Below are positions 1 through 64,000 of a DNA stretch of 64,000 nt, in pieces. A program made the position numbers and the translations under genes. The stretch's first letter is position 1. Each line of letters opens with the position of its first letter. The notes under the pieces were generated by a model. The model saw nothing but the letters and a program-made list of their open reading frames with translations, was not told the origin of the DNA and ran no database searches. The DNA comes from Candidatus Aphodovivens excrementavium (lineage in GTDB: Bacteria > Actinomycetota > Coriobacteriia > Coriobacteriales > Eggerthellaceae): positions 1 to 64,000 of the forward strand of contig DVKR01000034.1 in the NCBI GenBank assembly GCA_018715935.1, written 5' to 3'.

Positions 1-15
1 CTGAGCCACGTCCGC
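1..15 (-). tRNA. 5' end of a further tRNA gene, cut by the window edge
   Basis: Read on the minus strand, these 15 bases are identical to the first 15 bases of the tRNA-Gly gene at 156-231 (GCGGACGTGGCTCAG: acceptor strand and start of the D arm). The rest lies outside the window, so the amino acid cannot be assigned. It could be a second tRNA-Gly or another tRNA with the same acceptor stem. It would be the downstream member of a minus-strand tRNA cluster. Confidence 0.55.
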
Positions 16-20
16 ATGTT

Positions 21-94
21 TGGAGGCGACGCCCGGATTCGAACCGGGGGTGAAGGCTTTGCAGGCCTCTGCCTTACCACTTGGCCACGTCGCC
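21..94 (-). tRNA. tRNA-Cys (anticodon GCA)
   Basis: The minus strand folds as a cloverleaf: a 7-bp acceptor stem (GGCGACG with CGTCGCC), a T arm containing GGTTCGAATCC, and a seven-base anticodon loop CTGCAAA with anticodon GCA. The 3' CCA is encoded (21-23 on the plus strand). A hairpin terminator separates it from the tRNA-Gly gene upstream, so it probably has its own promoter or depends on read-through. Confidence 0.96.
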
Positions 95-105
95 GTGTTG
101 CTGTC

Positions 106-144
106 ACAAAAGAGGCCGGTCAAATATCTGCCTTGACCGGCCTC
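106..144 (-). terminator. Rho-independent terminator between tRNA-Gly and tRNA-Cys
   Basis: A perfect 12-bp inverted repeat (arms 112-123 and 133-144, nine-base loop) is followed on the minus strand by a short T run (TTTTG). It would end transcripts from the tRNA-Gly gene before tRNA-Cys. Confidence 0.7.
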
Positions 145-155
145 GATTCGACAAA

Positions 156-231
156 TGGAGCGGACGACGGGGTTCGAACCCGCGACCCCAACCTTGGCAA
201 GGTTGTGCTCTACCAGCTGAGCCACGTCCGC
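156..231 (-). tRNA. tRNA-Gly (anticodon GCC)
   Basis: The minus strand folds as a cloverleaf: acceptor GCGGACG with CGTCCGC, anticodon loop TTGCCAA flanked by a CAACC/GGTTG stem, and a T arm with GGTTCGAACCC. The CCA end is encoded at 156-158. The anticodon GCC reads GGC and GGT glycine codons. Confidence 0.96.
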
Positions 232-492
232 ATCGCGAGGAAATATATTACTCGAACCGAAATACCGATGCAAGGACTTTCTTAATTTTTTTTGCACGGG
301 CATGGTTTGCCCATAGCGTGGATGGTCCTTACGAACAACCTCTCTTGCTTTTCATGAACTATGTTTCAAGTGCGTAACTTTACTGCGCAAATTCTAGGTG
401 GGCGATACCGGTTGCGTTTCTTGGAATAGAATACGTCCCTAGCTGTAATTGGCTTGTATCTATCGTCTGAGATCCGAAGGAGGAATGCGTTC
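232..492 (+). promoter_or_regulatory. Intergenic region with a possible -10 box upstream of the XRE-cupin gene
   Basis: No gene is visible in this 261-base region. TAGAAT at 427-432 could be a -10 box giving a leader of about 55 bases; no convincing -35 box is present at the usual distance. A 13-base stretch at 329-341 also occurs at 7339-7351, upstream of the second acyl-CoA ligase, and 400-412 also occurs at 44365-44377, upstream of hrcA. Whether these shared words are operators is unknown. Confidence 0.3.
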
Positions 493-1077
493 ATGGAGCC
501 GAACATCAAAGAGGTCGCGGGGCGTATTCGCGCCCTTCGCGAAGATCTGGACATCACGCAGCAGGAAATGGCTGACGCAACGGGAAGGAGCCTTGCTGAA
601 TACGCCGCTCAGGAATCGGGCGAGCAAGACCTCTCCTTTACCTTTCTCTACAAATGCGCCAAGAAACTCGGCGTAGACGTGGTTGAGCTGCTTACCGGCG
701 AAAACCCCCACCTAAGCGGCTATGTGCTTACGCGTGCCGGCCACGGGCTTTCCATCAAGCGTCGCGCCGGCTTCGAGTATCTTCATAAGGCTGCTCGCCT
801 GAAGGACAAGCTTGCAGAACCGTTTGTGGTAACTGCTCCCTATTTGGAAGAAGAGCAGGACAAGCCTATCCATCTGTCCTACCACGCGGGTCAGGAGCTT
901 GACTTCATTCTTTCGGGAAAAATGCGCTTCGCCTATGAAGACCACGTTGAAGAGCTTGAAGCGGGCGACTGCCTGATGTACGACTCTGGAAGAGGCCACG
1001 GCATGATTGCCATTGGCGGAGAGCCGTGCGTCTTTCTTGCCGTTGTTTTGAAGCCTCAGGTTGATTCCATTATTTAG
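493..1077 (+). CDS. XRE-family transcriptional regulator with C-terminal cupin domain
   Basis: The protein has 194 residues. The N-terminal third is a helix-turn-helix of the Cro/C1 type (IRALREDLDITQQEMA...), and the C-terminal half is a small-barrel cupin (HAGQELDFILSGKMRF... and AGDCLMYDSGRGHG). Regulators of this build usually bind DNA next to metabolic genes and are thought to sense a small molecule in the cupin pocket. The ATG at 493 is chosen because AAGGAGG lies about eight bases upstream; an in-frame ATG at 454 has no ribosome binding site. It sits directly before an acyl-CoA ligase gene, and a homologous regulator at 6552 stands before the second ligase, so it probably controls the ligase and oxidoreductase genes. 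The ligand is unknown. Confidence 0.85.
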   Translation: MEPNIKEVAGRIRALREDLDITQQEMADATGRSLAEYAAQESGEQDLSFTFLYKCAKKLGVDVVELLTGENPHLSGYVLTRAGHGLSIKRRAGFEYLHKAARLKDKLAEPFVVTAPYLEEEQDKPIHLSYHAGQELDFILSGKMRFAYEDHVEELEAGDCLMYDSGRGHGMIAIGGEPCVFLAVVLKPQVDSII

Positions 1078-1187
1078 GCGTTTGCCTTCCCGCCGAACTG
1101 TAGTCGGCACCTGAACTAAGGTAAACGCCGCTCATTGTTTCTAGGAATCGGACATGCGGGCGCTTTGCGCTCTGAACGCAAGCGCCC
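1076..1187 (+). other. Structured intergenic segment before the first acyl-CoA ligase
   Basis: Two potential RNA stems are visible. One pairs GGCGTTTGCCTT (1077-1088, overlapping the stop codon) with AAGGTAAACGCC (1121-1132) and encloses a small GCCGA/TCGGC hairpin. The other lies at about 1158-1187 (GGGCGCTT with AAGCGCCC). There is no T run, so simple termination is not indicated. It may be an attenuating or protective leader for the ligase mRNA. Confidence 0.4.
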
Positions 1188-1210
1188 TGAAAGCAAAGGA
1201 ATACTACGTC

Positions 1211-2995
1211 ATGAGAAATATCAACCTGCGATTCGTTGAGGAAACCTATTCGGAAGACGGCCAGCTGGAGACGTTCGCCGTGAAGTGCCCCGACACATTC
1301 AACTTCGGGTACGACGTTGTTGACGACATAGCGGTGAACGACCCCGACCGTCGTGCCATGGTGTGGTGCAATCCGGAAGGGGAGGAGCATGTTTTCACGT
1401 TCGGCGACATGAAGCGCTGGTCGGACAAGACTGCGAACTTCCTGGCAGACCAGGGAATTGGCAAAGGCGATATGGTGATGGTAATCCTTCGCCGCCATTA
1501 TCAGTTCTGGTTTGTGGCAACCGCTTTGGCAAAGCTGGGGGCAGTGATGGTTCCCGCTACGTTCATGCTCAAAGAGCACGACTTGGAGTACCGCTTAAAC
1601 GGCGCTTCCATCAAAGCCATCATCTCGACTTCGGTTGGCGAGATCGCCGACATCATCGACAATGTTGCTGACACGTGCCCTTCGGTTGAGACGAAGATCC
1701 TCGTGAACGGCGCAGGTGGCGGCCTCACTCCGCTCGATGCTAATAACAATCCCGTTCTTGCTGCGGGCGAACTTGCAGGATCTGCTCTTTCCGGCGCGGA
1801 TGGAGTTTGCGCTGCGGGCATCGAGCGCGCCGGCTGGCTCGACTTCAATACCGGCGTGCGTGCGGCAAGCGAAGAGTTCGCGCGCCGTGAAACGCGCGCT
1901 CTCGACCCGATGCTGATGTACTTCTCTTCGGGCACCTCGGGCAACCCCAAGATGGTGCTTCACGATTCGGAGTATGCCATCGCCCATCTGGTGACGGCCA
2001 AGCATTGGCACAACGTTGATCCGGAAGGCCTGCACTTCACTATCGCGGATACCGGTTGGGGAAAAGCGGTGTGGGGGAAGTACTACGGCCAGTGGCTCAT
2101 GGAGGCATGCGTTCTCACCTATGACTTCGACCGCTTCCATCCTTCCGAGATTCTTTCGCTTATCGGGAAGTATCGCGTCACCTCGCTTTGCTGCCCTCCG
2201 ACGATGTACCGTATGATGATGCAGGAAAACATCGATCGCTACGACCTGTCTTCGCTGAAGTACTCCACGACGGCCGGCGAGGCGCTGAACCCCGATTTGT
2301 TCGAGTTCTGGAAAGAGCATACGGGCCTCACGATTTTCGAGGGTTTCGGCCAGACAGAAACTCCGCTTACCATTGCCAACCTTGTCGGCTCCACGCCTAA
2401 GCCCGGCTCGATGGGCAAGCCGGTGCCTCTGTACCATATCGACATCTTGCGCCCCGATGGCACTTCGTGCGACAAGGGCGAAACCGGCGAGGTCTGCATC
2501 GATGTTCGCCATAAGATGGCAGGCATCATGATGGAGTACTATCGCGATGAGGCAAAGACGAAGGCGGCCATGCACGACGGCTGGTACCACACCGGTGATA
2601 CGGCTTGGCGAGACGAAGACGGGTACTATTGGTACGTTGGCCGCAACGACGACGTCATTAAGTCGAGCGGTTACCGCATCGGCCCGTTCGAGGTCGAAAG
2701 CGCGCTGCTGGAGCACGATGCAGTTCGCGAATGCGCCGTCACCGGCGTGCCCGATCCGGTTCGCGGTCTTGCGGTCAAGGCAACTGTCGTCCTGGCGGAA
2801 GGGTTTACCGGCAGCGACGTGCTTACCGAAGAGCTTCAGCATTGGGTAAAGCACCGTACCGCACCCTACAAGTACCCGCGTATCATCGAATATGTCGAAG
2901 CGCTTCCGAAGACCGTCAACGGAAAGATTCGCCGTGCGGCCATTCGCGAGGCAGACGAGGCGAAAGAACGCGAGGTTCCCGAGGGGCTGATCTAA
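1211..2995 (+). CDS. AMP-forming acyl-CoA synthetase (acetyl/medium-chain acyl-CoA ligase family)
   Basis: The protein has 594 residues and belongs to the ANL superfamily of adenylate-forming enzymes. It activates a carboxylic acid with ATP and transfers it to CoA. The P-loop-like motif SSGTSGNPKM is near residue 238, a GFGQTE motif follows, YHTGDTAWRDEDGYY is in the hinge region, and the C-terminal PKTVNGK carries the lysine used in adenylation. ATG 1211 is chosen over an upstream in-frame ATG at 1154 because AAAGGA precedes it. Relative to the paralogue at 7382 it has an insertion around residues 165-215, so the two may differ in substrate. It is followed after three bases by the P-loop ATPase gene and then the oxidoreductase genes. 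That position suggests a role with branched or aromatic acyl-CoA products. The substrate is not determinable here. Confidence 0.88.
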   Translation: MRNINLRFVEETYSEDGQLETFAVKCPDTFNFGYDVVDDIAVNDPDRRAMVWCNPEGEEHVFTFGDMKRWSDKTANFLADQGIGKGDMVMVILRRHYQFWFVATALAKLGAVMVPATFMLKEHDLEYRLNGASIKAIISTSVGEIADIIDNVADTCPSVETKILVNGAGGGLTPLDANNNPVLAAGELAGSALSGADGVCAAGIERAGWLDFNTGVRAASEEFARRETRALDPMLMYFSSGTSGNPKMVLHDSEYAIAHLVTAKHWHNVDPEGLHFTIADTGWGKAVWGKYYGQWLMEACVLTYDFDRFHPSEILSLIGKYRVTSLCCPPTMYRMMMQENIDRYDLSSLKYSTTAGEALNPDLFEFWKEHTGLTIFEGFGQTETPLTIANLVGSTPKPGSMGKPVPLYHIDILRPDGTSCDKGETGEVCIDVRHKMAGIMMEYYRDEAKTKAAMHDGWYHTGDTAWRDEDGYYWYVGRNDDVIKSSGYRIGPFEVESALLEHDAVRECAVTGVPDPVRGLAVKATVVLAEGFTGSDVLTEELQHWVKHRTAPYKYPRIIEYVEALPKTVNGKIRRAAIREADEAKEREVPEGLI

Positions 2996-2998
2996 CCC

Positions 2999-3814
2999 AT
3001 GGAGGACAATCCGCAATCTACTTTTGTGACAGACTTTAGCGGCATTGCGTCATGCTTGGCGCCCGTCACAGTTGTCTGCGGCCACTATGGTGTCGGGAAA
3101 ACCAGTTTGTCGGTAAGCCTTGCTATCGATGCGGTGCGCGCCGGGTATGACGTCGTTCTTTCGGACATGGACGTCGTCAACCCCTATTTTCGCTCAAGCG
3201 ACTATAAGGGCGTGCTCGATGAAGCCGGGGTCAAGCTCATTGAACCGGTCTACGCGCGCTCAAACGTCGATGGTCCAAGTATCACAAACGAGACGGCGGG
3301 AGCCATAGAATGGGCGCGCGAAACCGCCGATGTTTTTTTCGACGCAGCGGAAAAAGCCGAGCAGGGCGGTGATCGTAAGGTCAGGCCTCGCTTACTGCTT
3401 ATCGATGCAGGAGGAGACGATTCGGGCGCTACCGTCTTGGGGCGTTTTAGCGCAGCCATCAAGGCTTCGGCTCATGAAATGCTGTATGTGGTAAACCTTC
3501 ACCGAGGGTTCAACCACACCCCTTCGGAGGCTTCTGCGTTCATGCGCGAAATCGAAGAGGCGTCGCATTTGCAATGCACCGGCGTCGTTGGAAACACTCA
3601 TTTGAAGGGCGACACAACCCTTGAAACCGTTTCTGGGGGCGTTGAGTTTGCCGCTCGGGTGGCTGCCCAGACGCAACTGCCTTTGAAATTTGCTACCATG
3701 CCGCAGAGCCTTGCCGCAGGCATCATCGACCGGCAATCCGATTGCACTCGGCAGATGCACGGCAGCGTACCTGTGTATGCTATGGGAATATATGTACGAG
3801 CTCCGTGGGAGTAG
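2999..3814 (+). CDS. P-loop ATPase of the ParA/MinD/CooC-like group
   Basis: The 271-residue protein opens with a beta-strand and Walker A motif GHYGVGKT at about residues 28-35. A conserved SDMDVVNPYFR segment follows, typical of SIMIBI-class nucleotide-binding proteins, and a hydrophobic Walker B-like strand RLLLIDAGGDD lies near residue 140. No membrane segment is seen. It sits between the acyl-CoA ligase and the ferredoxin subunit of the oxidoreductase, in one apparent operon. Relatives in such positions may help assemble or mature iron-sulfur enzymes, but that is inference. The ribosome binding site is weak (GAGGGG about 12 bases upstream), and translational coupling to the ligase is likely. 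Confidence 0.75.
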   Translation: MEDNPQSTFVTDFSGIASCLAPVTVVCGHYGVGKTSLSVSLAIDAVRAGYDVVLSDMDVVNPYFRSSDYKGVLDEAGVKLIEPVYARSNVDGPSITNETAGAIEWARETADVFFDAAEKAEQGGDRKVRPRLLLIDAGGDDSGATVLGRFSAAIKASAHEMLYVVNLHRGFNHTPSEASAFMREIEEASHLQCTGVVGNTHLKGDTTLETVSGGVEFAARVAAQTQLPLKFATMPQSLAAGIIDRQSDCTRQMHGSVPVYAMGIYVRAPWE

Positions 3815-3863
3815 AATGCTGTTGCTTCAAGCAACTGCGCAAAGAGGACGAGAGAAGGCGATT

Positions 3864-4070
3864 ATGGCGAGGATCAGCGTAGACGACGGCTTTTGCAAAG
3901 GCTGCGGCCTGTGCGTCGATGCATGCCCGTTGGGTATCATCGAGCTTGACCACGACATCATCACGGCTAAGGGCTACCATCCTGCTCGCTGCGTAGACGA
4001 GCAGCGTTGCACGGGTTGTTGCTCGTGTGCAACCATGTGCCCCGACGTGGCAATTACGGTTATGAGGTAG
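3864..4070 (+). CDS. 2-oxoacid:ferredoxin oxidoreductase, delta (ferredoxin) subunit
   Basis: The protein has 68 residues with two [4Fe-4S] binding motifs: Cys11-14-17-21 and Cys49-52-55-59. This is the small 2x[4Fe-4S] ferredoxin subunit that passes electrons out of the complex. The ATG at 3864 follows AGAGAAGG. The alpha gene begins five bases after the stop codon and its ribosome binding site (GAGGT) lies inside this gene's end, so expression is coupled. Confidence 0.9.
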   Translation: MARISVDDGFCKGCGLCVDACPLGIIELDHDIITAKGYHPARCVDEQRCTGCCSCATMCPDVAITVMR

Positions 4071-4075
4071 ATGCT

Positions 4076-5161
4076 ATGGCAGAGAAAGTTTTAATGAAGG
4101 GCAACGAGGCTCTTGCGGAAAGCGCCATCCGCGCAGGATGCCGTTTCTTCTTCGGCTACCCGATTACGCCGCAGACAGAGCTTGCCGCCTACATGGCAAA
4201 GCGCATGCCCAAGGTGGGGGGAACTTACCTTCAGGCAGAGAGCGAAATTGCGGCTATCAACATGGTTTACGGCGCGGCATCTGCCGGCGCTCGAGCCATG
4301 ACGTCGTCTTCAAGCCCGGGCATTTCGCTTAAGGGCGAAGGCGTGTCGTACATGACAGGCAGCGACCTGCCGGGCGTCATCATCAACGTTCAGCGCGGAG
4401 GCCCTGGTTTGGGCGGCATCCAGCCGTCTCAGTCCGACTATTGGCAGGCTACGCGCGCTATGGGTCATGGCGACCATCGTCTGGTCGTTTTGGCTCCCGC
4501 GACCGTGCAAGAGATGGCAGACCTAATCTTTGACGCCTTCGACATCGCAGACAAGTATCGCACGCCTGTCATGATTCTGGCCGATGGCATGCTTGGCCAG
4601 ATGATGGAGCCCGTTACGCTGCCCGAAGCCTTGTCGCCCGAGGATCTGCCTGCCAAACCGTGGGCTACCGACGGCCATAAAAACAAGCGTCCGCACAACA
4701 TCACCAACTCGCTGTATCTGACGGCAGAGGATTTGGAGGATCTTAACATCGAGCGCTATAAGCGCTATGAGAAGATCGAGGCAGAAGAGCAGCGTGCGGA
4801 AACGTTCCTTACCGAGGACGCCGACATCGTGCTGGTTGCCTTCGGCGCTACCAGCCGAATCTGCCGTTCGGCGGTTCGAGCTGCACGGGACGAGGGCATT
4901 AAAGCCGGTCTTATCCGCCCGATTACGCTGTGGCCGTTCCCCAGTGAGGCAATCGTCCAGACGCTCGACACGGCAAAGGCCTACCTGTCGGTTGAGATGA
5001 GCATGGGGCAGATGGTCGATGACGTCCGCTTGGTGGTTAACGGCTCTCATCCGGTTGAGTTCTATGGGCGCACGGGCGGGGTTATTCCTACGCCCGACGA
5101 AGTGCTTTCGAAGGTTCGCCAGATGGCTTCCGAGTTGGATTCTGCGAAAGGAGGGGAGTAA
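4076..5161 (+). CDS. 2-oxoacid:ferredoxin oxidoreductase, alpha subunit (VorB/KorA type)
   Basis: The protein has 361 residues. It begins with the family signature GNEALAESAIRAG and GYPITPQTEL, followed by a pyrimidine-binding type region (QAESEIAAINMVYGA) and SSSPGISLKGEG. The alpha subunit shapes the active site with the thiamine diphosphate-bearing beta subunit. The complex oxidatively decarboxylates a 2-oxoacid with CoA to acyl-CoA and CO2 while reducing ferredoxin. Sequence type and subunit order (delta-alpha-beta-gamma) resemble 2-oxoisovalerate (Vor) and 2-oxoglutarate (Kor) enzymes. I cannot choose between them by eye; the neighbouring acyl-CoA ligases favour branched-chain or aromatic 2-oxoacids. 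Confidence 0.9.
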   Translation: MAEKVLMKGNEALAESAIRAGCRFFFGYPITPQTELAAYMAKRMPKVGGTYLQAESEIAAINMVYGAASAGARAMTSSSSPGISLKGEGVSYMTGSDLPGVIINVQRGGPGLGGIQPSQSDYWQATRAMGHGDHRLVVLAPATVQEMADLIFDAFDIADKYRTPVMILADGMLGQMMEPVTLPEALSPEDLPAKPWATDGHKNKRPHNITNSLYLTAEDLEDLNIERYKRYEKIEAEEQRAETFLTEDADIVLVAFGATSRICRSAVRAARDEGIKAGLIRPITLWPFPSEAIVQTLDTAKAYLSVEMSMGQMVDDVRLVVNGSHPVEFYGRTGGVIPTPDEVLSKVRQMASELDSAKGGE

Positions 5162-5163
5162 AC

Positions 5164-6009
5164 ATGGCTGAGCAGAAGGAAGAGAAAGTCGTGTTTCAGC
5201 GCCCTCATGCGCTTTTGCCCGTGGTAACGAACTACTGCCCGGGATGTACGCACGGTATCGTCAACAGACTTGTTGCCGAGATTCTCGACGAGCTGGACAT
5301 CGAAGGAAACACCGTAGGCATCGCCCCGGTTGGCTGCTCGGTTATGGCTTACAACTTCTTCGGCTGCGATATGATCGAGGCGGCTCACGGGCGCGCCCCG
5401 GCGGTGGCTACCGGCGTCAAACGCGTTCATCCCGAAAACATCGTGTTCGCCTATCAGGGCGACGGCGACCTGGCCAGCATCGGTATGGCGGAAACCGTTC
5501 ATGCAGCGACGCGCGGCGAGAACATCACCATCATTTTTATCAACAATGCCATCTATGGCATGACGGGCGGCCAGATGGCTCCCACGAGCCTTCCCAACCA
5601 GGTGACGCAGACCAGCCCCTACGGCCGCGATGTGTCTACGGCGGGCTACCCCATCCGTGTGTGCGAGCTGCTCAGCTCTCTGGACGGCGTCGCCTACCTG
5701 GAGCGCGTTACCGTTGACAGCCCGAAAAACGTGCGTAAAGCCAAAAAAGCCATTAAAAAAGCTTTTGAGACCCAGCGCGACGGCCTTGGGTACTCGCTGG
5801 TTGAGGTGGTAGCTACGTGTCCTACCAACTGGGGCATGACTCCTCAGCAGGCATTCGAGTGGATGCGCGAGAACATGCTTCCGTACTATCCGCTTGGCGT
5901 GTACAAGGATGTGGTTGCCGAGGGCTATGCTGACGCCGCCGAAGCCGCCGCCGCGCGAGCTGCGGAGTGTCCTATTGCATCCCATTCCGTCGAAGGGGGA
6001 GCACAATGA
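5164..6009 (+). CDS. 2-oxoacid:ferredoxin oxidoreductase, beta subunit (thiamine diphosphate-binding)
   Basis: The protein has 281 residues. The thiamine diphosphate/Mg motif is GDGD near residues 99-102, followed by NNAIYGMTGGQ near residue 128. Candidate ligands for the internal [4Fe-4S] cluster are Cys25 and Cys28 (CPGC), Cys58 and a cysteine in VATCPTNWG near residue 218, which fits the four-cysteine pattern of this subunit. It starts two bases after the alpha stop, and its own stop overlaps the gamma start (ATGA), so the subunits are translationally coupled. Confidence 0.92.
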   Translation: MAEQKEEKVVFQRPHALLPVVTNYCPGCTHGIVNRLVAEILDELDIEGNTVGIAPVGCSVMAYNFFGCDMIEAAHGRAPAVATGVKRVHPENIVFAYQGDGDLASIGMAETVHAATRGENITIIFINNAIYGMTGGQMAPTSLPNQVTQTSPYGRDVSTAGYPIRVCELLSSLDGVAYLERVTVDSPKNVRKAKKAIKKAFETQRDGLGYSLVEVVATCPTNWGMTPQQAFEWMRENMLPYYPLGVYKDVVAEGYADAAEAAAARAAECPIASHSVEGGAQ

Positions 6010-6542
6010 GCAACACGTTGAACGTCGTTTTAGCAGGGTTTGGCGGTCAGGGCCTGCTGTTCGCCGGCAAGCTTCTTGCCTATACCGGCCTGATTGAAGA
6101 CCGCCATGTCTCATGGTTGCCGTCCTATGGCCCTGAGATGCGCGGTGGCACCGCCAACTGCAGCGTCTGCCTGTCTGACGAGCCTATAGGAAGCCCGCTT
6201 GTGCTCAACCCCGATGCGCTTATCGCCATGAACCAACCCTCTATCGATAAGTTCGCTCCGGAGGTTACGCAAGGCGGCGTCATCATCGCGGACATGACCC
6301 TTATCGGATCGGTTCCCGATGCCCCTCAGGCAACGATCATCGAGCTTCCGGCAACGCAAATGGCAGAAGACGCCGGCTTCAAGCAGCTTGCTAACATCAT
6401 TTGCGCTGGCAGACTGTGGGCCGAAACGCATTTCTGCAAAGAAGAAACCCTTTTTAAGGCTATGGAGAAGTGCGTACCGGCACGCAAGGCAAATATGCTT
6501 GAACTGAACAAGCAGGCGCTTAAGATCGGTATCGAGTCCTAG
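6006..6542 (+). CDS. 2-oxoacid:ferredoxin oxidoreductase, gamma subunit
   Basis: The protein has 178 residues and starts with the family pattern [19 protein letters not shown], then [19 protein letters not shown], both characteristic of the gamma subunit of pyruvate/2-oxoacid oxidoreductases. ATG 6006 overlaps the beta stop codon. An in-frame upstream ATG at 5967 lies inside the beta gene and has no reason to be used. It completes a four-subunit enzyme encoded in one run from 3864. Confidence 0.9.
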
Positions 6543-6551
6543 GAGGACGTT

Positions 6552-7112
6552 ATGCCAGAAGAAGAGCAGGAGCTGCACGAGATCGGCGAGCGCATCAAGG
6601 GGTTGCGCGAGGCCTGTGACGTGTCTGTTGAAGACATGGCTGCCGAGCTTGACGTTCCGGTTGACACCTATGTCAAGTGGGAGGAAACAGGCGCAGACGT
6701 GCCTATCTCGGCCATTTATCACATGGCTCGCGAATTTGGCGTAGAATTCACCGAGATACTCACGGGAACTGCGGCCAAGCTTAACACTTATCATGTTGTT
6801 CGCCGTGGCGAGGGCAAAGAGGTAGACCGCTATCCCGGTTATCACTACGACGACATGGCGTGGCGTTTTGCCGATAAGATCATGCAGCCTTTGTTGGTAG
6901 TGCTTGATCCGTCCGACGAGCCGGCAAAACTTGTTACTCATCGCGGTCAGGAGTTCAACTTCGTTATCGAAGGCTCCATCACGGTGGTCTTCGATGACAA
7001 AGAGATTGTCCTAAACCAGTGGGATAGCATCTATTTCAATCCGATGCATCTTCATGGGCAAAGGTGCCATGGCGATAAGGTCGCAAAGTTCATCACTATT
7101 ATTGCTGAATAG
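6552..7112 (+). CDS. XRE-family transcriptional regulator with cupin domain (second copy)
   Basis: The protein has 186 residues: an N-terminal helix-turn-helix (IGERIKGLREACDVSVEDMAA) and a C-terminal cupin with THRGQEFNFVIEGSI and NPMHLHGQ. The cupin keeps histidines (HLHG) that could bind a metal, unlike the regulator at 493, which has GRGHG at that place. AGGAGG lies upstream of the ATG, and only nine bases separate it from the gamma subunit gene, so it is probably the last gene of the oxidoreductase operon. It is clearly homologous to the regulator at 493. The two may respond to different acids or acyl-CoA species. Confidence 0.85.
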   Translation: MPEEEQELHEIGERIKGLREACDVSVEDMAAELDVPVDTYVKWEETGADVPISAIYHMAREFGVEFTEILTGTAAKLNTYHVVRRGEGKEVDRYPGYHYDDMAWRFADKIMQPLLVVLDPSDEPAKLVTHRGQEFNFVIEGSITVVFDDKEIVLNQWDSIYFNPMHLHGQRCHGDKVAKFITIIAE

Positions 7113-7116
7113 AGAC

Positions 7117-7337
7117 GTTCCGGCGGTCGGCAGACCGCCGGAACCGGCCGACGCTGCGGCCGCCTCTGGCGGGCCAGCTGGCGCTCCAAGGTTTTCTCAC
7201 GGCCCCAAAGGCCGCTGAGGCTCTGCTCAGGCGAGCTGAGCAGAGCGCGACCGCTCGGTCGCATAGCTTGGAATCCAACAAGCCTTTCGGCTTGTTGGAT
7301 CACGCCATCTGACTCCGCCAGAGGCATCCTCGCTGAC
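7117..7337. repeat. Structured repeat element, copy 1 (intergenic)
   Basis: The element starts with a perfect 12-bp hairpin (7117-7128 with 7133-7144, loop GGCA) followed by GGCCGACGCTGCGG (7146-7159). An 11-bp closing stem (7162-7172 with 7315-7325) then encloses hairpins at 7220-7246 (11 bp), 7247-7262 (6 bp) and 7273-7300 (12 bp), and a TCCAAG/CTTGGA stem (7185-7190 with 7268-7273). It ends with CCTCGCTGAC (7328-7337). The same start and end motifs, hairpin and closing-stem plan recur at 26263-26410 inside carA. GACGTT flanks both ends (7114-7119 and 7335-7340), the right one overlapping the end motif. It may be a small mobile repeat, a structured RNA in the 5' leader of the following ligase gene, or both. 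Confidence 0.65.
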
Positions 7338-7381
7338 GTTACGAACAACCTGTACTTTCAAAGATACTGAAAAGGGATATC

Positions 7382-9055
7382 GTGGATTGCATTCTGAAGA
7401 AATACTGTCCCCGCATCGAGTTCGATTCTTACGAAGACTTTTACGAGAACTTCCGCATCGATGTGCCTGAGGCGTTTAACTTCGGGTTCGACGTCGTTGA
7501 CGAATGGGCGCGCGTCGAGCCCGACAAGCGCGCGCTCGTATGGTGCGATGACCACGGCGAGGAACGCACGTTCACGTTCACCGACATCTCCCAGCTTTCC
7601 AACAAAGCGGCTAATGCGTTTGCGCGTCTGGGGATCGGCAAAGGCGACGTCGTGATGATGATCCTGCGCCGCCGCTGGGAGTACTGGGTGTGCGCGGTGG
7701 CTCTCTGTAAACTGGGCGCGACGATCATCCCGGCGACGCTGCAGCTGACGAAAAAGGACATCGTCTACCGCACCGGAAGCGCGCACGTCAAAATGATGAT
7801 CTGCGTTGACGACGCCTACGTAGTGGAGCAGACCGAGCTGGCTTTGCCCGAGTCCCCCTCCGTCGAGCGGCGCGTGGTCGTTGCCGGCGAGCGCGAAGGA
7901 TGGCTGTCGTTCGACGCGCTGATTGCCGACGAGAGCGACGAGTTCGAACGGCCGACAGGTGAAGCGGGCGTCACGAGCAAAGACATCATGCTCATCTACT
8001 TCACCAGCGGTACGACCGGCATGGCAAAGGCCGTTGAGCACAACTTCGCGCACCCGCTAGGACACATTCTTACCGCGCGGTATTGGCAGCAGGTTCAGGA
8101 AAACAAGCTTCACATGAGCGTCACCGACAGCGGCTGGGCAAAGTTCGGCTGGGGTAAGATCTACGGTCAGTGGATTTGCGGCGCCACCGTGTTCTGCTAC
8201 GACATGGACAAGTTCGTGCCCACTAAACTGCTGCAGCACATTCAGGACTACCAGCTTACGACGTTCTGCGCGCCTCCTACGATGTATCGCTTCATGCTGC
8301 AAGAAGACGTGGCCTCCTACGACCTGTCCAGCATCCAGAACTTTGCCACGGCGGGGGAGCCGCTTAACCCCGAAGTCACGATTTCGTGGGAGAGGCTGAC
8401 CGGCAAGAAGATCCGCGAGGGCTTTGGCCAGAGCGAAGGTCCGGTGCTTCTGGCAACCTATCCGTGGATCGAGCCGCGCCCGGGTTCCATGGGCAAGCCG
8501 TCCCCGTTGCTCAACATCAAGCTGCTCGACGACGCGGGCAACGAGGTTCCCGATGGCGAGGAGGGCGCGATCTGCGTCACCCATCTGAAGGACGCCTATC
8601 CTCCCGGGCTGTTCGTGGGGTACTTCGGCGATCCGGAGCGCACCGAGCAGGCGGTCGGGGGCGAGTACTACAACCTGCACGACATGGCATGGCGCGACTC
8701 GGACGGCTACTGCTTCTTTGTGGGGCGCGACGATGACGTCATCAAGTGCTCGGGCTACCGCATCGGGCCGTTCGAGGTCGAAAGCGCCCTGATCGAGCAC
8801 CCGGCAGTGGTCGAGTGCGCGGTCACGGCGGCGCCCGATCCGGTGCGCGGCAAGGTGGTCAAGGCTACCGTTGTGCTTGCGCGCGGGTGGGAGCCCTCAG
8901 ACGAGCTGGTCAAAGAGCTTCAGAACCACGTTAAGCACACGACCGCCCCCTATAAATACCCGCGCATCGTCGAGTTCGTGGACGAGCTTCCCAAGACCGT
9001 CGGCGGCAAAATCAAGCGAAAGCTCATTCGCCAAAACGACGGCATCCACGACTAA
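7382..9055 (+). CDS. AMP-forming acyl-CoA synthetase (second copy)
   Basis: The protein has 557 residues and is a paralogue of the ligase at 1211. The adenylation motif TSGTTGMAKA is near residue 207, followed by GFGQSEGPV and GYRIGPFEVESALIEHP, and the C-terminal catalytic lysine motif PKTVGGK is near residue 537. The start is GTG 7382, supported by AAAAGGGA about five bases upstream. It lacks the roughly 40-residue insertion of the first copy. It is separated from the upstream regulator by the structured repeat, so it is probably transcribed separately or through that structure. A strong terminator follows. The acid substrate cannot be read from the sequence. Confidence 0.88.
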   Translation: MDCILKKYCPRIEFDSYEDFYENFRIDVPEAFNFGFDVVDEWARVEPDKRALVWCDDHGEERTFTFTDISQLSNKAANAFARLGIGKGDVVMMILRRRWEYWVCAVALCKLGATIIPATLQLTKKDIVYRTGSAHVKMMICVDDAYVVEQTELALPESPSVERRVVVAGEREGWLSFDALIADESDEFERPTGEAGVTSKDIMLIYFTSGTTGMAKAVEHNFAHPLGHILTARYWQQVQENKLHMSVTDSGWAKFGWGKIYGQWICGATVFCYDMDKFVPTKLLQHIQDYQLTTFCAPPTMYRFMLQEDVASYDLSSIQNFATAGEPLNPEVTISWERLTGKKIREGFGQSEGPVLLATYPWIEPRPGSMGKPSPLLNIKLLDDAGNEVPDGEEGAICVTHLKDAYPPGLFVGYFGDPERTEQAVGGEYYNLHDMAWRDSDGYCFFVGRDDDVIKCSGYRIGPFEVESALIEHPAVVECAVTAAPDPVRGKVVKATVVLARGWEPSDELVKELQNHVKHTTAPYKYPRIVEFVDELPKTVGGKIKRKLIRQNDGIHD

Positions 9056-9092
9056 GCCTGTTGAAAGGCGCTCGCTTCCCCGTGTTGAAAAA

Positions 9093-9120
9093 GGCATCGT
9101 AACGGTGTCTTTTTTCTTTT
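9093..9120 (+). terminator. Rho-independent terminator after the second acyl-CoA ligase
   Basis: A 7-bp stem (GGCATCG with CGGTGTC, including G-U pairs, loop TAA) at 9093-9109 is followed directly by TTTTTTTCTTTT. Confidence 0.8.
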
Positions 9121-9212
9121 ATCGCTGGCCAAAACTTAGCTGGCAGCTAATGTATTTGAATGACGGTTCTCCTATCGTAGAAGCAGTTTAATCCACGTTT
9201 TAGGAGGCCGAT

Positions 9213-9788
9213 ATGACATCGCAAGACCCTTCTCAGCAAAACGGCGCTGCCGCGCCAGCGCCCGAAACGACGTCTGTGCAACCTGGGGCTACGCAGAAGA
9301 AACCGTTCTTTAAGAAATGGTGGTTCTGGGTAATTATCGTACTAGTTGTCGTTGCCATTGCGGGCGGCGCCGCCGGATCGGGCAATGGGGGATCCAACGC
9401 TGCGCAGCCTCAAGATGCGGTATCTGCCGACTCTGCGGCATCTCCAGATTCTGGCGCCGCTACTGAAGACTCGGCTGCGTCCTCTGATTCGGATGCCGAC
9501 GATTCGGCGGAGGCTGATTCTGATTACACCATTACCGACGAAGCGTTTGTCGACAACGGGTACGGCTCTTATTCAATTACCGGTACGTTTACCAACGCCA
9601 CTGGTAGGGAGTTGAGCTATGTTCAGGTCACCTATCGCATGCTCGACGCTGACGGCGCTCAAATTGGAACAGCTTTGGCGAATACCAACAATTTGCCCGA
9701 TGGCAGTGCATGGAAGTTCGACGCGATGTACTTTGACAGCGACGTGGTCCCAGCTTCCTACGAGTTTGTGGAGGTCACGTACTTCTAA
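9213..9788 (+). CDS. Membrane-anchored protein with FxLYD-like extracellular domain
   Basis: The 191-residue protein has a polar, Pro/Gln-rich N-terminal 30 residues. A basic stretch (KKPFFKKWWFW) and one membrane helix (VIIVLVVVAIAGGAAG) follow at about residues 34-58, then a long Ser/Asp/Ala linker. The C-terminal beta-sandwich carries ITGTFTNATGRELSYVQV and an ending of the FxLYD type. The domain should face outside the cytoplasmic membrane. AGGAGG precedes the ATG. The function of the FxLYD domain is unknown. The gene stands alone between the ligase terminator and the HTH/kinase pair. Confidence 0.7.
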   Translation: MTSQDPSQQNGAAAPAPETTSVQPGATQKKPFFKKWWFWVIIVLVVVAIAGGAAGSGNGGSNAAQPQDAVSADSAASPDSGAATEDSAASSDSDADDSAEADSDYTITDEAFVDNGYGSYSITGTFTNATGRELSYVQVTYRMLDADGAQIGTALANTNNLPDGSAWKFDAMYFDSDVVPASYEFVEVTYF

Positions 9789-9813
9789 TGATAGCGAAAA
9801 CGTTCTAATCGTA

Positions 9814-9822
9814 TGCTACGAT
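9814..9822 (+). promoter_or_regulatory. Extended -10 promoter for the HTH gene
   Basis: TGC-TACGAT matches an extended -10 box. Transcription would start near 9829, giving a leader of about 34 bases with the ribosome binding site AGGAGG before GTG 9863. No clear -35 box is seen, as is usual for this class. Confidence 0.5.
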
Positions 9823-9862
9823 GACTGGCGGTCTGAAGCATAAAAGGAGGAGGAGACGGCGC

Positions 9863-10285
9863 GTGGAAGAGCCTTTAACGGAGGATCTGCTCTGTGAGCT
9901 TCTTGAGTCTGGCGATCCCGCGTCGTTTCTAAAAGAGCACGACATACCGAACCGCTCCTTGTCTGATTATCTTCAGGATCTCCTTGCAATTCATAATAGA
10001 GAGCGGGTAGAGGTCATTCGTGCTGCTGAAATCAACGAAACGTATGGCTATCAGCTGTTTGCCGGCCAACGGAAGAACCCATCCCGCAACATCTTGCTGC
10101 AGCTTGCGTTCGGGATGGGCCTGTCGTTGCAGGAGGCCAATCGGCTTCTTAAGACTGCAGGTCTAAGCCCCCTGTACTGCAAAAGCCGTCGCGACGCGAT
10201 CATCATTTTTTGTTTGAACAGGGGCTGCACTCTTCAGACGGTCAACGAAGAGCTCTTCCGCTTCAAAGAAGACACCGTCTCGTAG
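9863..10285 (+). CDS. Helix-turn-helix protein paired with a Ser/Thr kinase
   Basis: The protein has 140 residues. The middle part (ETYGYQLFAGQRKNPSRN, then LAFGMGLSLQEANRLLKTAG) is an XRE-like helix-turn-helix core. The end (RRDAIIIFCLNRGCTLQTVNEEL) continues a pattern found in small HTH proteins encoded next to protein kinases in Gram-positive anaerobes. GTG 9863 is preferred over ATG 9821 because the AGGAGGAGGAG stretch at 9846-9855 would otherwise be inside the coding region. It precedes the kinase gene by 57 bases. It could be the kinase's substrate or a regulator of the locus; neither is shown by the sequence. Confidence 0.7.
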   Translation: MEEPLTEDLLCELLESGDPASFLKEHDIPNRSLSDYLQDLLAIHNRERVEVIRAAEINETYGYQLFAGQRKNPSRNILLQLAFGMGLSLQEANRLLKTAGLSPLYCKSRRDAIIIFCLNRGCTLQTVNEELFRFKEDTVS

Positions 10286-10326
10286 CGTTTTGCCAGTCGA
10301 ATCGCTACGGTCGAATTGGCGGCATC

Positions 10327-10335
10327 TGCTACCAT
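10327..10335 (+). promoter_or_regulatory. Extended -10 promoter giving a likely leaderless kinase mRNA
   Basis: TGC-TACCAT at 10327-10335 lies seven bases before ATG 10343. Transcription would therefore begin at or next to that ATG, and no ribosome binding site is present upstream. Confidence 0.45.
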
Positions 10336-10342
10336 GCATGGT

Positions 10343-11518
10343 ATGGAAGACGAACTCCAGACATATCTGCATACTCTTGCTCACGGTGACAGGTATCGTA
10401 TAGAAAAGACCCTTAAACAGAGCGCGAACGAGTCCACCGAACTCGTGTGGCTCGTTTGCGCCGACGGTTCCGAGAGAGGACCGTTGGTGCGAAAGAGCTT
10501 TCCGCTTGGCCAAGGCTTGGGAGGCGCCTATCAGCGAATCTGGGATGTCCAGCGCGAGGGGAGACGCTTTTTCTATCTTCCTCGCGTGCAAGAGTGCTAT
10601 CGGACTGACGCTGCGTTTGTTGCCGTAACGGAGTATGTGCAGGGAGAATCTTTAGACGAGATCGTCTATCGGTGCGGTCCGTCCGTGGCGCTGGCGGCTG
10701 ACATCTTTCCCCGCCTCTGCGATGCGGTCTCCGAATTGCACGAGGGGTTTAACCCGCCCCTCATCCATCGAGATTTAAAACCGAGCAACATCATCGTCAA
10801 CAGCCAGTCGCTAACGCTTATCGACTTCGGTATCGCGCGTACCTACAACAGCTCTGCGGACGTGGATACCCATCAGTTCGGCACCCGCGCGTATGCTCCG
10901 CCCGAGCAGTTCGGATTCAACCAGACCGATGTGCGCTCGGATATTTACGCACTCGGCCTCATTCTCTTTTACTGCCTTACCTACGAAACGCCTTCTGCCG
11001 CGAATCGCGCCTGTCGATGGGCGCATCGATCCGTTCCCGAGCCGTTGCGTCAGGTTATAGCTTCCGCCACGTCTCTTGACCCGGCGAGCAGGTACAGCTC
11101 TGCCCGACAGCTGAAAGAGGCGTTTTTACAGGCGATGGCAGTGCTCGGCGTTCCCCAACCGCAACAGGGTTGTTCTGTGCAACAAGACGCTACGGCGCCT
11201 ATGGCAAAACCGACCCTTTCCGCGCGGCTTTCGAATTCGTCTGCCCTTCGCGTCGTGGGGCGGATATGGGATGTGTGCCTTGCGGCGTTTCTTGTCCTCC
11301 TGCTTATCGGCTGCGTGCTATCCGTCTTCGCTCCCACTGAGGCGTCGCTTTCTGCTCATGCGCCTATCCAGCTGCGCGCTCTCTACAATTTTTCGCTGTA
11401 CTTCTTGGTGGTTTTCCCAGCAGTCTTCTTATGTGCGACCGGCGACCGCTCTTTCGCCTGTTTCCCAAGCTGGCGCATGTTCCGCTTTCAAAGCAAGCGC
11501 TGCTACTCGTTGCGGTGA
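10343..11518 (+). CDS. Membrane-bound Ser/Thr protein kinase, 3' end apparently frameshifted
   Basis: The 391-residue protein has a Hanks-type kinase domain: a candidate ATP-binding lysine in VRKSF near residue 51, the catalytic loop IHRDLKPSNI near residue 140, LIDFGIA, and the activation-segment end APPEQFG. Two membrane helices follow the kinase domain (AAFLVLLLIGCVLSVFA and FSLYFLVVFPAVFLCA). The reading frame then ends in a short basic tail. In the -1 frame the DNA continues open to 11574 and encodes a third hydrophobic helix, so the original protein was probably about 18 residues longer and different after residue 365. The start is chosen at ATG 10343 from the promoter spacing; ATG 10334 is also possible. 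Extracellular PASTA repeats are absent. Confidence 0.8.
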   Translation: MEDELQTYLHTLAHGDRYRIEKTLKQSANESTELVWLVCADGSERGPLVRKSFPLGQGLGGAYQRIWDVQREGRRFFYLPRVQECYRTDAAFVAVTEYVQGESLDEIVYRCGPSVALAADIFPRLCDAVSELHEGFNPPLIHRDLKPSNIIVNSQSLTLIDFGIARTYNSSADVDTHQFGTRAYAPPEQFGFNQTDVRSDIYALGLILFYCLTYETPSAANRACRWAHRSVPEPLRQVIASATSLDPASRYSSARQLKEAFLQAMAVLGVPQPQQGCSVQQDATAPMAKPTLSARLSNSSALRVVGRIWDVCLAAFLVLLLIGCVLSVFAPTEASLSAHAPIQLRALYNFSLYFLVVFPAVFLCATGDRSFACFPSWRMFRFQSKRCYSLR

Positions 11519-11574
11519 TTGTCGTTGGCAGTTTGATCTTCTATCAGATCGGCTTGCTGTTGCCCGCTGCTTAG
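11461..11574 (+). other. -1 frame continuation of the kinase gene (frameshift or programmed slip)
   Basis: From 11461 the -1 frame reads FPKLAHVPLSKQ, then a strongly hydrophobic stretch (ALLLVAVIVVGSLIFY) and a short end, stopping at TAG 11572-11574. It has no start codon or ribosome binding site of its own, which suits a displaced C-terminus. Two heptamers of the X-XXY-YYZ type, T-TTC-CCA in the kinase frame, lie at 11413-11419 and 11461-11467, and the -1 frame is open from the first one on. A single-base indel or a sequencing error would give the same picture. Confidence 0.6.
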
Positions 11575-11577
11575 TCC

Positions 11578-11586
11578 TGTTACAAT
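11578..11586 (+). promoter_or_regulatory. Extended -10 promoter for the membrane protein gene at 11622
   Basis: TGT-TACAAT directly follows the stop codon of the kinase's -1 frame. The leader would be about 30 bases with a GGAG ribosome binding site before ATG 11622. Confidence 0.45.
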
Positions 11587-11621
11587 GAAGCACAGGTTAC
11601 CTATCAAAGCATTGGAGCAAC

Positions 11622-12440
11622 ATGCTGCCTTACTTTAGAAACTATGCATTCCTCGGCTACATTCTCGGCATGGCAATTCCGGTTCTGCTCGTCACGGCGG
11701 TTTCATGGGTCGTCGGATTTTACGTCGTGTATACGCTTCCCGGGCTCATTGCCGCTATTGTCCTTTTAGTCGTTGGGCTGCTGACGGCAAAGCGCGTGGT
11801 AACCAACATGGCTGACCGCAAGGCCGACGAGATGATCGCCCTGTACAACAACGCCTGCGACCCAGAGGCGTTTCTCTCTTCTGCGGCATCGGTGGCTCGT
11901 GAGATCCGTCCGCCCTACGATCCGGCAGGTTCCTGGTTTTTGTCATTCTACGCGTTGGCGCTCGACGATGCCGGGAAACGAAACGAGGCAGTGCAGATTG
12001 GGCAGGCGATGCTCTCAAGCGCCCAGATTGCAACCGAGCCGAAGGACAAGGCGGCGCTGCTCGTCAACATCATTCCCCTCGTGCAGCGACTTTTCGGTGC
12101 CGAACAGGCTCTTGAAGTTGTTCTTCAAGCACAAGACGTTCTTGCTGGGTCCAGCGACCCCGACGACATGAACCGCATAAGCTACCTCAATTTCGAGCGC
12201 ACAGTGCTCGAAGCCATTCGCGATGGCGACGGCAAAACGCTGATTGCGCACTTTTCCGGCATACGTAAAACAGAGACGTATCCGATGCGCGTGCGCGTGT
12301 CAGACGCCCTTTTGGAAGCGAGCATTCATAAGGCGCAAAAAAACGTTGCTGCTGAACGTGAGTGCTTAACGTTCGTTGTCGAGCACGGAAACAAGCTTCC
12401 CGCCGTTGCGTTGGCAAGGCAGCGACTCGCGGAGCTCTAG
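11622..12440 (+). CDS. Membrane protein with TPR-like helical cytoplasmic domain, function unknown
   Basis: The protein has 272 residues. Two adjacent membrane helices occupy about residues 9-55 (LGYILGMAIPVLLVTAV and LIAAIVLLVVGLL). The remaining 210 residues are alpha-helical with A-x-x-L-G/A type periodicity (ALDDAGKRNEAVQIGQAML, FGAEQALEVVLQAQDVL), suggesting tetratricopeptide-like repeats. I do not recognise a specific family. It is the last of four genes (9213-12440) lying between the acid-metabolism region and the AmmeMemoRadiSam genes and could act with the membrane kinase. Confidence 0.6.
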   Translation: MLPYFRNYAFLGYILGMAIPVLLVTAVSWVVGFYVVYTLPGLIAAIVLLVVGLLTAKRVVTNMADRKADEMIALYNNACDPEAFLSSAASVAREIRPPYDPAGSWFLSFYALALDDAGKRNEAVQIGQAMLSSAQIATEPKDKAALLVNIIPLVQRLFGAEQALEVVLQAQDVLAGSSDPDDMNRISYLNFERTVLEAIRDGDGKTLIAHFSGIRKTETYPMRVRVSDALLEASIHKAQKNVAAERECLTFVVEHGNKLPAVALARQRLAEL

Positions 12441-12497
12441 CGGGGGCGGCGCAGGCTCCACTGCGCCTGTGAAGCAAGAGGTTTCCATTTCGGACGG

Positions 12498-13328
12498 GTG
12501 ATTGCTATGGGCATTCTTTCTGCTTACGCTGTTCCTCATCCTCCTCTCATTGTTCCCGCCGTGGGAAGGGGAGAGGAAAGGGCCGTTCAAAGAACCATCG
12601 ATTCGTACCATGAGATCGCGCGGCGCATTGCCCGCCACAAGCCTGATACCATCGTCGTGTCCACTCCCCATGCGCCCCTGTTTCGCGACTGCTTCTTCGT
12701 TGCCTCGGGTGAATCGTCGTATGGGGACATGTCGCGCTTTCGCGTGCGCGATCGCGGCATTCGCGTCGCCCACGACATAGAGCTCGTGAGCATGCTTGTG
12801 CGTACCGCGCGGGAGCGCCACGTCCCTCTGGTAAGCGACGAATGGCGTTCGCGAGAGCTCGATCATGCGACGTTCGTTCCTCTCTATTTTGTCAACCAGT
12901 ACTACACGGATTATCGACTCGTACGCGTGGGCTTGTCTGCCCTGCCGCCGCGAGATCATCACGGGGTGGGGCGGTGCATTTCTTATGCGGTGGAACGTCT
13001 CGGCCGCCGGTGCGTGTTTCTTGCAAGCGGGGATCTCTCGCATAAACTGTCCGTCGACGGCCCGTATGGGTTTGCGGAGGAAGGGCCGCAGTTCGACAGC
13101 CAAATCACGCGTATTTTTGCAGACGGGAACCTCGACTGCCTGTTCGATTTCGACGAGCGCTTCTGCGAAGAGGCTGCTGAATGCGGCTTGCGTTCGTTTC
13201 AGATCATGGCCGGCGCTCTTGAGGGACAAAGATTTTCGTCTGAGTTGTTGAGTTACGAAGGGCCGTTCGGCGTGGGCTACGGCGTTGCCGCTTTCGAAGT
13301 TGAAGGGAGCGGGTATGGGGATGCGTAA
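12498..13328 (+). CDS. amrB: AmmeMemoRadiSam system protein B (MEMO/LigB-like)
   Basis: The protein has 276 residues and the fold of class III extradiol dioxygenases (LigB/MEMO1). Features seen are PHPPLIVPAVGRGEE at the N-terminus, TIVVSTPHAPLFRD, and SGDLSHKLSVDGPYG toward the middle, with histidines in the positions used for metal binding. Homologues form a conserved three-gene set with AMMECR1 and a radical SAM protein. Here the AMMECR1 gene starts inside its last codons. The reaction of the set is not settled to my knowledge. ATG 12498 follows GGACGGGTG. Confidence 0.85.
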   Translation: MIAMGILSAYAVPHPPLIVPAVGRGEERAVQRTIDSYHEIARRIARHKPDTIVVSTPHAPLFRDCFFVASGESSYGDMSRFRVRDRGIRVAHDIELVSMLVRTARERHVPLVSDEWRSRELDHATFVPLYFVNQYYTDYRLVRVGLSALPPRDHHGVGRCISYAVERLGRRCVFLASGDLSHKLSVDGPYGFAEEGPQFDSQITRIFADGNLDCLFDFDERFCEEAAECGLRSFQIMAGALEGQRFSSELLSYEGPFGVGYGVAAFEVEGSGYGDA

Positions 13329-13914
13329 CGGAAATGAAGGCTATCGCTTCGAGCACGCTCCTTTGTTCGACGAGTCGTTGGATCCCGTCGTATGGCTTGC
13401 GCGTATGTCGGTGGAGGGGTTTGTATCCTTAGGTCGGCCCATCGGCGTTCCCTCCGGGCTTCCTGAGGAGTTGCTTTCAGCAAGAGCGGGCGTGTTCGTG
13501 TCGCTTCATGAGAACGGCGAACTGCGCGGCTGCATTGGAACCATAGCTCCAACGCAGGACAACCTGGCGTTGGAGATTATCCGATGCGGCGTGCTTGCCT
13601 GCTCTGACGACCCTCGGTTTCCTCCGGTTGCCGAAGACGAGCTCGCATTCTTAGAGTATTCCGTCGACGTACTAGAGGAGCCCGAGTCAATTGACTCGCT
13701 AGACCAACTCGATGTGCTCGAATACGGTGTTATCGTCACTTTGGGTTGGCGCCGCGGCCTGCTGCTTCCGAACCTTGAAGGAGTCGACTCGGTGGAGCAG
13801 CAAGTGGCTATCGCGAAGCGCAAAGCGGGCATTCCCCCTGCAGAACCCAATGTGGAACTTCAGCGGTTTCGCGTAGTTAGGCATACGGCGGGAGGAGCGC
13901 CGCGCGGTGAGTGA
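13315..13914 (+). CDS. amrA: AmmeMemoRadiSam system protein A (AMMECR1 domain)
   Basis: The protein has 199 residues and contains the AMMECR1 core RGCIGT (ELRGCIGTIAPTQDN) and the family segment SVDVLEEPE, with GWRRGLLLPNLEGVDS near the end. It overlaps the upstream amrB gene by 14 bases. ATG 13315 is chosen because GAAGGGA lies six bases upstream; ATG 13321 is an alternative. It overlaps the radical SAM gene by eight bases, so all three products are likely made together. Confidence 0.87.
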   Translation: MGMRNGNEGYRFEHAPLFDESLDPVVWLARMSVEGFVSLGRPIGVPSGLPEELLSARAGVFVSLHENGELRGCIGTIAPTQDNLALEIIRCGVLACSDDPRFPPVAEDELAFLEYSVDVLEEPESIDSLDQLDVLEYGVIVTLGWRRGLLLPNLEGVDSVEQQVAIAKRKAGIPPAEPNVELQRFRVVRHTAGGAPRGE

Positions 13915-14758
13915 CAAAGTGGATACGGTTGCTTGTGAGCTGTGTCCGCACCACTGCCGATTGAGTGAAGGCAGGGTGGGGCTTTGTCGTGCTCGCAAGG
14001 CCGTCGATGGTCGGGTGCAATCCCTCAGCTATGGCAAAGTCACGTCGCTTGCGCTCGATCCAATAGAAAAGAAACCGCTTGTTCGCTTTCATCCCGGATC
14101 CTCGGTTCTGTCTGTGGGTAGTTTCGGATGCAATCTTTCCTGCCCCTTCTGCCAGAACGCCTCTATCGCCCAGGTTGGTATAGAGCGTGTTGTCTGCGAG
14201 GATCTAGCTCCGGAAGAGCTGGTGGATCGTGCGTGCGATTTGCGCTCAATCGGATGCATCGGCATTGCCTATACGTACAACGAGCCGTTGGTGGGATTCG
14301 AGTATGTGAAAGATTGCTCCACGCTCGCGCATGAGGCGGGTCTTTTGAATGTGCTCGTGAGCAACGGAATGGTTGAACGGGAACCCCTTGCGGAGCTTTG
14401 TGGGCTTATCGACGCAGCAAACATCGATTTGAAGGGGTTTTCTCAGGATAGCTACTCGCGGCTGCGTGGCGACCTTTCCGCAGTGATGCGCACTATAGAG
14501 ACGTTTGCGCGCGATGGCGCCTGTCATCTTGAGGTTACCACTCTTGTGGTTCCCGGTTTGAACGACCGCGTGGAAGAAATTCGAGAGGCGGCAAGGTGGC
14601 TCGCGAGCCTTGATCCGAACATCACGTATCACCTTACCCGCTTTTTCCCTCGTTACCGCATGGCGGACGAGCGTCCCACCTCTTTGGCGGTGTTGCAAGA
14701 GCTTGCTGAAGCGGCCTCCGAATATCTAAACGACGTTGTCTTGGGGAATTGCCCCTAG
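13907..14758 (+). CDS. amrS: AmmeMemoRadiSam system radical SAM enzyme
   Basis: The protein has 283 residues. The radical SAM cluster motif CNLSCPFC appears in GSFGCNLSCPFCQNASIAQ. An N-terminal CELCPHHCRL...GLCRAR motif is typical of this family, related to pyruvate formate-lyase activating enzymes. YTYNEPLVGFEYV and ANIDLKGF are further family signatures. It starts with GTG inside the amrA end. The gene lies just before the selenium island but shows no UGA codon and no evident link to selenium. Confidence 0.88.
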   Translation: MSDKVDTVACELCPHHCRLSEGRVGLCRARKAVDGRVQSLSYGKVTSLALDPIEKKPLVRFHPGSSVLSVGSFGCNLSCPFCQNASIAQVGIERVVCEDLAPEELVDRACDLRSIGCIGIAYTYNEPLVGFEYVKDCSTLAHEAGLLNVLVSNGMVEREPLAELCGLIDAANIDLKGFSQDSYSRLRGDLSAVMRTIETFARDGACHLEVTTLVVPGLNDRVEEIREAARWLASLDPNITYHLTRFFPRYRMADERPTSLAVLQELAEAASEYLNDVVLGNCP

Positions 14759-14812
14759 GTATTTCTCCAGCGCGCTTCGTGCGTAAGGATAGAATGTAGA
14801 TAGGCGAAACTA

Positions 14813-14841
14813 TTGGCTCGCAGTAAGGTTTCGGCTATTAT
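14813..14841 (+). promoter_or_regulatory. Sigma-70-type promoter of the tRNA-Sec gene
   Basis: TTGGCT (14813-14818) and TATTAT (14836-14841) are spaced by exactly 17 bases. Transcription would start about 10 bases before the tRNA 5' end. Confidence 0.7.
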
Positions 14842-14857
14842 CGGTTACGCCTGAAGA

Positions 14858-14954
14858 GGAGATGGATGGAGCCTGGTGGCTCCCGCGGCCTTCAAAGCCG
14901 TTGTGAGGCGCGCAGAACGTCTCGGGTGCGTTCGATTCGCATGCATCTCCGCCA
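14858..14954 (+). tRNA. selC: tRNA-Sec (anticodon TCA), selenocysteine
   Basis: The 97-base gene has all the hallmarks of selenocysteine tRNA: a long acceptor strand GGAGATGG, a six-bp D stem (GGAGCC/GGCTCC) with a four-base loop TGGT, and an anticodon loop CTTCAAA with TCA. It also has a long variable arm (GAGGCG...CGTCTC), a T arm GTGCG-TTCGATT-CGCAT, discriminator G and an encoded CCA. The eighth acceptor pair looks mismatched (G-G). Together with selA, selB and selD nearby it shows that UGA is read as selenocysteine in this organism. Confidence 0.95.
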
Positions 14955-14966
14955 GTCCATTGTTCG

Positions 14967-15003
14967 GTCGTGCAGTATCCTGCCGTTGCTGCACGACTGT
15001 TTT
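14967..15003 (+). terminator. Terminator after tRNA-Sec
   Basis: A 9-bp stem GTCGTGCAG/CTGCACGAC (14967-14975 with 14989-14997) is followed by TGTTTT. It lies between the 3' ends of the tRNA-Sec gene and the convergent selB gene and could serve both directions. Confidence 0.65.
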
Positions 15004-15007
15004 CGCC

Positions 15008-16951
15008 TTATCCCAGTTTTCGCACGTCCCCGTCTCTTACGGTTATGCCCTTTGAGTCAAGATACTCCAGCAGCGGAATTGCGTATTTTCGCGACACTCC
15101 GAGCGCGTCTTTGAGCGCCGCGGCAGTTGAAGGACCGTTTTCGCTAAGGTAGTGAACGACTATTGTCTCTGCGTCGGTTAGTGCTTTCTGGGAGTAATAC
15201 CTCTCGTTTACGCGACGCGCTTCGCCGCTATCGCTCAGGGTCGCCAGAACCTTATGGGCTTGCTGCTCGGCTAGATTAAATTGTTCCGCAAGATCCGAAA
15301 TTGCAGGGGGAGTGAGACCGGCTTCGTCGAGCACACCGCGCATGCCTTTCGCGAGCGCGAGGCCCTTTTCCTTTGCCTGAGCGCCCGCCTCGGGAAGGCA
15401 GACGACATTCCCCTCTACGGCAATGTGTCCTTCGTTTTTCAAAAGGGCAAGGACGGCTTCGAAAGAATCAGGGTCTAGTTTTGCTTTGATGCCGCGCAAC
15501 AGCTCGGCTTTCCCCATTCCCGTTGTCGCAGAGTTAAGCGTATGGAACTTCTGCAGGGCTGAGAGAAGGGAGTTTTGTAGCGAGACAAGCTTTTGCGGCC
15601 GCGCGAAATAGCGAGTCGTCCCTTTTGACGAGGGAAGCCCTTTCAGAAGCCCCCGTTCGCAGAGGTCATCTAAATACTGAAGGCACGTTGATAATCCGAT
15701 ATCGCAGCGGGAAGACAGATCGGACGCGTCAATGACATACTCGTAGGCGGTGAGCGCCTCTGAGAGCGCTTTTTGAACGTCTTGACCTTTCAACGCGGTA
15801 AGGAGGGCGGTTTCATAGGGCTTGAGAGTGGTCCGACGACGCGGATGGGATAGGAGGACAACGCCGCCTCCTATTACCTCAACAGGCGATACAGACCTCA
15901 CGATAAAGCGGTCGGTGCGCATAACGGGAAGCGGACGCTCCAGCCTAATTTGGGCAAACCCCGACTCTCCCGCACGGATGTTTTCCTTGCCGTCCATTAG
16001 CAGCAGGCGCCCCGGCACTTCTTTGGTGCCATGGGAAACGCGAACGGTAACGCCCGACTTCAGTGGGACAGTGCGCGTCTGCGCACCCACGTAGGTGAAC
16101 CACGCATCGAAGCGGTCGCTCGGATTTAGGGTATCCGGAGTTGCGAGCATCATGCCGGGTTGAACGTCTGCGGCTGTTGTTGCCGCGAGGTTTAACGCGG
16201 TTCGCGAGCCGGGGTGCGCATCGTGGGCGTCTACGCCGTAGTGCTGGATGCCCCTCACGCGCACGCGCGTGCCGCTTGGAAGCACTTCAAGCTCATCATG
16301 TAGGTGCACCGTCCCGCTCCAAAGCGTTCCCGTTACTACCGTTCCCGAGCCTTTGACGGTGAACGAGCGGTCGATAGGAAGCCTCGCTATATCGGAAAAC
16401 TGTCTTTCAGAGAAGACGAGCGATTGCGCGGCGCGGTCGATTTCGCAGACCAAGGCGTCTAGCCCTTCGCCGGTTTTTGCGGAAACCGCCACGATGGGCG
16501 ATTCGGCATAGGGCGTTGACGAAAGGAGCTCCGCCACTTCGTTTTCGATGAAGTCCCGCCAATCGGCGTCTACCAAATCACATTTCGTAAGGGCAACGAC
16601 TGCTCTTTTGATTCCGAGAAGCTCCAGCACGTGAAGGTGTTCTCTCGTTTGAGGCATTACTCCGTCGTCTGCGGCGATGCAAAGCAAGGCCAGATCGATT
16701 CCGCTTGCGCCTGCAATCATCTGCCTGACGAATTTCTCATGGCCTGGGACATCTACGATGCCAAGCATCGTTCCGCTTGGGAGGGCAAGGTGCGAAAATC
16801 CAAGCTCTATCGTAATGCCGCGTCGTTTTTCCTCTTCCAGTCTATCGGGGTCTATTCCGGTGAGGGCCAAAACGAGCGTCGACTTACCGTGGTCTATGTG
16901 CCCTGCGGTTCCCATCACCAGGGTGGGGGCATGCGGCGTTTTTGGGGTCAT
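15008..16951 (-). CDS. selB: Selenocysteine-specific elongation factor SelB
   Basis: The protein has 647 residues. The N-terminal EF-Tu-like GTPase shows GHIDHGKST (G1), [10 protein letters not shown] (G2), DVPGHEKFV (G3) and TKCD (G4). Beta-barrel domains follow, and the C-terminal half has the winged-helix repeats that bind the SECIS hairpin in the mRNA (end: [21 protein letters not shown]). It brings Sec-tRNA to the ribosome at UGA codons. The ATG overlaps the selA stop codon (ATGA), so SelA and SelB are translationally coupled. Confidence 0.95.
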
Positions 16952-18435
16952 TGCCTTACTCCGATCAAGTACTCGTTGACGGCAGATGCGATGGCGTCGA
17001 TTTCGGTGTCGTCAACAAGCGTTCTCACGTCAAACAGCAAGGCCTCTTTTTTGATTCTGCCGATAATGGGCGTCTTTCGATGCTGTATGAGAGAGCGTTC
17101 GCAATCAAGCGCGCTTCCCTTGGTAAAGCATACGCGCACCGCCCACGTTGGGATGTCATGCATTGGCAGTGCGCCTCCTCCTGCCCGAGAAACCTCTTCG
17201 ATTACTTCTACGGTGGCGTCTGTTTCGGACACCCTGCTTTTCAAGGCGAGCGCGAGCTTGTCCGCTTGCGGCCGAAGGTCTTCCTGCGCGGCGGTAAGCA
17301 TTGCGAGGGTGGGTATTTCTTTCAAGGCGCGCGCGGGGTCGAGGTAGATGCGCAGCGTTTCCTCCAATGCGGCAAGCGTCAGCTTGTCGAGGCGCAGTGC
17401 GCGTGCGAGCGGATTTGATTTCAGGCGGTCGATGAGGTCTTTTCTGCCAACGATGATGCCTGCCTGCGGTCCGCCTAGGAGTTTGTCTCCGGAAAACGAC
17501 ACCACACCGCACCCGGCTTGAAGAGCCTCGGCGACAGTCGGCTCTCCGTTCACACCAAAGCTCTTTAGAGAAACGAGCGCTCCCGAGCCAAGGTCTTCGT
17601 AGACAAGCACTTCATCGGTGCGGTTTTCGGTATGGGATGACGGCTCCTTGCCTGTCGTAACTCTTTTCTTCCTCTGTTCGTTTTCGGTGCGGGCGATAGC
17701 ACGAAGTTGCTTGACGGAAACGGATTCAGTAAAGCCCTCCATCCGATAGTTGGAGGGGTGTACTTTGAGAAGGAGCGCAGTGCTGTCTGTGATTGCGCGC
17801 TGGTAGTCGGAGGGGTGGGTTTTGTTGGTGGTGCCAACTTCCACCATAGTTGCCCCCGAAAGCTCCATTATGTCGGGAATTCGAAACGATCCGCCTATCT
17901 CCACGAGCTCCCCTCGCGAGACTACCGCTTCCTTTCCCCTCGCAAGCTCGTTGAGTACGAGCAGCACTGCTGCGGCGTTGTTGTTGACTGCCAGCGCCGC
18001 TTCGGCGCCCGTTAAAACGCACAGGAGGCGCTCGCAATGGTCGTGCCGGCTACCACGCGCCATTTCCGTAGTGTTGTACTCGAGGGTGGAGTAGCCTTTC
18101 GCCACGTCAAGTACTGCAGAAGCAGCGCGAGAGGAAAGTACGCTTCGGCCAAGATTGGTGTGGATTACCACGCCTGACGCGTTGACGACGCGCCTGAGCG
18201 ACGGGCGTGCCGTCTGCAGGGCGATACGCGTTGCGTGTACGGCTATCTCCTCTTTGCTTCTGGCGTCCTCACCCGCCAAGATAGCCTGACGCGCTTCGTC
18301 TACGGCAGTTCGCGCCGCATTAACGAGGAGAGCGCGGGGGAGAGCATCTGCGAGGTTTTGCAGATACGAAGTGCGAAGAAGCTCTTCGACCTGGGGAAGC
18401 GTCCGCAGCGCCTCTTGCAAGAAAGATGATGCCAT
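16948..18435 (-). CDS. selA: L-seryl-tRNA(Sec) selenium transferase SelA
   Basis: The protein has 495 residues. This PLP enzyme converts Ser-tRNA(Sec) to Sec-tRNA(Sec) with selenophosphate. Motifs seen are the N-terminal [16 protein letters not shown]-like [19 protein letters not shown], and the PLP-lysine region [20 protein letters not shown] 18435 is chosen because AGAAGGG lies about seven bases upstream. The longer open frame to 18639 would overlap the divergent gene's promoter region and adds an unconserved 68 residues. A roughly 35-residue insertion near residue 245 ([20 protein letters not shown]) is Lys/Glu-rich and looks like a loop. Confidence 0.94.
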
Positions 18436-18584
18436 AACAAAAACCCTTCTGTGGTCGCAGTGGTTACGTGCTAGTATAAGCGTTGTGCATCCATTCGGCT
18501 TGCCAAGCTCGTTTTCTGCCTTGCTTGGTATTCTGCGAACGGCCTTTTCGTGATGCTTCTGCACTTCTTCTTGAAAGGGCTGTG

Positions 18585-19724
18585 ATGATTTATTTAGACA
18601 ATGCTGCCACGACACTGAAAAAGCCCCCGGAGGTGGCACAGGCTATCGTGCGTGCGCTCGATAGCTTCGGCGGAGTTGGACGCGGCGTGCATGCTGCAGC
18701 GCTTGCCGCCGATGCTTCGGTCTTCGAAGCAAGGGAGGCGGTTGCCGTCTTGCTGGGCGTTCCTTCGTCTTCGCAGGTGGCCTTTACGTCGAACGCCACC
18801 GAAGCGCTGAACACTGCGCTTGCGGGTCTAACCACCCCGGGAGACCACGTGGTCACTACTGCGGCTTCCCACAATTCAATCCTCAGGCCTTTGTATCGCC
18901 TTCGCGATGAGGGTAGGATTTCTCTGTCGATAGCGCCCATTGCGCAAGACGGCTCGCTCGATTACGAGGCTTTCGAGGCGCTTTTGGAGCCTCGTGCCTC
19001 GTTGGTCGCGGTTACCCACGCGTCGAATCTTACCGGCGATGTCTATGATGTCGGAAGAATAGCTCGAATCGCTCACCGGCATCAGGCGCTTTGCGTCGTC
19101 GATGCCGCCCAGACCGCGGGAGCGTGGCCGTTGAGCATGCAGGAGCTTGGCGCAGACGTGGTCTGCTTTACCGGGCATAAGGGGATGTTTGGTCCACAGG
19201 GCACCGGTGGTCTCTGCGTGGCGAAAGGCGTTGACGTTCGCCCCCTCAAGGTGGGTGGCTCTGGAACCCATAGCTTTGATGCACGGCATCCAGAACATAT
19301 GCCCGAACGGCTGGAGGCGGGCACCTTGAACGCTCACGGCATTGCCGGATTGCATGCGGGCGTGTCCTTCGTTTTGAAAACGGGCGTTGACGCGATTTGC
19401 AGACACGACGTTTCCTTGGCGGAAGCGTTTCGTGCGGGCGTTCAATCAATCGACGGCGTAAGCGTTTTGGGAGGCGGAGCGGATGCGCACATGGGGATTG
19501 TCGCCCTCAACGTCGCGGGGATAGATTCAGGAGAACTCGCATATCGCCTGGATTCCCAGTTCGGGATCTGCACCCGTGCCGGAGCGCACTGCGCCCCGCT
19601 TATGCACAAGGCGCTGGGAACCGAGCTGCGAGGCGCGGTGCGCTTTAGCTTCTCGTACTTCAACACAAAAGAGGAAGTCGATCGGGTGATTGACGCCGTT
19701 GCGGCTGTCGCCGGCGCTCTGTAG
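18585..19724 (+). CDS. Cysteine desulfurase-like PLP enzyme (possible selenocysteine lyase)
   Basis: The protein has 379 residues and belongs to class V aminotransferase/NifS-like enzymes. The N-terminus YLDNAATTLKKPPEV, the PLP lysine in FTGHKGMFGPQG near residue 198, and the loop cysteine in CTRAGAHCAPLMHKALG near residue 335 are present. Genes of this subgroup next to selD/selA/yedF are thought to supply reduced sulfur or selenium for selenophosphate synthesis; this is inference. GAAAGGG precedes ATG 18585; GTG 18582 is an alternative start. It is divergent from selA, with 149 bases between. Confidence 0.85.
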   Translation: MIYLDNAATTLKKPPEVAQAIVRALDSFGGVGRGVHAAALAADASVFEAREAVAVLLGVPSSSQVAFTSNATEALNTALAGLTTPGDHVVTTAASHNSILRPLYRLRDEGRISLSIAPIAQDGSLDYEAFEALLEPRASLVAVTHASNLTGDVYDVGRIARIAHRHQALCVVDAAQTAGAWPLSMQELGADVVCFTGHKGMFGPQGTGGLCVAKGVDVRPLKVGGSGTHSFDARHPEHMPERLEAGTLNAHGIAGLHAGVSFVLKTGVDAICRHDVSLAEAFRAGVQSIDGVSVLGGGADAHMGIVALNVAGIDSGELAYRLDSQFGICTRAGAHCAPLMHKALGTELRGAVRFSFSYFNTKEEVDRVIDAVAAVAGAL

Positions 19725-19759
19725 CGGTCGTCGCGGTGCGCTTTAGAAGCGTCGTCGCT

Positions 19760-19795
19760 ACATGAAACATTACATGAAACGTTGCATGAAAGGAT
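19760..19795 (+). repeat. Three tandem 12-base repeats overlapping the yedF ribosome binding site
   Basis: Units are ACATGAAACATT (19760-19771), ACATGAAACGTT (19772-19783) and GCATGAAAGGAT (19784-19795). The third contains the GAAAGGA ribosome binding site of yedF. Each unit contains an out-of-frame or in-frame ATG. It may affect translation of yedF or be a protein binding site. Confidence 0.6.
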
Positions 19796-19801
19796 CGATA
19801 T

Positions 19802-20431
19802 ATGGATACGAAAATAATTGACGCATTCGGTATGCAGTGCCCTAAGCCGTTGGTCCTTGCGAAAAAGGAACTCGACGCCGGGTGCAATGACCTTGCGGTT
19901 CAAGTTGACAACGAAACGGCGGTTAAAAACCTCACGCGACTTGGCACACGCAAAGGAATGACGGTTGCCGTTGACGTCATCGAGGGAGGGTGGCTTGTGT
20001 CTTTCGGCGAGGGTGCAGCAGGCCAGTCGCAAGAGCCGTTGAGCGTGCCCTCTTCGACGGCAGGGCAGGTGTGCGGGTCTTACGGGTGCGGATACGCGGT
20101 GTTTGTGAATCACGACTGCGTTGGAGACGGCGACCGCCAACTGGGACGCAACCTCATGAAGATGGCGCTTTACACCCTATCTGAAGCCGACGACGTTCCC
20201 GCTTCGCTTCTGTTTATGAACTCAGGCGTGACGCTCATTGCCGGCCCTGGACTCGAGCAGCAGTGCGTGGACAACGTGAAGGCGCTTGAGCGGAAAGGCA
20301 CCGAGGTTCTTGTTTGCGGCACCTGCCTGAATTTCTACGGAATAGAAGAAGGCCTGCAAGTGGGCGAGGTGTCTAATATGTATGACATCCTTTCCCGCAT
20401 GCAAGAAGCGTCTAAGGTAATCACGCTGTAG
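19802..20431 (+). CDS. yedF: Selenium metabolism protein YedF (sulfurtransferase-like)
   Basis: The protein has 209 residues. The N-terminal TusA/SirA-like domain carries the Cys-Pro motif GMQCPKPL. The C-terminal DsrE-like domain has NSGVTLIAGP and VCGTCLNFYG with two further cysteines. This two-domain type is repeatedly encoded beside selD and selenium genes and is presumed to handle sulfur or selenium. The gene is followed 12 bases later by a DUF3343 gene. Confidence 0.88.
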   Translation: MDTKIIDAFGMQCPKPLVLAKKELDAGCNDLAVQVDNETAVKNLTRLGTRKGMTVAVDVIEGGWLVSFGEGAAGQSQEPLSVPSSTAGQVCGSYGCGYAVFVNHDCVGDGDRQLGRNLMKMALYTLSEADDVPASLLFMNSGVTLIAGPGLEQQCVDNVKALERKGTEVLVCGTCLNFYGIEEGLQVGEVSNMYDILSRMQEASKVITL

Positions 20432-20443
20432 CGGGCGATCGGT

Positions 20444-20728
20444 ATGCCGAACTACGTTGCCGCATTCGACTCCACGCACGTTGCCATGCAGGCAGACGCT
20501 GCCTTTCGCGGCCTCGAGCGGCAGCATTCGATTATTCCTACGCCCCGTCGGATCTCCGCCAGCTGCGGCATGGCGTTGCGGTTTGAGGCGAAGTGCAACG
20601 ACGAGGCTTACCGGCTTTTTTACGAGGCAGGCATAGACCCGACGGATTCGCATCTGTATTGCGAAGTGGCAAGCGATCAGGCTGGCGAAGGGATGCGATA
20701 CATTTTGATTCGGGGCAAGAGTTCTTAG
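20444..20728 (+). CDS. DUF3343 protein, putative sulfur/selenium carrier-like
   Basis: The protein has 94 residues. The pattern of a short chain with YVAAFDSTHVAMQADA, TPRRISASCGMALRF and a final two-thirds without known motif matches the DUF3343 family, which commonly accompanies yedF and selD. The single cysteine in SASCGMALR is conserved-looking and could carry the chalcogen. Its stop codon overlaps the stop of the convergent selD gene. Confidence 0.8.
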   Translation: MPNYVAAFDSTHVAMQADAAFRGLERQHSIIPTPRRISASCGMALRFEAKCNDEAYRLFYEAGIDPTDSHLYCEVASDQAGEGMRYILIRGKSS

Positions 20729-21810
20729 CGGTCGCTGAAATTGATGGTGCCCGGGTCTCCCTCGGAAACCTTGCCGATGTAAGCCGGCTTTCGTTGCGTA
20801 CGCCTTTCGAATTCGTCAATAAATGTGGGCGCATCGGCTTCCGAGAGGGCAACCAACAGTCCGCCTGATGTTTGCGGGTCGCACATAATTCCCATGCGGT
20901 TGTCGTATTCGGCGTCGTCAAGCCGTCCCTTTGCCACGTAGCTTTCCGCTTCGTCCATGATCGAAAAACTCCGGTTAGGGCGGCAATACGCACAGGAAAG
21001 CTCCCACACTTCATCGAAAAGGGGCAGCGCCGAGAAATCTATGACGGCGCTTGTCTTGCTTGCAGCAAGCATCTCGTGCAGGTGCCCTGCAAAGCCAAAG
21101 CCGGTAACGTCGGTGCAGGCGTGTGCGTTGCTTGCCAGCATCGCCTCTGAGGCGGCTTTGTTGAGTTCCATCATGCTCTCTATTGCCGGGCGCGCCCCTT
21201 CGTTTGAAATCGCGTCGATTTTGAGGGCGGCGCTTATTATCCCAGTGCCAAGGGGCTTCGTAAGGTAGAGGCAGTCTCCAGGCTTGGCGCCAGCGTTTTT
21301 TACGATAAGCCTGGGGTCGATGGTGCCGAAAACCGACAATCCGTATTTCGGCTCGTCGTCGTCGATGGTGTGGCCTCCGGCAATTGTTGCCCCCGCTTCG
21401 CTCACGGCGTCTGCGCCGCCTTGCAGGATGCGCGCCGCCACAGAAGATCCTAGCGAGCTGTCGAGCGCAAGCAGGTTCAATGCCACTTGAGGGGTAGCGC
21501 CCATGGCGAAAATGTCGGACAAGGCGTTTGCCGCCGCAATGCGCCCGAATTCGTAGGGGTCGTCGACGACGGGAGTGAAAAAGTCAACGGTAAGCACAAC
21601 CGCAAGATCGTCGGTCAGTTGCCACACGGCCGCATCGTCGCTGGTTTCAAAGCCGAGAAGAAGCCTGCTTTCCTCGGACGTCGCGCGCATGCGTTCTTTG
21701 GTTATGGTGGAGAGCACCGCTTCGAGGTCGCCCGGACCCCATTTCGCCGCTCAACCGCCCTTGGCTGTGAGCGTGGTGAGCTTGACTTGCTCGATCTTTG
21801 CGTCCGTCAA
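20725..21810 (-). CDS. selD: Selenophosphate synthetase SelD, itself a selenoprotein (in-frame UGA)
   Basis: The protein has 361 residues if UGA at 21751-21753 is read as selenocysteine (residue 20). The N-terminus then reads KLTTLTAKGG-Sec-AAKWGPGDLEAVL, with Sec at the catalytic position that is Cys or Sec in the family, followed by Lys23. The start is TTG 21810, eight bases after a perfect AAGGAGGTG ribosome binding site. An ordinary open frame begins only at an internal codon (21717) and would lose the active site. Later motifs are DDAAVWQL, TVDFFTPVVDDPYEFG, AGGHTIDDDEPKYG and TDVTGFGFAGHL. It makes selenophosphate from selenide and ATP. Confidence 0.93.
21724..21740 (-). promoter_or_regulatory. 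Candidate bacterial SECIS hairpin of selD
   Basis: Ten bases after the UGA, the mRNA can form a 6-bp stem GGGGUC/GACCUC (one G-U pair) with the five-base loop CGGGC. Position and size fit bacterial SECIS elements, which lie just downstream of the UGA inside the coding region and bind SelB. Confidence 0.55.
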
Positions 21811-21886
21811 CGTTTTCACCTCCTTCGATCAAGTTGAGTATAAGCAACATCCTCCTTACGGTAAACACGGCGTGCTAAATAGGGGG

Positions 21887-21915
21887 TTATCAGGCGGTAT
21901 TAAAGCGCGTATACT
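21887..21915 (+). promoter_or_regulatory. Promoter of the pyr operon
   Basis: TTATCA (21887-21892) and TATACT (21910-21915) are 17 bases apart. Transcription would start near 21922, immediately before the PyrR-type leader. Confidence 0.6.
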
Positions 21916-21922
21916 GGAGCTA

Positions 21923-22716
<794 letters not shown>

Positions 22717-22719
22717 CTT

Positions 22720-23664
22720 ATGGAATTTAGGCACAAGCATCTTCTCGACATTTCCGAATACTCCGCTGATGAAATTACCCTCCTTCTCGACATCGCCGAG
22801 CGTTTTCGTGAGGTAAACGAACGCCGTATAAAAAAGGTTCCCACGCTTAAGGGATATACGGTCGTGAACATGTTCAACGAGCCCTCTACGCGCACGCGCA
22901 GCTCCTTTGAAATCGCAGAGAAGCGTCTGTCGTGCGACACGCTAAACTTTGGGGGCTCTTCTACCTCTACCGTCAAGGGAGAAAGCCTTCTCGACACGGT
23001 GAGGACCCTTTGCTCTTACAAGATCGATTTGATCGTAGTGCGCGACAAGCACGCCGGCGTTCCCTATCAGGTGGCCCAGGCGTCTGGCTTGCCTGTTATC
23101 GACGCGGGCGACGGAAAGCACCAGCATCCAACGCAGGCGCTGCTCGACTTGTACACCATTCGGAAGCATTTCGGCTCCATCGACGGGCTTTCTGTTGGCA
23201 TTGTGGGTGACATCGGTCATTCCCGCGTGTGCGGCTCTCTCATTCCGGCCCTCAAGATCATGGGGGCTGAGGTGACGGTTATCGGGCCTCCCACCCTTAT
23301 GCCTGCATGTCCGAAGCTTTTAGGCGCCGATCATGTTACCAGTAGCCTTGACGAAGCCCTTCCCTCGCTCGATGTCGTCTACATGCTGCGTATTCAGCGT
23401 GAGCGCCTGGAAGGCGCGCCGTTTCCCAGCTTGCGCGAGTACAACATGCTGTTTGGCTTGACGCGCGAGAGAGAAAAGCTCATGAAGCCGCACGCGATCG
23501 TGTGCCATCCCGGGCCATTGAACCGTGGGGTAGAGCTTGATGACTATATGGCCGACCATCTTGAGCGTTCCCGCGTGCTCGATCAGGTCTACGCGGGCGT
23601 GCTTGTTCGCATGGCGGCTCTGTACACGTTGTTAGGAGGCAGCGAACATGGCGTTGATGCTTAA
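22720..23664 (+). CDS. pyrB: Aspartate carbamoyltransferase catalytic subunit
   Basis: The protein has 314 residues. The carbamoyl-phosphate motif STRTRSSFE near residue 52 and HPTQALLDLYTI near residue 145 are diagnostic. It condenses carbamoyl phosphate and aspartate to carbamoylaspartate. No regulatory pyrI gene is present, as in other Gram-positive bacteria, so control is through PyrR. Its end overlaps the start of pyrC by 17 bases. Confidence 0.95.
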   Translation: MEFRHKHLLDISEYSADEITLLLDIAERFREVNERRIKKVPTLKGYTVVNMFNEPSTRTRSSFEIAEKRLSCDTLNFGGSSTSTVKGESLLDTVRTLCSYKIDLIVVRDKHAGVPYQVAQASGLPVIDAGDGKHQHPTQALLDLYTIRKHFGSIDGLSVGIVGDIGHSRVCGSLIPALKIMGAEVTVIGPPTLMPACPKLLGADHVTSSLDEALPSLDVVYMLRIQRERLEGAPFPSLREYNMLFGLTREREKLMKPHAIVCHPGPLNRGVELDDYMADHLERSRVLDQVYAGVLVRMAALYTLLGGSEHGVDA

Positions 23665-24940
23665 GAACGCACGAGTCGTCGATCCTCAGGTGGGAATCGA
23701 CGAGGTATGTGACGTGCTCATTCGCGACGGTCGCGTTGTGGAGGTTGGCCACAACTTAGAAATGCCCAAAGGGGTGGAGCGCGATCTGACGGGGAAGATT
23801 CTTGTTCCGGGACTGGTTGACATCCACGTCCATCTGCGCGATCCCGGGCAGGAGCAGAAAGAGGACATCGCGTCAGGCACGCGCGCTGCTGCCCACGGCG
23901 GCTTCACCACGGTTGCCTGCATGCCGAACACCTCTCCCACTATCGACAACGCTCAGGTGGTAGAGTACGTTAAATCCCGCGCCAGCGAGGTGGGAAAGTG
24001 CCGCGTGGAAGTAGTGGGAGCCTGCACCCAAGGCCTCAAGGGCGAGACGCTCTCTGAAATGGGGGATATGGTTTCCCATGGAGCATGCGCCTTTACTGAC
24101 GACGGCCGAGGCGTGCAGGACAGCGGAATGATGCGCCGCGTGATGGACTACGCGAAGCAGTTCGACCGCGTGGTCATGAGCCACTGCCAGGACGAAGGAC
24201 TGGTAGGGGCCGGGCAGGTCAACGAAGGCGCAGCCTCTACGCGCCTGGGTCTATTGGGGTGGCCGGCAGAAGGCGAGGAGATTCAAATAGCGCGCGATAT
24301 CGCGGTGTGCCGTCTAACCGGTTGTCCTCTCCATATCCAGCATTTGAGCACCGCGCGCGGCCTTGGCATGGTCCGCGAGGCGAAAGCGGAAGGCTTGCCG
24401 GTCACGTGCGAGGTTACCCCGCATCATCTCTTCCTTTCCGACGACGACATCACCGCCGAGTACAACACGAGCTTCAAGGTGAATCCTCCGTTGCGCACGC
24501 GCGACGACTGCTGTGCTCTTATCCAGGGCGTCGCCGACGGAACGGTCGATGCCATTGTTACCGACCATGCGCCGCACACCAAGTTTGAAAAGGATCGTGA
24601 ATTCGAACGTGCCCCGTTCGGCATGATCGGCCTTGAAACGTCGCTCGGTCTGATTGTCACCAATCTTGTTAAGACCGGCATTATCGATTGGAACCGTCTG
24701 GTGGACCTTATGGCGGTGAAGCCTCGCGAGATCATTCGGAGCGAGCGAGTCGCGTTCGAGCCGGGCAGCTTGGCCGATTTTACGGTCATCGACCCGTGCG
24801 TCGAGTGGACGGTGGACGAAAATGACTTCGAGTCGAAAGCGTCGAACTCGGCCTTTATTGGGAAAGCGTTGGTAGGACGTGCTTGCGATGTGTACGTAGG
24901 CGGTTACGCAACTATGGAGGATGGTGTTATCGTTGAGTGA
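23648..24940 (+). CDS. pyrC: Dihydroorotase
   Basis: The protein has 430 residues and is of the type I amidohydrolase kind. The metal motif DIHVHLRDPGQE near residue 60, TVACMPNTSPT, the metal histidines in PHHLFLSDDD, and TDHAPHTKFEKD are visible. It cyclises carbamoylaspartate to dihydroorotate. A ribosome binding site AGGAGG (23634-23639) lies inside the pyrB end. The carA reading frame begins inside its last codons. Confidence 0.95.
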   Translation: MALMLKNARVVDPQVGIDEVCDVLIRDGRVVEVGHNLEMPKGVERDLTGKILVPGLVDIHVHLRDPGQEQKEDIASGTRAAAHGGFTTVACMPNTSPTIDNAQVVEYVKSRASEVGKCRVEVVGACTQGLKGETLSEMGDMVSHGACAFTDDGRGVQDSGMMRRVMDYAKQFDRVVMSHCQDEGLVGAGQVNEGAASTRLGLLGWPAEGEEIQIARDIAVCRLTGCPLHIQHLSTARGLGMVREAKAEGLPVTCEVTPHHLFLSDDDITAEYNTSFKVNPPLRTRDDCCALIQGVADGTVDAIVTDHAPHTKFEKDREFERAPFGMIGLETSLGLIVTNLVKTGIIDWNRLVDLMAVKPREIIRSERVAFEPGSLADFTVIDPCVEWTVDENDFESKASNSAFIGKALVGRACDVYVGGYATMEDGVIVE

Positions 24941-26453
24941 GCTAAGTGAAAAACTTCTTCACAACACCACTAAGCCGGCTTTCAAACCAGCACTTTTGGT
25001 TTTAGAAGACGGTGCGGTGTTTCAGGGGAATTCCTGTGCGGCGGAAGGGGAGGCCTTCGGCGAGATCTGCTTCAACACGTCCCTGGAAGGATATCTGGAA
25101 GTAATCACCGATCCCTCGTATGCCGGTCAGATCATCACGATGACCTATCCTCAGATTGGAAACTACGGCGTAAACCTCGACGACTGCCAAAGAGAAAGGC
25201 CGGCGTGTCGCGGCGTGGTGGTTCGCGACATGTCCCAGACCCCGAGTAATTGGCGCTCTACCATAAGCTTGCCTTCGTTTTTGGCCCAGCATGGCATCAT
25301 CGCCATCGAGGGGGTAGACACCCGTGCGCTGGTGCGGCATGTTCGCGACAACGGCGCCCAGCGCGCGGTCATTTCCACCATCGACACTAATGTTGAGAGC
25401 CTCCTTGAAAAGGTACGCGCTAGCGCATCCATCGTAGGAGAAAACCTTGCGGCTACCGTCTCGTGCGACGAGATCCATTCCTTTGGAGCAAGCGAGCTTC
25501 CCGAAACCCAGTCGTTTGCCTTGATGGAGCCGGCGCAGCCGAAGTACAAAGTTGTCGCCTACGATTGCGGCGCTAAGCTTTCCATCCTGCAAAACCTTGT
25601 GCGCTGCGGCTGCGACCTTACCGTGGTGCCGTGGGACACGCCGGCTGAAAAGGTTTTGGAGCTTGAGCCCGACGGCGTGTTCTTGTCGAACGGGCCGGGT
25701 GACCCCGATGCCGTGAGCGGAACCTACACGCAGGTAGAAAAGCTGTTGGGACGTGTCCCGGTCTTCGGAATTTGCCTTGGGCATCAGATGATCGGCAAGG
25801 CGGCAGGCGCAGAGATTGAAAAACTCAAGTTCGGTCATCGTGGCGGCAACCACCCGGTTATGAACCTGTTGACCGGACGCGTTGAGATCACCGCTCAAAA
25901 CCATGGCTTCGGCATCCTTTTCCCGAGTTTAGGCGACCTTGTCCCTTCGCTTTCCGACGGCGTTGAGAATCACCCTTCAAACGGAGATCTGCGCTACTGG
26001 GTTGAACGCGGAGTAGCGCCTGTGGTCGACAACCCCCGTTTCGGCCGCATTCGCCTCACCCACGTCAACCTTAATGACGGCACGGCTGAAGGCATCGCAT
26101 TTTTGGACATTCCGGCATTTTGCGTTCAATACCATCCGGAAGCATCCCCAGGCCCTACCGATGCCCATTACCTGTTCACTGCCTTTACTCGCCTTATGGA
26201 CGGGCAGCCCGATTATCTCGATATCGATATTGCGGCAGACCGTCTTGCGGGATGGACTTTTGGTTCCGCCGTTCTGCCGAACGGCGGAAAGGCCGACGCT
26301 GCGGACGCGTCGGGCACCCCGCCTTCGCCTTCTGCTGCGGTGGGGCGGACCAAAGTCCAGCCCCACCTTGCATCAGGCGAATCCGTGGTACCGGACGCGC
26401 CCTCGCTGACTGATGACCAACAGGGAGATTCTTCTAATCGGGAGGTTCGATAG
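24921..26453 (+). CDS. carA: Carbamoyl-phosphate synthase small (glutaminase) subunit with a repeat-derived C-terminal tail
   Basis: The protein has 510 residues, longer than the roughly 360-400 usual for CarA. The N-terminal domain ([38 protein letters not shown]) and the class I glutamine amidotransferase domain with the nucleophile in [11 protein letters not shown] and the His-Glu pair in [10 protein letters not shown] are complete. It supplies ammonia to CarB. From about residue 448 ([14 protein letters not shown] to the end) the tail is unlike CarA, Pro/Ser/Ala/Asp-rich, and exactly spans the structured repeat at 26263-26410. The start is uncertain: ATG 24921, GTG 24924 and TTG 24933 are all near GGAGG at 24916-24920. 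Confidence 0.92.
26263..26410. repeat. Structured repeat element, copy 2 (translated as the CarA tail)
   Basis: It shares its start and end with the element at 7117-7337. The 10-bp hairpin (26264-26273 with 26280-26289) is followed by GGCCGACGCTGCGG (26291-26304, identical over 14 bases), and the end is CCTCGCTGAC (26401-26410, identical over 10). A closing stem pairs 26306-26314 with 26391-26399 (one mismatch). Inside, a GGGGC-GGAC/GTCC-GCCCC hairpin lies at 26342-26364. The two copies differ in sequence in the first stem, but two base pairs changed on both sides (positions 6 and 9), keeping the pairing. Confidence 0.65.
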
Positions 26454-26454
26454 C

Positions 26455-29400
26455 ATGCCAAAGCGCACCGACATCAAAACCATCCTAGTTATCGGTTCTG
26501 GCCCTATCGTTATCGGCCAGGCGTGCGAGTTCGACTATTCGGGCGCACAGGCGTGCAAGGTCCTTAAGGCCGATGGATATCGGGTGATCTTGGTCAACAG
26601 CAATCCTGCTACCATCATGACCGACCCGGGTCTGGCGGACAGAACCTATGTAGAGCCTATCACTGCCGAGTTTGTGGAAAAGGTTATTGCCAAGGAGCGG
26701 CCTGATGCCTTGCTTCCTACGCTCGGCGGCCAGACCGGTCTCAATACGGCGGTCGAGCTTGCCGAAGCGGGCATTCTCGACAAGTACGGCGTTGAGATGA
26801 TCGGGTGCGATCTCGAGGCAATTCAGCGTGGCGAAGATCGCAAAATGTTCAACGAATGCATGGCGGAGCTCGGCATCGAAACGGCGCGTTCGGGCTACGC
26901 GTATTCGGTAGAGGACGCTCAAAAGATCGTTGCCGATCTGGGTTTTCCGGTTGTGCTTCGCCCCTCGTACACGCTCGGCGGCGCCGGCGGCGGCATAGCC
27001 CACACGCCTGAAGAGCTCGTCACCATCGTTTCGCAGGGCCTGGAGCTGTCTCCTGCCGGCGAGGTGCTGGTTGAAGAGAGCATCGAGGGGTGGAAAGAGT
27101 ACGAGATGGAGGTCATGCGCGACCGTGCCGGCAACGGCATCATCGTGTGCTCCATCGAGAATTTCGATGCAATGGGCGTGCACACGGGCGACTCTATCAC
27201 CGTGGCGCCTGCTCAGACGCTTTCCGACGTCGAGTATCAGCGTATGCGCGCGGCGTCGCTGGCGATTCTGGAGAAGATCGGCGTTGAGACCGGCGGCTCC
27301 AACGTGCAGTTCGCCGTCAACCCCGACAACGGCCGCATGATCGTCATCGAGATGAACCCCCGTGTCTCACGGTCGTCCGCCCTGGCATCCAAGGCGACGG
27401 GATTTCCTATCGCTAAGGCAGCGGCGAAACTCGCGGTAGGCTTTACGCTCGACGAGATCGTCAACGACATCACCAAGGCAACCCCTGCCTGCTTCGAACC
27501 GTCTATCGACTACTGCGTGGTAAAGGTTCCGCGCTTCGCGTTCGAGAAGTTCCAGGGCACCGACGACACGCTCTCCACCCGGATGAAGGCGGTTGGCGAG
27601 ATCATGGCTATCGGTCGCACGTTCGAAGAGGCGTTGGGCAAGGCGCTGCGCTCTTTGGAGAATGGACGCGCGGGCTTGGGTGTCGACGGCAAGAAGCCGC
27701 TTCCCGACGATAACGACATCGCGTCTCTTCTCATGCGCCCTACGGCCGATCGCGTTTTCTACGTTGGAGAGGCGCTGCGCAGCGGCATGCCGGTCGAAGA
27801 GGTGTCGCGCCTGACTCGCATCGACTCGTTCTTCGTTTCCCGTATGGCGGACATGATTGCCGTACAAGAGGCGCTGCGGGGAAGCGCCCTTGAGGACGTC
27901 GACGCCGACGCCATGCGCGTATGCAAGCGCTACGGCATGTCGGATGTGCAGATCGGCGTGCTTACCGGCTCAGACGAGCTTGCAGTGCGTGCACACCGCA
28001 AGAAGCTGGGCGTATTGCCGGCTTTTAAGACGGTTGATACGTGCGCGGCAGAGTTCCCCAGCAAAACCGCGTATCACTATAAAACCTATGACGCCGACGC
28101 AACCGAAACCGAGCATGGCGATAAGAAGCGCGTCATGATCTTAGGCGCAGGTCCTAACCGCATCGGCCAGGGAATCGAATTCGACTATTGCTGCGTCCAT
28201 GCCTCCTATGCACTGCATGACGAAGGGTATGAGACGATCATGGTCAACTGTAACCCTGAAACGGTCTCTACCGACTATGACACTTCCGACAAGCTCTATT
28301 TCGAGCCGCTTACCTACGAAGACGTCATGGACATCGTGGACGCCGAGCAGCCTGACGGGGTTATCGTGACCTTGGGCGGCCAAACGCCGCTTAAGCTTGC
28401 CAAGCCGCTTTTGGAGGCGGGCGTTCCTATCATGGGAACACAGCCGGAGGCTATTGACCTCGCCGAAGACCGCGACAGGTTCGCCGCCGTCCTTGACGAG
28501 CTCAACATCACCTATCCTGCCGCAGGAGACGCTTCTACGTTTATTGAGGCGTGCCAGGTTGCCGACCATATCGGGTTCCCCCTGCTGGTTCGTCCGAGCT
28601 ATGTGCTTGGAGGCCGCGGCATGGCAATCGTCTATGACGGAGCCCAGCTCGAAAAGTACATGGAAGAGGCGACCAAGATTTCGCCTGACCACCCGGTCTA
28701 TCTCGACCGTTTCCTTGAGGGCGCCGTGGAGGTGGACCTCGACGCGCTCTGCGACGGCGAGAGGGTCTATATCGGTGGAGTGCTTGAGCACATCGAGGAA
28801 GCCGGCATCCATTCCGGTGACTCTGCCTGCTGCACGCCGCCGTTCGCCCTGTCTGAGGCAATCGTGTCCCAGCTGCGCTCCATCGCACGCCGTCTCGCGC
28901 TGCGCTTGGGCGTAGTGGGTCTTATCAACATCCAGTTCGCCATCAAAGACACGGTGATCTACGTTATCGAGGCGAACCCGCGCGCTAGCCGCACCGTCCC
29001 CTTCGTCTCTAAGGCCAATGGGGTGCCTCTTGCGAAGATCGCGGCGCGCATCATGGCGGGTGAGAAGCTCGCCGACCTCGATTTGCCCGATGACGAGCGC
29101 CGGCTGGAGCATTTCAGCGTGAAAGAAGCGGTTATGCCCTTCGGCAGGTTCCCGGGCGCAGACGTCGTGCTTGGGCCTGAGATGAAATCTACCGGCGAGG
29201 TCATGGGCATTGCCCACAATTTCCCGGCGGCATATGCGAAAACTCAGCTAGCAGTGAACTACGATCTTCCCAAAGAGGGAACGGTGTTTATCAGCGTATG
29301 CGACCGAGACAAGCGCAGCATCATTCCCATCGCGCGCGATATCGCACGCCTTGGATTCAAGATCATTGCAACTTCCGGCACCGAGCGCGCGCTTAAGGCG

Positions 29401-29679
29401 GCAGGCATTGAGTGCGAGCTTGTGCGCAAGGTGCGCGAAGGCTCGCCCAACGTCATCGATCGCATCGCGTCTGGCGAGGTGACGCTTATGATCAACACGC
29501 CGTTCGGCCACGAGACGCGCTCCGACGGCTACGAGCTGCGCTCTGCCGCCGTTCGCCACGGCCTCACCTACGTTACCACGCTTGCCGCTGCTCAGGCGTT
29601 TGTGGCAGGCATGGAAGTGTCGCAGGAGAGCGGCTTCGACGTGATCGCGCTGCAAGATCTGCCCCAATGGGAGCACTAG
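26455..29679 (+). CDS. carB: Carbamoyl-phosphate synthase large subunit
   Basis: The protein has 1074 residues, the normal length. Two homologous synthetase halves are visible: [21 protein letters not shown] at the N-terminus and [20 protein letters not shown] from about residue 560. Each has an ATP-grasp domain, and the C-terminal MGS-like allosteric domain runs from about residue 935. It makes carbamoyl phosphate from bicarbonate, ammonia and two ATP for PyrB and arginine synthesis. ATG 26455 follows GGAGGT at eight bases. The gene begins one base after the carA stop. Confidence 0.97.
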
Positions 29680-29710
29680 GTTGCCGGTTGTGGCAGAAAG
29701 GGGTGTGCAC

Positions 29711-30502
29711 ATGGCTCTCTACAACGAAACCGTGCAGGTTCTTTCCAACGAGAAAGTAGGGCCTCGGCTCTACCTTCTCACGGTAGCGTCACCTCGTATC
29801 GCGTCCGACTTAGAGCCAGGACAGTTTGTTCATATGAAAGTTCCTCGCATGGAGGCGCACATACTTAGGCGCCCGTTCTCGGTATACGCATGCGACAGGG
29901 AGCGGGGAACGCTTGACATCCTGTATCAGGTAGTTGGGTTCGGGACCGATCATATGACCTCGCTTTTGCCTGGTGAGGAATGCGAGCTTATCGGCCCGGT
30001 TGGTGCCGTCTGGAATCCGCCGCTTCAAGGCCGCTGCCTTTTGGTGGGCGGGGGAGTGGGCGCCGCCCCGCTGTTTATGCTGTGCGAGAAGCTCGTTGCC
30101 TCTGAGGCGGCGGTAGACGTTGTGCTTGGCGCCCAAACCAACGACGCGCTGGTGTGCCGTTCCCGCTACGCGCAGCTTTTAGGCGAAGAGCCCCGCTGTG
30201 CAACCGACGACGGAAGCTACGGCCGCGCCGGCTTTTGCACCTCGCTAGTTGAAGAGGCGCTTGAGGAAGCGGGCGCGGCGGGCGCGCAGTACGACTATGT
30301 TGCCGTATGCGGCCCTGAGCCCTTGATGAAGATCGTCGCGGACATTGCCTTTAAATACGACGTCCGCTGCGAGGTGTCTATGGAAAAGCGAATGGCCTGC
30401 GGAATTGGCGCATGCCTTTCCTGCGTCGTAGACACTACGGAAGGAAAAAAGCGCGCCTGCGTCGACGGGCCGGTTTTCGATGCGCGGAAGGCGGTGTGGT
30501 AA
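29711..30502 (+). CDS. pyrK: Dihydroorotate dehydrogenase electron transfer subunit
   Basis: The protein has 263 residues. The FAD-binding LRRPFSVY near residue 55, the NAD-binding LLVGGGVGAAPLFML near residue 113, and the [2Fe-2S] cysteines CGIGACLSCVV plus a later Cys (KRACVDGPVF) identify PyrK. It passes electrons from dihydroorotate in PyrD to NAD. The start is ATG 29711 after GAAAGGGGTG; an in-frame GTG/TTG start further upstream is not supported. The gene ends directly against pyrD. Confidence 0.94.
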   Translation: MALYNETVQVLSNEKVGPRLYLLTVASPRIASDLEPGQFVHMKVPRMEAHILRRPFSVYACDRERGTLDILYQVVGFGTDHMTSLLPGEECELIGPVGAVWNPPLQGRCLLVGGGVGAAPLFMLCEKLVASEAAVDVVLGAQTNDALVCRSRYAQLLGEEPRCATDDGSYGRAGFCTSLVEEALEEAGAAGAQYDYVAVCGPEPLMKIVADIAFKYDVRCEVSMEKRMACGIGACLSCVVDTTEGKKRACVDGPVFDARKAVW

Positions 30503-31414
30503 ATGGCTGTTGCTATGCAGGTTAACCTGGGCGGACTGACGATGAAGAATCCCGTTACCACCGCTTCGGGAACGTTTGCGGCGGGTAGGGAGTACTCCGC
30601 ATTCGTTGACGTATCCGCTTTGGGCGCAGTCACAACCAAAGGGGTTTCTTTGCACGGTTGGGAGGGAAACGCATCCCCCCGCATCGCTGAAACCCCCAGT
30701 GGCATGTTGAATTCCATCGGCCTTCAAAACCCAGGCGTGGATCATTTGAAAGAGGTTGAGCTTCCTTGGCTCGCGAGCCAGGGCGCCACCACCATCGTTA
30801 ATGTGTCGGGTCATAGTTTTGGCGAGTACGTCGCGGTTATCGAAGCGCTTGAAGAAGCTCCGGTGGATGCCTACGAGGTGAACATTTCTTGCCCTAATGT
30901 GGACGCAGGGGGAATGACTATCGGAACCGACCCCGCAAGCGTAACCGAGGTGGTACAGAGGTGCCGCGAAGCTACGGAGCGTCCCCTTATCGTCAAGCTC
31001 ACCCCCAACGTTACCGACATAACTGAAATCGCCCGCGCCGCAGAGGCGGCTGGAGCCGACGCGCTTTCGCTCATCAATACCTTGATGGGCATGGCAATTG
31101 ATGCCGAACGTAGAAAGCCGTTGTTGGCTCGTGTCGTCGGCGGCTTTTCCGGCCCTGCCGTCAAGCCTGTTGCCCTGCGCTTGGTTTGGGAGTGCCATAA
31201 GGCGGTAAAGATTCCGCTTTTGGGCATGGGGGGCATCGCCTCTGGCGTGGACGCGGTTGAGTTCATGCTTGCCGGAGCTACGGCGGTTGCGGTAGGTACC
31301 GCAAATTTCTACAATCCCACGGCAACGGTAGAGGTGATTGCCGGCATTGCTGATTATTGTGAACGACACGGTGTTTCTGACGTAAACGAGTTGATTGGAG
31401 CCCTGGAATGCTAA
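30503..31414 (+). CDS. pyrD: Dihydroorotate dehydrogenase, class 1B (catalytic subunit)
   Basis: The protein has 303 residues. The flavin-binding FMN fold motifs [13 protein letters not shown], the catalytic-cysteine segment [14 protein letters not shown], and [21 protein letters not shown] are those of the NAD-dependent 1B class, consistent with pyrK next to it. The start codon follows the pyrK stop without a gap. pyrF overlaps the last seven bases. Confidence 0.95.
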
Positions 31415-32133
31415 GCGCCTTTGAGGCTATTCCCGCAAAAGACCGCATCATCGTAGCTTTCGATTGCGATGCGCAAGAAGCCCTTCGTCTGGCGGACCTT
31501 CTTAAGGGAAAGGCGCTCTGGGTGAAAGTCGGCATGACGCTTTACTACGCCGAGGGCCCTTCAATCGTGCGTGCTTTAAAGGAAAAGGGATTCAAGGTAT
31601 TTCTCGATCTGAAGTTTCATGACATCCCGCATCAGGTCAAAGGTGCTGCGGCCTCGGCGGTGCGCAGCGGTGCAGACATGATAACGATGCACGCATGCGG
31701 CGGGATTTCGATGATGCAGGCTGGTCTTGCGGGCGCACAAGAGGTAAGCGAGCTGTTAGGCGAAGGCTCTCCCGTTACTTTGGGAATCACCGTTCTTACC
31801 AGCATGGACGAGCGAACTCTTGCGCGCGTGGGCGTTTCTCGTCCCATGGAGGAACAGGTTAGCTCCTTGGCTCGCTTGGCTCGCGAGGCGGGTCTTTCTG
31901 GCGTTGTCGCCTCACCTCAGGAGGCAGCGATGCTGAGAGAAGCGCTCGGTTCTGAGGCCTACATCGTCACTCCTGGAGTTCGCCCTGCGGGATCCGCCAA
32001 GGGCGATCAGAGCAGAGTTGCCACCCCGGCGGCGGCGTTTGCCGCGGGGGCTTCTCATATCGTGGTGGGTCGCCCTATCACGCAGGCGGAAGACCCGGCG
32101 GCTGCCTTTGACGCCATAGTTGCATCAATCTAG
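31408..32133 (+). CDS. pyrF: Orotidine 5'-phosphate decarboxylase
   Basis: The protein has 241 residues. The catalytic DxKxxD pattern is seen in [13 protein letters not shown] near residue 72, along with [18 protein letters not shown] near residue 190 and IVVGRPIT. It converts OMP to UMP, the last step. It is the final gene of the operon. pyrE (orotate phosphoribosyltransferase) is not in this window and must lie elsewhere. Confidence 0.95.
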
Positions 32134-32309
32134 TGAAGGCACCTTGCGCGATAATGCCTGATGGGCTTTAATGATGAATGCTGAAAAGAGAAGGTTTGAT
32201 GTGCAGGTGCATTGGATTTTTTCCGAAATGCTGCAAATTGCATTTTTCTGCGATGTGCGGCGTGATAGTATCTCACAATCGCTTTCATTAACAAAAGGAG
32301 AGACATACT

Positions 32310-32618
32310 ATGGCAATCCCTCAACTTAGCCCCGAAGAGCGCAAGGCTGCTCTGGAGAAGGCAAAGGCAGCTCGTATTAAGCGTGCGGAAGTTCGCGACG
32401 ACTTGAAGTCGGGCAAGCTGAGCCTGAAAGATGTTCTCGGCATGAAGGACGATCCCATCGTTGGCCGCATGAAGGTCTCCACGCTTATCGAGACGCTGCC
32501 TGGCTATGGCAAGGCTAAGGCTGAAAAGGTTATGAAAGACCTCCAAATCGCCGAAAGCCGTCGTCTTCGTGGCTTGGGCGATCGTCAGCAGGCTGCTCTT
32601 CTTGAACGATTGGGCTAA
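32310..32618 (+). CDS. mihF: Integration host factor, actinobacterial type
   Basis: The protein has 102 residues. It is the actinobacterial IHF, a basic DNA-binding protein with a helix-two-turn-helix motif (VSTLIETLPGYGKAKAEKVM) and the end RRLRGLGDRQQAALLERLG. It is unrelated to proteobacterial IHF and acts in nucleoid structure. AAAGGAGAG precedes the ATG. The order mihF-gmk-rpoZ is common in Actinobacteria and supports the taxon. Confidence 0.94.
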   Translation: MAIPQLSPEERKAALEKAKAARIKRAEVRDDLKSGKLSLKDVLGMKDDPIVGRMKVSTLIETLPGYGKAKAEKVMKDLQIAESRRLRGLGDRQQAALLERLG

Positions 32619-32626
32619 GCTGTTAT

Positions 32627-33196
32627 ATGCGTAACGGCAATCTTTTCGTTATCTCTGGGCCATCAGGTGCGGGCAAAGGCACTCTGGTGGCCCGTCTTGC
32701 GCAGAGGGTTCCTGATGTATGGGTCTCTCGGTCTGCTACGACGCGCGCTCCGCGCGAGGGCGAGCAAGACGGCGTTCAGTACGATTTTCTTTCCGATGCT
32801 CAGTTTCAGAAGCTCGTTGATGAAAAGGGCTTCTTGGAATGGGCTGAATATGCCGGAAATTGCTACGGAACACCACTCAAAAGCATTTTGGAGCAGCTTG
32901 AGGCGGGTAAGCAGATCGTCCTTGAGATAGATGTTCAGGGAGCGCTTCAGGTAAGAGACAAGATGCCGCAGGCTCATTTGGTGTTCATCGAGCCGCCGTC
33001 GATGGAGGAGCTTGAGCGCAGGTTGCGAGGCAGGGGAACCGAAGAGGACGAGGTCATCTCCAAGCGCATGGAAGCTGCACGATTTGAGCTTTCCCATAAA
33101 GAAGATTACGACATGAGGCTGGTTAACGACGATCTCGACCGTGCTACTGACGAGCTGGTTGCCTACATAGATTCATGTGCCAGCGAAACGAGATAG
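32627..33196 (+). CDS. gmk: Guanylate kinase
   Basis: The protein has 189 residues. The P-loop FVISGPSGAGKGT is at the N-terminus, then the GMP-binding SATTRAPREGEQDGVQY and LEIDVQGALQV. It phosphorylates GMP to GDP. It starts eight bases after mihF and is followed by rpoZ. Confidence 0.95.
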   Translation: MRNGNLFVISGPSGAGKGTLVARLAQRVPDVWVSRSATTRAPREGEQDGVQYDFLSDAQFQKLVDEKGFLEWAEYAGNCYGTPLKSILEQLEAGKQIVLEIDVQGALQVRDKMPQAHLVFIEPPSMEELERRLRGRGTEEDEVISKRMEAARFELSHKEDYDMRLVNDDLDRATDELVAYIDSCASETR

Positions 33197-33209
33197 AAAG
33201 AAGTCGAAC

Positions 33210-33470
33210 ATGAGTATTATCGAACCGAAGATTGACGTGCTGCTCGATCAAACCGACAACGATCGCTTCTTGCTGTGCGCTCTCGCTTCTAAGCGTGCGC
33301 ATGACATCAACGACATGATGCGTGGCCAACGCGACCGCGCTATCCAGCTCCAGACTGCGGTTGAAATTGCGCGTGCTGCCGATAAAAAGCCGCTTACCAT
33401 CGCATTCAACGAGGTTTCTCGCGGCGATATATCCTACGATCCCTCTACCATCGACATCCATAATCACTAG
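33210..33470 (+). CDS. rpoZ: DNA-directed RNA polymerase omega subunit
   Basis: The protein has 86 residues. The core pattern NDRFLLCALASKRAHDINDM and the later KPLTIAFNEVSRGDISYD fit the omega subunit, which chaperones the beta' subunit. ATG 33210 follows GAAAGAAG; the upstream in-frame start at 33177 lies inside gmk. Confidence 0.92.
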   Translation: MSIIEPKIDVLLDQTDNDRFLLCALASKRAHDINDMMRGQRDRAIQLQTAVEIARAADKKPLTIAFNEVSRGDISYDPSTIDIHNH

Positions 33471-33511
33471 AGCTTTTTCGGTCTTTTTGCGAAAGACCGC
33501 TTGACGTATCG

Positions 33512-33610
33512 AAGGGTCTTGGCACTGATGCTCGCTGTTCGCGGGTGCTTGCGGTTTGAACAAGCATCGTTTTTGCGATCTGTATGCGCTTCAGAGTCGA
33601 GACCCTTTTT
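33512..33610 (+). promoter_or_regulatory. Candidate attenuator-like leader before thiI
   Basis: AAGGGTCT (33512-33519) can pair with AGACCCTT (33600-33607), which runs into five Ts, enclosing a second stem GATGCT/AGCATC and a competing hairpin GCTTG/CAAGC. The pattern of exclusive stems and a T-run end resembles transcription attenuation. Nothing identifies a ligand. The region 33471-33631 contains no gene. Confidence 0.35.
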
Positions 33611-33631
33611 CTGACTGTCCGAAGATGGGGT

Positions 33632-34843
33632 ATGACAATGTCCGACTATCAGCGTATTTGCCTTGTCCATTACCATGAGATTGGGCTTAAGGGGCATAAC
33701 CGCAAGGCGTTTGAACAGCGTCTTGTTCACAACCTTGAGGCTTTGCTTGCGCCGTTTCCCGTGGTAACGATTCATCGAATTTCTGGACGATTGTGCGTTT
33801 TCCTCAAAGAGGGGTGTCCGGCAGAGGTTGCGCTCGATTGCGCCTCCCATATTGCGAATGTCCCTGGCGTCGCTCGTGTTTCGTGCGGCTTTAAATGCGA
33901 GCGCGATATCGATCAAATGACCAAGGCGGGCATTGCGGCAATGTCGGAAGCGGGGCATATGGAAAGCTTCAAAGTCCACGCCCGCCGCAGCCACACCGAC
34001 TTCCCCATCAACTCTCAGGAGATGAACCAGATCATTGGCGGGAACCTTTCCGACGCGTTTCCCGATGTTGCCGTGAAGATGAAAGATCCAGACGTTACCG
34101 TCGGCGTGGAAGTGGTGCAGAATGCGTCCTACGTTTACGCTCGAAGCATTGCGGGCATTGGAGGGCTTCCTGTTGGCGTGTCCGGGCGCGTTGTGTCCCT
34201 GTTGTCTTCCGGCATCGATTCCCCTGTTGCCTCTTGGAAGCTTGCCCGGCGCGGTGCCGAGGTGGTAGGGGTGCATTTCTCTGGCCGTCCGCAAACCTCC
34301 GATGCAAGCGAGTGGCTCGTTGACGATATCGCACACGTGTTGGAGCGAACGGGATGCATAGCAAGAACCTATATCGTTCCTTTTGGCGACTACCAGCGCC
34401 AGATCGCTTTGACGGCGCCGCCCGAGCTTCGAGTGATCCTGTACCGTCGTCTGATGTTCAAGGTTGCTGAAGAGATAGCGCGCCGCGAAAAGGCGGGCGC
34501 CTTGGTAACTGGAGAGAGTCTCGGGCAGGTGGCATCGCAGACGCTGGACAACATCCGCTGCACTGATGCGGCAGTGTCTTGTCCTGTCTTAAGGCCGCTT
34601 ATCGGCACTGACAAACTGGAGATTATTCGCGAGGCGCAACGGTTAGGTACGTTTGAAATCTCGTCTCAGGATGCCCCCGATTGCTGCACGTTGTTCATGC
34701 CGCGCAATCCGGAGACTCATGCCAAGCTTCCGCGCGTCTTAGAGGCTGAAGCTTTGTTCCCTATCGATCAATGGGTGGCGGAACTGTGCGATTCGGCAGA
34801 GGTTCACGATTATCGGTGCCCTTCATATAAAAGAAAGCGGTAA
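33632..34843 (+). CDS. thiI: tRNA 4-thiouridine synthase ThiI
   Basis: The protein has 403 residues. The N-terminal ferredoxin-like and THUMP domains (HYHEIGLKGHNRKAFEQRL) are followed by the PP-loop VSLLSSGIDSPVASWKLARRG near residue 190. The C-terminal rhodanese domain of the E. coli protein is absent, as in many Gram-positive homologues. It adenylates U8 of tRNA for thiolation and may feed thiamine thiazole synthesis. The start is ATG 33632 or 33638; the upstream extension to 33584 has no ribosome binding site. Confidence 0.92.
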   Translation: MTMSDYQRICLVHYHEIGLKGHNRKAFEQRLVHNLEALLAPFPVVTIHRISGRLCVFLKEGCPAEVALDCASHIANVPGVARVSCGFKCERDIDQMTKAGIAAMSEAGHMESFKVHARRSHTDFPINSQEMNQIIGGNLSDAFPDVAVKMKDPDVTVGVEVVQNASYVYARSIAGIGGLPVGVSGRVVSLLSSGIDSPVASWKLARRGAEVVGVHFSGRPQTSDASEWLVDDIAHVLERTGCIARTYIVPFGDYQRQIALTAPPELRVILYRRLMFKVAEEIARREKAGALVTGESLGQVASQTLDNIRCTDAAVSCPVLRPLIGTDKLEIIREAQRLGTFEISSQDAPDCCTLFMPRNPETHAKLPRVLEAEALFPIDQWVAELCDSAEVHDYRCPSYKRKR

Positions 34844-35041
34844 GCCGCCCATAAGCCTTGCAGCTTAGTTAGCGTGGGGTTTGCATAAGCGATACATTAG
34901 TTTTGTGTGAGGTCTGGTGGTAGAGCGCATGTAGGTTCAGTTGCATGTTCGCTACTTTCAGGTCTCATTTTCGTGTCGGTATTACGTTCGGAGCGAGAGT
35001 TCAGGGAGGTAGCATCCGGTTCACCGTTAAAGGAGGGCAGG

Positions 35042-35719
35042 ATGTCGTTTCAGAAAAGCTCGGATACTCTACGTGCAAAACTTCACCTCAGCAACATGCC
35101 GGTAAGCAAAGTTGCAGTATTGGGCGTATCTGTTCTTGCCGTGCTGCTGCTTGCGGTTGGCGCTTCACGCGTCTTTGCTTCTGGCGAAAGCGAGTCGTTT
35201 TCCCTTGCCGGCGACGAATTGCAGAATAGCGACCACTCAGACCTAAGCGAAGTAGGCCAAGACGCGCCTTCCGATCAAACTGTAGAGCCTGAGGCAACGG
35301 TTGTCGTACATGTGAGCGGCGAAGTGGTAACCCCTGGCGTTTACCGGGTGGTAGAGGGCTCCCGCGTCGACGATGCGATAGAGCTTGCTGGAGGCTTTAC
35401 GGAGAATGCGGCTCAAGACAGCCTGAATTTGGCACGCGTGGTGGCCGACGGCGAGCAGATCATCGTTTCGTCCGTTGAAGAGTCGCAGTCTGCCGATAGC
35501 GCTGCGCGAGGGAGCGCTGCAGGTGGAAAGGTCAACATCAACACGGCATCTTTGGAGGAACTTGACGAGCTTCCGGGGGTAGGGGAATCGACTGCGCAAA
35601 AGATCATTGACGACCGGGAACAAAACGGGCCGTTTTTGTCCTGCGAGGATCTCAAACGCGTTTCAGGTATCGGGGATAAGAAGTACGAAGAACTCGCCGA
35701 ACTGATTAGCGTCGGATAG
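35042..35719 (+). CDS. comEA: Competence protein ComEA (membrane-anchored DNA receptor)
   Basis: The protein has 225 residues. A membrane helix (KVAVLGVSVLAVLLLAVGA) lies near residue 25. An acidic linker, an SLBB-type domain (VVHVSGEVVTPGVYRV), a Ser/Ala linker and a helix-hairpin-helix repeat (VNINTASLEELDELPGVGES) follow at the C-terminus. It binds double-stranded DNA outside the membrane. AAAGGAGGG precedes the ATG. comEC follows two bases later. The 198-base region before it shows no clear signals. Confidence 0.93.
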   Translation: MSFQKSSDTLRAKLHLSNMPVSKVAVLGVSVLAVLLLAVGASRVFASGESESFSLAGDELQNSDHSDLSEVGQDAPSDQTVEPEATVVVHVSGEVVTPGVYRVVEGSRVDDAIELAGGFTENAAQDSLNLARVVADGEQIIVSSVEESQSADSAARGSAAGGKVNINTASLEELDELPGVGESTAQKIIDDREQNGPFLSCEDLKRVSGIGDKKYEELAELISVG

Positions 35720-35721
35720 CG

Positions 35722-38118
35722 ATGTCTTATAGCCGTGCATTCTGCCTAACTTCTGAGGGCACGGATGGGCTGAGCTTGGATGCTGCGCCGGTTCGTCCCG
35801 CGCTCCCGCCGTTGCTGGCTATCGGTTTGTCGTTGTGGGTCACTGCCGCGATTCTTTGGTCGTTAACTGAAGGAATAACCGAATCAGCTGCTGGCACGCT
35901 GGCTATCGTGTTTTCGGTAGGGGCAGTTGGGCTTCTTGCGGCGACGCTTCGTTTGCGGCGGTTGTCTGGGATTCTGTATGTCTTGGCGGGGGCGTTTCTG
36001 GGTATCGCGCTTTGCGGGTTTTCGTCTCTTGCCTTTTCGCAACACCAGAATTCAGCGATAGAGCGCGGGCTGTGTGCGGCAACCGTTCGGGCGCTTGGGG
36101 ATTTTTCGCCTTCCGATTATGGGTCTGCCGGTGCGGTTTCTGTTACCTACGATGACGGCTTTTCGGTTAAGGCCTACGCGTACTTTGACTCTGACGAACT
36201 AGTGCCCAAGTTCGGCGATGTCTTTAGCGCCACGGTGAAGATCGCGCTGCCCAGCGAGAACCAACGTGGCTTCTATCGGGAAAAGAGGCAGGTTGGCGTT
36301 GCCCAGCTGAGCGAGATCGTGGATCAAGCAGACGAAACCCCTTTAGGGCTGCTATGCGCAGCGCGGGAGAGTGCGCTTGCAGGCTTTCAAGGAGACGCTA
36401 GCGAGTCTCGGGTCCTCCAGGCGCTCGTGTGCGGGTATACCGTACCCTATGAGGGCTCTGATATCGAGCAGGCGTTTACCAGCTGCGGGCTTGCACATAT
36501 CGTCGCCGTCTCTGGGGCGCACCTGGTGATCGTCGGCTCATATATCGGCTTGATAGCAAGGGCGTTCAGAATCCCTAAGAAGGCCCAAATCGCCATTCAG
36601 CTTCTGTTCGTGCTTGCCTATCTTGCATTTTCGGGTTTCCCCCTTTCGGGAGTACGCGCCTTTATCATGATGACGCTAGCGCAGGTCTCGCTCTTTGCTA
36701 AACGACGCAGCGCGGGACTTTCGGCATTGGGGTTCTGCATAGCGACGATGATCGCCTTCGACATCACTTGCGCCCTGTCAGCGTCGTTCGCGCTTTCGGC
36801 TCTTTCCACCTTGGGCATCGCGTTGTTCAACGATTTGATATCCCGCTGGATATCGCGGTGGGTTCCGCGTCTCCCTCGACTAGGACGAGACGCGCTCTCG
36901 CTCACGCTATCCTCGATGATAGCGTGCCAACCGTATTCCTGCGCGCTGTTCTCCCAGATGCCGCTCGTCTCGCCGCTAGCGAATATCGTTGCCGTGCCAA
37001 TTGTTGCCCCTTTGTGCGGAGTCGGGATTGCGGCGGCAGTGTCTTTGAATCTTTTTCCTGTTGGGGGAGGCACGCTGTGCTCGCTTTCTCTTGCTCTTTG
37101 CAAGCTTTTGTGCCATGCGGTGCAGGCGTGTTCTAGCCTTCCCTTAGCCAACGTTCCTCTGTATGTAGAAATGCCCATCGCGCTTGCGGTAACACTGGGT
37201 CTTGTTTGTGGGCTGTGGGCGTTATGGCCTCTTCCCCCTTTGAGGAAAACGCACGCGAAGCGGAAGATGGCGTTGGTAGTCTGCGGGCTGCTCGCATGCT
37301 TCCTCGTGGTCTTCGCGCTTCAGCACGTTCATCGCGGCGACGAGGTGATCATGCTAGACGTTGGGCAGGGCGACGCCTTTTTGATTAGAAGCGAGGGCGC
37401 GGCAGTGCTGGTTGATACAGGGGCAAGCGAATCCCTCCTTCGGCAGGCGCTTGCGCGTAACGGTGTGCAAAGCATCGATGCGGTTCTCGTAACCCATGGC
37501 GACGATGACCATTGCGGCGCACTTGCGTCGCTCGGGCAAAGTTTCATCGTGAGCCGCGTGCTCATCGCCGAAGATGGGCTTTCCTGCCCGTGCGATTCGT
37601 GCGGGGAATTGCGAAATGACGCGAGCGGCTTAGTGGGCGAGGGCAACGTAGTCGGCGTCGAGCTGGGCGACACCATCACGGTTGGTTCATTTCAGCTTGA
37701 GATAGTATGGCCAACACGCTATGAGGCGAAAGGGGGAAACGAGGACAGCGTCTGTTTCGCATTACGTTATCACACGGAAAAACAGCAGCAGCAATCTTGC
37801 GTCGTGGGGCTGTTCACCGGAGACGCGGAGGCGCAGCAGCTCGACGAGATAATCTCTGAGCACGGCTTTGCCGACCTTGACATTCTAAAGGTCGGCCATC
37901 ATGGTTCAAGAAACGCGCTCACCGAAGAGCAGGCGCAATGGCTTTCACCAGCCTTCGCTCTGATTAGCGTTGGGGAGCGGAATCGGTACGGTCATCCTGC
38001 ACCAGAAATCGTGTCGTTTTTGGAGGATAGCGGCACCCGCGTAATGAGAACGGATACCGATGGCGACGTTTCGTGCAAATTCGATAACGACGATATTGTG
38101 GTGGAAACCCTGCGATAG
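35722..38118 (+). CDS. comEC: ComEC/Rec2 DNA uptake channel
   Basis: The protein has 798 residues with multiple membrane helices in the N-terminal two thirds. The competence-domain core YEGSDIEQAFTSCGLAHIVAVSGAHLV and SGFPLSGVRAFIMMTL are recognisable. The last 270 residues form a metallo-beta-lactamase-type domain with VIMLDVGQGDAFLI and THGDDDHCGAL. It should form the inner-membrane channel for transforming DNA, with a nuclease-like domain. Only comEA and comEC are seen here; other competence genes would be elsewhere. Confidence 0.93.
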   Translation: MSYSRAFCLTSEGTDGLSLDAAPVRPALPPLLAIGLSLWVTAAILWSLTEGITESAAGTLAIVFSVGAVGLLAATLRLRRLSGILYVLAGAFLGIALCGFSSLAFSQHQNSAIERGLCAATVRALGDFSPSDYGSAGAVSVTYDDGFSVKAYAYFDSDELVPKFGDVFSATVKIALPSENQRGFYREKRQVGVAQLSEIVDQADETPLGLLCAARESALAGFQGDASESRVLQALVCGYTVPYEGSDIEQAFTSCGLAHIVAVSGAHLVIVGSYIGLIARAFRIPKKAQIAIQLLFVLAYLAFSGFPLSGVRAFIMMTLAQVSLFAKRRSAGLSALGFCIATMIAFDITCALSASFALSALSTLGIALFNDLISRWISRWVPRLPRLGRDALSLTLSSMIACQPYSCALFSQMPLVSPLANIVAVPIVAPLCGVGIAAAVSLNLFPVGGGTLCSLSLALCKLLCHAVQACSSLPLANVPLYVEMPIALAVTLGLVCGLWALWPLPPLRKTHAKRKMALVVCGLLACFLVVFALQHVHRGDEVIMLDVGQGDAFLIRSEGAAVLVDTGASESLLRQALARNGVQSIDAVLVTHGDDDHCGALASLGQSFIVSRVLIAEDGLSCPCDSCGELRNDASGLVGEGNVVGVELGDTITVGSFQLEIVWPTRYEAKGGNEDSVCFALRYHTEKQQQQSCVVGLFTGDAEAQQLDEIISEHGFADLDILKVGHHGSRNALTEEQAQWLSPAFALISVGERNRYGHPAPEIVSFLEDSGTRVMRTDTDGDVSCKFDNDDIVVETLR

Positions 38119-38121
38119 AAT
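38116..38121 (+). promoter_or_regulatory. -10 box giving a likely leaderless holA mRNA
   Basis: TAGAAT overlaps the comEC stop codon and ends six bases before ATG 38128, so transcription would begin at the start codon. No Shine-Dalgarno sequence is present between the stop and the ATG. Confidence 0.45.
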
Positions 38122-38127
38122 ACGTCC

Positions 38128-39108
38128 ATGACGAAATCCGCCTCAAAAGACACGCTGCTGTGCGCCTATGCCGCAATTGGCGATGACGCCCTCAAGCGAG
38201 ACACCGTTGTCAAGCGGCTTCGCGCTCGCATACAAAAACTGGGCGACCTTACCTTTAACTACGAAGAATTTGACGCTGATCAGGTTGATGGAGCTTCCGT
38301 TGTTGCTGCCTGCAATACGGTGCCCTTTGCGAGCCCGATGCGCATGGTGGTGCTAAAAAACGCCGGAAAGTTGAGGAAGGCCGACGCGGAGTCGTTGGTT
38401 GCCTACCTGCAGAACCCCAGCACTAGCACGGTTCTTTTGATTGAGGCCGAAAAGCTTGCAAAATCGTCGCGGCTTTTCAAGGCCATAGCCGCTTTTGGAC
38501 CGCAGGCTGTTATAGACTGCTCGGCACCGGCAAAGCGCGATTTGCCTCGTTTGGTGCGATCGATGGCGGTTGGCCATGGGATCACGCTTACCGAAGGAGC
38601 AGCCCGTCTTCTCATTGAGCTCGCTGGCGCAGATACCGTTCGCCTTGACGGGGAGCTAAACAAGATTGCCTTAGCCCATAACGGCGCCGATGCCGTAAAC
38701 GAGCACGAAGTGTCGAGCTTGGTTGCGCGCACCACCGAGGTAAAGCCGTGGGAGTTTCTCGATGCGTTGTCTGCCCGCAACACCAAACGATGTCTTTTGG
38801 ATCTTACGCGCATGCCTTCAACCTCGCATGTGTATCTGCTCACGCAGTGCGTCGGTCGAATCCGCGAGCTCATATGCGCGAAGTCCCTTCAGCGGCGGGG
38901 CGAAATCGCCTCTCTTCCCTCGGTTTTAGGCAAAGAGTCTTGGAAGGTGAAGCATTATGCAGACTGGGCTTCGCGCTTCTCTGAAGATGAGCTTAGGCGG
39001 GGGATTGTATCTGCGCGCGATGCCGAACGCGCTATGAAAAGCGGGGCTAAAACCGAGGACGCCTTTAAAGATTGGCTTATCTCCTTTGTCGTGAGAACAC
39101 GTCCATAA
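38128..39108 (+). CDS. holA: DNA polymerase III, delta subunit
   Basis: The protein has 326 residues. The AAA+-like domain order and segments (CAYAAIGDDALKRDTVVKRL, GADTVRLDGELNKIALAH, TEVKPWEFLDALSARN) match HolA, the clamp-loader subunit that opens the sliding clamp. It follows comEC by nine bases, the usual comEA-comEC-holA-rpsT order in Gram-positive bacteria. It lacks a ribosome binding site and may be partly translated from a leaderless transcript. Confidence 0.92.
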   Translation: MTKSASKDTLLCAYAAIGDDALKRDTVVKRLRARIQKLGDLTFNYEEFDADQVDGASVVAACNTVPFASPMRMVVLKNAGKLRKADAESLVAYLQNPSTSTVLLIEAEKLAKSSRLFKAIAAFGPQAVIDCSAPAKRDLPRLVRSMAVGHGITLTEGAARLLIELAGADTVRLDGELNKIALAHNGADAVNEHEVSSLVARTTEVKPWEFLDALSARNTKRCLLDLTRMPSTSHVYLLTQCVGRIRELICAKSLQRRGEIASLPSVLGKESWKVKHYADWASRFSEDELRRGIVSARDAERAMKSGAKTEDAFKDWLISFVVRTRP

Positions 39109-39234
39109 AGCCAACGAACGTAGCGCTTTCGTTTGGGTGCATGCATAAACCCCAGAGTGCCTGGGTGCGGATGTATGGCGTTTGGGTTCTGGCATTTATA
39201 TCGCCCGTCGGTCTTTAGCGTTGCTGCATGTTCT

Positions 39235-39267
39235 AAAAATGCGAAACGCCCCTATGCGGGGCGTTTC
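39235..39267 (-). terminator. Terminator of rpsT
   Basis: A 10-bp stem GAAACGCCCC/GGGGCGTTTC (39243-39252 with 39258-39267) is followed on the minus strand by GCATTTTT. The 126-base stretch between holA and this hairpin contains only a weak CCCAG/CTGGG hairpin (about 39151-39165). Confidence 0.8.
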
Positions 39268-39311
39268 TCCTTGATATGCAGATGGATCGCTCGGCGATCA
39301 ACTTGCTCATG

Positions 39312-39809
39312 CTATTCGGCAGCCTCTTCAGCGGCTTCTGCCTCTGCCTTTGCGGCTTCCTCGGCCTCCTTGGCCTTGCGCTCTGCAGCAGCCTTCTGCT
39401 GCTTCTGGGTGGCTTCGCGACGCTTCGCCTTTTCCTTGGCGGCCTCTTCCAGGGCGGCCTTGCGAGCGGCCTTTGCAGCAGCCTTCTTGGAGCCGGTCTT
39501 TTGAGCCTTAGGCTCAGGCTTTTGATAGGCAGCGCGGTCTGCGTCCGTCACCACTTTGTTTGCCAGAGCCATGATACCACTTTTGCGGTTGGCAGCCTGG
39601 TTCTTGTGGATGACACCCTTGGAGGCGGCCTTGTCCATCAGGCGGCAGGCAGCCAGTGCTGCCGCGTAGGCCTCGGCGCCATTGCCGGCCTCTACGGCAT
39701 CCTTGACGCGGCGGGTTGCGGTCTTGAGAGCTGCCTTAACGGCGCGGTTGCGCATACGAGACTTCTCGTTGGTTACGATGCGTTTTTTCTGGCTTTTGAT
39801 ATTCGCCAT
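39312..39809 (-). CDS. rpsT: 30S ribosomal protein S20 with a long charged C-terminal tail
   Basis: The protein has 165 residues. The N-terminal 85 residues are a normal S20 ([40 protein letters not shown]). The remaining roughly 70 residues are an Ala/Lys/Glu low-complexity helix ([20 protein letters not shown]...[15 protein letters not shown]), about doubling the usual length. The tail starts basic and ends acidic, suggesting a surface-exposed single helix. The ATG at 39809 gives the family N-terminus. The gene is convergent with holA. Confidence 0.93.
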
Positions 39810-40198
39810 TTCTGCCTTCCTTCCAAACAATACCTTGCAAAACCGAGCGAACGGCGCTACTGCAGCCGGATGAAAGGAACGAGGTATGTTGGTGGGGGGT
39901 AGAAAGATCGCAGGGTAGCAACCGTGCGTGAAAGCGGACAGGATTTCCCGCTTGCGGCTTTCAGCCTCCCAACAACACGCTTAAGTTCCTTTGCAGCCAC
40001 GTCTGCGAACCGGCGGCTCGTGCCGCACGCGCGTATCGCTGAACACAAGCGGATAGAATAGCAGATCTATGGGCGTTTCGCTACTAAAATTCAAAATGCC
40101 TCCATGTGGAGGTACGCAGAATTAAAGAATCATACGCTAGAATAGCGTAGGCAATTGAGAATTAGCGGCGCCCCGCTTGGTATTTTGAAAGACAGGTT
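39810..40198. promoter_or_regulatory. Divergent promoter region between rpsT and lepA
   Basis: No gene is visible in these 389 bases. Near lepA, TAGAAT (40138-40143) lies in the loop of an inverted repeat TACGCT/AGCGTA (40133-40138 with 40144-40149), which could be a -10 box inside an operator. A hairpin CCTCCA/TGGAGG lies about 30 bases further upstream. The lepA leader would be about 50 bases. The rpsT promoter must be on the other side, but no box stands out. Confidence 0.35.
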
Positions 40199-42025
40199 AT
40201 GGCAACCACGCAACAAGAACTAACCCACGATCCTAGCCACATCAGAAACTTTTCTATTATTGCCCATATCGACCATGGCAAGTCGACGCTGTCTGACCGC
40301 GTGCTTGAGATGACGGGCACGGTAGCAAAGCGCGACATGAAAGACCAGCTTCTCGACAGCATGGACATTGAGCGCGAGCGCGGAATCACCATCAAAAGCC
40401 AGGCGGTGCGCGTTGACTACACGGCAGACGATGGGGAAGTGTATCAATTCAACCTCATTGACACCCCTGGTCACGTTGACTTTACCTACGAAGTCAGCCG
40501 AAGCCTTGCGGCATGCGAGGGCGCGGTGCTCGTAGTGGACGCAACTCAGGGAGTTGAGGCGCAAACGGTAGCGAATGCCATGATGGCGATGAACGCCAAT
40601 CTTGAGATCATTCCGCTCATCAATAAGATCGATCTTCCCTCTGCAGAGCCCGACCGCGTGCGCGAAGAGATCGAAGACGGCCTTGCCGTTCCTGCCGATG
40701 ATGCCGTTTTGGCGAGCGGAAAGACCGGAGAAGGCGTTCACGACCTCTTGGAGGCGGTTGTATACAACATACCCGCTCCGAAGGGAGAGAAGGACGCACC
40801 GCTGCGTGCGCTGATCTTCGATTCCTATTTCGACGCCTATCGCGGCGTGGTTGCGCTCGTTCGCGTGATTGACGGGTCCATTCGCAAGGGCGACCGCATT
40901 CACATGATAGCCACCGACGTCACCACGCTTGTTGAAGAGGTGGGCGCGCGCCGTCCCGCCGAAGTGCCTATGGACTTTCTCTCAGTGGGCGAGGTGGGCT
41001 ATCTCGTCACCGGCCTCAAGGACGTAAGCCAAGTAAAAGTAGGCGACACGATTACTAATGCAGAAGGCGGCGTGAGCGAGCCCCTTCCCGGGTACCGCGA
41101 AGCCAAACCGATGGTCTACACCGGCCTGTTTCCTATCGACTCGGATCAGTACGAGCCCCTCAAAGAAGCTCTAGAGAAGCTTTCGCTTAACGATCCGGCG
41201 TTGATATGGGAGCCTGAGACCTCCCATGCGCTCGGCTTCGGCTTTCGCGTTGGATTCTTGGGTCTTTTGCATATGGAAGTGATAAAAGAACGCCTCGAGC
41301 GCGAGTTCGGCTTGGATCTTTTGGCAACCGCCCCCTCTGTTGAGTATCACGTGCACAGGCAGGGCGGAGAGGTGCTATCTATCCGCTCGCCCCAAGAGAT
41401 GCCCGATCCGGGCGAGATCGAACTGATTGAGGAGCCTTACCTTAAGGCGAAGATCCTTATTCCGCCCGATTACGTTGGTGCCGTGATGGATCTCACCGTA
41501 CAACGCCGCGGAACGTTTGTGACTATGAGCTACCTCAGCCAGACGACGGTGGAAATGCTTTGGGAGATTCCTCTTTCTGAGCTGATCATGGACTATTTCG
41601 ATCGGCTCAAGTCGTCGACAAAAGGCTACGCGAGTCTCGACTATGAGTTCATGGGCTACAAACCGTCCTCTTTGGTTAAGCTTGATATCCTGCTTTCTGG
41701 CAAGCCCATTGACGCCTTGTCATTTATCGTTCATAAAGACAAGGCTTACGATAGGGGACGCGTCTTGTGCGAGAAGCTAAAGGAGATTATCCCTCGACAA
41801 ATGTTCGAGGTTCCCATCCAGGCTGCCGTTGGCGGTAGGGTGCTTGCTCGTCAGACCGTTAAGGCAAAGCGCAAAGACGTTTTAGCGAAATGCTATGGCG
41901 GTGATATCAGCCGAAAGCGTAAGCTGTTGGAGAAGCAAAAGGCGGGCAAGAAGCGCATGAAGGCAATCGGCAACGTCGAAGTGCCGCAAGAGGCTTTTAT
42001 GGCGATTTTGAAGGTAGACGAATAG
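40199..42025 (+). CDS. lepA: Elongation factor 4 (LepA), ribosome-associated GTPase
   Basis: The protein has 608 residues, the usual length. GTPase motifs [34 protein letters not shown] and [11 protein letters not shown] are present. LepA-specific C-terminal segments include [19 protein letters not shown] and [16 protein letters not shown]. It remodels ribosomes stalled in translocation or assembly. The ATG is preceded by AAAGACAGG. Confidence 0.96.
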
Positions 42026-42034
42026 GCGGGAAGT

Positions 42035-42229
42035 ATGTCGAAACAAACAGAAGAATACAACTGGCTCGACGACCCGTTCGACGAGAAGAAGATCGCCAAG
42101 GAGCAGCAGCAGGCGCAGATGAGCTCGCGTTCTAAGTTGGCGGTGGGTATAGGCTGCCTGGTGGTGCTCGTTGCGCTTGTCCTTTTTGTGGTTCTTGGGA
42201 TTGGCGCGCTTGGGTCGCTTTTCGAATAG
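42035..42229 (+). CDS. Small single-pass membrane protein, function unknown
   Basis: The protein has 64 residues. The N-terminal half is polar and charged (WLDDPFDEKKIAKEQQQAQ), followed by one membrane helix (KLAVGIGCLVVLVALVLFVVLGI) near residues 35-57. GGGAAG precedes the ATG, and it lies nine bases after lepA and 16 before dus, so it is co-transcribed. No family is recognised. Confidence 0.65.
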   Translation: MSKQTEEYNWLDDPFDEKKIAKEQQQAQMSSRSKLAVGIGCLVVLVALVLFVVLGIGALGSLFE

Positions 42230-42245
42230 GTCCGCTCTTTCGAGC

Positions 42246-43223
42246 ATGTTTGATTTTTTCGCTACACACAAAGTGCTTCTTGCGCCTATGGCAGGCGTGT
42301 CTGACGAGGCGTTCAGGACGCTTTGCCTTGAGCAGGGTGCCGATCTGACCTATACCGAGATGGTGTCTGCCAAAGGGCTCTCCTACGCGAACGAGAAAAC
42401 CCGCCATCTGCTCCGGCTGGCGGAAGGGGAGCGTGAAGTGGCCGTTCAGCTTTTTGGCCACGAGCCAGCGGTTATGGCGCAGCAAGCCTTTTGGATAGAG
42501 CAGGCCATGGGCGAGTCCTTAAGCTACCTCGATATAAACATGGGATGCCCTGCGCGTAAAATCGTTTCGAAGGGAGACGGCTCGGCGTTGATGAAAACGC
42601 CGGATCTTGCCGCCGAGATCGTTTCGTGCGTGGTTCGGGCGGTTGAGCATCCGGTTACGGTTAAGTTTCGTCGCGGATGGGCGGAAGGCGATGAGACCTG
42701 CGTCGACTTCGCTCTCCGCATGCAGGACGCCGGCGCCTGCGCGCTTGCCGTTCATGGCAGGTACGCTCAGCAGATGTATCGGGGGAAGGCGAACTGGGAG
42801 GCTATCGGGCGCGTCAAAAGAGCGGTGTCTGTTCCCGTCATAGGGAATGGCGACATCGTTTGCGCCCAAGACGCTTGCGCAATGCTTCGTCAAACGGGTT
42901 GCGATGCGGTCATGATTGCACGCGGCGCCCAAGGGAACCCGTGGATCTTTGCCGAGGTCAAATCCGCTCTTGCCGGCACACCCGAACCGAGCAGGCCGTC
43001 TGCTTTCGAGAGGGTGACTATGGCGCGCCGCCATGCGCGTCTACTTCAGCAGCGAGAGGGGAGAAACATCGTGCGGATGCGTAAGCACGCGATGTGGTAC
43101 CTCTCCGGCCTTCCCGGCGCCGCAGCTGCGCGTGCGAAGATCAACTCCTGCGTGTCGATTGACGATTTCGATAGGGTGTTCGACGAATTGATGGAGATTC
43201 AGGATGCCTCACGATCCGTATAA
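42246..43223 (+). CDS. dus: tRNA-dihydrouridine synthase
   Basis: The protein has 325 residues. The flavin-binding MAGVSDEAFRTL, the DINMGCPARKIV motif with the catalytic cysteine, KFRRGW, HGRYAQQMY and VIGNGDIV are DUS-family signatures. It reduces uridines in the tRNA D-loop. ATG 42246 gives the usual N-terminus (LLAPMAGVSD); the open frame to 42171 overlaps the preceding small gene. It overlaps hemW by 20 bases. Confidence 0.93.
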   Translation: MFDFFATHKVLLAPMAGVSDEAFRTLCLEQGADLTYTEMVSAKGLSYANEKTRHLLRLAEGEREVAVQLFGHEPAVMAQQAFWIEQAMGESLSYLDINMGCPARKIVSKGDGSALMKTPDLAAEIVSCVVRAVEHPVTVKFRRGWAEGDETCVDFALRMQDAGACALAVHGRYAQQMYRGKANWEAIGRVKRAVSVPVIGNGDIVCAQDACAMLRQTGCDAVMIARGAQGNPWIFAEVKSALAGTPEPSRPSAFERVTMARRHARLLQQREGRNIVRMRKHAMWYLSGLPGAAAARAKINSCVSIDDFDRVFDELMEIQDASRSV

Positions 43224-44316
43224 AGCACTCTATGTGCACATACCGTTCTGCGTGTCTCGGTGCGGCTACTGCGATTTTGCCACCGAGGCGTGCGAGAGGT
43301 CTTCTCCAAAGATCGATGCCTACATTGAAGAGGTGTGCCTTGATGTCCGCCGCAAGGCAAAAGAAGGGGAGCTTGCCGCTATTGAGACCGTCTATATCGG
43401 CGGTGGAACTCCAAGCCATGTAGGTATGTCACGTTTGTCGATGCTGCTCTATACGCTGTCTCTTTCGATGCGGCTTGAACCCGATGTCGAGTGCAGTATG
43501 GAAGCGAATCCCGACAGCCTTGATGAGAGGATGGTTCGAGATATCTGGGCGTTGGGTGTCAACCGGCTCTCGCTGGGCGTCCAGAGCTTTGACGACGACG
43601 TGCTGCGGGTCCTTGGTCGCGCGCATTCCGCGCAAGAGGCAATCGACGCCGTCTCACTTGCTAAAACGCGTTTTGGCAACATCAGCATTGACTTGATGTG
43701 CGGAATACCCGGGCAAAGCGAAGAGAGTCTCTCTGCCTCAGTTCAATTGGCGATAGAGCTGGAGGTTCCTCACGTAAGCGTGTACCCGCTTACCATAGAG
43801 CCCTTCACGCCTTTCGAGCGCATGGTTTTGCATGGACAGATGCCTGAGCCCGATGAAGATGTCGAGGCTGCGCACATGCAGCTCGCTGCCAGATTGCTGG
43901 AAAGCGGGGGCTACCATCGCTATGAAGTGGCGAGCTATGCGAAACCAGGGTTTGAGTGCCGCCATAATAAAGCCTACTGGTCAGGGGTTCCGTATCTTGG
44001 CATCGGGAGAGGCGCTGCCACGATGACTCAGAACTCTGAGCGTCGTATGCGGGTGCAGGACGGTGAGGTAACCGACGACCTGGATAGAGCTCAAATGTTT
44101 GCTGAAGACCTCATGCTTGGAATGCGCATGTCGGAGGGCGTGTCCCGCGTTTTGGTGGATGATGCGTCTCGGACGATCCCTCGCGTTGTACCGGTGCTGT
44201 CGGAACTGGCAGACCAAGGATACGTGACGTTTGACGGCGAGCGATACAGGCCGACCGAGCAGGGGTGGCTGTGCGGCAACGACTTGTACTCTGCTTTGCT
44301 TGATCTCGCGCCGTAG
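43204..44316 (+). CDS. hemW: HemW-like radical SAM protein (coproporphyrinogen oxidase family)
   Basis: The protein has 370 residues. The motif YVHIPFCVSRCGYCDFAT carries the radical SAM CxxxCxxC, followed by YIGGGTPS, EANPDSL and GVQSFDDDVLRVLGR. HemW-type proteins are thought to act as heme chaperones rather than coproporphyrinogen oxidases; the clear HNKAYWSGVPYLGIG segment agrees. GGAG precedes the ATG inside the dus end. Confidence 0.9.
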   Translation: MPHDPYKALYVHIPFCVSRCGYCDFATEACERSSPKIDAYIEEVCLDVRRKAKEGELAAIETVYIGGGTPSHVGMSRLSMLLYTLSLSMRLEPDVECSMEANPDSLDERMVRDIWALGVNRLSLGVQSFDDDVLRVLGRAHSAQEAIDAVSLAKTRFGNISIDLMCGIPGQSEESLSASVQLAIELEVPHVSVYPLTIEPFTPFERMVLHGQMPEPDEDVEAAHMQLAARLLESGGYHRYEVASYAKPGFECRHNKAYWSGVPYLGIGRGAATMTQNSERRMRVQDGEVTDDLDRAQMFAEDLMLGMRMSEGVSRVLVDDASRTIPRVVPVLSELADQGYVTFDGERYRPTEQGWLCGNDLYSALLDLAP

Positions 44317-44329
44317 GTTGGGCTCTATT

Positions 44330-44348
44330 CATTAGAGTTACTCTAATG
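44330..44348. promoter_or_regulatory. 19-base perfect palindrome between hemW and hrcA
   Basis: CATTAGAGT-T-ACTCTAATG is a perfect inverted repeat with a one-base centre. The TTAGAGT/ACTCTAA core resembles operators bound by MerR-family regulators. No such regulator gene is nearby. It lies about 75 bases before the hrcA CIRCE site and could also be a weak terminator of hemW. Confidence 0.4.
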
Positions 44349-44423
44349 GAAGTTTTCATCCTAGGGGCGATACCGGTCGCGCATAACCTTGCGGTTACAT
44401 TTCTATGCATTTCGCTCAAATCT

Positions 44424-44450
44424 TTAGCACTCCTTTACACAGGCTGCTAA
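44424..44450 (+). promoter_or_regulatory. CIRCE operator overlapping the hrcA promoter
   Basis: TTAGCACTC, nine bases, then GGCTGCTAA matches the HrcA operator TTAGCACTC-N9-GAGTGCTAA with two mismatches in the right half. The -10 box TAAAAT (44448-44453) overlaps its right end, and TTAGCA in the left half can serve as -35 at 18 bases. HrcA binding would block transcription of hrcA-dnaJ. Confidence 0.82.
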
Positions 44451-44521
44451 AATGTCCGTTTGGATGTTGGCGCTACAAACATGGAAAAGGTATCCGACCC
44501 TTTAGGAAGAAGGTGGTACGC

Positions 44522-45535
44522 GTGCTTTCAGATCGTAGGCAGCGAGTGCTTGCGGCGCTTATTGAAGAGTACGTCGCCCGTGCGCTTCCTGTTGGTTCGC
44601 GCACCTTGACCGAGCGTTACCACTTGGGCGTGAGCCCTGCTACGGTGAGAAACGAGTTGTCTGTCTTGGAAGACGGCGGATACATTACCCAGCCTCACAC
44701 CTCGGCCGGCCGTATCCCCACTGATTACGGATACCGCGCGTTTGTAGACGATTTGCTTCGCACCGGTTTCGCGCCCGCCGACGATGAGCGCTACCGCCAG
44801 GTTGCTGAGGAGATGCGCGGTTCGGCAAGCGAACTCGACTCCTTGCTCGAACAAACCTCTTCGGCGCTTTCGCGTCTCACCGACTGCCTTTCCATTGTGC
44901 TGGCGCCGTCCGTTCTCAATATGCGCATTCGTCAGATCACGCTTGTCTCGCTGACGTCTCGGCGCGCACTGGTGGTGGTAGTTACCGAGGACGGACAGGT
45001 GTTCAACCGTCAGATGGAGTTTTCCGAAGACGTGCTCGGTGAAGACCTTGCGGCGGTGCAGCGGCTTTTGAACGACGCCCTCCTCGGCAAAACAATACGC
45101 GATGTCGAGGAAGGTCTTGGAAGGGGCATGTATGCCGCTTTCCGTAGCCCGCTTGTCCGCATGGCGCTTGACGAGGTGCTTTCCTGCTTGCAAGAAGGCG
45201 ATCTTTCGCGCGCCCACCGCCTTGGGGTGAGCTCTCTTCTCACTAAACCGGAGTTCAGCCAGTCCGAGTCGTTGGTTCCTGTTCTTGAGGCGCTGGAAGA
45301 CAACACGGTACTTCTTCACATTTACGATGACGCGGCCCAGGCTGGCGACATTCCCTATATTCGCATCGGAAGCGAGAACGACGCCGAAGGGCTTTCAGGC
45401 GTCTCCGTTGTGGCTAGCAGCTATGGTCGCGGGCCTTCTATGGGCGCAATAGCCGTTATCGGGCCCACGCGCATGGATTATTCAAAAATCATTCAGGCGG
45501 TTCGCGTTGCGCGAAGCGCTTTGGACGATATTTAG
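44522..45535 (+). CDS. hrcA: Heat-inducible transcription repressor HrcA
   Basis: The protein has 337 residues. The N-terminal winged helix (LSDRRQRVLAALIEEYVARALPVGSRT..., VSPATVRNELSVLEDGGYI) and HTSAGRIPTDYGYR are diagnostic, as is the C-terminal SYGRGPSMGAIAVIGPTRMDY. GTG 44522 is chosen for its GAAGGTGG ribosome binding site; the frame to 44405 would run through the CIRCE site. It represses its own operon through CIRCE and is followed by dnaJ. Confidence 0.94.
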   Translation: MLSDRRQRVLAALIEEYVARALPVGSRTLTERYHLGVSPATVRNELSVLEDGGYITQPHTSAGRIPTDYGYRAFVDDLLRTGFAPADDERYRQVAEEMRGSASELDSLLEQTSSALSRLTDCLSIVLAPSVLNMRIRQITLVSLTSRRALVVVVTEDGQVFNRQMEFSEDVLGEDLAAVQRLLNDALLGKTIRDVEEGLGRGMYAAFRSPLVRMALDEVLSCLQEGDLSRAHRLGVSSLLTKPEFSQSESLVPVLEALEDNTVLLHIYDDAAQAGDIPYIRIGSENDAEGLSGVSVVASSYGRGPSMGAIAVIGPTRMDYSKIIQAVRVARSALDDI

Positions 45536-45623
45536 CGAAAGCGCTCATTGACGCTTCTTCGTTTTGTCGGGTTTACGTTGCTTACCGCGGATGCGGTAAA
45601 GGCTGGAAAGGAACTATTTCCCA

Positions 45624-46757
45624 ATGGCGAAAGATCTTTACGAGATCCTCGGCGTGTCGCACGATGCGACCGAAGCTGAGATCAAGAAAGCGTTCCGCAA
45701 GCGTGCGCGCGAGCTGCACCCAGACGTTAACAAGGCGCCTGATGCCGAGGACCAGTTTAAAGAGCTCAACGAAGCCTACGACGTGTTGTCCGACCCGCAA
45801 AAACGCAGCGCATACGATCGGTTCGGCACTGTCCCGGGCGCCGCAGGGGGCTCAGGCCCATATGGCGGTTCCGGATACGTGGACTTCGACGACCTGTTCG
45901 GAGGAATGGGCGATATCTTCAGTACGTTCTTTGGCGGAGCGGCTGGAGGCGGTCGCGCCCAGCAGCGTCGTGAAGGCCGTGATATGGGCGTTGGGTTGCG
46001 TCTCACGCTTGAGGAAGTTGCACAGGGCGCCAAGAAGGAAATCGTGTACGACCGACTGGCTCCGTGCCCCGACTGCGGCGGAACAGGCCTTGGCGAAGGC
46101 GGGAAAGAAGTCACCTGCCCCGATTGCGGCGGGCGCGGGCGCGTTGTGACAGTGCAGAGAACGTTTTTGGGGGATATGCAGTCCTCCACCACCTGCAAGA
46201 CGTGCGGAGGTACGGGAAAAAGCATCGAGAATCCCTGCTCCGAATGCGAAGGCCAAGGCCGTGTGCCCGATCGTCAGCGCGTGAGCGTTGAGGTGCCGGT
46301 TGGCATCCGCGACGGCCAGCAGCTGCGCCTTTCCGGATTCGGGGAAGCGGGCATCCAGGGAGCGAGCGCGGGAGACCTTATCGTCACCTGTTGCATTCAG
46401 CCCCACGAATTCTTCGAACGCGACGGCGACAACCTTCACGCCCGAGCCAACATTACGATGGCGCAAGCCGCACTGGGCGTGGTTGTTTCTATCGACGGCA
46501 TTTTTGATGACGAGGTAGTTGAGGTTCGCATTCCCGAGGGATGTCAAAACGAGCAGGTCGTTCGCGTCAAGAACCACGGCATGCCTAAATTCAGAAGCGA
46601 TTCCCGGGGAGATTTGCTGGTGCACATCAACGTCACCATTCCTAAGAAGCTCAATAAAAAGCAGCGTGAGATTTTGGAGAAGTTCGCGCACGAGATGGGC
46701 GAAGACGTTGCTGAAGCACGCTCGCCCCTGCAGAAGCTTCGCGACGCGTTCAACTGA
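45624..46757 (+). CDS. dnaJ: Chaperone DnaJ
   Basis: The protein has 377 residues. The J domain contains HPD ([16 protein letters not shown]), then a Gly/Phe-rich region ([13 protein letters not shown]). Four zinc-binding repeats follow: [24 protein letters not shown] and CSECEGQG. It stimulates DnaK. AAAGGA precedes the ATG. A small TTACCGC/GCGGTAA hairpin lies just upstream. grpE and dnaK are not in the window. Confidence 0.96.
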
Positions 46758-46790
46758 TTGCTTCGTTGGCAACCAGCGTGAGAGGAAACG

Positions 46791-47645
46791 ATGTCACTTC
46801 CGCATTTCTTTTTAGACCAGCAGGTTATCGCGCATGAGAGTCATGATACGTTTATCCTTGATTTGTCGTCTGAAGATGCCAAGCATGCCAAGGTTTTGCG
46901 TTTGGGTGCAGGAGAGCATATCGGCATCGTCGACGCGCATCAAGATTATTTCGAGGTCGAGATTGTCTCTTTTGACAACGAAGGGATTCGCGTAAGGATC
47001 GCCCAGCATCTCGACGCGCCTTCGCATTTGCCGCACGTCGTGCTGTTTCAGGGGCTCGCGAAAGGCGACAAAATGGATTCGGTCATTCGCCATGCAACCG
47101 AGCTGGGCGTTTCCGCGTTCGTTCCCCTTGCTTGCAAGCGATCTGTTTTAAAGCTCGACAAAAAAAGAGCCGCGAACAAGGTGCAACGTTGGCGCGCCAT
47201 TGCCAAAAGCGCCGCAATGCAGTCGGGTCAGGTGCGTGTGCCCGAAGTGAGCGAGCCGCATTCAATAACGGAAGCTCTCCCGTTGCTGTCTGGGCTTTCC
47301 GCAGTCCTCATTTGCTGGGAAGAGGCTCCCGGCACCGCTTCACTCAGTCAGGCTTTAAGAGCCGCATTCGATGCGCCTTGCCATGATGGTGAGCCTATCG
47401 CAACGATAGGCGTTGTGGTTGGGCCTGAGGGCGGGCTTGACGCTGGCGAGGTGGAAACGCTGCTTAGTTCCAATCGGGCAGCGTCGCTTGTGTCGCTTGG
47501 GCCTTCTATTCTCCGAACGGAAACGGCCGGCATCGTTGCTCCTGCGCTTGTGCTCTACGAGCTTGGCGCCCTTGGCGGTGCGCGCCCGGGGGATAGCGGC
47601 GAAAGCGTCTGCCGTCCTTTCAGTTATGACGAGGAGTCTCGGTGA
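46791..47645 (+). CDS. rsmE: 16S rRNA (uracil-1498-N3) methyltransferase RsmE
   Basis: The protein has 284 residues. N-terminal PUA-like part, then the SPOUT methyltransferase knot: GVVVGPEGGLDAGEVE and SLGPSILRTETA. KGDKMDSVIRHATELGV is also typical. It methylates U1498 in the ribosomal decoding centre. The prmA gene, usual between dnaJ and rsmE, is absent here. It overlaps mtaB by four bases (GTGA). Confidence 0.92.
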   Translation: MSLPHFFLDQQVIAHESHDTFILDLSSEDAKHAKVLRLGAGEHIGIVDAHQDYFEVEIVSFDNEGIRVRIAQHLDAPSHLPHVVLFQGLAKGDKMDSVIRHATELGVSAFVPLACKRSVLKLDKKRAANKVQRWRAIAKSAAMQSGQVRVPEVSEPHSITEALPLLSGLSAVLICWEEAPGTASLSQALRAAFDAPCHDGEPIATIGVVVGPEGGLDAGEVETLLSSNRAASLVSLGPSILRTETAGIVAPALVLYELGALGGARPGDSGESVCRPFSYDEESR

Positions 47646-48919
47646 GATTTGCGATCGTAAACTTGGGCTGCAAGGTGAACAGAGTCGAATCCGATTCCTT
47701 TGCTGCTTTGCTCCTTAATTCGGGAGCGGAAGAGTCAAGCGTGGAGCATGCCGATGCGGTGGTGGTCAACACCTGCGCGGTTACGGGGGAGGCCGAGAAG
47801 AAAACGCGGAAAGCCGTTCGCGGCGTCCTTAGGGAAAACGCTTTTGCCACTGTGTTTGTTACGGGTTGCTCGGCGGCGTTGCGCCCACAGGTCTTTACGG
47901 AAATGTCAGAGCGCGTCCGCGTTGTTCCTAAAGCAGACTTGCCTGGAGAGATCAAGCGCCTTGCTGCCTCGTCCACCGAGCCCAAGTCTTGTTCTGGTCA
48001 AGACGGCACTATCGGATTTGCTGATGATGGGACTCTTTTACGGATAGGCCAAAGCTTTCCGACGCGCGTGGGCGTGAAAGTGCAAGACGGCTGCAACAAC
48101 GCATGCACTTATTGCATCGTTCATGTGGCCCGCGGCCCTGCTGTCAGCATGCCGTTCGAGCGGATCGTAGACGAATGTGTGCATTATGCGCGTGCGGGGG
48201 TAAAAGAGATAGTTCTCACCGGGATAAACCTCGGCTCGTACTGCGACAATTCAGAGCGAAAGCCCCGCACGCTTGCGCATCTTCTTTCTGAGCTGCTTGA
48301 ATCCACGTGCAGGTATGCTTCCTCCGATGAGCCGCCGTGTCGATTCCGCATATCGTCAGTCGAGCCGAAAGATGTCGACGAGGGTTTGATAGAGATACTT
48401 GCTGCTTCGGAAGGGAGGGTGTGCCGCCACTTGCATCTTCCCTTGCAATCGGGCAGCTCTAACGTATTGCGGGAGATGGCGCGCCCGTACGACGCAGACT
48501 ACTACACTGACTTGGTTTCAATGCTGCGCAAGCGTGTTCCGCAGCTGTCGTTGTCAACCGATATCATCGTTGCGTTTCCGGGTGAAACAGATGAGGATTT
48601 CAACGCAACCCTGAGCGTTGCCAAAGAGTGCGCATTCTCAAAGATTCACGTGTTTCCCTATTCGAAAAGAGAAGGAACGCCTGCCGCTGAGCGAGTCGAT
48701 CAAGTTCCCGGCACTCAAGCCGCCGCCCGCGCCAAGCAGCTTCGCCATTTGGCAAAACAATTGAGAGCTGCCGACTATCGCGCAAGAACCGGGTCTTGCG
48801 AAAGGGTGCTCGTCGAACAGTACGGGCGTGGCATGACGGAAAGCTATTACGAAATCACCGTGCCGAGTAATCTTCCCGTAGGGAGCTTGCCGCTGTTGCC
48901 GCTTCCCGCAAACACCTAG
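47642..48919 (+). CDS. mtaB: tRNA t6A37 methylthiotransferase MtaB
   Basis: The protein has 425 residues. The N-terminal UPF0004 domain (NLGCKVNRVESDSF with NTCAVTGEAEKKTR and VTGCSA) and the radical SAM domain (VQDGCNNACTYCIV) identify the methylthiotransferase family. The LGCKVN start fits MtaB, which makes ms2t6A in tRNAs reading ANN codons. The start is GTG overlapping the rsmE stop. The 192 bases after it contain only the phoH promoter and a weak hairpin (about 49047-49072). Confidence 0.9.
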   Translation: MRFAIVNLGCKVNRVESDSFAALLLNSGAEESSVEHADAVVVNTCAVTGEAEKKTRKAVRGVLRENAFATVFVTGCSAALRPQVFTEMSERVRVVPKADLPGEIKRLAASSTEPKSCSGQDGTIGFADDGTLLRIGQSFPTRVGVKVQDGCNNACTYCIVHVARGPAVSMPFERIVDECVHYARAGVKEIVLTGINLGSYCDNSERKPRTLAHLLSELLESTCRYASSDEPPCRFRISSVEPKDVDEGLIEILAASEGRVCRHLHLPLQSGSSNVLREMARPYDADYYTDLVSMLRKRVPQLSLSTDIIVAFPGETDEDFNATLSVAKECAFSKIHVFPYSKREGTPAAERVDQVPGTQAAARAKQLRHLAKQLRAADYRARTGSCERVLVEQYGRGMTESYYEITVPSNLPVGSLPLLPLPANT

Positions 48920-49096
48920 GCATGAGCCTCTCCTGCCTGGTTAGCACTGTGTGCTCTACGGTGCCACTGCATGCAGACGCGTTGGCTTGTGTTCTTTCCG
49001 CGCGTGCATGCGGGCTTCGTCTTATTCTCTTTTGTTGATCGGATCTAGGATATACGGTGCTGCTTGTATCCTGGCAGTTCTGAACGAGGGTATGCA

Positions 49097-49105
49097 TGCT
49101 ACAAT
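49097..49105 (+). promoter_or_regulatory. Extended -10 promoter giving a likely leaderless phoH mRNA
   Basis: TGC-TACAAT (49097-49105) ends six bases before ATG 49112. The transcript would start at the ATG. No ribosome binding site lies in the usual window. Confidence 0.5.
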
Positions 49106-49111
49106 GGCTGC

Positions 49112-50068
49112 ATGACAGACAATACGCACATCGCGCTTACGGCGCCTGCAACCGTAGACATGGCTCTTCTTACCGGTCCTGCGGACTCCATCCTTCGCAT
49201 TGTCCAAGCTGCGTTTCACGCGCGCGTGGGCGTGCGCGGAAACATCATCACGCTCGAAGGAGACCCGACGGAGGTTCAGTCGCTCACGGTTCTGTTTTCC
49301 GATCTTATCAAGCTTGTTGAAGAGGGCGGCAAGCCCGACACCGATTACGTGCGTCACGCTATCGAGCTTTTGCGTGCCGACGAGTATTCTCCGCAGGCGC
49401 TGCGCGAAGACGTGCTTCTCACCTATCGGGGTCGCGCTATTCGTCCCAAAACGGCTGGCCAGAAACGCTATGTCGATGCGATTCGGTCGCATACCATCAC
49501 GTTCGGCATAGGCCCTGCCGGTACGGGGAAGACGTACCTTGCCATGGCAATGGCCGTTGCGGCCCTTAAGCGAAAAGAGGTCGGCCGCATCATCCTTACC
49601 CGTCCGGTTGTCGAAGCGGGGGAGAATCTCGGGTTTTTGCCGGGCACGCTTGAAGAGAAGGTGGATCCCTACATCCGCCCTCTCTATGATGCCCTGTTTG
49701 ATATGACTGATATGGAGCGCGGGCGCAGTCTCTTAGAGGACGGGGTAATTGAGATCGCTCCTCTTGCCTTTATGCGTGGACGCACCCTCAATGATAGCTT
49801 CATTATCCTGGACGAGGCTCAGAACACCACGTCGGAGCAGATGAAGATGTTTTTAACGCGTTTGGGGTTCGGGTCGAAAATGGTGGTTACCGGTGATGCG
49901 ACTCAAACCGATCTTCCGCACGATAAGAGCGGCTTCGTGAGAGTGCGAAGCATTCTCGAAGGGATAGACGACATCGCCTTTTGCGACTTTACCGGCGCAG
50001 ACGTCGTCCGTCATTCGCTCGTTGCCGCTATCGTCGCCGCTTACGACAAGGCCTCAGGAAAGGCGTAG
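49112..50068 (+). CDS. phoH: PhoH-family ATPase
   Basis: The protein has 318 residues. The Walker A FGIGPAGTGKTYLAMAMA near residue 133, RIILTRPVVEAGENLGFLPG, and the Walker B SFIILDEAQNTTSEQMKMFL are the PhoH signatures. An N-terminal KH-like part precedes it. It is an RNA-linked NTPase of uncertain role, typically next to ybeY, as here. The in-frame start at 49064 lies upstream of the promoter and is rejected. Confidence 0.92.
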   Translation: MTDNTHIALTAPATVDMALLTGPADSILRIVQAAFHARVGVRGNIITLEGDPTEVQSLTVLFSDLIKLVEEGGKPDTDYVRHAIELLRADEYSPQALREDVLLTYRGRAIRPKTAGQKRYVDAIRSHTITFGIGPAGTGKTYLAMAMAVAALKRKEVGRIILTRPVVEAGENLGFLPGTLEEKVDPYIRPLYDALFDMTDMERGRSLLEDGVIEIAPLAFMRGRTLNDSFIILDEAQNTTSEQMKMFLTRLGFGSKMVVTGDATQTDLPHDKSGFVRVRSILEGIDDIAFCDFTGADVVRHSLVAAIVAAYDKASGKA

Positions 50069-50073
50069 CGTTC

Positions 50074-50595
50074 ATGAACGTACTGGTCGATTGGGGCTAT
50101 GGCGCAGGGACGGTAGATTCGTTTCCTTTGGTTGAGCTTGCCTGCTTTGTGCTTGAACATGAAGACGCCCCTTTAAACTCCGAGGTTTCGTTGGCATTTG
50201 TGCAAAACGAGCGCATTGCAGAGCTCAACGAGTCTTATCGGGGGAAAGTCGGGCCTACCGATGTGCTTTCTTTTGAATGCGACGGTTTGGACGACGAATT
50301 CGGATTCGATTATTCACTCGACCCCGATATGCCTTTTGAACTAGGCGACGTGATTATCGCTCCTGATGTCGCCCGAAGGCAAAGCGCAGAGTTCGGCCAC
50401 TCTTTTGAGGCGGAAGTGAGTCTTCTGCTTGTGCATGGGCTGCTTCATCTTTTGGGATACGATCACATCGAAGATGACGAAGCGGAAGAGATGGAGGCCC
50501 GGGAGAGGGAGCTTTTGTCTGAATGGGCCGACTTTGGGCACGATGCCGTACGAGGCGTTCGCGATGACGCAATTCGCGTGCGGGGCGAGCATTAG
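50074..50595 (+). CDS. ybeY: Endoribonuclease YbeY (16S rRNA maturation)
   Basis: The protein has 173 residues. The zinc motif HGLLHLLGYDH near residue 123, with GPTDVLSFECDG and GDVIIAPDVARRQ before it, is diagnostic. It processes the 16S rRNA 3' end and checks ribosomes. The ATG at 50074 follows AGGAAAGG at the phoH end. A C-terminal stretch of about 25 residues beyond the core has no known motif. Confidence 0.93.
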   Translation: MNVLVDWGYGAGTVDSFPLVELACFVLEHEDAPLNSEVSLAFVQNERIAELNESYRGKVGPTDVLSFECDGLDDEFGFDYSLDPDMPFELGDVIIAPDVARRQSAEFGHSFEAEVSLLLVHGLLHLLGYDHIEDDEAEEMEARERELLSEWADFGHDAVRGVRDDAIRVRGEH

Positions 50596-50607
50596 GAGAG
50601 TTCCGAA

Positions 50608-51075
50608 ATGGCTTCCACAAAGTGCAATTCCATGCCATCCGAGAAGGACTCTGCCGACTCTCGCGAGCGTTTCGTCCGTCATGCCGACGACAGTAGGGTA
50701 GACGATGAACGTTCGTTTTCCCTTGGGCGCGCTTTCTCGTGTGCGTGGTCTGGAATACGCTATGCGTTCACGTCTCAACGCAATCTAAAGATCCACTTCT
50801 GCTTCGCAATAGCGGCGGTTGTCCTCGGCTTTATTCTCGGCATCGGCGAGGCCGGATGGCTTGCCGTAGTGCTGTGCATCGTTTTGGTAATGGCGCTAGA
50901 AATTGTTAATACTGCGATCGAGTCGGTGGTAGATTTGGCGTCACCCGAGTGGCATCTTCTTGCAAAACGCGCTAAGGATTGCGCAGCGGGAGCAGTCTAC
51001 TTAGCTGCCTTCGGCTCTCTTGTTGTTGCCGCTATTGTTTATGTTCCAAAGTTATGGCAACTTGTGTTCGGGTGA
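50608..51075 (+). CDS. dgkA: Diacylglycerol/undecaprenol kinase family protein
   Basis: The protein has 155 residues. A hydrophilic N-terminal extension of about 40 residues precedes the DgkA core. The core has the catalytic motif EIVNTAIESVVDLAS and KDCAAGAVYLAA, and three membrane helices. In Gram-positive bacteria this enzyme usually phosphorylates undecaprenol. AGGAGAG precedes the ATG. It stands between ybeY and era as in many Firmicutes. Confidence 0.88.
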   Translation: MASTKCNSMPSEKDSADSRERFVRHADDSRVDDERSFSLGRAFSCAWSGIRYAFTSQRNLKIHFCFAIAAVVLGFILGIGEAGWLAVVLCIVLVMALEIVNTAIESVVDLASPEWHLLAKRAKDCAAGAVYLAAFGSLVVAAIVYVPKLWQLVFG

Positions 51076-51157
51076 TCTGTCCGATACCCTTTATGTGCCA
51101 CCTATTCTTTTCGACCGTATTACGTAATCATTTGCCACACGTTTAGAGGGGTTAGCT

Positions 51158-52114
51158 ATGGATCTGGATGCCTTTTTCGCTGAAAACCCAATGGGGGGAA
51201 ACGGCATGACGAAATCGGAGGGGTTTCGTTCGGGCTTTGTAACGCTTGTCGGAAGACCAAACGCAGGTAAATCGACCCTTTTGAACGCGATCATGGGAAA
51301 AAAGATCGCCATAACCTCTAACACGGCTCAGACTACGCGGCATCGTTTCCGAGCAGTGCTGAACCAAGACTCTTTCCAGCTCATCATCGTTGACACGCCA
51401 GGCATCCATAAGCCTCACGACGTTCTCGGTGAAGAGCTTAACACTTCGGCTCTTAAGGCGTTGTCGGATGTGGATGTTGTCGCGATGCTCGTTGACGCGT
51501 CTCAGCCGGTTGGAACAGGGGATAAGTGGGTTGCGCAGCAACTGACCAAGGTGAAGGCGAAAAAGATTCTCGTGCTTTCCAAGTCGGATCTCGTAGATGA
51601 CGATCAACTGAGCAAGCAGCGTGACGCGGCATGGGACCTTGGTTCATGGGATGGGTATGCCGCGCTGTCTGCCCAGGAGCATAAAGGCGTGGATCAGTTT
51701 GTCGATGCTGTGGTTTCGCTTCTTCCTGAAGGTCCTGCGTGGTTTCCCCAGGACATGGACACCGATCAACCCATCGAGGTTATTGTGGCGGAGTTTATTC
51801 GCGAGAAGATATTGCGCTCCTTCCACGATGAGGTGCCCCACGCCATTGGCGTTGCCGTAAACGAACTGTCTTACGACAAAAAGCGCGATCTGCACTACGT
51901 CGAAGCAGTCATCTACGTTGAGCGAGACAGCCAAAAGGGCATTATTATCGGGAAAGGCGGTTCTGCCATCAAGCGGATCGGAACCGAAGCGCGCGCCGAC
52001 CTCGAACAGCTGCTCGGAACGCGCGTCTTCCTGGACCTTAAAGTTAAGGTGCGCAAGAACTGGCGACGCGATGCCACGCAGATTCGTCGGTTCGGATACG
52101 GAGAAGGCGCCTAG
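51158..52114 (+). CDS. era: GTPase Era
   Basis: The protein has 318 residues. G1 GRPNAGKSTLLNAI, the TTRHRF switch, DTPGIHKPHD, and the KH-domain end (RDSQKGIIIGKGGSAIKRIG, RVFLDLKVKVRKNWR) are present. It binds 16S rRNA during 30S assembly. ATG 51158 is preceded by GAGGGG; an internal ATG at 51206 is less likely. Confidence 0.95.
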   Translation: MDLDAFFAENPMGGNGMTKSEGFRSGFVTLVGRPNAGKSTLLNAIMGKKIAITSNTAQTTRHRFRAVLNQDSFQLIIVDTPGIHKPHDVLGEELNTSALKALSDVDVVAMLVDASQPVGTGDKWVAQQLTKVKAKKILVLSKSDLVDDDQLSKQRDAAWDLGSWDGYAALSAQEHKGVDQFVDAVVSLLPEGPAWFPQDMDTDQPIEVIVAEFIREKILRSFHDEVPHAIGVAVNELSYDKKRDLHYVEAVIYVERDSQKGIIIGKGGSAIKRIGTEARADLEQLLGTRVFLDLKVKVRKNWRRDATQIRRFGYGEGA

Positions 52115-52248
52115 GCGCTGTCGGTTAAATCGCATTTTTCTTGCACGAATTGTTAGATTGACGTGCTTCATTTTTATAACAGACGTTATATGCGCGCTTT
52201 TCGGCTAAAATACCCCTCATCAGGCTGAAATCGAGGAGCATAGCATAG

Positions 52249-53793
52249 ATGATCTGCCCGCACTGCAACGCTGAGAACAGGGACGGCGCGAAGTTTTGCG
52301 ACGAATGCGGAACGCGCCTGCAACCTGCACCAGACTCCAATGCCACCAGTGAGCTTTCCCCCGCCACTACGGAGGGGAACACGTTAGCTTCGTCTGACGA
52401 GCACGCCGATCGCGCGTCTGATTTGGCGACAGGCGACAACGATTCGTGCGCGAGCGCATCTGAAGAGCTGTCGGAGAGCCTTGCCGGGGTTTTCGGGCAT
52501 TCTGAACAAGCAGATCCCTTTGACATCGTCGATGATGAGGCCCCTTCTAATGACTCATCGTCTTCTTTCGATTTTCAGTCTTGCCATGAGCCCAGTAAAA
52601 ACGCTGGAGGGGTGTCCACCGAGTCGGCTTCTGATAAAACGGCAGTTCTAGACGCTATCCCTCCTGTATCTGAGGCATCTCAGACTCGCCGCATAGACTT
52701 ATCGGGCATCGATACGTTTGCCCCCGAAGGAAGCTACATCCCCCCATCGTCGAATTGGCGCGATGGGGGCACGATGCGCATGCCTCGTATCGAAGAGCAG
52801 TCCTCTATAAACGATCAGAAATCGTTTAGGGCGCCGGATGCCGAAAAAAGGCCTCATAAAGGGCTAAAGATTGCTCTCGGCATTTTTGCGGCGGTATGCA
52901 TTTGCGGAGCGCTGGCAGCCTTTGTTACCTACCAAATGGAACTTTGGGGCGGCAAGGTGGTTCCCGACGTAGTGGGCCTCACCCAGGCAGACGCCACCAA
53001 CACGCTTGAATCCAAAGGTTTTTCTGTCCGTGCGACTCAGGTGAAGTCCGACGAGACAGAGGGCATCGTTCTGCTTATGGATCCTAAACAGGGTTCCCGC
53101 GCAAACGAGGGCGGCGAAATTGTTATCCACATCTCAACCGCCCGTCAGATTCCTTCGATAGTTGGCCAGCAAAAAACAGACGCCGAGGCGGCTATGGCTC
53201 AGGAGGGGTTCACCAACGTCACCTATGCGACCCAGCGCTCCGATGAGGAAGAGGGCTCGGTTCTTTCCGTCGAGCCCGCTGAAGGGGAGAAGGCTCGCGC
53301 CAATACCGCCATCACCGTGACGGTTGCCGAGCCGTACACCGTGCCTGCTATTGCCAACTTGTCGCAATCGGAGGCAGCCTCTGTCTTGGAAGAGGCGGGA
53401 TACACCTCGCATATCGAATACGTGTACACCGAAGAGGTTGCCGAAGGAACGGTTTTGGGCTCTGACCCTGCTGAAGGCGAGAAAGTTGCCAGCGGTTCCG
53501 ACATAGCGATAAACGTCGCGCTCTCGCGCGCGTCGGAGCTCGTGAGCGCGACGCAATACGTTCTTGCTGCGGGTAACACCGTTGTCATTGACGGCGTCAA
53601 TTACGACATCGTTTCCTGCGATAGCGTAACCTATCAGGGAAACGAAACCACCTCATACAGCATAACCGCAACGCCCTTCACGTATTTCCTTGGAGTCAAG
53701 CTGCCCCTTGAGGCGCGCAGCGTTTCTGGCACCATCACGTGGAACGCCGATAATTCCATCGCTTCGGGCTCTCCTTCGATCAGCTTGGGATAG
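52249..53793 (+). CDS. Zinc-ribbon, single-pass membrane protein with three PASTA repeats
   Basis: The protein has 514 residues. An N-terminal zinc ribbon has Cys3-6-17-20 (CPHC, CDEC). A long disordered Ser/Asp/Glu-rich cytoplasmic part precedes one membrane helix near residue 210 (LKIALGIFAAVCICGALAAFV). Three PASTA domains follow (VPDVVGLTQADATNTL, IPSIVGQQKTDAEAAM, VPAIANLSQSEAASVL), then about 85 residues of unknown fold. PASTA repeats bind muropeptides or lipid II in kinases and PBPs, but there is no kinase or transpeptidase domain here. It may be a wall-sensing partner of a kinase. GAGGAG lies 12 bases before the ATG. Confidence 0.82.
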   Translation: MICPHCNAENRDGAKFCDECGTRLQPAPDSNATSELSPATTEGNTLASSDEHADRASDLATGDNDSCASASEELSESLAGVFGHSEQADPFDIVDDEAPSNDSSSSFDFQSCHEPSKNAGGVSTESASDKTAVLDAIPPVSEASQTRRIDLSGIDTFAPEGSYIPPSSNWRDGGTMRMPRIEEQSSINDQKSFRAPDAEKRPHKGLKIALGIFAAVCICGALAAFVTYQMELWGGKVVPDVVGLTQADATNTLESKGFSVRATQVKSDETEGIVLLMDPKQGSRANEGGEIVIHISTARQIPSIVGQQKTDAEAAMAQEGFTNVTYATQRSDEEEGSVLSVEPAEGEKARANTAITVTVAEPYTVPAIANLSQSEAASVLEEAGYTSHIEYVYTEEVAEGTVLGSDPAEGEKVASGSDIAINVALSRASELVSATQYVLAAGNTVVIDGVNYDIVSCDSVTYQGNETTSYSITATPFTYFLGVKLPLEARSVSGTITWNADNSIASGSPSISLG

Positions 53794-53798
53794 GTCGT

Positions 53799-54566
53799 AT
53801 GTCGGGCAAGACGCGGCTTGTGCAAGTGGTGGTCCTGCGCAAGACGAAACTTGGCGAGTCCGATCTGATTCTGACGCTGCTTGCCAGCGACGGCTCACAG
53901 ATACGAGCGGTTGCGAAAGGTGCGCGAAAGCCCCAAAGCTCGTTTTCGGCTCGCCTTGAGCTCTACTGCGTTGCCGAAGTGCTGCTTGCCGAAGGAAAAT
54001 CGTTATACATCGTAAAAGAGGCTCGCTTGGTGAAACCGCATGCAAAGCTGCATGGCAGTGTCGAGCATGCGGCGGCTGCCGCTCCAGTCGCGGAGCTATT
54101 ATGTCATATATCACAGGAGAATCTGCCTGTTCCGCGCTTGTTTGAGATGGTGTCTGTCGGACTTACGTGTCTCAACGACGTTGATGCCCAGAAGGCACCC
54201 AGCATTTGCGCCGCCTGCCTAGAAAAAGTGCTTGCGTTTAGCGGTTTGAGGCCGAATTTCACGCACTGCGTCATATGCGGCGCTCCGATCACTCCCACGA
54301 CGTCATCCTCTGTGCTTCTGTCTATCGACGAGGGGGGCGTTGTCTGCGGCGCCTGTCGACACCATGCCGAGTGCGTCAACGTAGGGCAAGGCGTTGTCGC
54401 GTGGTCTCAATTCTTGCTGATGTCAACGTTTGCTTGCGTTTCGGACTCTTCCGTTAGCCAAAACGATGTGTTCGAGATCCTTCACTTGCTGCAGCTGCTC
54501 ATCAAGCGCCATGTCGGGTGCTCGCTCAAATCCCTTAATTTCCTCTTTACCTGCGGTCTGTTTTAG
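53799..54566 (+). CDS. recO: DNA repair protein RecO
   Basis: The protein has 255 residues. N-terminal OB-fold segment VVVLRKTKLGESDLILTLL and AVAKGARKPQSSFSARLEL, then a zinc site CVICGAPI...VCGACRHH. It loads RecA with RecF/RecR at gaps. It follows the PASTA gene by five bases. Confidence 0.9.
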   Translation: MSGKTRLVQVVVLRKTKLGESDLILTLLASDGSQIRAVAKGARKPQSSFSARLELYCVAEVLLAEGKSLYIVKEARLVKPHAKLHGSVEHAAAAAPVAELLCHISQENLPVPRLFEMVSVGLTCLNDVDAQKAPSICAACLEKVLAFSGLRPNFTHCVICGAPITPTTSSSVLLSIDEGGVVCGACRHHAECVNVGQGVVAWSQFLLMSTFACVSDSSVSQNDVFEILHLLQLLIKRHVGCSLKSLNFLFTCGLF

Positions 54567-54604
54567 AAGTTATGCAAAGGATGTGGGGGTAAGCGGGATC
54601 GTCC

Positions 54605-54633
54605 TTGTTGTGTAGTGCCAGATCACCTAGAAT
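54605..54633 (+). promoter_or_regulatory. Promoter of rpsO
   Basis: TTGTTG (54605-54610) and TAGAAT (54628-54633) are 17 bases apart. Transcription would begin near 54640, leaving a 130-base leader. Confidence 0.65.
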
Positions 54634-54639
54634 GACAAG

Positions 54640-54769
54640 GCTGCAAAAGTATGCAGCGGCTTCTCTCTTGGTTTTCATGCCTCCACTGCTTGATTACCCA
54701 GACGGAAGTTTCGACTGCGACGCAACGTCGCCCGTGCGTTTGCACGGAGAAGCAGAAAGGTGGAACGTC
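54640..54769 (+). promoter_or_regulatory. Structured rpsO leader, candidate S15 autoregulatory element
   Basis: Three hairpins are visible: GCTGCA/TGCAGC (54640-54657), GCGACG-CAA-CGTCGC (54717-54731) and, directly adjacent, CCGTGC-GTTT-GCACGG (54732-54747). The last two end five to ten bases before the ribosome binding site AGAAAGG. S15 is known to regulate its own mRNA through leader structures that differ between bacterial groups. Whether this one does is inference. Confidence 0.45.
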
Positions 54770-55057
54770 ATGCCCAGCAAACTTAGCATCACCAAGGAGC
54801 GCACCGCAGAGCTCGTAAAGGAGTTCGGTCGCGACGAGAAGGACTGCGGCAACCCCAACGTACAGGTTGCCATTCTTTCCGAGCGCATCCGCAACCTCAC
54901 CGAGCATCTGAAGATGCATCCGAAAGACCATCACACCCGTCGTGGCCTGATGCAGCTTATCGGTAAGCGCCGTAGCATGCTGAAGTACATCAAGAATCGC
55001 GACATCGAGGAGTATCGTTCTCTGATCAAGAAACTCGGCATTCGCGACAACATTTAG
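54770..55057 (+). CDS. rpsO: 30S ribosomal protein S15
   Basis: The protein has 95 residues. Segments NVQVAILSERIRNLTEHLK and HHTRRGLMQLIGKRRSML are the S15 core. ATG 54770 gives the family N-terminus; the open frame to 54605 is the leader. It binds the 16S rRNA central domain. pnp follows, the usual pairing. Confidence 0.96.
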   Translation: MPSKLSITKERTAELVKEFGRDEKDCGNPNVQVAILSERIRNLTEHLKMHPKDHHTRRGLMQLIGKRRSMLKYIKNRDIEEYRSLIKKLGIRDNI

Positions 55058-55064
55058 GCATGAA

Positions 55065-55088
55065 GGAAGCCCGCACCTGCGGGCTTCC
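55065..55088 (+). terminator. Strong hairpin between rpsO and pnp
   Basis: An 11-bp perfect stem GGAAGCCCGCA/TGCGGGCTTCC with a two-base loop, without a T run. It could be a T-less terminator or an mRNA-stabilising structure. The 171 bases from here to pnp hold no gene. Confidence 0.5.
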
Positions 55089-55259
55089 GCGCGTCAACGC
55101 CCGATTCGGGTTTAGTTTGAAGCAGCGGGGTCTCCCCTCTGAATACGCGGTCGAGTGCGCAAGGGTGCATTCGCTCGTGACGACATGAAACATAAGTAAC
55201 CGTCGTCAAAGAAGCTCGTGAGCAATAGGGCACACGAGGCGAAGAGAAAGAACATTATC

Positions 55260-57458
55260 ATGGAAAAAATCGTCGAGTCGTTCGAGCTGTACGGAAAGCA
55301 GTACCGCATCGAAACGGGCGAGCTTGCAAAGCAGGCAACCGGTGCCGTTTTGGTCAGCCAAGGTGACACCACGGTGCTTGTTACCGCCGTCATTTCCAAG
55401 GAAGAAAAGGATTACGATTTCTTCCCCCTTACTGTTGACTTCATCGAGAAGATGTATGCGGTTGGCCGCATTCCTGGCGGCTATCTCAAGCGCGAAGCTC
55501 GTCCTTCCGAAAAGGGAACTCTTACCGCTCGTATGATCGACCGTCCCATCCGCCCCGGCTTTGCCGACGGCTTCAAGCGCGAGGTGCATATCGTCGCAAC
55601 GTCGTTTGTGGCCGATCAGATCAACCCGCCCGACACCATTTGCGTAATGGGCGCCAGCGCCGCTTTGATGCTTGGCGCCGCCCCGTTCGACGGGCCGGCT
55701 GCTTGCGTTCGCATTGGCCGCAACGTCGAGACGGGCGAGTATATCGTCAACCCCACTTTTGAGGAAGAGAAGCTGTCCGACCTCGAACTTACCATTGCCG
55801 GTACCACCGACTACATTTCTATGGTGGAAGCCGGCGCCCATGAGATCTCTGAGCAGGATATGGTAGACGCAATCGCGTTTGGCCAAGAGGCGATAGCCGA
55901 ATTCTGCAAAGTTCAGCAGCGTTTCTTGGACCGCTGCTCGATCGAGCCGCGCGAATGGCCTGTCCATGTTCCTGATCCCTCTATCGCCGAGCGTGTGGAG
56001 CCGCATCTCGCCGAGATGTCTGCTGCTTTGAAGGACGCCGATAAGCAGGCGCGCATGGGCAAGGTTGAGGATCTGAAGGAGCGCATTACCAACGACGAGT
56101 TCTCCGAAGAGGAGCGCAGCGCTTGGAAGGCCGATATCGCTGCGGCATGCAAGGCGCTTGAAAAGAAGGCCATGCGCGCGATGGTAATCGAAACCGGCGA
56201 GCGCGCTGACGGCCGCACTCCCGAGGAGATTCGCCCGCTCCACATCGTTCCCGGGTATCTGCCGCGCGTACATGGCTCCGGATTGTTCCAGCGCGGGCAG
56301 ACGCAGGTCTTAAGCATTGTGACGCTTGGCATGCTTAACGAGTGGCAGCGTCTTGACACAATCGATCCGGCTGAAGGAAAGCGCTACATTCATCATTACA
56401 ACTTCCCGCCGTACTGCACCGGTGAGGTTGGTCGTATGGGCGCACCGAAGCGCCGTGAGCTTGGGCATGGCGCTTTGGCCGAGCGTGCCTTGCTTCCCGT
56501 AATACCCGATGAAGACGAATTCCCCTATACGATTCGCGTTGTATCGGAGGTTTTGGAGTCTAACGGCTCTTCCTCCATGGCTTCGACGTGCGGTTCTACG
56601 CTCGCACTCATGGATGCAGGCGTGCCTATCAAGCGCCCGGTGTCGGGCATCGCCATGGGTCTCATCAAAGAAGGCGACGACGTCGTCATCTTGTCGGACA
56701 TTCAAGGCCTAGAGGACTTCTTAGGCGATATGGACTTTAAGGTGTGCGGTACCGAGAAGGGCATTACCGCACTTCAGATGGACAACAAGGCGAAGGGTCT
56801 TTCGGTTGATATTCTGGCTCGCGCCCTTAAGCAGGCTCACGAGGGTCGCTCGTTCATTTTGAACGCGATGCTAGACCAGATTGAGGCGCCTCGCGAGAGC
56901 CTTCGCGATACGGCACCGCGCATCGAGACCATCCATATCCCCGTTGACAAGATTCGCGATGTCATCGGAAGCGGCGGCAAGGTGGTGCGCGGCATCCAGG
57001 AGGAAACGGGTGCCAGCATTGACATTCAAGAAGACGGCACCATCCATATCGCCGCTGTCGAAGGCCCTGCGGGCGAGGCCGCCAAGAAGATGATTCTGGG
57101 AATCGTCAAAGAGCCCGAAGTGGGCGAGGAGTTTGATGGCGAAGTGGTAGGCATCAAAGACTTCGGCGCGTTCGTCAAGCTCACGCCTGGCAAGGACGGC
57201 TTGCTCCATATCAGCCGCGTCGCAAACGGTCGCGTCGGCAAAGTGGAAGACGTGCTCAACCTTGGCGACATCGTCAAGGTGAAGGTGCTTGAGGTGGATC
57301 CTCACACCGGCAAGATCTCCCTCGACCGTCTCGACAAGCCGGATGCCCCCGCCTCTTCCGACAACGCCGGCCAGCGCGAGCATCGCGGTGGCGGCCATGG
57401 CGACACGCGTCCGGGTCGTTCGGGCAGAACGCCGCGCCGTAGGCATCACGACGCCTAA
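55260..57458 (+). CDS. pnp: Polyribonucleotide nucleotidyltransferase (PNPase)
   Basis: The protein has 732 residues. Two RNase PH domains (FELYGKQYRIETGELAKQ..., HHYNFPPYCTGEVGRMGAPKRRE), a KH domain (VIGSGGKVVRGIQEETGA) and an S1 domain (DFGAFVKLTPGKDGLLHISR) are seen in that order. A short Arg/His/Gly-rich tail follows. It degrades RNA 3' to 5'. ATG 55260 is chosen for the MEKIVESFELYGK start; GTG 55218 is an upstream alternative with no ribosome binding site. Confidence 0.96.
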   Translation: MEKIVESFELYGKQYRIETGELAKQATGAVLVSQGDTTVLVTAVISKEEKDYDFFPLTVDFIEKMYAVGRIPGGYLKREARPSEKGTLTARMIDRPIRPGFADGFKREVHIVATSFVADQINPPDTICVMGASAALMLGAAPFDGPAACVRIGRNVETGEYIVNPTFEEEKLSDLELTIAGTTDYISMVEAGAHEISEQDMVDAIAFGQEAIAEFCKVQQRFLDRCSIEPREWPVHVPDPSIAERVEPHLAEMSAALKDADKQARMGKVEDLKERITNDEFSEEERSAWKADIAAACKALEKKAMRAMVIETGERADGRTPEEIRPLHIVPGYLPRVHGSGLFQRGQTQVLSIVTLGMLNEWQRLDTIDPAEGKRYIHHYNFPPYCTGEVGRMGAPKRRELGHGALAERALLPVIPDEDEFPYTIRVVSEVLESNGSSSMASTCGSTLALMDAGVPIKRPVSGIAMGLIKEGDDVVILSDIQGLEDFLGDMDFKVCGTEKGITALQMDNKAKGLSVDILARALKQAHEGRSFILNAMLDQIEAPRESLRDTAPRIETIHIPVDKIRDVIGSGGKVVRGIQEETGASIDIQEDGTIHIAAVEGPAGEAAKKMILGIVKEPEVGEEFDGEVVGIKDFGAFVKLTPGKDGLLHISRVANGRVGKVEDVLNLGDIVKVKVLEVDPHTGKISLDRLDKPDAPASSDNAGQREHRGGGHGDTRPGRSGRTPRRRHHDA

Positions 57459-57481
57459 AGCCGCCATTTAGCAATTGCATT

Positions 57482-57513
57482 CCGCCCGAACGCGCCAAAC
57501 AGCGTTCGGGCGG
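57482..57513 (+). terminator. Hairpin terminator after pnp
   Basis: A perfect 12-bp stem CCGCCCGAACGC/GCGTTCGGGCGG with an eight-base loop lies 24 bases after the pnp stop. The T run after it is short (CGTTTAT). Between it and dapB (132 bases) lies a GCCGTCT/AGACGGC hairpin (57592-57620) and no gene. Confidence 0.7.
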
Positions 57514-57645
57514 CTACCGTTTATCCCTTGAGCGTCTTGCTAAGCATGCAACTTGGTTATGATGCCAAGGGATACTTAGTTTGTTGGCACTGCCGTCTCG
57601 TTGCCGTGCAAATAGACGGCTCAACCCTCACAGGAAGGGACTACC

Positions 57646-58419
57646 ATGATTAGAGTTGCGGTTTCCGGATGCAGCGGGCGTATGGGTTCTACTGTCGTTG
57701 ACGCGGTTTCATCTGCCGACGACATGGATGTTGCCTGCGGCATAGACCCTCATGTTCCCGAAAACGCCCCCTTTCCCGTATACGCATCGGTTGAGGAGGC
57801 GGTAAGGCAGGGAGGCTTTGATGTGCTGGTTGATTTCACGCAGCCAAGCGTTGTCGCCTCCAACCTTTCTGTGGCGTTGCCGGCGGGAATCGACTGCGTG
57901 GTGGGCACCACAGGCCTTTCCAATAACAAGCTTCAAGAGCTTGCTTCGCTCGCGCCCGAAGGAACCTGTTTGTTTTACGCCCCGAACTTCACCACGGGCG
58001 CAGTTTTGATGATGGAGTTTGCCAAAGCGGCGGCTCCCTATTTTCCGGAAGCGGAGGTTTTGGAGTTTCATCACTGCAACAAGAAAGACGCGCCTTCAGG
58101 CACCGCCGTCCGCACTGCTGAAATCATCGCTGCTGCTCGGGGCGGTAAGCCGAGCAGCGCTCCTGGCAAAGAAACCGAGATAGAGGGTGCGCAGGGGGCG
58201 CGTGGCGCCCTTATTGCCGGCGTTCCCGTTCATTCGGTCCGTTCTATGGGCTACGTTGCCAGCCAAGAGGTCGTTTTCGGGTCAATGGGTCAAACGTTAA
58301 CCATCCGCCACGATTCATGGGATCGTACCTCTTATATGCCCGGCGTTCTTCTGGGAATTAGAAGCGTTGGCGCGCAAAGCGGCCTCGTTGTAGGTTTAGA
58401 GAACTTCCTGCACGACTAA
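57646..58419 (+). CDS. dapB: 4-hydroxy-tetrahydrodipicolinate reductase
   Basis: The protein has 257 residues. The nucleotide-binding VAVSGCSGRMGSTVV, VVGTTGLSNN, and the substrate motif EFHHCNKKDAPSGTA are DapB signatures. It reduces the DapA product in lysine and diaminopimelate synthesis. GGAAGGG precedes the ATG. dapA is the next gene, in reversed pathway order. Confidence 0.95.
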   Translation: MIRVAVSGCSGRMGSTVVDAVSSADDMDVACGIDPHVPENAPFPVYASVEEAVRQGGFDVLVDFTQPSVVASNLSVALPAGIDCVVGTTGLSNNKLQELASLAPEGTCLFYAPNFTTGAVLMMEFAKAAAPYFPEAEVLEFHHCNKKDAPSGTAVRTAEIIAAARGGKPSSAPGKETEIEGAQGARGALIAGVPVHSVRSMGYVASQEVVFGSMGQTLTIRHDSWDRTSYMPGVLLGIRSVGAQSGLVVGLENFLHD

Positions 58420-58507
58420 GTGCGAGCAGGTTGTTCGTGCGATAATGATGGAAGCGCTCGATTACATTCTTGAAACGTCTTAAGAGCGCTCGGTGAGAGG
58501 AGAGAGC

Positions 58508-59398
58508 ATGTCGCAGCCCCGTTTCGGTAGACTTATACCCGCTATGGTTACCCCGTTCGACGATGACCGCAAGCTCGATTTAGACAAAGCCCAAGAGCTT
58601 GCCGTTCGCCTGATCGAAGGTGGTTGCGACTCTCTTATTATCAGCGGCACCACTGGCGAGAGCCCGACGGTTTTCTATCCCCAGAAAATGGAGCTCTTTC
58701 GGGCGGTCGTAAGCGCAGTAGACGGCAAGGCTCCCGTTATTGCCAACGTGGGCGACAACTGCACCGAAGACTCTATTGAATTTGCGCTTGATGTCCAAAA
58801 GCTTGGAGTAGACGGATTCATGACGGTTGTCCCGTATTACAACAAGCCGCCTCAAGAGGGCCTGTACCAGCACTTTAAAGCTATAGCTGAAGCGGTAGAG
58901 CTCCCAATTATTCTTTACAACATTCCTGGTAGGTGCGTTATCAACATGACGGCACAGACCACCCTTCGCCTTGCCCACGACTTCGACAACATCGTCGCCG
59001 TCAAAGAGGCATCAGGCGATCTCGACCAAGTGAAGGAAATTATAGAGGGGGCGCCAGCCGGTTTCGACGTGTACTCTGGCGACGACGCTGCAACCCTTGA
59101 CATCATGAAGCTCGGCGGCGTGGGCGTGATATCGACCATTGCCAATGTGGCGCCGGGTAGAATGAAGGAAATCGTGTCGCTATGCGCAGAAGGTCGTTGG
59201 GAAGAAGCGGCGGACGCAAACGAAAGGCTCATGCCCCTTATGAAAGGCCTTTTTGAGACCTCTAATCCTATTCTGGTGAAAGAGGCCCTTAAGCTTGCGG
59301 GGTTTCCGGTAGGTGGCGTGCGCCTTCCGCTCATTGATGCTACTCCGGAGCAGTCGCAGCGCCTTGCCGCCATTATGCAGGAAGTGGGCGTTCTCTAA
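58508..59398 (+). CDS. dapA: 4-hydroxy-tetrahydrodipicolinate synthase
   Basis: The protein has 296 residues. The TIM-barrel motifs SGTTGESPTVF, VVPYYNKPPQEGLYQHF with the catalytic tyrosine, LYNIPGRC, and the Schiff-base lysine in VAVKEASGDLDQVK are present. It condenses pyruvate and aspartate semialdehyde. ATG 58508 follows GAGAGGAGAG. Confidence 0.95.
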   Translation: MSQPRFGRLIPAMVTPFDDDRKLDLDKAQELAVRLIEGGCDSLIISGTTGESPTVFYPQKMELFRAVVSAVDGKAPVIANVGDNCTEDSIEFALDVQKLGVDGFMTVVPYYNKPPQEGLYQHFKAIAEAVELPIILYNIPGRCVINMTAQTTLRLAHDFDNIVAVKEASGDLDQVKEIIEGAPAGFDVYSGDDAATLDIMKLGGVGVISTIANVAPGRMKEIVSLCAEGRWEEAADANERLMPLMKGLFETSNPILVKEALKLAGFPVGGVRLPLIDATPEQSQRLAAIMQEVGVL

Positions 59399-59461
59399 CC
59401 GCAGGGATCGCTGAGAAATACTAGACACACGCCGCACCAAAAGAAGTCGTCTTCTTTGACT

Positions 59462-59481
59462 GAAGCCCCGTATGGGGCTTC
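59462..59481 (+). terminator. Hairpin between dapA and the RNase J gene
   Basis: An 8-bp stem GAAGCCCC/GGGGCTTC with loop GTAT. It could end dap transcripts or protect the RNase J mRNA 5' end; the T run is absent. Confidence 0.45.
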
Positions 59482-59516
59482 GCGGCTGTATTGAAAGGAT
59501 GTTCAAAGGTATATCT

Positions 59517-61388
59517 ATGAATCAAAATACTGTTGAATCGCACTCGAACGACACATCGACGGGAAGTGGCCAGCACCAGCGCAAGCGCCGCGAGGGAAAT
59601 CGCGCCACCCGCTCGTTCAAGCACGTAAACATCGACCGGACCCGCCCTCAACTGACCAAAGAGGGTGCAGGCCAGCACCGCAATTCCTCAAAAAAGAGGG
59701 GTCGTCAGGATTTTTCCTCACCGAAAAAAGACCCGAATGCCACTCTTAACGTCATTCCCCTTGGCGGATTAGATGCCATCGGTAAGAACATGACCGTGTT
59801 CGAATGCAAAAACGACATGATCGTTGACGACGCTGGTCTTATGTTTCCTGACGACGACCACCCGGGCATCGATTTGATCCTGCCCGACTACACCTACGTA
59901 CTGGAAAACGCTGATAAGCTTCGAGGCATTTTTATCACGCATGGTCACGAAGACCATACCGGCACTCTTCCGTATCTGCTTAAGGACCTCGATCGGCAGG
60001 TGCCCATTTACGCAACGAAGCTCACGCTCGGCCTCATTGAGGGAAAGCTAAAAGAACACCGCATCAAAAACGCCAAGCTCTGCGAGATTAAAGCCGGCGA
60101 TAAGATTACGCTCGGTTGCTTCACCGTTGAGTTTTTCGCGGTCAACCACTCCATACCGGGCGCGGTGGGCGCTTTTATTCAGAGCCCTGCCGGCAACGTG
60201 CTGCACACAGGCGACTTCAAGCTCGACCAAACGCCCATTGACGGAGTTCACACCGACTTCGGCGCGCTTTCTCGGTTTAGCAAAATCGGCGTCGACCTCA
60301 TGATGAGCGATTCCACCAATGCGCAAAACGCCAACTTCACGCCCTCTGAGGCAGAAGTTGGAAAGGCGCTCAATCCCATTATCGCTAATGCAAAGGGGCG
60401 CGTGATCATCGCGTCGTTTGCGAGCCATATCCATCGTATGCAGCAAATATGCGATGCCGCTGTCGCAAACGGAAGAAAAGTGGTGGTGACGGGGCGTTCG
60501 ATGGTTCAAAACACCGATATCGCACGGCGTCTCGGCTACCTCAACATCAGCGACGACGACATAGTTGACGCCTACGACTTACGCGGTTTGCCTCCCGAGC
60601 GCGTGGTTATCATGTGCACGGGAAGCCAGGGCGAGCCGCTTTCCGCGCTTGCGCGTATTGCCAACGGCGAGCATAAGACCATCGACATCGAGGAAGGCGA
60701 TACGGTCATCATCTCTGCAACGCCGGTTCCGGGCAATGAAAAGGCGGTCACCCGCGTTATTAACTCTCTTGCAAAGATTGGTGCAGACGTTTACGACAAG
60801 CGCCGTGCTATGGTGCATGTATCGGGTCATGCCGGGGCAGAGGAATTGAAGCTGGTTTTGTCTATCGTTCAGCCGCGAGCGTTTATGCCCGTGCACGGCG
60901 AGGCCACCCATCTGCGTGCCCACGCCCAACTTGCCGAGGCAACGGGCGTGCCGCGCAACAACATCTTCCTGTGCGAAAACGGCGAAACTCTGGAGCTGTC
61001 CTCTCAGGGCGTAAAACGCGGACCGATGGTTGAGAGCGGTATTGTGTTCGTTGACGGGCTTTCTGTGGGCGACACTTCGCAAGATGTTCTCAATGAGCGC
61101 TCTGAGCTTGGAAGCCAGGGCGTTGCTGCCGTTGCCTGCGCGGTATCGTTTAGCCGTCGCGAGCTTGTAGGCGATGTTCAGCTTGAAATGCATGGAATCA
61201 CCGGCGGAGACGACGCTTATCTGGCGGAAGACGCGCAATCGGCCATTCGCAATGCCGTCAAGCGACAGCTTGGAAAAAACGGCGGCAAAAAAGAGGTGCG
61301 CAAAGCCGTGCGAGACTCCCTTTTGTCTGTCCTTTGGGATCGCGCTAAGCAACGCCCGCTGGCTATAGTTACCATCTTGGAAGTGTAG
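59517..61388 (+). CDS. rnj: Ribonuclease J
   Basis: The protein has 623 residues. The metallo-beta-lactamase motif THGHEDHTGTLPYL, the beta-CASP elements GDFKLDQTP, SDSTNAQ, and VSGHAGAEELKLVL identify RNase J. The N-terminal 70 residues are a basic, low-complexity extension (HQRKRREGNRATRSFKHVN...) not in Bacillus RNase J but common in Actinobacteria. Glycine/threonine at HEDHTG replaces the more usual isoleucine. It is a 5' exonuclease and endonuclease in RNA decay. ATG 59517 follows AAAGGT. Confidence 0.93.
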   Translation: MNQNTVESHSNDTSTGSGQHQRKRREGNRATRSFKHVNIDRTRPQLTKEGAGQHRNSSKKRGRQDFSSPKKDPNATLNVIPLGGLDAIGKNMTVFECKNDMIVDDAGLMFPDDDHPGIDLILPDYTYVLENADKLRGIFITHGHEDHTGTLPYLLKDLDRQVPIYATKLTLGLIEGKLKEHRIKNAKLCEIKAGDKITLGCFTVEFFAVNHSIPGAVGAFIQSPAGNVLHTGDFKLDQTPIDGVHTDFGALSRFSKIGVDLMMSDSTNAQNANFTPSEAEVGKALNPIIANAKGRVIIASFASHIHRMQQICDAAVANGRKVVVTGRSMVQNTDIARRLGYLNISDDDIVDAYDLRGLPPERVVIMCTGSQGEPLSALARIANGEHKTIDIEEGDTVIISATPVPGNEKAVTRVINSLAKIGADVYDKRRAMVHVSGHAGAEELKLVLSIVQPRAFMPVHGEATHLRAHAQLAEATGVPRNNIFLCENGETLELSSQGVKRGPMVESGIVFVDGLSVGDTSQDVLNERSELGSQGVAAVACAVSFSRRELVGDVQLEMHGITGGDDAYLAEDAQSAIRNAVKRQLGKNGGKKEVRKAVRDSLLSVLWDRAKQRPLAIVTILEV

Positions 61389-61489
61389 GCAGACCGCTAT
61401 CGTTTACTGGGCGGGTTGACTATACTTGTCGTACCCGCCAACTAACCGCATTGAAACGCAGATTAAACGCAGCAGTAAGGAGCAGGGCA

Positions 61490-64000
61490 GTGGCTCGGAA
61501 ATCGAACACTACGTCCAGAACTACATCCAAATCGCCTGACCGTCCAAAGAAGCGGGCGGTATCGCCGGCGGAGAAGCATGCGAAACGAAACGGTGCGAAA
61601 GCTCCTTTGGCCGACGATGTCGATGAACGTATTTTTGACGAGCGAACTCGCCGCGATATCGCCGGCGTGGTGTTTGCCGTTCTTGCGGTTGTTTTGATGG
61701 TTGCGGCGATATTGCCGAGCGACGCGGTGGTGACTTCGTTTGTCTCGTCTTCCCTTCATTTGACACTTGGTCTTGGTGCGTATCTGCTGCCGGTCTTTCT
61801 TTTCGTTTGCGGAGTGAGCTTTCTCGTTCGATTCGAAAAGCAGCGCGTCCCCACGCGCATCGCCGTGGGCCTCGGCATGGTATTCATTGCATTGCTGGCT
61901 CTTCTGGCTCTCTCCATGCCCACCGAGACAGACGGCGGGGCTCCGTCGCATCTTTTCGACCCTTATCAGCTGACCCTGCGAGGCGGGTATATCGGCGCAG
62001 GTATCGCCTGGGCGGGGTACACGCTCTTTGGCCAGGTCATCTCCATTATCATTATGTTCGGTGTAATTATTGCAGGCATTGTGATAATCGGGTTTTCGTT
62101 CACGGGGATTATCGAATCCGTTCGCAGGCGCCAAGAGGAGAAAGAGGCGCTTGAGCGCGAGATGGAAACGGTCGTTCCCGCACCGCCTTATACCGAGACC
62201 GGCGCATCCGGCGCCTTCGTTCCCTTGTCTTCCGGGGCAGAGGCTCAGCGGCCGCGGAAAGGGCGCAGCAAGCGCGCCTCGTCAAGCGGCGCTTCCGGCT
62301 CGTTCGATACGGCTAAAACCACTGTGCTCTCAGCCGCTTCAACGCATCTTCTTTCCGACGAGAAACCCTCTACCCTTACCAGAAAACTCGGTCGTTCTTC
62401 CCGGGTCGAAGACGATGAAGCCCCAAAAGCGTACTCGCCGGCCGAAAAGAAGGCCTCCAGGCGAAAAGAAGACCTTGCCACCACCGATCAGGGCATCGAG
62501 CATGACGGCTTCCTGCTTCCTTCGATGAGCCTTTTGCACTCAACGAATCCGGCAGAACGCGCTATGGAGAATGAAGAGGAACTTCGCGAAACGGCTACAT
62601 GCCTTCAAGAGACGCTCGAAGACTTCAAAATCATGGCAAAAGTGGTGGGCTGGGTCGCCGGGCCCACCGTTACGCTGTTCAAGGTCGATTTACCCGCAGG
62701 GGTTCGCGTGAGCCGAGTGACCGCGCTCGAGGCAGACATCGCGTTGGCGCTCGCTGCGCCGGGTGTTCGCATTTTTGCGCCTATCCCCGGAACCAACTAC
62801 GTTGGCATAGAGGTTCCCAACCGGACTCGGAGAACGGTTCTTCTGGGCGACGTTCTCACAGATGCCGACGACGGTCCTTTGCAAATTGCAATCGGCGAGG
62901 ACGTCGAAGGGCACCATATCGTCACCGACCTCGCGCGCATGCCCCATCTTCTAATCGGCGGAACGACGGGTTCGGGCAAGTCGGTGTCTATCAATGCCAT
63001 GATCATGTCGATTTTGATGCGTGCGACCCCATCAGAGGTTCGCTTTATTATGATCGACCCCAAGCGTGTGGAGTTTACTCCCTACAACGGAATACCTCAC
63101 TTGTACGTTCCCGTGGTCACCGAGGCAAAGGAGGCTGCAAGCGCGCTTGCTTGGGGCGTTGCTGAAATGGAGCGTCGTCTCAAGGTATTCAGCAAAGCGG
63201 GTGCGCGAAACATCGGGCAATTCAACGAGCTCTGCGCGCGCGAGCTTGCTGAAAAGGATGCCGCTCTCGAAAAAGGGGAGGAGCCTGCCGAACCGCAATA
63301 CGGCGAGAAGCTCCCCTACATCGTTATCATTATCGACGAACTCGCTGATCTAATGATGAACGTAGGAAAAGAAGTGGAGTTTTCCATCAGCCGCATCGCC
63401 CAGCTTGCCCGCGCAGCTGGCATTCACTTGATTGTCGCCACACAGCGACCTTCTACCAACGTCGTGACCGGTCTCATCAAGGCGAATATCACCAATCGCA
63501 TAGCCTTCAATGTGGCCTCCGGCATCGACAGTCGCGTAATCTTGGATACGCCGGGTGCCGAGCGGCTCATCGGGCTTGGCGACCTGCTTTTCAGCAAGCC
63601 CGAATATGCGAAACCCCAGCGTATGCAAGGCTGCTTCGTTTCAAATGAGGAGATAGCATCGGTTGTGGCTGCTCTCAAGGAGCAAGGCGAGCCCGAATAC
63701 CATAACGAGATCCTCAAAACGAACCTTATGTCGCTCGGCGACACGCAGCCCGACGGTTCGGGCGGTTCGGTGAATGACGACGATCCGCTATTGTGGGAAG
63801 CCGCCGACATCGTCGTTGCGAGCGGACTTGGTTCAACCTCCAACATTCAGAGGCGGCTGAAAGTGGGATATTCGCGAGCAGGTCGTATAATGGATATGCT
63901 TGAGAACAAAGGCGTTGTGGGGCCTCCTAACGGCAGCAAGCCGCGCGAGGTTCTGGTTGACGCGCTTGAACTTGAGACATTGAAGGCGTTCGAAGCGAAC
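61490..64000 (+). CDS. ftsK: DNA translocase FtsK/SpoIIIE, cut by the window end
   Basis: At least 837 residues lie inside the window, and no stop is reached. Four membrane helices occupy about residues 50-200. A charged linker follows, then the motor domain with Walker A IGGTTGSGKSVSINAM near residue 490 and Walker B YIVIIIDELADLMM. The DNA-reading gamma winged helix (GLGSTSNIQRRLKVGYSRAGRIMDML) lies near the right edge, so little is missing. It moves chromosome ends during division. The start is GTG 61490 with AAGGAG about six bases upstream. The 101 bases before it hold a GGCGGGT/ACCCGCC hairpin. Confidence 0.94.
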   Translation, partial: MARKSNTTSRTTSKSPDRPKKRAVSPAEKHAKRNGAKAPLADDVDERIFDERTRRDIAGVVFAVLAVVLMVAAILPSDAVVTSFVSSSLHLTLGLGAYLLPVFLFVCGVSFLVRFEKQRVPTRIAVGLGMVFIALLALLALSMPTETDGGAPSHLFDPYQLTLRGGYIGAGIAWAGYTLFGQVISIIIMFGVIIAGIVIIGFSFTGIIESVRRRQEEKEALEREMETVVPAPPYTETGASGAFVPLSSGAEAQRPRKGRSKRASSSGASGSFDTAKTTVLSAASTHLLSDEKPSTLTRKLGRSSRVEDDEAPKAYSPAEKKASRRKEDLATTDQGIEHDGFLLPSMSLLHSTNPAERAMENEEELRETATCLQETLEDFKIMAKVVGWVAGPTVTLFKVDLPAGVRVSRVTALEADIALALAAPGVRIFAPIPGTNYVGIEVPNRTRRTVLLGDVLTDADDGPLQIAIGEDVEGHHIVTDLARMPHLLIGGTTGSGKSVSINAMIMSILMRATPSEVRFIMIDPKRVEFTPYNGIPHLYVPVVTEAKEAASALAWGVAEMERRLKVFSKAGARNIGQFNELCARELAEKDAALEKGEEPAEPQYGEKLPYIVIIIDELADLMMNVGKEVEFSISRIAQLARAAGIHLIVATQRPSTNVVTGLIKANITNRIAFNVASGIDSRVILDTPGAERLIGLGDLLFSKPEYAKPQRMQGCFVSNEEIASVVAALKEQGEPEYHNEILKTNLMSLGDTQPDGSGGSVNDDDPLLWEAADIVVASGLGSTSNIQRRLKVGYSRAGRIMDMLENKGVVGPPNGSKPREVLVDALELETLKAFEAN

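Follow-up and report, generated by a model that had tools for sequence, protein, structure and literature searches.

Selenocysteine very probably encoded by an in-frame UGA in the selenophosphate synthetase gene selD of Candidatus Aphodovivens excrementavium

Results

A selenium gene cluster with an interrupted selD frame

The window analysed here, meaning the whole 64-kb stretch of DNA from Candidatus Aphodovivens excrementavium, carries a cluster of genes for selenium metabolism, at one end of which lies a selD frame interrupted by a UGA codon. The features considered below are the following.

14858 to 14954, + strand: selC, tRNA-Sec with anticodon UCA (RF01852, 73.7 bits over 14858-14950)
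15008 to 16951, - strand: selB, Sec elongation factor (TIGR00475, 363.7 bits, cut-off 242.25)
16948 to 18639, - strand: selA, Sec synthase, true start probably inside the ORF (TIGR00474, 557.2 bits, cut-off 267.9; model match from residue 78)
18483 to 19724, + strand: cysteine desulfurase family protein, true start probably inside the ORF (TIGR01977, 398.9 bits, cut-off 377; model match from residue 36)
19802 to 20431, + strand: YedF, selenium-metabolism protein (TIGR03527, 171.9 bits, cut-off 110)
20444 to 20728, + strand: putative Se/S carrier protein (PF11823, 59.2 bits, cut-off 25)
20725 to 21810, - strand: selD, selenide water dikinase, 361 aa, with predicted Sec at residue 20 (TIGR00476, 373 bits; PF00586 and PF02769)
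21724 to 21740, - strand: predicted bacterial SECIS (bSECIS) hairpin, 6-bp stem and 5-base loop CGGGC (-8.4 kcal/mol as an isolated hairpin; conserved at wobble level)
21751 to 21753, - strand: UGA, very probably read as selenocysteine (of 111 aligned rows, 100 have TGA and the rest TGC or TGT)
21808 to 21810, - strand: TTG start codon (two same-genus genomes, L004 and L008, likewise have TTG or GTG 19 codons ahead of the UGA)
21817 to 21825, - strand: ribosome binding site AAGGAGGTG, seen in the sequence
21837 to 21865, - strand: predicted sigma-70-like promoter TTTACC-17-TATACT (a TATANT box precedes selD in 26 of 50 relatives)

Grouped in 7 kb next to selD are tRNA-Sec, selB, selA, the cysteine desulfurase family protein, YedF and the putative Se/S carrier, and SelA, SelB and tRNA-Sec are accordingly all in the genome. 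The cysteine desulfurase family protein, which scored 316.5 bits against the model of the Sec lyase SclA, below its cut-off of 525, is a possible selenium donor. On the other side of selD, and divergent from its predicted promoter, a promoter-like pair for pyrR was seen at 21887-21915 (+), followed by a likely PyrR-binding attenuator ahead of pyrR at 21920-22030 (+), where RF00515 matched over model positions 1-115 of 115 (36.7 bits, E 0.0012, gathering score of 54 not reached) and a terminator-like hairpin (21999-22023) lies inside the match.

The selD frame that follows the UGA is open as far as a TAA at 20727-20725 (-). Read under table 11, it yields an ORF that opens only at GTG 21717-21715 (-), 31 codons shorter and without the catalytic residue, just as the sequence-only reading of this DNA had held in placing the standard start past the catalytic site; the extension from GTG 21717 to TTG 21810 indeed comprises 31 codons, the UGA included. 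The read-through product matched the SelD equivalog model TIGR00476 at 373.2 bits (cut-off 125) over model positions 1-310 of 311, a full-length match above the curated cut-off that spans both sides of the UGA, and its catalytic loop, GG-U-AAK, has the form of Sec or Cys followed by xxK.

For a genome-wide reassignment of UGA, or its reading by a non-Sec suppressor, we found no supporting point. TGA ends four of 18 hand-picked genes of the window, selA among them, and tRNA-Sec, selA and selB are all present there, which leaves this explanation with next to no probability. A scan of the window for UGA-interrupted frames returned seven candidates, selD among them; judging from where they lie, the remaining six seem to be neighbouring genes extended by chance.

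Conservation of the UGA codon

The selD alignment was built from loci of 60 related genomes (own genome included), at least 80 loci from a named genome collection and the own locus, 113 rows in total. These rows are not independent, since the own gene is present three times and several genes were fetched from both sources. The active-site codon was located by tblastn anchoring, pattern searches having missed rows. Two rows were left out, a weak paralogue (L002) and a gene cut by a contig end (L025), and 111 of 113 aligned across the site. The nearest named matches, among those listed, belong to Eggerthellaceae and Coriobacteriia.

Alignment with Sec- and Cys-containing SelD proteins, which the sequence-only reading had suggested as a check, bore it out: among the matches listed, the codon at the site was TGA in 100 rows, TGC in seven and TGT in four, with no other codon in any of the 111 aligned rows. 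The UGA thus aligns with Cys or Sec of homologues, and in the solved SelD chains 3u0o and 2yye the aligned residue is Cys. Cys-type SelD, represented by the 11 of 111 rows with TGC or TGT, belongs to the same family as the Sec-type SelD described here and differs from it in having no UGA.

Given these Cys rows, one of them from a close relative (L041), the UGA might be taken for a sequencing or assembly error, or for a Cys codon that has recently mutated. The relatives contradict this, as selD carries TGA in 25 other genomes among the 60, together with the conserved hairpin described below, and we regard such an origin as exceedingly improbable.

In some relatives (L023, L043, L054, L055, L058 and L061) SelD apparently has an N-terminal extension of about 10 codons or more, with a Cys near its beginning in contexts such as MSCGN and MDAGCN.

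The hairpin that follows the UGA

The small SECIS-like hairpin of the sequence-only reading was placed ten bases downstream of the UGA, which is exactly where the stem GGGGUC/GACCUC begins. On the - strand it consists of GGGGTC (21740-21735), the loop CGGGC (21734-21730), which begins 16 bases past the UGA, and GACCTC (21729-21724). Limits for bSECIS elements quoted in PMC13188914 are a loop of 3-9 nt, a stem of 4-16 bp, a G within the first two loop bases, a spacing of 16-37 nt and an energy of at most -7.5; compared by hand, the selD hairpin, with its spacing of 16 nt, lies within all the limits quoted there.

Conservation of the hairpin was assessed in rows where the site is followed by AAKW or SAKW, the motif of the lineage; there were 62 of these among the matches listed, 52 of them distinct. 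All but one of these 52 (L041) had TGA, and removal of one near-identical row left 50. All six stem pairs were kept in 31 of these 50 distinct relatives, five in 16 and four in three. As a null, synonymous codons were redrawn from each gene's own usage in 2000 draws, shared ancestry being ignored; against this null, the complete 6-bp stem seen in 31/50 rows compares with a mean of 1.8 and a maximum of 7, and a wobble-level motif, NNT-CCG, seen in 47/50 rows, with about 1.6 expected and a maximum of 7. GGT is used at the hairpin in 35 of the 50 rows, though it is the rarest glycine codon elsewhere in these genes (161/1493). Judged by these comparisons, the demands of the protein sequence do not by themselves account for the conservation of the selD hairpin.

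Pairing is found in 92.7% of stem cells, with changes on both sides in only three. The stem varies so little that covariation proper is weak, and the covariation score was exceeded by that of a control slid by one column. An A-C mismatch occurs in the stem of 9 of 50 rows, where Ser replaces Gly, and in many relatives the first 48 bases fold with lowest energy into a different structure. The constraint seems, from the alignment, to act on sequence and pairing together, as expected of a protein-bound hairpin. The 50 distinct genes provide a clean set for reading the selD SECIS from wobble-position conservation.

Start codon, ribosome binding site and upstream region

The TTG start proposed by the sequence-only reading, with its ribosome binding site, was recovered as AAGGAGGTG at 21825-21817 ahead of TTG 21810-21808 (-), and eighteen further codons separate it from the UGA. 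When the start in each of the 50 relatives was chosen from the in-frame candidates by the strength of the ribosome-binding match, 26 rows placed it 17 codons ahead of the UGA, four rows 19 codons ahead (the own gene, same-genus L004 and L008, and L050) and the other 20 rows between 18 and 35. A fixed column 19 codons upstream was dropped as a general start position, a start codon standing there in only 4/50 rows.

The output of a standard ORF listing is a shorter SelD that begins at GTG 21717, with the UGA as a true stop. No ribosome binding site is seen ahead of this GTG, however, and its place holds GTG or ATG in only 4/50 rows, the own gene included, whereas the codons ahead of the UGA encode a stretch conserved in relatives, such as LTxLTxKGG. 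As a SelD started there would also be without the catalytic residue, we consider termination at the UGA with a downstream start highly improbable.

The TATANT box noted upstream in 26/50 relatives compares with 2.8 expected by base shuffles. If the predicted promoter is the one used, the selD leader would be about 20 bases long. An upstream ORF in another frame, with AAGGAGG at 21857-21851, was set aside, since it overlaps this predicted promoter.

Probable Sec decoding elsewhere in the genome and in its relatives

The second, cysteine-type selD that the sequence-only reading had named as counting against its claim was not found in the genome, which is 98.95% complete in 54 contigs, and a missed copy is unlikely. 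At E <= 0.001, the sole further SelD match in the genome was a paralogue, 24% identical (E 2e-4). A formate dehydrogenase-type gene (L113, contig 33) contains one in-frame TGA in the motif V-U-H-S-P, followed by a hairpin 3' of the UGA with a perfect 6-bp stem and the 5-base loop GGUCU. This hairpin and that of selD both lie 3' of a UGA and agree in stem length and loop length; their stems differ in sequence, as do their loops (CGGGC in selD). Sec decoding in this genome appears, from these two genes, to have at least two customers.

Molybdopterin oxidoreductase PF00384 gave 23 matches, a count that includes some fragments of a single gene and seems high for a genome of 2.08 Mb; a UGA lies inside only one of them. 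A search for glycine reductase B gave no match in the genome, but none in 14 control genomes either. For ybbB, taken as a marker of the selenouridine trait, the own genome gave no match, and the cut-off was exceeded in 0/60 genomes and 1/14 control genomes.

Across the 60 genomes, a strong SelD match (233 bits or more) was found in 34, with one TGA in 26 of these. SelB was over its cut-off in all 26 genomes with TGA-selD and in 29/60 overall; the further three are G015, which has a Cys selD (L030), G019, whose selD is cut by a contig end ahead of the site, and G006, where the SelD search gave only a weak paralogue. Six genomes (G038, G044, G047, G052, G055 and G059) had a SelD match without TGA and no SelB over cut-off, and both of the loci fetched from them, L031 (G044) and L032 (G047), showed a Cys codon.

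The close relative L041, from a Coriobacteriales MAG with SelB in its genome, has the Cys codon TGT (2682-2684) in an otherwise lineage-typical SelD, and in this one sequence the hairpin keeps three of six pairs. A Sec-to-Cys change in SelD is a possible reading of this locus. The set includes two Cys versions of selD from genomes that keep SelB, G015 and that of L041, which suggests that Sec decoding as such can do without Sec in SelD.

Discussion

Here we conclude, with little room for doubt, that selD of Candidatus Aphodovivens excrementavium encodes a selenophosphate synthetase with selenocysteine as catalytic residue 20, translated from TTG 21810 with hairpin-directed Sec insertion. The earlier claim that SelD is a selenoprotein with its start upstream of the UGA is upheld by homology, by the conservation of both the codon and the hairpin, by the selB, selA and tRNA-Sec genes that share the window with selD, and by the failure to find a second selD in the genome. 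No other explanation of the UGA comes close to that of Sec at residue 20, inserted via SelB and the hairpin. Standard gene calling drops 31 selD codons, the catalytic site included, and the annotation is corrected accordingly.

In the mechanism that we propose, the selD transcript would arise from the promoter just upstream and be translated from TTG 21810. By analogy with known family biology, the hairpin at 21740-21724 would recruit SelB with Sec-tRNA at UGA 21753, where Sec would be inserted, and translation would proceed to TAA 20727-20725. SelD would make selenophosphate, which SelA would use to charge more tRNA-Sec; as selenophosphate from SelD feeds tRNA-Sec charging, SelD would thereby help to make its own Sec residue.

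That selD expression depends on selenium supply, as the sequence-only reading had also held, is a plausible extension of this scheme, because termination would occur at the UGA when Sec-tRNA is short. Speculatively, selenium shortage would then lower SelD by this route. It is a good deal more doubtful that, in this lineage, the Sec of SelD acts as a switch-like sensor of selenium, such that a level of Sec-tRNA below some threshold halts translation at codon 20, lowers SelD and turns off the Sec system as a whole. A leader of about 20 bases, as the predicted promoter implies, would leave little room for an mRNA switch, and the UGA would be the main control point.

SelD of Haemophilus influenzae has reportedly been studied as a selenoprotein. 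The Sec-type selD arrangement is well known, and it is common among Sec-using relatives. Published descriptions of Sec-type SelD go back to at least 2006 (PMC1794560, PMC4561486, PMC13188914): the tabulation in PMC1794560 gives 38 Sec-containing SelD proteins, and PMC4561486 puts Sec in 19% of SelD genes of its reference set, with a position that never varies and a bSECIS in these genes. Among open-licence papers we found no report naming a Sec SelD in Eggerthellaceae, though survey supplements may list such genes; the terms 'Coriobacter' and 'Eggerthell' are absent from the main text of PMC13188914. The Sec-type selD of Candidatus Aphodovivens excrementavium leaves the picture of selenium biology unchanged. 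With bacterial Sec-type SelD (TIGR00476, motif UxxK) it shares Sec in the N-terminal catalytic loop, a bSECIS right after the UGA and the Sec machinery, and it differs only in lineage, that of Eggerthellaceae and Coriobacteriia by the nearest named matches listed, and in the sequence of its hairpin.
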